From assembly GCA_002395905.1 (NCBI GenBank), contig DGVK01000159.1, positions 897-20,910 of the forward strand: 20,014 bases of DNA, given 5' to 3'. This stretch comes from Verrucomicrobia bacterium UBA4286. GTDB lineage: Bacteria > Verrucomicrobiota > Kiritimatiellia > RFP12 > UBA1067. Made by a program: the position numbers and the translations under genes. Shown piece after piece: positions 1 to 20,014 of this stretch (position 1 is its first letter; each line of letters starts with the position of its first letter). The notes beneath the pieces were generated by a model that saw only the letters and a list, made by a program, of their open reading frames with translations, searched no databases and was not told where the DNA came from.

Positions 1-42
1 GCGCGCGTTTCGCCGCCGCCCTATGAAAGGTAGAAAAATCGT

Positions 43-684
43 ATGGACATTGCAGAGACTCTAGGGCCGGCGGGCATAATCCCCGTCATCGTGATTGAAG
101 ACGAGGCGCGGGCCGTGCCTCTCGCCAGGGCGCTTGTCGCGGGAGGGCTGCCGGTTCTGGAGGTGACGTTCCGCACCAGGGCTGCGGCCGCCGCCATCGC
201 GGCGATCCGCCGCGAGGTGCCGGAGGCGACCGTCGGCGCGGGGACGGTTCTTACGGTCGATCAGCTGCACGCCGCGAAGAAGGCGGGAGCGGCGTTCTGC
301 GTCGCGCCGGGTTTCGACCCTGCGATAGTGGAGGAGGCGGGGTCGGCGCTCATGCCGTTCTGTCCGGGTGTGGCGACGGCCAGCGAACTTTCGCAGGCGC
401 TTTCCGCGGGCGCGAAGACGGTCAAGTTCTTCCCGGCCGAGGCCGCCGGCGGAGTGAATATGATAAAGAATCTGCTCGGGGCGTTCCGCTTCACGGGGGT
501 GAAGTTCATGCCGACGGGCGGCGTGAACCTTGCGAATGTCGAGCAGTATCTGGCGGTTCGCGAGGTCGTCGCTTGCGGCGGCACGTGGATTGTCCCTAAA
601 GACGCTTTGGCGGCGGGAGACTTCGCCGCAATCGAAAAACTCGCGGCAGACGCCGCAGCACTAGTAAGGAGAATCCGGTCATGA
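43..684 (+). CDS. eda: KDPG/KHG aldolase (2-dehydro-3-deoxyphosphogluconate aldolase)
   Basis: This is a class I aldolase that cleaves 2-keto-3-deoxy-6-phosphogluconate to pyruvate and glyceraldehyde 3-phosphate, the last step of the Entner-Doudoroff pathway; family members also act on 4-hydroxy-2-oxoglutarate. The 213 residues match the usual family length. The Schiff-base lysine is K128 in the segment VKFFPAEAAGG, the active-site glutamate is E40 in LEVTFRT, and the phosphate-binding PTGGV lies at 157-161. The ATG at 43 follows AAAGG at 26-30, a rather long spacing. The stop overlaps the start of prs by four bases (ATGA), which suggests translational coupling. No edd or other sugar-acid gene is visible, and what lies upstream of base 43 is unknown. 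Confidence 0.95.
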   Translation: MDIAETLGPAGIIPVIVIEDEARAVPLARALVAGGLPVLEVTFRTRAAAAAIAAIRREVPEATVGAGTVLTVDQLHAAKKAGAAFCVAPGFDPAIVEEAGSALMPFCPGVATASELSQALSAGAKTVKFFPAEAAGGVNMIKNLLGAFRFTGVKFMPTGGVNLANVEQYLAVREVVACGGTWIVPKDALAAGDFAAIEKLAADAAALVRRIRS

Positions 685-1649
685 GCCAGTTCGGCGACGA
701 GATAATGGTGTTTTCGGGCACGGCCAACCCCGCGCTCGCGGAGAAGGTGGCGAACTACCTTGGGCGTCCGCTCAACAGAATCGACATCAAGCACTTCCCC
801 GACGGGGAGACTTTCTGCCAGGTTATAGATCCGGTCCGCGGCAAGGACGTGTTCGTCATCCAGTCGGGGTCGCCGCGTCCCAACGATGCGTATATGGAGC
901 TCTTCATAATCATGGACGCGCTCCGTCGCGGCTCTGCCGCGCGCATAACCGCCGTTCTGCCCTACTACGCCTACGCGCGCCAGGACCGCAAGGACCAGCC
1001 TCGCGTTCCGATAACGGCCCGTCTTGTCGCGAACCTGCTCCAGCGCGCCGGCGCCGACCGCGTTCTCGCGATGGATCTCCACGCGAACCAGATACAGGGC
1101 TTCTTCGACATCCCCCTCGACCATCTCAAGGCGGAGCCTGTGATTTTGAAGTACATCCGCGACCAGCACTGGGCCAGACCCGTGGTGGTCTCGCCAGATA
1201 CGGGCGGCGCAAAGACCGCCTACGGCTACAGCCGCAAGCTCTCGTGCGGCCTCGCAATCGTCGCCAAGCAGCGCACCGGCGATTCGACGGTCGACGCGTT
1301 CAGCGTGGTCGGCGATGTCAAGGGGTGCGACGTGATCATGATAGACGACATGACGGCGACCGGCGGCACGCTTTCGGCCGCGGCTAAGATGTGCCGCGAC
1401 TACGGCGCGAAGTCGGTGCACGCTTTCGTGTCGCACTTCCCTCTTACGACGAAGGGCGTCGAACGCCTGATGAACGAGACGCAGCTTGACGAACTCGTCG
1501 TGACGGATACGATTCCGCTGCGCGAGGGATTCGATCCGGCGAAGCTTCCTTTCAAGCTTACCCAGCTTTCGGTCGCGCCGCTCATCGGCGAGGCGATCAA
1601 GCGCACGCACGAGAACGCGTCGATCAACGACCTCTTCAACCACGAGTGA
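681..1649 (+). CDS. prs: Ribose-phosphate pyrophosphokinase (PRPP synthetase)
   Basis: The enzyme makes 5-phosphoribosyl 1-pyrophosphate from ribose 5-phosphate and ATP, feeding purine, pyrimidine, histidine, tryptophan and NAD synthesis in the cytoplasm. The 322 residues are close to the standard length of class I enzymes. The N-terminal half has the subunit-contact and ATP-binding signature around 36-46 (IKHFPDGETF) and the flexible-loop region YARQDRKD at 98-105. The metal-binding MDLHANQIQGFF is at 131-142, and the PRPP-binding loop VIMIDDMTATGGT is at 218-230. AAGGAG lies just before the ATG, which overlaps the eda stop as ATGA. Prs and pth are often separated by ctc (ribosomal protein L25), but here pth follows directly. 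Confidence 0.97.
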   Translation: MSQFGDEIMVFSGTANPALAEKVANYLGRPLNRIDIKHFPDGETFCQVIDPVRGKDVFVIQSGSPRPNDAYMELFIIMDALRRGSAARITAVLPYYAYARQDRKDQPRVPITARLVANLLQRAGADRVLAMDLHANQIQGFFDIPLDHLKAEPVILKYIRDQHWARPVVVSPDTGGAKTAYGYSRKLSCGLAIVAKQRTGDSTVDAFSVVGDVKGCDVIMIDDMTATGGTLSAAAKMCRDYGAKSVHAFVSHFPLTTKGVERLMNETQLDELVVTDTIPLREGFDPAKLPFKLTQLSVAPLIGEAIKRTHENASINDLFNHE

Positions 1650-2248
1650 TGAAGATTGTAGTCGGCCTCGGAAATCCCGGCGCGCAGTACGCCGACACGC
1701 CGCACTCCGTCGGGTTCGAGGCCGTGGACGCGATCGCGGCAGAGATCGGCGCGTCATGGGAGCCGAAGAAGGCGTTTCGCTGCCTTATGGCGCGGGGCGT
1801 CTTCGCGGGCGTGGACGTGATGCTGGTCAAGCCGCAGACGTTCATGAACCTCTCGGGCGATTCGGTCGCTCCGGTCGTGAAGTACAATAACGCGACCCCC
1901 GCCGATCTTCTCGTGATACAGGACGATATAGACCTCCCGCTCGGACGCATTCGCATACGCGCCGGCGGTTCGTGCGGGGGGCATAACGGGATTCGCAACA
2001 TAATCGAGCGCATCGGGACGCAGTCGTTCGCGCGTCTTAAACTCGGCGTGGGCAAAGAGCGCGGCAATGTGATTGGGCATGTTCTGGGGAAGTTCCCGCC
2101 CGAAGCGCGCAAGGTGATGGATGAGGTCGTCGCCGAAGCGGTCAAGGCCGCGGCGTCGATTCTGCGCGACGGACCTGAAAAAGCGATGAACACCTTCAAC
2201 GCATTCAACGCCGCGCCGCCTCAAGATGTCGCCGGACGGCGCGGTTGA
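1649..2248 (+). CDS. pth: Peptidyl-tRNA hydrolase
   Basis: The enzyme releases peptides from peptidyl-tRNAs that fall off the ribosome, so the tRNAs can be reused. The 199-residue protein shows the hallmark N-terminus MKIVVGLGNPG, the catalytic histidine H19 in DTPHSVGF, the asparagine in FMNLSGDSV, the QDDIDLPLG segment and the GGHNGIRNI segment with a second conserved histidine. I chose the ATG at 1649 over a GTG one codon earlier because MKIVVGLGNPG is the family N-terminus; it overlaps the prs stop by one base (TGATG). No strong ribosome binding site precedes it, so it probably depends on coupling to prs translation. The C-terminus (NAAPPQDVAGRRG) is a short extension past the conserved fold. 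Confidence 0.96.
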   Translation: MKIVVGLGNPGAQYADTPHSVGFEAVDAIAAEIGASWEPKKAFRCLMARGVFAGVDVMLVKPQTFMNLSGDSVAPVVKYNNATPADLLVIQDDIDLPLGRIRIRAGGSCGGHNGIRNIIERIGTQSFARLKLGVGKERGNVIGHVLGKFPPEARKVMDEVVAEAVKAAASILRDGPEKAMNTFNAFNAAPPQDVAGRRG

Positions 2249-2300
2249 GGCGGCTTTGGGCGCTCTGGAAGACCGCCCGAAAATTTTTGAAAATACCCCC

Positions 2301-2330
2301 TTGCGCTACTGCGGCCGAATATGATATACT
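2301..2330 (+). promoter_or_regulatory. Extended -10 sigma-70 promoter for the tRNA cluster
   Basis: A -35-like TTGCGC at 2301-2306 is followed after 18 bases by TATACT at 2325-2330, with a TG at 2322-2323 one base before it (extended -10). A transcript would start about seven bases downstream, just before tRNA-Gly. It is the only good promoter-like match in the 100-base gap after pth. The assignment rests on motif match and position. Confidence 0.65.
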
Positions 2331-2348
2331 ATGCACCGTTTTCACGAC

Positions 2349-2424
2349 GCGAGGATAACTCAGTTGGTAGAGTGCCACCTTGCCAAGGTGGTTGTCGCGG
2401 GTTCGAATCCCGTTCCTCGCTCCA
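2349..2424 (+). tRNA. tRNA-Gly (anticodon GCC)
   Basis: A 76-base cloverleaf with acceptor arms GCGAGGA (2349-2355) and TCCTCGC (2414-2420), discriminator T2421 and an encoded CCA. The anticodon stem CCACC/GGTGG encloses the loop TTGCCAA, with anticodon GCC at 2382-2384. The T arm contains GGTTCGAATCC. It is the first of three tRNAs read from one promoter. Confidence 0.97.
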
Positions 2425-2439
2425 GTGAAACCGGTGAAT

Positions 2440-2516
2440 GGGGGCGTAGCTCAGCTGGCTAGAGCAAGTGACTCTTAATCACTGGGTCCAGGGTTCGAAT
2501 CCCTGCGCCCCTACCA
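2440..2516 (+). tRNA. tRNA-Lys (anticodon CTT)
   Basis: A 77-base cloverleaf with acceptor arms GGGGGCG (2440-2446) and CGCCCCT (2506-2512), discriminator A2513 and encoded CCA. The anticodon stem AGTGA/TCACT encloses CTCTTAA, with anticodon CTT at 2474-2476, reading AAG. The T arm is CAGGG/CCCTG around TTCGAAT. The first acceptor pair is a G-U wobble, which is unusual for an elongator tRNA. Confidence 0.95.
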
Positions 2517-2534
2517 TTAAGCACCGAAACCTGT

Positions 2535-2610
<76 letters not shown>

Positions 2611-2620
2611 AATCGCATCG

Positions 2621-2651
2621 AAATCGGAGAGAACTCCGATTTTTCTTTTTT
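2621..2651 (+). terminator. Intrinsic terminator of the tRNA operon
   Basis: A perfect nine-base-pair stem, AAATCGGAG (2621-2629) with CTCCGATTT (2634-2642) around the tetraloop AGAA, is followed by a T-rich tract to about 2651. It lies 10 bases after the CCA of tRNA-Phe. Confidence 0.9.
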
Positions 2652-2990
2652 CATAGACTTGCGTATAAAGCCCAATACAGGGGGCTGTTTTGCTTTTGGC
2701 GAGTTCTCTGCCGTGTGTGGCAAAAATCCCGCTGCGGGGCTTTACCGGGGCTTTTTCGCCCCTTTTGTATCTCCGCCGCGTGACTTTAGTCAACACGACA
2801 TTTTCGAGGGAAAACGCCCGTTTCTCCGATTCCCTATGCAAACTTCAAGTCTGGTATGCGCACATTCTTTCATAGACCGATTTTGGGCGCAAAGAGAACT
2901 TCATGCCGGGAATGTGTGCAAATGCACACGAGACAGAAACGACATGGCCAAAAGACCATGCCGCATGAAGCATTGGATGACGTGAATCGG
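2652..2990. other. Non-coding junction region between host tRNAs and the integration module
   Basis: I see no convincing gene here; open frames on both strands lack ribosome binding sites and known motifs. The stretch should contain the left attachment site, since the recombinase operon ends at 2991. A GC-rich patch at about 2728-2756 repeats GCGGGGC/CCGGGGC before short T-runs and may be a worn terminator. The most ordered part is the folded segment at 2899-2970, listed separately. Confidence 0.5.
2899..2970. other. Nested inverted repeats forming a multi-branch fold
   Basis: An outer stem pairs CTTCATGC (2899-2906) with GCATGAAG (2963-2970) and can extend with one bulged base. Inside it are a perfect hairpin GTGTGCA-AA-TGCACAC (2914-2929) and a second hairpin CATGG/CCATG (2943-2947 with 2956-2960). 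The total is 72 bases. It lies just downstream of the last integration-module gene, at the predicted element edge. It could be part of the attachment site, a small RNA, or a 3' end structure; the sequence alone does not choose. Confidence 0.5.
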
Positions 2991-3389
2991 CTATGCGAGG
3001 CCTATCTCCCTCTCTTGTTCGCTCCAGAGGTCGCTCTTGATGTTGAAGAGCCGCTCGGTCGAGAAATCGTCCGGGAGTTCCTTGGCTATGACCGCACGGA
3101 GTATCTTCGGCGAAAGATTGGCGAGGCGGAGGACGCGAACCACGTATGGTCGGTCCATCTTCAACCCCTCCGCAAGCTCCTTCACGTCGGCGAACGCCCC
3201 GCTTTCGAGAAGCCGTGTCCATTCCCGTGCGCGGGCGAACAATCGTATGAGCGTCCCCGATTCGTCAAGGTCGATGTCGTTCACCTCGCCTTGCCCGACG
3301 ACGACGAGCCGCCTGCGTCCGCAGACGGTCTGAAAGCGGATCGGAATCGATACTAGGACGTTCCCGTCTTCAGTTTCCATGATGTTCAT
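2991..3389 (-). CDS. Small helix-turn-helix protein of the recombinase module
   Basis: This 132-residue protein has a likely DNA-binding helix-turn-helix at about 66-100 (ADVKELAEGLKMDRPYVVRV, then LRLANLSPKILRAVI), resembling the KorB/ParB-type HTH. Small proteins of this pattern commonly lie directly after DUF2924-recombinase pairs, especially in alphaproteobacterial prophages; this is from memory of the gene order, not a search. The N-terminal 45 residues look like a short beta-rich segment. GGAGGAG lies seven bases before the ATG at 3389. The gene overlaps the end of the recombinase gene by 20 bases, so the two are probably translated together. A role as a directionality factor or regulator of the recombinase is plausible but unproven. 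Confidence 0.8.
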   Translation of the reverse strand: MNIMETEDGNVLVSIPIRFQTVCGRRRLVVVGQGEVNDIDLDESGTLIRLFARAREWTRLLESGAFADVKELAEGLKMDRPYVVRVLRLANLSPKILRAVIAKELPDDFSTERLFNIKSDLWSEQEREIGLA

Positions 3390-4665
3390 TCTTGAACTCC
3401 TCCATGAGGCGTTTGTCGCCCTTTACCTTAAACTTTATGTCGACGGACGATTCGTAGACCGTCACGGTTTCTATGATGCTTGAGAGCAGTTCGCGCTTGG
3501 CGACCGGCGTCAGGGACATCCAGAACTCCTCCGGCGAGTCGAGCTGCCTCCGCATCTCGAAAGGAGAGATGTGGCGTTGCCCCGCGAGGGCGCGGAGCAT
3601 TGTCGGGGTCTTCAGGAACGCGACCGCCTCGGACTCGACAAGTGGTTCGATAAGTTGCGCCGGGACGGACTTTACCGAGCAGGTCGAGACTCCTCGCCTC
3701 ATGTCCTTTCGGCAAGTGTAGTATCCGTAGCGGATTTGCCCGCTACGGTTCTTGCCAGTCCAGGTGTAGGAGAGCGCGTCGCCGCAATGCCCGCAGCGGA
3801 GAAGGCCGGTCAGCAGCGCCGGAGAGGTTGCGCGCCGCTCCGTCCTCGGTTTGAACTCGACGGTCTTCAGCCGAGCCGCCACCTTGTCCCACAACTCCAT
3901 GTCGATGATTGGTTCGTGTATTCCCTTGAAGGACTCGTTCTTCAACGGGACACGCCCGATGTAGACGCAGTTGCGGAGCGCTGTCGCGACCATTACCGTG
4001 TCGAACGGCTTGTTCCTCTCAGGGAAACGGAGTATGCCGTTCTCGGTGAGACGCTTGGCGACGAGCTTTGGCGTTCCGAGTTCGAGATACCACTCGAAGA
4101 TCTTTACGACGTTCGGAGCCGTGTCAGGATCGACGACGAGCCGCTTTTCGATACGCTTGTAGCCGTATGGCACCGTCCCACCCGGCCAGAATCCCTTGCG
4201 CCTCGTCGCCGCCATCTTGTCCGACGTGCGTTCTGATGCAAGCTCCCGCTCGAACTGCGCGAATGTCATGAGGAGGTTCATGCACATCCTCCCCATCGAG
4301 GTCGAGGTGTTCAGCTCCTGCGTGACACACGAGAACGAGACGTGGTGCTTCTCCAGCTCGTTGAAGACCTGCGTAAAGTCCAGGAGCGAGCGGGAGAGTC
4401 GGTCGATCTTGTAGCAGACTATCATGTCCACAGAGCCGGCGCGGACATCGTCCATCAGCCTCTGGAACGCAGGGCGCTTCAAGTTGCCGCCGGAATAGCC
4501 GCCGTCGTCGTAGCGGTCGGGAAGGCACATCCAGCCTTCGAGACGCTTAGCGGCGATATAAGCCTCGCAAGCCATCCGCTGGGCGTCAAGCGTGTTGAAC
4601 TCCTGTTCCAGCCCCTCCTCCACGCTCTTGCGCGTGTAGATTGCGCACCGTGTCACCTGCTGCAT
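3370..4665 (-). CDS. Large serine recombinase (site-specific integrase)
   Basis: This enzyme probably integrates and excises the element by cutting all four strands and rotating them through a serine-linked intermediate. The 431 residues hold a resolvase domain (about 5-150) with nucleophile S14 in YTRKS and the DRLSRSLLDF motif with conserved arginines at 88-97. A recombinase DNA-binding domain follows (about 165-265). A zinc ribbon comes next (about 288-345), with C291/C294 (CGHC) and later C318 and C329. It is shorter than phiC31-type integrases, with little of a long C-terminal coiled coil. GGAGG precedes the ATG at 4665. Its start overlaps the DUF2924 gene by 13 bases and its end overlaps the HTH gene. 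Position at the element edge supports the integrase role. Confidence 0.94.
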   Translation of the reverse strand: MQQVTRCAIYTRKSVEEGLEQEFNTLDAQRMACEAYIAAKRLEGWMCLPDRYDDGGYSGGNLKRPAFQRLMDDVRAGSVDMIVCYKIDRLSRSLLDFTQVFNELEKHHVSFSCVTQELNTSTSMGRMCMNLLMTFAQFERELASERTSDKMAATRRKGFWPGGTVPYGYKRIEKRLVVDPDTAPNVVKIFEWYLELGTPKLVAKRLTENGILRFPERNKPFDTVMVATALRNCVYIGRVPLKNESFKGIHEPIIDMELWDKVAARLKTVEFKPRTERRATSPALLTGLLRCGHCGDALSYTWTGKNRSGQIRYGYYTCRKDMRRGVSTCSVKSVPAQLIEPLVESEAVAFLKTPTMLRALAGQRHISPFEMRRQLDSPEEFWMSLTPVAKRELLSSIIETVTVYESSVDIKFKVKGDKRLMEEFKNEHHGN

Positions 4666-5171
4666 GGCTCGCCTCCAAGCCCAAAGAACTTGCGTCCAGA
4701 GTAGTGAGTCCCCGTGATTGCCTTGACGCAGGCCGTAAGGGACGGATAGAGCTGTCCTTCGTACTCGAACTGCCCATGTCCCGCTGCCGTCACGGCGACG
4801 AGGCGTCCCTTGTACATCCGAGTGTAGGTGACGCCGCGCACGGCGGGGTTCGCCTTCCGCGTGGCGCGTGGGTTTGCGCGTCCGTCCTTGCGGGCGACCC
4901 GCGCGAGCAGTTCGATTTCCGTGGCGGTGAGGCCGCCGAGCCGATCCTCCTGGATTTGCTGCGCAAGGCGGCGGCGCATGAAAACGTCGCCGAAGGTCGC
5001 CGTACCGCCGAAACGGGAGAGATATTCCATCTTCAGCGCCTCGTGGTCGAGCGCTGCGAGTCGGTCGATCTCATGTCGAATGTCGTCTTCCATTTCGCCT
5101 TTCATGTTTTTCGACCGATATGATGCCGTAATGACGGGAGAATAGCAACGGGGTATTTCACTATTTTTCAT
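4653..5171 (-). CDS. DUF2924 family protein
   Basis: The protein matches DUF2924, a phage and prophage family of unknown biochemical function that is typically encoded directly before a serine recombinase. The conserved parts are the N-terminal EIDRLAALDHEALKMEYLSR segment, the RRRLAQQIQ...LGGL stretch, and the C-terminal TYTRMYKGRLVAV...GQFEYEGQLYPSLTACVKAI and TGTHYSGRKFFGL. I chose the ATG at 5171 (172 residues) because GGAG lies eight bases upstream, inside the last codons of the preceding gene. An ATG at 5192 would lack this site, and internal ATGs at about codons 23 and 27 would fit shorter family members. It probably assists or regulates recombination, on context alone. Confidence 0.88.
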   Translation of the reverse strand: MKNSEIPRCYSPVITASYRSKNMKGEMEDDIRHEIDRLAALDHEALKMEYLSRFGGTATFGDVFMRRRLAQQIQEDRLGGLTATEIELLARVARKDGRANPRATRKANPAVRGVTYTRMYKGRLVAVTAAGHGQFEYEGQLYPSLTACVKAITGTHYSGRKFFGLGGEPCSR

Positions 5172-5176
5172 TGTTT

Positions 5177-6235
5177 TTACTCCGTTTTGCATTGTTTCGA
5201 CTTAGGCGCGAAGCCGAAGTGCCTGCATATTTCACGCAGGGGGCGCAGCATGTTGAACTTGAACGCCGAATAGGAGATTCCCATCTCCTTGGCGGCGTCC
5301 TCTATGCTCAGTCCGTCAAGGAAGAGTAGGTTGAACGCCTTTTCGTATGCCTTGCCCTTGGGAGACGCGAGGTACGCCCTGAGAGACTGGATGTCCATGT
5401 TCTCGTCGCATTCCCTTACGCTCTGCCGCCCGTCCTCGGCGAGTTCGTCGAGGTGCATGATGTACTCTTCGGAATCGGACTCCCCGGATGACGCTTCGGC
5501 GTGTATCGAAACGGTGAACACGTCGCCGAGGCGTTTGAGCGCATACCGCGAACGCTTCATGTCCAGCACCTTCGTGCCAAGTGCGCCTTTTATGAACGTG
5601 ACGAGCGATGCAGGAGACCGCCCCTCGTTTCCGGGTCTGTTCTCGTCGTACTTCGACGCGAGGGACCAGCAGACGTACTGGAGTGTGCGCTGGTAGTCAT
5701 CCCGGTCTGCCTTGCAGTCCTGGATGCGGCCTTCGCGTATCGCGGTCTGCGTCATGCAGTCGAACGTCTGAGTCAGCTCCTTCTGGACTTCCTCTGAGAA
5801 GAGCATCTTCCTCACCGGCTTCTTCACAAGGGGAAAGAGCTTCTTGGCGAGTTCGCGCCGCTTTCGCGCCTCCTCCTCCGGCGAGAGCTTCTCCTCCGGC
5901 TTCTGAAGCCACCATCTCTTCGACTGGTCTCGTTTGGCGGTCTTGCGAACGCACCCGAAGAGGAGATACCAGTCTGAGAGTTCCCTTATGCCGTTGGCCG
6001 GATCGTCGTAGAGCTCGCGGTAGGGATGCAGAATGATCCTCTGCCCATTGTCCTCGTATGACGACACCCACACGGCGGGTCGCTTGCATCTGTGACGGCC
6101 ATCCAAGGCTCTTTGCGGAGCCGGGATGAAGCGCCGCGCCGCTGAGACGATGACGCGGTCAGGGAAGTCGGCCGACAGCCGGAGCCTCCTCTGGTGCCAC
6201 GCACGCCTGATCGATGGAGGGACAGCAGGCGTCAT
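5177..6235 (-). CDS. Sigma-70-like transcription factor (putative)
   Basis: I do not recognise a named family, but the architecture resembles a divergent sigma factor. Residues 181-235 (YQRTLQYVCWSLASKYDENR, later TFIKGALGTKVLDMKRSRY) look like a sigma region 2 helix set. An acidic linker follows (about 247-282), then a C-terminal helix-turn-helix at about 296-340 (FLDGLSIEDAAKEMGISYSA) like region 4. The first 150 residues are basic, carry WxxP-like aromatic patches and match nothing I know. The ATG at 6235 overlaps the stop of the 60-aa gene as ATGA, with GGAAAGGCGG upstream. As the largest regulator in the integration module it may direct host RNA polymerase to element promoters; that is inference. 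Confidence 0.6.
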   Translation of the reverse strand: MTPAVPPSIRRAWHQRRLRLSADFPDRVIVSAARRFIPAPQRALDGRHRCKRPAVWVSSYEDNGQRIILHPYRELYDDPANGIRELSDWYLLFGCVRKTAKRDQSKRWWLQKPEEKLSPEEEARKRRELAKKLFPLVKKPVRKMLFSEEVQKELTQTFDCMTQTAIREGRIQDCKADRDDYQRTLQYVCWSLASKYDENRPGNEGRSPASLVTFIKGALGTKVLDMKRSRYALKRLGDVFTVSIHAEASSGESDSEEYIMHLDELAEDGRQSVRECDENMDIQSLRAYLASPKGKAYEKAFNLLFLDGLSIEDAAKEMGISYSAFKFNMLRPLREICRHFGFAPKSKQCKTE

Positions 6236-6414
6236 ACAAGCACCGCCTTTCCCTTGAATATCCTGCAGGAACGCTCGACTACCTCGTCGCGCAGAACCTT
6301 CACCCCTGAGCCGTGGCGCAGAACCGTACGCTCACGAACCCGTATCGTCTTGTACTCGTCCTTCTTGCCGACGAAGTTCAGCTTCGCCGCAAGTTCGTAC
6401 ATGGGCCACGTCAT
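6232..6414 (-). CDS. Small hypothetical protein, 60 aa
   Basis: The product begins MTWPMYELAAKLNFVGKKDE, is basic and has no transmembrane segment or known domain. The start at 6414 is well supported by AAAGGAGGT six bases upstream. Its stop overlaps the next start by four bases (ATGA), and its own start overlaps a 22-codon upstream ORF in the same way. A longer reading to a GTG at 6531 exists but would start without a proper ribosome binding site and gives a low-complexity proline, arginine and glycine-rich N-terminus, so I reject it. Function unknown. Confidence 0.65.
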   Translation of the reverse strand: MTWPMYELAAKLNFVGKKDEYKTIRVRERTVLRHGSGVKVLRDEVVERSCRIFKGKAVLV

Positions 6415-6479
6415 GCCGCCACCTCCTTTGCCGCCTGGAGGATGTCGACAATGCCGCCTGTTCTTTCTTCTGTAACCAT
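6411..6479 (-). CDS. Possible 22-aa leader ORF of the integration module
   Basis: An ATG at 6479 opens a 22-codon frame (MVTEERTGGIVDILQAAKEV, then two alanines) whose TGA overlaps the start of the 60-aa gene as ATGA. Its last codons contain the AAAGGAGGT ribosome binding site for that gene. A purine-rich GGGGAAG lies some 11 bases before the ATG. It could be a real micropeptide (the sequence is helix-compatible) or a translational coupler. It is too short for coding statistics. Confidence 0.35.
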   Translation of the reverse strand: MVTEERTGGIVDILQAAKEVAA

Positions 6480-6565
6480 TTTGCCTGTTCTTCCCCGGAT
6501 TTTCCGGTGGCTTTCGAGGCGTCGCCAACACTGTGTCGGAGAACTATGGTCCTCCTCGAAAGTTG

Positions 6566-6595
6566 GCTATATGGTTTCAGTAAAAGATGTGTAAA
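6566..6595 (-). promoter_or_regulatory. Candidate promoter of the integration module
   Basis: Read on the minus strand, TTTACA (6595-6590) is followed by an 18-base spacer and TATAGC (6571-6566). It lies downstream of the terminator at 6637-6666 and upstream of the 22-codon ORF, so it is in the right place to drive the integration operon. Just upstream, two TTGCAA palindromes at 6601-6606 and 6610-6615 could be an operator. The match is only moderate. Confidence 0.4.
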
Positions 6596-6636
6596 GACAA
6601 TTGCAAAAATTGCAAAAGCGGATTGCCTCAATATGC

Positions 6637-6666
6637 AAAAAAGCGCGTAGCCAAAGGGCTACGCGC
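6637..6666 (-). terminator. Intrinsic terminator after the unknown-gene unit
   Basis: A perfect 10-base-pair stem, GCGCGTAGCC (6643-6652) with GGCTACGCGC (6657-6666) and a four-base loop, has six A residues at 6637-6642. On the minus strand this is a GC-rich hairpin followed by six T residues, placed 27 bases after the stop of the 554-aa gene. A second inverted repeat GTGTAA-AGCG-TTACAC (6677-6692) lies between stop and terminator. Confidence 0.85.
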
Positions 6667-6693
6667 GTCATTCCATGTGTAAAGCGTTACACG

Positions 6694-8358
6694 TCAGAAC
6701 AGCGGATTGCGTGAATGTGTTTTACAGTAATGTTCCCGGTAGAGTTCGTTTGGGATTATTCGCCAGTAGAACAAGCCGTCGTTGCGGCGCTCTATCTGGA
6801 GTTGCTCGTCGCGGAACCGCGTGTAGGGCTTTCGCTGGAATACTCCTCGCCAGTTCTCTCCCTTTGGCGGTCTCACCCAACCTTCGCTCTTTTTCTTTCC
6901 TGCCGCCGCAATGAGGGTCTTGATGACTTTTGCGGCGGATGGCTTGAGGTTGATGTATGGTTCCGTAGCGCATCCTGGGACAACCTGCTCGTCGACGGCG
7001 ATGGTTTTGTAGTCCCTTGTCATTGCGAACCGATACGCCCTGAGGGGCAGCGCGGCGATATCTACTGTCGTGGGCTGAATGTCGGTTTTGACGGTCGCTG
7101 CCCTGGGCTTCTTCGGCTTTATGCATCTTCTCGGTGCGTCTGCAATGTTCAGCGTGGCAAGTAGTTCTTTCAATGTCTTCACGTCTAGAACGTGCGGCTG
7201 GTCATCCACGCCGACGAACTTCGGGAACAGAAGCCAGCAGGACTCCGATGAAAGGTCGCGCACGATTTTCGTCGGGACTGGCCGCATGCTTTTTGCGTAT
7301 GCGATCAGATTGGTCCTTATGGCGTACCACAGCTCGGCGACTTCTGCCGAGTCGCAGCGCGCAACTGCATAGTCTGACGAAGCCTGACCTTTCCACAACT
7401 CCCTGACAAATTTCGCGTATTGTGGTTGGGTGAACAGGAATTCGCCTTTCTGCGAGTTGCTGCAGGCGGCATCCACGACGGCTGCAAGGCTTTTCAACGC
7501 CGGCAGCAACTTGTTTTCACGCTTGCCGCAACGCGTGCTTCCATCTATGGAACGTTCAGCCGCCATCAAGGACACTGCCTCGACCATCGCATCCGCCATT
7601 GCGTCCAATATCGGGCGGCTCTCGCGGAGCGTCCATCTCCCATCCGCCCTCTTGTAGCAGCTAAGTGCCTTGAGCCAAAGGTCTTTTGCACAGGAGCCCC
7701 TTTGGACTGCCGCCTCGGCTCCCTTTTCGAGGTATACCAGCGTGGACTTCCTCGCTCGCTCAATGCTGGCTCCAAGCCGGTGCGGTCCGTGATGGCATGT
7801 CACGAAGACGCGTTCCCCGTTCGGGAGGGTCTGTTCCATTGTGTCGTTGCGCCAGTCAGGCTTGTCGTCTATGTGGTAGTCGCAGGTGTCGTCGTCGAAT
7901 GACAGTATCTCGGGGACGGCTCTTTCCCATTGCTGCGCAATGCCGTTCGAGACAGGCGTTCCGCCTCTTTCCAGTTCGGCGGCGGCATCTTCAAGTGTGC
8001 TCGATATCAAGTCTATGAAGAACGGCCAGGGCTCGGACTCTTCGGCATCGGTCTTGTGCCTGTCGGCGCAGAAGACGCTCAGTTCCACAAGACTTCGGAT
8101 GCGCGACAGCTTCTCGGATTCGTTACGCGCATCCTTCTCCTTCAGCATGAGCGTCGCTGCGTCGTTGCGGTCGAGGATGCACTCCGCCGGCACGTCCGTT
8201 ATGTAGCGGCTTCCTCTCTCAAGGCAGAATCCGCTGGCGGTGCGCTTGCCGTCCGAGGACGAGAGGACTTCTGCGTTCTGCAGGAAGCGCGGGCAGGTGT
8301 CTATGTCACAGGCCGTGCCGTGGCGAGGGCAGAGGACGAAAACGTCAGACTTCTCCAT
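6694..8358 (-). CDS. Unknown 554-aa protein with cysteine-rich N-terminus and putative C-terminal winged helix
   Basis: I do not recognise this protein. The first 45 residues carry C10, H13, C17, C22 and C45 (VLCPRHGTACDIDTCPRFLQ), a possible metal-binding site. The middle is helical and acidic. The last about 100 residues, with FAMTRDYKTIAVDEQ, then LKPSAAKVIKTLIAA and a basic RRNDGLFYWRI, look like a winged-helix DNA-binding domain. That is a fold guess from pattern only. The ATG at 8358 is preferred over one nine codons earlier because AAAGGAGC precedes it. It overlaps the 461-aa gene by 14 bases, so the two are probably co-translated. No signal peptide or membrane segment is visible. Confidence 0.8.
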   Translation of the reverse strand: MEKSDVFVLCPRHGTACDIDTCPRFLQNAEVLSSSDGKRTASGFCLERGSRYITDVPAECILDRNDAATLMLKEKDARNESEKLSRIRSLVELSVFCADRHKTDAEESEPWPFFIDLISSTLEDAAAELERGGTPVSNGIAQQWERAVPEILSFDDDTCDYHIDDKPDWRNDTMEQTLPNGERVFVTCHHGPHRLGASIERARKSTLVYLEKGAEAAVQRGSCAKDLWLKALSCYKRADGRWTLRESRPILDAMADAMVEAVSLMAAERSIDGSTRCGKRENKLLPALKSLAAVVDAACSNSQKGEFLFTQPQYAKFVRELWKGQASSDYAVARCDSAEVAELWYAIRTNLIAYAKSMRPVPTKIVRDLSSESCWLLFPKFVGVDDQPHVLDVKTLKELLATLNIADAPRRCIKPKKPRAATVKTDIQPTTVDIAALPLRAYRFAMTRDYKTIAVDEQVVPGCATEPYINLKPSAAKVIKTLIAAAGKKKSEGWVRPPKGENWRGVFQRKPYTRFRDEQLQIERRNDGLFYWRIIPNELYREHYCKTHSRNPLF

Positions 8359-9730
8359 TGCGCTCCTTTTCTGTAAGGAATGCATACGCCTGGTCGCTGA
8401 GACCGTCCAGCTTCCAGCGGGCGCGGAGGCTCAAAGCCTTCATCCTCAGCTCGCGGTCGTTCTTGTGCTTGTTTTCGAGGCGTGGCGTGCATCCACCGGG
8501 CTTAATCGGGAACGTGACCTCGGCGAAGTCGGAAGTCTCGCCGATGCAGTCGTTGTTTTCGTCGTAGCTGTGGGGATGCAGGCGCGCCTTCAGCTCGACA
8601 CGGAGGACAGTCCAGTCCTTGGGGTCGAAGCGTTCCTTGAGCTGTTTCGCGATCTGGTCGTGGATCGGCAGGGCGTCCGAGCCTTTGAAGACGGTCGGCG
8701 TGTACTCGCCCTCGCCATCTGGCTTCAGCTTGAAATCCTCGCTGGCCGGGTTGTCGGCGACCTGAATCTCCATTTCGGAAATCCACACCTTTTCGCCTGC
8801 CTTCCTGCTGCTTTCGGGCAGGGTTATCTGCTCCGCGAAACGGTCTGGGTACTTGAACAGCGGAAGCCGGTGTTCGCAGTGCCGGCGCTTTTGCTTCTCG
8901 ACCTCCGACCCGAGGACGTACTTCAGGAACAGGTCGAGTATGTGTTCGGGATCGCCGGACTTGGTCTCCGATATCCAAGCCTTGTCCCTGGCGTAGAAAT
9001 GGCGGATCTCAAACCCCGTCATGTTCGTGTCTACGCCTATGACCGCCTGGTCTCCCTGCACCTTCAGGACGTCCCTCTCCGGCGGGGATGTGTTCACGTA
9101 GTACCGCACGTACCCCTCGGTGGTTACCGACGGTATGACGAACGCAATGTAGTTCTTGTGCTGGTGGGTCGTGCGGATGTACTTCTCCAGTTCGTCGCGG
9201 AACGTCTGGAGGCCTCTGGACATCTGGGCTCTGTCGAACGAGGGCGGAGTGATGTTCTTGTGTATGAACGTTCCCTGCTCGACCTTCGAGGCGGCGATTC
9301 GGAGCGTTTCCCACAGCTTATTGGCGTCCTCCCGTTCGTTCCCCTCGCCAGACTTGGTGCGGATCGCGACGAACGCGGCCATCATCGCAAGCGGGCGGCG
9401 CTTGTCGAACATCTTTGCGTATTGAAGCGAATTGTACACCTTCTTCAGCGCATAGTGGTGGTCGAGGAAGTCGGTGATGGTCCTGTAGTTCGTGTTGTCG
9501 CTGTTGACCGCCGCTATCGTGTTCAGGGTGCGGAAGAGCGCGCCGTGTTCCTGTGGGTTTTCGTCGGCGAATTTGTCTAGCCGCGCGAACAGTATCTCCG
9601 CTCGCTCCCGTGCGTTCCGTCCGAGGTCCATTTCGGACACCTTGAGGCTCGGCGCATAGGCATCGAACAGCTCGACGGCCATTTCGCGCGAGTTGAGGAG
9701 CATTATCATCTGAACCAGACCGCCAGTCAT
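8345..9730 (-). CDS. Unknown 461-aa protein
   Basis: I do not recognise a family. The N-terminal 150 residues are helical (MDLGRNARERAEILFARLDK and following). The middle (about 190-290) looks beta-rich, with the stretch IAFVIPSVTTEGYVRYYVNT. The region at 300-430 includes two predicted strand-rich blocks, and the final 35 residues are a helical RMKALSLRARWKLDGLSDQA tail. A strong ribosome binding site, GGAAGGAGGT, lies before the ATG at 9730 and is inside a 9-codon leader ORF. The gene sits 40 bases after the ATPase stop and overlaps the 554-aa gene by 14 bases, so the three look like one operon. Function cannot be stated; no nuclease, toxin or membrane motif is apparent. Confidence 0.82.
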   Translation of the reverse strand: MTGGLVQMIMLLNSREMAVELFDAYAPSLKVSEMDLGRNARERAEILFARLDKFADENPQEHGALFRTLNTIAAVNSDNTNYRTITDFLDHHYALKKVYNSLQYAKMFDKRRPLAMMAAFVAIRTKSGEGNEREDANKLWETLRIAASKVEQGTFIHKNITPPSFDRAQMSRGLQTFRDELEKYIRTTHQHKNYIAFVIPSVTTEGYVRYYVNTSPPERDVLKVQGDQAVIGVDTNMTGFEIRHFYARDKAWISETKSGDPEHILDLFLKYVLGSEVEKQKRRHCEHRLPLFKYPDRFAEQITLPESSRKAGEKVWISEMEIQVADNPASEDFKLKPDGEGEYTPTVFKGSDALPIHDQIAKQLKERFDPKDWTVLRVELKARLHPHSYDENNDCIGETSDFAEVTFPIKPGGCTPRLENKHKNDRELRMKALSLRARWKLDGLSDQAYAFLTEKERNGEV

Positions 9731-9756
9731 ATCGACCTCCTTCCGATTGTATTCAT
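9727..9756 (-). CDS. Possible 9-aa leader ORF (MNTIGRRSI)
   Basis: Between the ATPase stop and the 461-aa start, GGGAGGGAAC precedes an ATG at 9756 that opens nine codons, MNTIGRRSI. It ends in a TGA that overlaps the next start as ATGA. The leader's codons contain the downstream ribosome binding site, so ribosomes translating the leader would arrive at the next start. The 22-codon ORF at 6411-6479 has the same design. It is too short for any coding test. Confidence 0.35.
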   Translation of the reverse strand: MNTIGRRSI

Positions 9757-9770
9757 GCCGTTCCCTCCCT

Positions 9771-11060
9771 TCAGATTGCCGAGGGGTCTAGCAGGAAGTC
9801 GTAGACGCTGATGTTGAGGACGCCGCTTTCGTCGAACCACCTGCGTCCTACGTCCTTCCTGACGACGACCTTCCTGAAGCTGTCGCCGGTGAAGGAGAAC
9901 GGCTTTAGCTCCGCAAGTCGCTTCTCCTCCGTCTGGATGGCGTATGCGGACTGGATGTACACACGTTCGCCCGACCGGTTCACGACGAAGTCTATCTCGC
10001 GCACCTTGCGCACCGTCTTGCCCTGCGAGTCCTTTTCGTATGAGGTCACGACACCGACGTCCACGGAGTACCCGCGCCGCACGAGTTCGTTGTAGATGAT
10101 GTTCTCCATTATGTGCGTCTCCTCCTGCTGCCGGAAGCCGCACCTCGCGTTCCGAAGCCCCACGTCCTCGCAGTAGTATTTCTGCGGGTAGTCGAAGTAC
10201 GTGTGGCCCTTGATGTCGTACCGCTTCGCCTCTGAGAACAGGAACGCGTCCTCAAGGTGACCGATGTACGCCGCGACGGTCTTGACGGTCGCTGACGAGC
10301 CCTGTTCGGACGCAAGGGACGTGGCGATGTTGTTCGCGTTCGTGAGCGAGCCGACGGAGGAGCAGAGGAAGTCAAGGATGCGTGACATGACGTCCGGGCG
10401 GTCGACGCGCTTGCGCTCCACTATGTCCCTGAGATAGACCTCGTCGAACAGCCTCTTGAGGTATTCCTCGCGGCTGGCGTCGTCGGGGCGCGAGAGCGCG
10501 AACGGCATGCCGCCGAAGCGCATGTAGTCGTCCAGCGCGTCGCGCTTGTCAACCGACACCGCCGAGAGATATTCGGCGAAGGAGAGCGGATGGACGCGTA
10601 TCTCGTCGCCGCGCCCGCGAAACTCGGTCTTGATGTCGGACGACAGCATCTTCGAGTTGGAGCCCGTCACGTACACGTCCAGGTTCTCCATGTGGAGAAA
10701 TCCGTTCAGCGCGTCGTAGAACGTTATCTTCTCCCCGTCGGGGGAGTGCGGGTTGGGCACCTTGTCCGACATCTGGATTTCGTCTATGAACAGATACCTT
10801 CTGCCGGACGCCCCGCTCATCCATGAATCCACATACGCGGAAAGCTCCAGCGGATTCCTGTACTTCGCGGCGTTTATGTCGTCGAGCTCTATCGTCAGGA
10901 TGTCCTCCGGCAGCACTCCGTTGTCCAGCAGATGGCGGCGGAACAGGGTCTTGAGCAGATACGATTTCCCGCACCGTCTTATCCCGGTGATGACCTTGAC
11001 CTGCCCGTTCCACATGAGCGAGACGAGTTTGTCGAGGTAGAAGTCGCGTTTGATCTCCAT
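9771..11060 (-). CDS. AAA_14/DUF4143 family ATPase
   Basis: A 429-residue ATP-binding protein of the AAA_14 plus DUF4143 family, widespread in anaerobes and of unknown function. The Walker A is GIRRCGKS (26-33), the Walker B YLFIDEIQ (89-96) and a sensor-like VTGSNSKML lies at 131-139. The C-terminal DUF4143 part has the restriction-nuclease-like pattern ENIIYNELVRRGY (319-331), REIDFVV (354-360) and YIQSAY (368-373). The nuclease lysine seems replaced, so activity is doubtful. I start at the ATG at 11060 (GGGAGAA upstream, family-like MEIKRDFYLDKL). An open frame continues upstream to 11243 but crosses the promoter and both 19-bp repeats. It heads an operon with two unknown genes. Confidence 0.92.
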   Translation of the reverse strand: MEIKRDFYLDKLVSLMWNGQVKVITGIRRCGKSYLLKTLFRRHLLDNGVLPEDILTIELDDINAAKYRNPLELSAYVDSWMSGASGRRYLFIDEIQMSDKVPNPHSPDGEKITFYDALNGFLHMENLDVYVTGSNSKMLSSDIKTEFRGRGDEIRVHPLSFAEYLSAVSVDKRDALDDYMRFGGMPFALSRPDDASREEYLKRLFDEVYLRDIVERKRVDRPDVMSRILDFLCSSVGSLTNANNIATSLASEQGSSATVKTVAAYIGHLEDAFLFSEAKRYDIKGHTYFDYPQKYYCEDVGLRNARCGFRQQEETHIMENIIYNELVRRGYSVDVGVVTSYEKDSQGKTVRKVREIDFVVNRSGERVYIQSAYAIQTEEKRLAELKPFSFTGDSFRKVVVRKDVGRRWFDESGVLNISVYDFLLDPSAI

Positions 11061-11083
11061 TGAAATTCTCCCGGTTTGCTTCC

Positions 11084-11102
11084 TTTTACACAAAAGTTTG
11101 GA
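11084..11102 (+). repeat. 19-bp direct repeat, copy 1 (between -10 and ATPase start)
   Basis: TTTTACACAAAAGTTTGGA occurs here and again, identically and in the same direction, at 11159-11177, 75 bases apart, or about seven DNA turns. This copy begins only three bases beyond the -10 box of the ATPase promoter, so it covers the likely transcription start. Its core TTTT-ACAC-AAAA has two-fold symmetric arms, as expected for a repressor site. Confidence 0.9.
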
Positions 11103-11105
11103 GAT

Positions 11106-11135
11106 ATTATACCATTTTCGCACCCTATCTGTCAA
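11106..11135 (-). promoter_or_regulatory. Consensus sigma-70 promoter of the ATPase operon
   Basis: On the minus strand a perfect TTGACA (11135-11130) and a perfect TATAAT (11111-11106) are separated by 18 bases. The start of transcription would lie near 11100, inside repeat copy 1, giving a leader of about 40 bases. Both hexamers match consensus exactly, unlike other promoters in the window, so the gene is probably strongly expressed unless repressed. Confidence 0.85.
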
Positions 11136-11158
11136 TGGGGCGATGGAAACTTGGCGCG

Positions 11159-11177
11159 TTTTACACAAAAGTTTGGA
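11159..11177 (+). repeat. 19-bp direct repeat, copy 2 (upstream of the ATPase -35)
   Basis: Identical to the copy at 11084-11102. It starts 24 bases upstream of the -35 box, so the promoter lies between the two copies. It is also within the 209-base divergent region in front of the exonuclease gene, so a bound protein could affect both directions. Both copies contain TTTACA, but neither has a good -10 on the plus strand; the closest is TATACC after copy 1. Confidence 0.9.
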
Positions 11178-11269
11178 AAATAATGTCTCCGTATCTTTGT
11201 CGCGCCGAAGATGCTCATGTTTACCGTATAGGATAGTAGCCACCGAAAGTGGCGGAAAGGAATCGGCAC

Positions 11270-12091
11270 ATGAACCAGTGCGCTTTTTTCGCGGATATAC
11301 CCGCAGACGAATACCACCAGGCGGCGAGGGACGGGAAGTTCCTCTCCAGCCATCTGCTTGGCGATTTCAGGAAGTCGCCTCTTCTCTACAAGAAGAAGAT
11401 GAACGGCGAGATCGAGCCGACGGAGTCGGCGGCGCTTGCAGTCGGACGCGCCGTCCATACCCTTGTTTTGGAAGGACGCTCGAAGTTCGACGAGGAGTTC
11501 ATGGTGAGCGACGGGCCGGTCAATCCGAAGACCGGCGAGCCGTTCGGGAAGCTCACGAAGGCGTACAAGGAATGGGCGGCGGCACAGACGAAGGACGTCG
11601 TGAGCGGTCCCGACTTCGCATTCATGTCGAAGCTCCGCGAGAGCGTCTGGGCACATCCAGTCGCCCGCGAACTGCTGGACGACGGCATTGCGGAACAGAC
11701 AGTTCGCACACATTACTGCGACGAGCCGTGCCAGATACGTATGGACTGGTTCCGCGCAGACTACGACGGACGCCCGGTCATCTGCGACCTCAAGACCTGC
11801 GAGACGCTCGACTACTTCGAGGGCGACGCGCGGCGTTTCGGCTATCCGCAGCAGATGGCGTTCTACCGCGAGGTCTTGCGCTCCGCCAGCGACGGCGAGG
11901 TTGTCGCCGACTGTTATTTGATTGCGGTCGAGAAGCGCGAACCTATGCGTTGCGGAGTGTGGAAGCTCACCGACGGCATCCTTGAGACGTGCGCCCTTGA
12001 GAACGAGCGGGCGATTGCGGAACTCCGCAAGTGCCGACGCGAGAATCTCTGGCCTACGCGCACGGAGGATATGCGCATTCTCGACGTGTAG
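11270..12091 (+). CDS. RecE-like PD-(D/E)XK exonuclease (DUF3799-type)
   Basis: This 273-residue protein fits the phage exodeoxyribonuclease VIII-like PDDEXK family, which trims double-stranded ends for single-strand annealing. Visible motifs are YHQAARDGKFLSSHLL near the N-terminus, GRAVHTLVLE (59-68) with the conserved histidine H63, RMDWF with D159, the catalytic ICDLKTC (D173, K175), and GYPQQMAFYREVL (191-203) with the helix glutamine and tyrosine. The ATG at 11270 follows AAAGGA; an earlier in-frame GTG at 11249 has no better site. A small hairpin GCCAC/GTGGC (11239-11253) lies just before the ribosome binding site. It is the first gene of the recombination block and is followed by a terminator and a Sak4-like gene, a likely partner. 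Confidence 0.88.
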   Translation: MNQCAFFADIPADEYHQAARDGKFLSSHLLGDFRKSPLLYKKKMNGEIEPTESAALAVGRAVHTLVLEGRSKFDEEFMVSDGPVNPKTGEPFGKLTKAYKEWAAAQTKDVVSGPDFAFMSKLRESVWAHPVARELLDDGIAEQTVRTHYCDEPCQIRMDWFRADYDGRPVICDLKTCETLDYFEGDARRFGYPQQMAFYREVLRSASDGEVVADCYLIAVEKREPMRCGVWKLTDGILETCALENERAIAELRKCRRENLWPTRTEDMRILDV

Positions 12092-12119
12092 CCTCCATCA
12101 ACCATCCACGACTCAATTT

Positions 12120-12149
12120 GGCGGGCGGTGCATTGCCGTCCGCCTTTTT
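12120..12149 (+). terminator. Intrinsic terminator after the exonuclease gene
   Basis: A nine-base-pair stem with one G-U pair, GGCGGGCGG (12120-12128) with CCGTCCGCC (12136-12144) around a seven-base loop, is followed by five T residues. It lies between two genes of the same recombination block, 27 bases before the next ATG, so it would limit or attenuate downstream expression unless antitermination occurs. Confidence 0.85.
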
Positions 12150-12176
12150 CATACACCCGAAAAAAAGGAACAACAG

Positions 12177-12923
12177 ATGAACCTGCTGGAGACGATAACG
12201 ACGGGCAAGGCGCAGCAGCCTCCCCGCATCATGATATACGGCAGCGAGGGAGTTGGCAAGTCCACCTTCGCCGCCTCCGCGCCGAAGCCGATCTTTGTGC
12301 AGACCGAAGATGGTTTGAGCGAGATTGACTGTGCGAAGTTCCCGCTCTGCACCTCATACGCAGAGGTAGTGGAGCAGCTGAAGGCAATCCGCGACGGCGA
12401 ACACGACTACGCGACGCTGTGCATCGACTCGCTCGACTGGCTTGAGCGTCTCATCTGGGACCGCGTGTGCGCCGACTACGGCGTCAAGTCCATCGAAAAG
12501 GCCGACGGCGGCTACGGCAAGGGCTACACCTACGCGCTCACCTACTGGCGCGAGATCGTGAAGCTCCTGAACGAGATCCGCGCCAGGAAGCAGATGGCGG
12601 TCATCCTCGTCGCTCACGCGAAGGTCGAGCGCTTCGAGGACCCGGAGCATCCCGCCTACGACCGCTACCAGCCGCGCCTCCACAAGTCGGCGAACTCGCT
12701 GGTGTGCGAGTGGGCGGACGCGGTGCTGTTCGCCACGCGCAGAATGCGTGTGGACTCGACGACCGGCAAGGCCGCGCCTGTAGGTGCTGACGGCGGCGAG
12801 CGCATCATCCGCACGAACGGATCGCCCGCCTGCAACGCGAAGAACCGCTACTCGCTTCCGAGCGAGATGGCACTCTCGTGGCAGGCCTTCATGGACGGCA
12901 TGAAGGCGGGATCAAAGATGTAA
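12177..12923 (+). CDS. Sak4-like RecA-fold ATPase (AAA_24, phage nucleotide-binding protein)
   Basis: The 248-residue protein matches the AAA_24 phage family, whose Sak4 members act as single-strand annealing recombinases with a RecA core. The Walker A is GSEGVGKS (22-29), the Walker B region is LCIDSLDWLE (81-90), and the typical ILVAHAKVERFEDPEHPAYD segment follows, with HKSANSLVCEWADAVLF after it. The ATG at 12177 has AAAAAAGGAA upstream. Between the nuclease and a DUF669 protein it probably forms the annealing partner of a phage recombination system. An open frame extends upstream to 11922 but overlaps the exonuclease gene and the terminator, so it is not used. Confidence 0.88.
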   Translation: MNLLETITTGKAQQPPRIMIYGSEGVGKSTFAASAPKPIFVQTEDGLSEIDCAKFPLCTSYAEVVEQLKAIRDGEHDYATLCIDSLDWLERLIWDRVCADYGVKSIEKADGGYGKGYTYALTYWREIVKLLNEIRARKQMAVILVAHAKVERFEDPEHPAYDRYQPRLHKSANSLVCEWADAVLFATRRMRVDSTTGKAAPVGADGGERIIRTNGSPACNAKNRYSLPSEMALSWQAFMDGMKAGSKM

Positions 12924-12947
12924 CGCAACAATCTGACTTTGAAAACG

Positions 12948-12983
12948 GGGAATCCGTGCCTTGTGGCGCGGGTTCCCTTTTTT
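12948..12983 (+). terminator. Intrinsic terminator after the Sak4-like gene
   Basis: A 13-base-pair stem with two G-U pairs, GGGAATCCGTGCC (12948-12960) with GGCGCGGGTTCCC (12965-12977) around the loop TTGT, is followed by six T residues. Like the terminator at 12120-12149 it is followed by CAT, a spacer, CGAAAA and a purine-rich ribosome binding site, so the two intergenic units share a layout. Confidence 0.88.
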
Positions 12984-13016
12984 CATGCTCAAACGAAAAC
13001 AGGAAAGGAGCCTATC

Positions 13017-13466
13017 ATGGCACAACTGAAGTTCAATGCGGCCGAAGTCGACACTACCTCCCGCGATGCAATCCCCTCCGGCACCTACGAGGCGGTCGTG
13101 ACCGACTCGGAGACGAGGGCCACGAAGTCGGGCACCGGCATCGGAATCAACCTCACTTTCGAGATCCTCTCGGAGGGTCCGGCCAAGGGACGCAAGGTGT
13201 TCGCGTGGATCAACTACGAGAACGCCAGCGCGAAGGCGCAGCAGATCGGGCGCGAGGAGCTGGCAAGCCTCTGCAAGGCGGTCGGCGTGACCGAGCTGGA
13301 CGACACCGTTCAGCTCCACAACCTCCCGCTCCTCATCACGGTCGGCCTCGACAGGAACGACCCAACGAAGAACGTCATCAAGGCGTACAAGGCGAAGGCA
13401 GCGCAGACGGCCCAGCCCGCGCAGAAGTCGCCGCAGGCGGCGGGAGCCGCGCCGTGGGCGCGGTAG
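13017..13466 (+). CDS. DUF669 family protein (putative single-stranded DNA-binding protein)
   Basis: The 149-residue protein matches DUF669, phage proteins found beside RecA-like annealing ATPases and suspected to bind single-stranded DNA. Seen features are the N-terminal IPSGTYEAVVTDSETRATKS, the GINLTFEILSEGPAKGRKVF stretch, an NASAKAQQIGREELASLCKA helix, and a low-complexity alanine, glutamine and proline tail ending PWAR, as in SSB-like tails. GGAAAGGAG precedes the ATG. The last 13 bases overlap the RusA-like gene. The SSB role is inferred from neighbours and fold-like pattern, not from a proven motif. Confidence 0.82.
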   Translation: MAQLKFNAAEVDTTSRDAIPSGTYEAVVTDSETRATKSGTGIGINLTFEILSEGPAKGRKVFAWINYENASAKAQQIGREELASLCKAVGVTELDDTVQLHNLPLLITVGLDRNDPTKNVIKAYKAKAAQTAQPAQKSPQAAGAAPWAR

Positions 13467-13840
13467 AGTTCGACCTCCCCTGGCCGCCCAGCGTAAACCG
13501 ATACTACCGCCACGTCGGGCATTGCGTCCTCATAAGCCGCGAGGGTCGCAAGTACCGACGGATGGCGGTGAGCCGCCTCGGAGGGCTTTTCGAGAAGTTC
13601 TCCGGGGTGGTCGCGTTGTCCATCGACTGCTATCCGCCTGATCGACGGAGACGCGACATAGACAACATTCTGAAGTGCCTTCTGGACTCGCTCGTGAACG
13701 CGGGTGTGCTGGAGGACGACTCACTCGTCAAGCGTCTCCACATGGAGATGCTGGGACCCATCGAAGGAGGACTCGTCCATGTACGACTTGAGACCTTACC
13801 AGAGCGACGCGGTCAAGGCCGTGTACGACCACCTTCGTGA
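13454..13840 (+). CDS. RusA-like Holliday junction resolvase
   Basis: The 128-residue protein fits the RusA family of phage endonucleases that cut four-way DNA junctions. The N-terminal LPWPPSVNRYYRH matches the family start, and the catalytic acidic cluster PPDRRRRDIDNILKCLLDSL supplies D68, D70 and D78 with K74. No ATG is available near the start. A GTG at 13454 inside the end of the DUF669 gene, with GGGAG about seven bases upstream, gives the right N-terminus and a 13-base overlap. The C-terminal 20 residues run 62 bases into the helicase gene, a long overlap for this block, so the tail may be weakly constrained. Confidence 0.86.
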   Translation: MGAVEFDLPWPPSVNRYYRHVGHCVLISREGRKYRRMAVSRLGGLFEKFSGVVALSIDCYPPDRRRRDIDNILKCLLDSLVNAGVLEDDSLVKRLHMEMLGPIEGGLVHVRLETLPERRGQGRVRPPS

Positions 13841-15512
13841 CAAGGACACGAACCCGTGCGTCGTGATCCCGACGGCAGGCGGCAAGTCTCTCTGCATAGC
13901 CGAGGTCGCCAAGGACGCGGTCGTGAAATGGCATGGACGCGTTCTCATCCTCGCCCACGTCAAGGAACTCGTCGAGCAGAACGCAGGGAAGATAAAGGCC
14001 ATCCAGCCAGACCTTCCCGTCGGCGTCTACTCCGCAGGACTGGAGTCGAGAGACGTTGAGCAACCCGTCATCGTTGCCGGCATCCAGTCCATCTACAACA
14101 AGGCCGACCTCTTCAAGCCGTTCGACCTTGTCATGATAGACGAGTGCCATCTCATACCGCCGGACGGCGAAGGACGCTACCAGACGTTCCTGAACGCCGC
14201 AAAGGAGGGAAATCCGAATGTCCGCCTCGTCGGTTGGACGGCAACGCCCTACAGGACGCAGGGCGGGCTTATCTGCAAGCCGGAGAACCTCCTGAACGAG
14301 GTGTGCTACGAGATCGGCGTCAAGGAACTCATCAACCGTGGCTACATCTCGAACATCACCGCGAGGGCGGGCAAGGTCAAGGCCGACACCGAGGGCTTGC
14401 ACATCCGAGCGGGCGAGTTCGTCGCCGAGGACGTGGAGAAGCTGATGGGCGAGGATCGTCTTGTGATGTCCGCCTGCCAGGAGATCGTGGAACTCACGAG
14501 GGAGAGGCAGGCTTGCCTCATCTTCTGCACCTCAATCGCTCACTGCAAGAAGGTTGCGGCGCAGATTGCGAAGTTCTCCGGCGAGGAGTGTGCAATCGTC
14601 ACGGGCGACACGCCCGACCTCGAACGCGAGGAGACGATCCGTCGGCTTCGCGGCGAGACGGTGAAAGCCGACCTCTTCGCGGACAAGCCGCCGCTCAAGT
14701 ACTGCTGCAATGTATCCGTGTTGACGACCGGGACGGACATTCCGCGCCTCGACACGATTGCGCTTTTGCGCCCGACGAACAGCCCAGGGCTTCTGGTGCA
14801 GATGGTCGGGCGCGGCTTCCGATTGTCGCCCGAGACCGGCAAGACCGAGTGCCTTGTGTTGGACTACGGGCGTAATATCGAGCGGCACGGTCCGATCGAC
14901 ATGATCAAGGTCAAGGAACCCGGCAAGGGCGGAGGCGGGCCGCTCGCCAAGGAGTGCCCGAATTGCCGCACAATCGTGAACCTTCCCGTCATGCTTTGCC
15001 CGACGTGCGGCTACCAATGGCCGCGCAAGGAGCCTGAGCGCAAGGCGCACGAGGCGACCGCTGCGAAGGCGGCGATTCTGTCGGGCGAGGTTACGATTGA
15101 GAAGTTCCCGGTCAAGCACGCGATCTACCAGGTGTGGGAGAAGCGCGGCGCGCCTCCCGGCTCGCCGAAGACGGTCCGTGTGACGTATGACATCGACTAC
15201 CTCACTCACTACTCGGAATGGCTCTGCCCGGAACACACCGGCTACGCCCGCAGGAAGTTCGAGAAATGGTGGCGCGAGCACGCGCATCCCGACTGCCCGA
15301 TGCCGCGCACTGCGGAGGAGGTCTGCGAGTATGAGTTCGCGGGAATGCTCCGCGAGGTCAAGGAGATAACCGTCCGATTCGTCTCCGGGCAGAAATACCC
15401 CGAGGTGACGGGCTGCGAACTCGGCGACTACGCCATCGACAGGCGTCTCGCCGAGTCAAACGAAAATAGAGAGGAGCTGTCCGATGAAGACTGGGATGAC
15501 ATTCCGTTCTGA
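13779..15512 (+). CDS. RadD-like superfamily II helicase with zinc ribbon
   Basis: This 577-residue protein is a superfamily II DNA helicase or translocase. It shows LRPYQSDAV at 4-12 (Q-like motif), motif I PTAGGKS (31-37), motif II DECH (121-124), motif III WTATP (153-157), motif V VLTTGTDIPRLD (314-325) and motif VI QMVGRGFR (341-348). A zinc ribbon follows (C393, C396, C407, C410), then an uncharacterised C-terminal part of about 160 residues. The layout is like RadD/YejH, which works with SSB in repair and recombination. GAAGGAGG precedes the ATG. The gene overlaps the RusA-like gene at its start and a small membrane gene at its end. It may remodel junctions or open DNA for the primase. 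Confidence 0.9.
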   Translation: MYDLRPYQSDAVKAVYDHLRDKDTNPCVVIPTAGGKSLCIAEVAKDAVVKWHGRVLILAHVKELVEQNAGKIKAIQPDLPVGVYSAGLESRDVEQPVIVAGIQSIYNKADLFKPFDLVMIDECHLIPPDGEGRYQTFLNAAKEGNPNVRLVGWTATPYRTQGGLICKPENLLNEVCYEIGVKELINRGYISNITARAGKVKADTEGLHIRAGEFVAEDVEKLMGEDRLVMSACQEIVELTRERQACLIFCTSIAHCKKVAAQIAKFSGEECAIVTGDTPDLEREETIRRLRGETVKADLFADKPPLKYCCNVSVLTTGTDIPRLDTIALLRPTNSPGLLVQMVGRGFRLSPETGKTECLVLDYGRNIERHGPIDMIKVKEPGKGGGGPLAKECPNCRTIVNLPVMLCPTCGYQWPRKEPERKAHEATAAKAAILSGEVTIEKFPVKHAIYQVWEKRGAPPGSPKTVRVTYDIDYLTHYSEWLCPEHTGYARRKFEKWWREHAHPDCPMPRTAEEVCEYEFAGMLREVKEITVRFVSGQKYPEVTGCELGDYAIDRRLAESNENREELSDEDWDDIPF

Positions 15513-15711
15513 CGACGAATACTGGGCTTGGCTGGACAGGCAGATCCGCTGGCGCGAGAAAATGTACAAGGCGGCGAGGTACGCCGCCCTGTTCGCGTTC
15601 GGAACCCTACTTGTGTTCGCCATGCTGTACTTCGGCGTCCGCAACATGGGCGAGAGGCACTACGACCCGTGGCAGAACGCAATCCACAACGTCCGCTCAC
15701 AGAGCGGATGA
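15484..15711 (+). CDS. Small single-pass membrane protein, 75 aa
   Basis: Residues 31-53 (AARYAALFAFGTLLVFAMLY and following) form one clear transmembrane helix. The N-terminal part (MKTGMTFRSDDEYWAWLDRQ) is charged with several tryptophans, and the C-terminal 22 residues are polar. GAGAGGAG before the ATG lies within the helicase gene, which it overlaps by 29 bases. I do not recognise it. It might be a membrane anchor for replication proteins or an inhibitor of superinfection, but a holin is unlikely with one helix and this context. Confidence 0.7.
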   Translation: MKTGMTFRSDDEYWAWLDRQIRWREKMYKAARYAALFAFGTLLVFAMLYFGVRNMGERHYDPWQNAIHNVRSQSG

Positions 15712-15742
15712 CATAACCACACAAAAAAGTAAAGGAGGCCGC

Positions 15743-17848
15743 ATGGCTACAATACCCGTCGCAACGGCAATGGCGTATCTTGCCGCAGGCCTCTCGTGCC
15801 TTCCCGCAGCAAAGGCGAAGAAACGTCCCTCGATAGGCGGCTGGAAAACATGGCAGACACGGCTCCCGACGAGGGTCGAGGTCAAGGCGTGGTTTTCCAA
15901 CCCGCATGACGCGATATGTGTGGTTTCGGGGAATGTCTCCGGGAATCTGGAGTGCATGGACTTCGACCAGCACGGCGAGCTCTTCGCCGCGTGGATGGAC
16001 AAGATAGACACGGAACTCCTGGCGAAACTCGTCATCGAGCAGACCCCGAGCGGCGGCTACCATGTGTTCTACCGCTCGGACGAGCCGGTGGACGGCAACC
16101 TGAAGCTGGCACGCGGCATCCGCGACGGCAAGGAGAAGACGCTTATCGAGACCCGTGGCGAGGGAGGCCTCTTCCTCTGCGCTCCCACCGAGGGCTACAC
16201 GCTCCAGCAAGGCGACTTCGCCAATCTCGCGGTTATACCGCCCGATGCGCGGAAAGCCCTCCTGGACGCCGCACGTTCGCTCGACGAACTCCCTGCGGCA
16301 AACTGCCCGCCCGTCCCCGCCGGAGGCGAGACGGGCGGTTTTCGCGCGGTTTGCGGCGAAGCCCGCGACAACGACCGCTGGGAGCAGTTTCCCGGCGACG
16401 ACTACAACGAACGCGGCGACTTCCGCGCCCTCTTGAAATACTACGGCTGGCAGTACGTCCGCACACGGCCAGACCGGAACGAAGACTGGACACGCCCCGG
16501 CAAAGACCCGAAAAGCGGCATATCCGCAACGCTCAAGGACGGGTGCTTCTATGTGTTTTCGTCGAACGCCGCCCCGTTCGAGCCGCAGATAAAGTACAGC
16601 CCGTTCGCCATCTACGCGACGCTCTGCCACCACGGCGACTTCACCGCCGCCGCAGGCGACCTCGCCAAACAAGGCTTCGGCAAGGCGCGCTACGTCGCAA
16701 ACGAGGTGACCTTCAACCTGAACGGCGAGAAAGTCACCGTGGCGATGCCGGAGAACCCCGCCATGAGGAAGAAGCGGCGCACACTGGAGGAGCTGGACGA
16801 GGAGTTCCCCGAACTCCACAAACCGCTGATACACGGACTTCTGAGGGAAGGAGAGACTATGAACGTAATCGCCGCGCCGAAGACGGGCAAGAGCTGGCTC
16901 GTCATGAACCTCGCCCTTGCCATCGCGCTCGGCAGGGACTGGATGGGCTTCCCCTGCGAACAGGGCAAGGTTCTCATCATCGACAACGAGCTGCATCCGA
17001 ACACGACCGCATACCGCTTCCGCTCAATGCTCGCGAAACTGGGCATCCCCCGCAGCGCGGTAAACCCGTTCCTGCACATCGAGAACCAGCGAGGGATGCT
17101 TGAAACGATCCAGAGCCTCTCGGCGCAGATAGAGGAGCTGAGGAAGGAGGACTACAAGCTCATCATCATCGACGCGTTCTACCGCGCTGTGCCGCAGGGC
17201 ACGAACGAGAACGACAACGGCTCGATAACCGCCCTCTACAACCTCCTCGACCGCTACGCGGGCACCCTGAACAGCGCCTTCGCCCTCATCCACCACACGT
17301 CCAAGGGGAATCAGTCGCAGAAGTCGGTGACGGACGTGGGAGCTGGCGCGGGAGCGCAGTCCCGCGCCGCCGACACGCACCTCGTCCTCCGCCCACACAA
17401 GGAAAAAGGCGTCATTGCGGTCGACTGCGCTGTCAGGTCGTTCGCCCCGATCCGCCCGTTCTGCCTGCGGTTCGACTGGCCCGTCTGGTATCGGGACGAC
17501 GACCTCAACCCGGAGGATCTGGAGGGCAAGGCGGAGGCGAGGCCGCACCGCAAGACCGCCGAGGAGATTGTGGACGAGATCGAGGCACTCGCCCTGAAGC
17601 TGCCGGAGCTTGTGGAGCCTGACAATCTGCGGCCGACGAAGTTGTTTGTGGTCGAGATCATGAAGCGCTACGGCTGTTCGAGGGATACGGCGAGAGACGC
17701 TCTGAGCCGCGCCCTCGCGGATGGAACATTGCTTGCGGAGCGCCGGAAGAACATGCCCGTCGCCCTGCGCGGGGCGAAGTTCGTTGTCACGCCGGAACTA
17801 TCCGAGTCGGATTGCATGGAGGAGGTGGATGATGGTAGCGCGGAGTGA
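15743..17848 (+). CDS. Primase-polymerase fused to RepA-like ATPase (replication protein)
   Basis: The 701-residue protein starts with a bifunctional primase-polymerase (Prim-Pol, AEP) domain, about 5-160. Its motifs are KKRPSIGGWKTW, the metal-binding MDFDQ with D73 and D75, and GGYHVFYR with H107. A middle part (about 215-330) is less clear. An AAA_25/RepA-like ATPase follows, with Walker A AAPKTGKS (377-384) and Walker B LIIIDAFYR, the aspartate at 477. The C-terminal 100 residues include the helix-turn-helix-like VEIMKRYGCSRDTARDALSR. Such proteins prime and unwind DNA for phage or plasmid replication. AAAGGAGG precedes the ATG at 15743. It lies directly before the candidate origin, whose first hairpin arm overlaps its last codons. 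Confidence 0.92.
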   Translation: MATIPVATAMAYLAAGLSCLPAAKAKKRPSIGGWKTWQTRLPTRVEVKAWFSNPHDAICVVSGNVSGNLECMDFDQHGELFAAWMDKIDTELLAKLVIEQTPSGGYHVFYRSDEPVDGNLKLARGIRDGKEKTLIETRGEGGLFLCAPTEGYTLQQGDFANLAVIPPDARKALLDAARSLDELPAANCPPVPAGGETGGFRAVCGEARDNDRWEQFPGDDYNERGDFRALLKYYGWQYVRTRPDRNEDWTRPGKDPKSGISATLKDGCFYVFSSNAAPFEPQIKYSPFAIYATLCHHGDFTAAAGDLAKQGFGKARYVANEVTFNLNGEKVTVAMPENPAMRKKRRTLEELDEEFPELHKPLIHGLLREGETMNVIAAPKTGKSWLVMNLALAIALGRDWMGFPCEQGKVLIIDNELHPNTTAYRFRSMLAKLGIPRSAVNPFLHIENQRGMLETIQSLSAQIEELRKEDYKLIIIDAFYRAVPQGTNENDNGSITALYNLLDRYAGTLNSAFALIHHTSKGNQSQKSVTDVGAGAGAQSRAADTHLVLRPHKEKGVIAVDCAVRSFAPIRPFCLRFDWPVWYRDDDLNPEDLEGKAEARPHRKTAEEIVDEIEALALKLPELVEPDNLRPTKLFVVEIMKRYGCSRDTARDALSRALADGTLLAERRKNMPVALRGAKFVVTPELSESDCMEEVDDGSAE

Positions 17849-18104
17849 AAATAACGCCGCACGACCATACCAAAACCAGGTCGCGCGAGGTCGCGCGGAA
17901 TCACGCCGCGCGACCTGCAAAAAAATCATCCGAAAGGCCCCCGGCAGAGGTCGGGAACGGGGGCTTGGTAGGTAGCGCGGCGGGGGCTTACTACGTAAAA
18001 GCCCCGCCGCACGACCTACAGCCCCCGTCCCTCGTCCGCCCTCTGCATACGGCCAGACGGACGGGAAAAACGACAAATCCCCGCGCGACCTGCCGCGCGA
18101 CCTG
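17832..18104. other. Candidate iteron-type replication origin or structured RNA
   Basis: This gap between the primase-ATPase and the second RepA-like gene contains an 11-12 bp motif, CCGCGCGACCTG, in both directions. Inverse copies lie at 17878-17887 and 17888-17898, a forward copy at 17906-17917, and two exact tandem copies at 18081-18092 and 18093-18104. One-mismatch copies lie at 17970-17980 and 18007-18017; a degenerate pair is at 17833-17843 and 17857-17867. Three related hairpins result: A (17832-17868), C (17888-17916, 11 pairs) and B (17957-18028, with ACGGGGGCT/AGCCCCCGT as outer stem). A further outer pairing GCAGAGG/CCTCTGC encloses B. An 86-codon reading frame here is low complexity and I do not believe it codes. 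Confidence 0.6.
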
Positions 18105-18131
18105 AAACACCAAAACGAAAGGAACCCAGAC

Positions 18132-18869
18132 ATGGAAATCCCAAGACCCAAATCCCTGCGCGAACTCGTCAGCGAAAACCGCGACAGCCGCAAGTCCGTC
18201 GTTGACGGACTTCTCCGCCCAGGCGAAACCCTGAACATAATCGCGCCTCCCGGAACGGGCAAGAGCAGACTCGCCCTCGCACTTGCCGTCTCCGTCGCTG
18301 CGGGCATCCCCTGGATAGGACGCCGTTGCGAACGGGGCAAAGTCCTCGTCGTAAGCACAGACCTGTCGGAGAGAATGCTCACGGAGCGGATGAGCCGCGA
18401 ACTTGAAAGGCTCCGTCCCGGCGACAGGGAAGCCGCCCTCGCAAACATCGACCTCCTCGACATGAGCCGTGCGGAAAGGCTGTCCGCACCTATCGAACGT
18501 TGCCTCAATCTTGCGGATGCCAAGGGCTATAGCCTCATCGTCGTGGATTCCCTCAACGGCCTGACGGCGGACGAGGCCGGGACTGAACGACGCGGCGAGG
18601 CGTTGGCAGTCCACGACGCAATCGACGAGTTCGCGGCGGAAAAGAACAGCGCGTTCGTTCTCGTCCAGCACAAGACAACGGAAAGAACTGCTGACATCAT
18701 CGACGACCTCGCCTCTGCGTGGACTGCGATTGCCGCCGACAGCAACCTCGTCCTTCTGCCCGCTACAGGCAATGACGAATGCAGGTTTTGCGTGACGACG
18801 CGTTCTTTCGACGATGCGCCTCTTCAGACGCTCCGCCGCGCCCTCTGGCGGATGCTGCGGGCCAAGTAG
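18132..18869 (+). CDS. RepA-like AAA_25 ATPase, stand-alone
   Basis: This 245-residue protein is a RecA-fold ATPase like hexameric replicative helicases of the RepA type. The Walker A is APPGTGKS (38-45), the Walker B is LIVVDS (135-140), and the conserved FVLVQHKTT follows at 175-183. It is a paralogue of the ATPase half of the protein ending at 17848: GETLNIIAPPGTGKS aligns with GETMNVIAAPKTGKS, and both continue to a GKVL strand. AAAGGAAC precedes the ATG. It lacks the primase and the C-terminal helix-turn-helix, and lies just after the candidate origin, as expected for an origin-loading helicase. Confidence 0.88.
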   Translation: MEIPRPKSLRELVSENRDSRKSVVDGLLRPGETLNIIAPPGTGKSRLALALAVSVAAGIPWIGRRCERGKVLVVSTDLSERMLTERMSRELERLRPGDREAALANIDLLDMSRAERLSAPIERCLNLADAKGYSLIVVDSLNGLTADEAGTERRGEALAVHDAIDEFAAEKNSAFVLVQHKTTERTADIIDDLASAWTAIAADSNLVLLPATGNDECRFCVTTRSFDDAPLQTLRRALWRMLRAK

Positions 18870-18874
18870 TAAAA

Positions 18875-19117
18875 GCGCCGGCCGCCTCGGGAAACGAAAA
18901 CCGTTGGGGGAAAGGCCCCAAAAGCACCCGAGGCGGCCGACGCGGGACAGTATGCCATAACCGGCGAGGAGAAGTCAACGGCCAAAAGCGAGAGAAAATC
19001 CCCACTGGGCGGCGGGATTCGACTCGCCTGGGGCGGGTGGGACGTTATGTCCCACCGAGGCCACGGTTCCTCCCTGAACCCCCTCAAAAGGCAGGGCGCG
19101 GGAAGGAGCCAGGCTCC
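18875..19117. other. Series of inverted repeats upstream of the methyltransferase
   Basis: The 294-base gap holds no convincing gene but several hairpins. The longest is a 17-pair stem with one mismatch, 18875-18891 with 18927-18943 (core GGCCGCCTCGGG/CCCGAGGCGGCC), enclosing TTGGGG/CCCCAA at 18904-18921. Then follow GGTGGGAC/GTCCCACC (19036-19056), GGTTC/GAACC (19065-19080) and GGAGCC-A-GGCTCC (19105-19117). None is followed by a T-run on the plus strand, so a simple terminator is unlikely. It may be a leader RNA, an attenuator or a second protein-binding locus. Confidence 0.5.
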
Positions 19118-19163
19118 AGGGCAGACTTTCTTTCACTGACGTAATTTTTCAAGGAGGCCATAA

Positions 19164-20014
19164 ATGCCAACAAAACAAAGGGAATTGACCTATGCGACTG
19201 TATGTAGCGGGATCGAGTGCATGAGCGCGGCGGTTGCGCCGCTGGGCGGGTGGAAACCGGTGTTCTTCAGCGAGATCGAGCCGTTCCCGTGTTCGCTACT
19301 AGCGCACCGCTACCCCACCGTCCCCAACCTCGGGGACATGACGAAAATCAGGGCCGAGATAATCGGCGACGAGAAATGGAGGATCACGAATGGAACAGAT
19401 GTCATTGAACTTGCCGGGCGTCTCGATGTCCTCGCCGGCGGGACGCCGTGCCAGGACGTCTCGGTCGCGGGAAAGAGGAAAGGCATGGCGGAAGGCAGCG
19501 GCACCCGCAGCTCCCTTGCCTTCCACTTTGCGCGACTTTGTCGTGAGCTACAACCTCGATGGGTCGTATGGGAGAACGTGCCGGGAGTTCTCACCAGCAA
19601 CGGAGGGCGCGACTTCGCGCACTTCGTCCGCTCGATTGGGGAATGCGGGTATTCTCTTGCCTACAGGACTCTGGACGCTCAATGGGTGCGAGTGGACGGG
19701 CTGCCCAGAGCGGTTCCGCAGCGGCGACGCAGGGTTTGGCTCGTCTGTATGCGGACTGTCGGACATACTGGAGACGGTTGGCGAGCACCTGCGGAAATAC
19801 TGTTTGAGCCTCAAGGCGTGCGCGGGGATACTCCGCCGCGCCGCGTCACGGGGCAAGGATTTACCCGCCCGCCTAAAGACGGCTCTCGTTGCGCAGATAG
19901 CCCGCTTCCGACGAACTCAAACGGCGGCGACGTGATGCCCGCCCTGACCGCCCGCGACCTTGAGGCAAGACTGACGGGGCAGGCGGAAAAGAGCGGCGGC
20001 TACGTCGTCCAGCC
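19164..20014 (+). CDS. DNA C5-cytosine methyltransferase (cut by window end)
   Basis: The first 283 residues of a cytosine-5 DNA methyltransferase are in the window, and the frame is open to the end. Motif I is the AdoMet-binding YATVCSGIECMSAAV (10-24), motif IV is AGGTPCQDVSVAG with nucleophile C96, motif VI is WENVPGV with E137, and motif VIII is PQRRRRVWLV (185-194). The target-recognition part and motifs IX and X would follow outside the window. AAGGAGG precedes the ATG. No restriction endonuclease is visible, so it may be an orphan enzyme that protects element DNA or marks replication sites; the target sequence cannot be read from this. Confidence 0.92.
   Translation, partial: MPTKQRELTYATVCSGIECMSAAVAPLGGWKPVFFSEIEPFPCSLLAHRYPTVPNLGDMTKIRAEIIGDEKWRITNGTDVIELAGRLDVLAGGTPCQDVSVAGKRKGMAEGSGTRSSLAFHFARLCRELQPRWVVWENVPGVLTSNGGRDFAHFVRSIGECGYSLAYRTLDAQWVRVDGLPRAVPQRRRRVWLVCMRTVGHTGDGWRAPAEILFEPQGVRGDTPPRRVTGQGFTRPPKDGSRCADSPLPTNSNGGDVMPALTARDLEARLTGQAEKSGGYVVQ

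Follow-up and report, generated by a model that had tools for sequence, protein, structure and literature searches.

Iterons and hairpins behind a Prim-Pol/RepA-like helicase gene: a probable origin of replication in a prophage or phage-like element

INTRODUCTION

Among the closest described systems is the Sulfolobus plasmid pRN1, in which a stem-loop of ~100 nt lying 3′ of the gene for the initiator, the Prim-Pol helicase ORF904, is needed for replication (PMC4234260). Within the pRN1 family the structure of this stem-loop is conserved and its sequence is not, and the authors extend the scheme to phage BIP-1 and its near-identical kin, noting that they have no direct evidence of it acting as an origin; the pRN1 helicase is of the SF3 type, and iterons are absent according to the authors (PMC4234260). 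In RSF1010, RepC acts on iterons, RepA unwinds and RepB′ primes at small hairpins (PMC4234260). The origin of PICIs lies directly 3′ of rep, with two sets of iterons flanking an AT-rich site (PMC6092414), and the alpha protein of P4 is a primase-helicase whose winged helix binds repeats and whose primase is of the Toprim type (PMC4234260).

Here we analyze an array of repeated hairpins for which an earlier reading of the sequence alone (the sequence-only reading) had proposed an origin function.

RESULTS

The initiator gene and its surroundings

The window, i.e. the whole 20,014-nt stretch of DNA analyzed, sits in C224, a contig of the 2.37-Mb host assembly (82.6% complete), and the named relatives of its genes carry the label Kiritimatiellae (features in Table 1). 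The genes neighboring the array form a phage replication/recombination module. A related 51-kb phage contig (57% primase identity) encodes a terminase large subunit, a portal and a tape measure protein, which speaks against a satellite; the element in the window is itself cut by the contig end. At 2349–2607 and 3370–4665, three consecutive tRNA genes lie near genes for a serine recombinase, a DUF2924 protein and a sigma-like protein, and this region is a possible integration end of the element.

The primase is a fusion of a Prim-Pol domain, an RSF1010-RepA-like helicase and a C-terminal winged-helix-like domain. Its helicase is RepA/DnaB-like, with a fold nearest to that of RSF1010 RepA, and is not SF3. 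The C-terminal domain (residues ~600–701) is modeled with fair confidence as three helices and two strands, and gives a weak GntR match below the cut-off. Assignment of the N-terminal Prim-Pol fold rests on Pfam, because that half of the model is of low confidence. Together these domains give a single chain what look like all three RSF1010 activities. A protein search found 3,532 primases homologous to this one. At one related locus (L046, ~7800–7938), the primase frame seems broken before the C-terminal domain, and the array and hairpins remain.

For the shorter ATPase encoded downstream of the array, a search of 5.8 billion proteins yielded ten clusters of relatives, its own included, and the structural model has low confidence (mean pLDDT 65.6). 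Locus L037 has no such gene in the gap that separates the array from the conserved element after it. The gene for this second ATPase is an insertion, and a rare one. The sequence-only reading had set the array between two ATPase genes; what stands is that the array follows the primase. The RepA-like neighbor does not define the arrangement: among 161 genomes from the order, only two, G000 and G130, have it at full length.

Table 1. Positions of the array, its hairpins and the adjoining genes in the window
Feature	Position	Strand	Remarks
Prim-Pol / RSF1010-RepA-like helicase / C-terminal winged-helix-like initiator gene, 701 aa	15743..17848	+	
Hairpin H1 (A of the sequence-only reading)	17832..17868	.	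Two head-to-head iterons; overlaps the primase stop codon
Repeat copies, + strand	17833, 17878, 17888, 17970	+	
Repeat copies, − strand	17857, 17906, 18007, 18081, 18093	−	
Hairpin H2 (contains C of the sequence-only reading)	17877..17917	.	Pair of direct iterons, offset by 10 bp, opposite a single inverted copy
Hairpin H3 (B of the sequence-only reading, extended), ~80 nt	17953..18031	.	Iterons 17970 and 18007 in the arms; palindromic tip
CTGCATACGGCC element	18043..18054	.	Downstream of H3
Two direct iterons, 12 bp apart	18081..18104	−	Outside local hairpins; 27 bp upstream of the ATPase start codon
245-aa helicase-domain-only ATPase gene	18132..18869	+	33% identical to the primase helicase domain; in this lineage, located after the array and before the small RNA
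Candidate ~75-nt small RNA gene	18868..18943	−	Ends in a T run; reads toward the array; not needed for the main claim

Repeats and hairpins of the array

At least seven copies of an 11–12 bp motif had been reported in both directions; we find nine copies of MGGTMGYGCGG (≤1 mismatch) within 17833–18103, in both orientations, and refer to this as a GGTMGYGCGG-type repeat. The exact sequence CCGCGCGACCTG occurs three times (17906–17917, 18081–18092 and 18093–18104). Direct copies are offset by 10 bp (17878/17888) or 12 bp (18081/18093). The best 9-mer in the 273-bp stretch has nine copies, a number reached in none of 500 dinucleotide shuffles, which gave at most five. Across the whole window, 14 matches to the 11-mer were counted versus 7.0 expected, and 14 was reached in 2 of 100 shuffles; it is thus the clustering that makes the repeat striking. 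Beyond H3 lies the CTGCATACGGCC element; GCATACGGC is also present in L037 and L169, giving 3/62 loci in all.

Folded as DNA, the 277-nt array has z-scores of −7.9 (+ strand) and −9.6 (− strand), and H3 has z-scores of −5.4 and −6.9, with 0/200 shuffles as good on either strand in both cases. The outer arms of H3 (17955–17965 and 18020–18029) extend its stem to about 17953–18031. Inside lies a palindromic tip, GGGGCTTAC..GTAAAAGCCCC, whose AT content amounts to just one short TTACTACGTAAAA stretch; an AT-rich palindrome is seen in L169 and L037. We regard H3 as a candidate melting/priming site.

The sequence-only reading described common AGC/ACG mismatches in hairpins A (17832–17868) and B (17968–18019), with differing outer pairs (ATGGT/ACCAT versus TAGGT/ACCTA), and perfect pairing in hairpin C (17888–17916). 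All of this is borne out. Its step from compensatory change to a conserved fold is less secure, two hairpins alone being weak evidence, and draws its support from the cross-lineage data given below. The A·G and C·A mismatches fit degenerate recognition of the halves GGTAGCGCGG and GGTCGTGCGG, and equally a conserved internal loop. Outside the motif, complementarity between neighboring inverted copies is 0.37 (outer) and 0.41 (inner), compared to 0.33 and 0.35 for distant copies. The excess is slight, so that the inverted order of the motif itself accounts for much of the pairing. Selection on the fold, over and above the inverted sites, is suggested only by the lineage-wide presence of large hairpins. 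When H3 was aligned across lineages with MAFFT, the arms were too gapped for a pair-by-pair count of covariation.

Host genome and close relatives

The sequence-only reading had raised the alternative of a palindromic repeat scattered at random through the intergenic DNA of the host. In the 2.37-Mb host assembly, exact CCGCGCGACCTG is confined to the array, which speaks for that alternative being wrong, and no second copy of an H3 arm was found (≤3 mismatches). The exact 12-mer has three forward copies in the genome, all in the array, and the reversed control pattern has four, which are scattered; hence it is where the copies lie, and not how many the genome has, that departs from chance.

Relatives with the same gene pair were also expected to keep the motif, and they do: among the records found with a readable gap (L010, which is identical to the window, L009, L011 and L041/L209), small edge changes are seen. 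A nearly identical array is carried by L041/L209 and by three IMG/VR contigs, one of which does not differ from the window. In four close relatives, 1/98 motif positions are variable versus 16/199 others (P = 0.015). The close relatives are 95.8–100% identical over 16091–19186 (adjoining blocks, 81–88% in the non-identical ones) and for this reason cannot show covariation.

This 16091–19186 block runs from inside the primase gene to beyond the small RNA. Over it, L009, L011 and L013 are 95.8–96.5% identical to the window, with both flanks at 81–88%; from such sequence comparisons, it appears that a unit made up of initiator helicase, array, ATPase and small RNA is exchanged as a whole. Nearly the same module is found at L209 (G130), in a different genus of the family to which the window belongs, suggesting movement between host genera.

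The same place in distant relatives

We collected 130 post-primase regions of ≥400 bp, of which 66 remained after a loose 14-mer filter that keeps some close pairs (L154/L156, L133/L134/L139). Removal of four regions with <41% identity gave a set of 62 loci, used for the folding, motif-copy, stem, mismatch and tip counts.

Where primases are 41–62% identical, the stop codon is often followed by repeats of other sequence, again in both orientations. Motifs vary by lineage (GGTCGCGCG, TTAGTTTTG, GTTTTGCGG, GCGGAACAA; after distant primases also CTGATTTG-like, GTGGAAAAC and others), and what recurs is the layout, repeats plus a large hairpin. The best 9-mer repeat exceeded all 15 of the region's own shuffles in 41/66 regions, and such an excess was absent in the other 25. 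At least six copies of one motif are present in 35/62 loci. Motif copies number 370 in 26,040 bp of gap versus 301 in 635,436 bp elsewhere, a 30-fold rate that is inflated because the motif was chosen in the gap.

Strongly structured DNA (z < −3) directly follows the primase stop in 49/62 loci, compared to 9/106 other non-coding gaps in these same loci; the remaining 13 post-primase regions lack structure at this threshold. For loci having two or more other gaps, the post-primase gap is the most structured in 29/34. Long near-perfect stems were found in 39/62 loci and in 0/62 coding controls, centered at a median of 111 bp past the stop (search span, +20 to +330). The hairpin tips group into a small number of sequence types. 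The tip CCCCTAAAGGGG, on either strand, is present in 11/62 loci and 0/62 controls, and a CCCCCCATACCCCC tract lies beside the large hairpin in 12/62 loci (e.g. L123, L143, L145) and 0/62 coding controls. The layout thus recurs, with turnover of the motif.

To relate repeat to protein, we correlated motif similarity with similarity of the C-terminal domain, controlling for the helicase core. The partial r was 0.23 (0/2000 permutations; n = 34), and 0.27 with near-duplicates removed (21/2000 permutations; n = 14). For these figures, L046 was excluded, as its reading frame breaks in the C-terminal part, and relatedness is removed only in part. The effect is modest, and its direction is that expected if the primase domain reads the repeats. 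On these sequence comparisons, the primase-helicase with its winged-helix-like C-terminal domain appears a likelier binder than the RepA-like neighbor.

Small RNA and downstream block

Across 11 aligned loci, 4 of the 13 pairs in the stem of the candidate small RNA are changed on both sides. On the − strand it is preceded by a promoter-like TTGACT-18-CATACT (18978–18949), and this promoter-like sequence, TTGACTT..TATGGCATAATGT, is strongly conserved. The window scan gave no Rfam match for the small RNA. Our RNA model R1 (E ≤ 0.001) matched 6 of the 59 genomes of the genus, four of them sources of training rows and two weak. Over 37 chosen loci, each of its 16 strong matches falls on a training row or a near-copy of one, 10 of the 11 weak matches come from these stems read on the other strand, and the planctomycete-type loci included gave no match. 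By its position, the small RNA may be comparable to the oop RNA of lambda.

A second conserved non-coding block lies at 19065–19134 (+ strand; GGTTCCTCCC..GGGCGCGGGAAGGAGC..AGACTTTCTTTC; 16 distinct sequences), before the next gene. Judged by eye, the genes that follow blocks of this type differ between loci; that of the window is Dcm-like.

Cultured phages and GC skew

From 207 phage records with distant primase homologues, we chose eight cultured phages. The DNA following the gene is strongly structured in four (z from −4.0 to −6.1), weakly so in one (KYD2, −2.4) and unstructured in three (Cellulophaga phi40:1, Athena and Ligma). Enterococcus phage EFC-1 and Arthrobacter phage Karkharias each have six motif copies plus a large hairpin, these being raw counts without shuffle comparison; the EFC-1 motif has eight further copies in the other 6.3 kb. 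In 7/8 phages, the next annotated gene begins ≤43 bp away or overlaps. It seems that the layout is neither universal among Prim-Pol phages nor limited to uncultured ones.

The cumulative GC skew of G161 and G162, which represent one lineage, has its minimum ~4 kb from the array. No matching turn was seen for G163 and the window.

DISCUSSION

Like pRN1, the element in the window combines a Prim-Pol initiator with a large stem-loop directly 3′ of its gene (H3 here; 39/62 loci), and the C-terminal winged helix of the pRN1 initiator may have a counterpart in our winged-helix-like domain. Unlike pRN1, with its SF3 helicase and, by its authors' account, no iterons, the window has a RepA/DnaB-like helicase and iterons that form hairpin arms; by the helicase test, the element is not of the pRN1 type. 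One study reportedly treats pRN1 as a rolling circle replicon.

RSF1010 has the nearest helicase fold (RepA) and a comparable scheme of iterons plus primase-recognized hairpins, as outlined in PMC4234260. There, however, three proteins do what a single chain would do here, the iterons are separate from the ssiA/ssiB hairpins rather than merged with them, and the primase domain is of another kind (Pfam Prim-Pol in our case). The rep-ori of PICIs and SaPIs also places the origin directly 3′ of the initiator gene and has two iteron sets flanking the melting site, with iterons shown per element (PMC6092414); the center there is AT-rich, whereas here its place is taken by a long hairpin, which in the window is GC-rich, and the initiators differ. 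None of our results assigns the element to the PICIs. P4 alpha, with its ori/crr, likewise joins a primase-helicase to a repeat-binding winged helix (such binding is predicted here) but has, according to PMC4234260, a Toprim-type primase. By analogy, the element may work like a blend of RSF1010, PICI and pRN1 origins. In the open-licence PMC literature (titles and abstract starts), we found the layout described nowhere except in the pRN1 work. Its kind is a variant of the initiator gene with adjacent origin, in which the merger of iterons with the stem-loop and the breadth across phyla may be new.

We put the probability at roughly three in four that the array at 17832–18104 serves a prophage or phage-like element as its origin of replication. 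The origin proposal of the sequence-only reading is in this respect largely supported, activity being a matter of inference, by like arrangements with other motifs, located after primases of this kind in further lineages. The product of the upstream gene would be the initiator, its C-terminal winged-helix-like domain binding the GGTMGYGCGG iterons. The RSF1010-RepA-like ring helicase could then open the DNA at the array, and H3, exposed by strand parting or extruded by supercoiling, might serve as the loading place for the helicase ring and the priming place for the Prim-Pol domain. Binding by the primase, melting and priming at the hairpin, and the start and direction of replication are what we infer; the repeats, the hairpins, the domain content and the recurrence of the layout with motif turnover are observed.

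An autoregulatory operator, at which the primase or a different regulator would act on expression of the ATPase and of genes further downstream, with the hairpins incidental to inverted sites, could explain why two direct copies (18081–18104) sit just upstream of the ATPase start, outside the local hairpins. Yet L037 lacks the ATPase, has its next gene ~500 bp away and still keeps the repeats and large hairpin, and an operator needs no ~100-nt stem with its own palindromic tip. As the sole explanation we think it unlikely, and an operator role may exist in addition to origin function. An RNA element (3′-UTR hairpins with a role in stability or termination of the primase mRNA, or else some structured RNA) would account for the overlap of H1 with the primase stop, and the folding z-scores are strong on both strands; there is also one terminator-like call, on H2 on the − strand, and none on H3. 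Against this, stem mismatches comprise 23 G·T and 24 A·C, an absence of asymmetry between strands, and T runs are present after the long stem in 0/39 loci, with an A run before it in 2/39. Because of this lack of wobble asymmetry and of T runs, a DNA element is favored over an mRNA element or terminator, and we rejected an intrinsic terminator on the T-run count. Rfam at the gathering threshold, moreover, matches only three tRNAs in the window, and two motif copies are outside local hairpins. We judge a role as RNA to be very unlikely.

Inverted repeats are common near phage genes, and some other cis site, such as a partition centromere or a packaging site, would be in keeping with this and with a weak ParB-HTH match at 2991–3389, below the cut-off. 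Against this, the array was found beside the primase in one lineage after another, and motif similarity tracks the C-terminal domain of the primase itself; we give such a site little credence. The GTAG at the foot of H3 and the mismatched stems resemble REP elements, and the genome has one sub-threshold Y1_Tnp match; these are the points in favor of a REP/MITE-kind host-wide palindrome that landed here by chance. With the exact motif found only here in 2.37 Mb, no second H3 arm at ≤3 mismatches and other repeats holding the same position in other lineages, that idea is scarcely credible, and a host repeat of the REP/RAYT kind was rejected for want of dispersed copies in the host genome.

Beyond the origin reading itself, we tentatively propose, with doubts that slightly outweigh our confidence, a distinct and widespread class of phage origin. 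In this class, the arms of a cruciform-capable hairpin of ~100 nt would consist of lineage-specific iterons, and the hairpin would lie 3′ of an initiator uniting Prim-Pol, RepA-like helicase and winged helix in a single chain (the three proteins of RSF1010 in one). Repeat and DNA-binding domain would change together, and, in a branch of the Kiritimatiellae, a small RNA would point toward the hairpin. Related cultured phages, e.g. Arthrobacter phage Karkharias, make the origin reading testable. If true, it would allow origins to be predicted in many phages, as yet uncultured, from Kiritimatiellota, Planctomycetota and related bacteria, by a rule that requires no sequence match, namely to look just past a Prim-Pol/RepA-like gene. 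It would also bridge iteron origins and the stem-loop origins of the pRN1 kind, so far described apart, and provide a naturally occurring set of matched changes in an initiator domain and in the site belonging to it.
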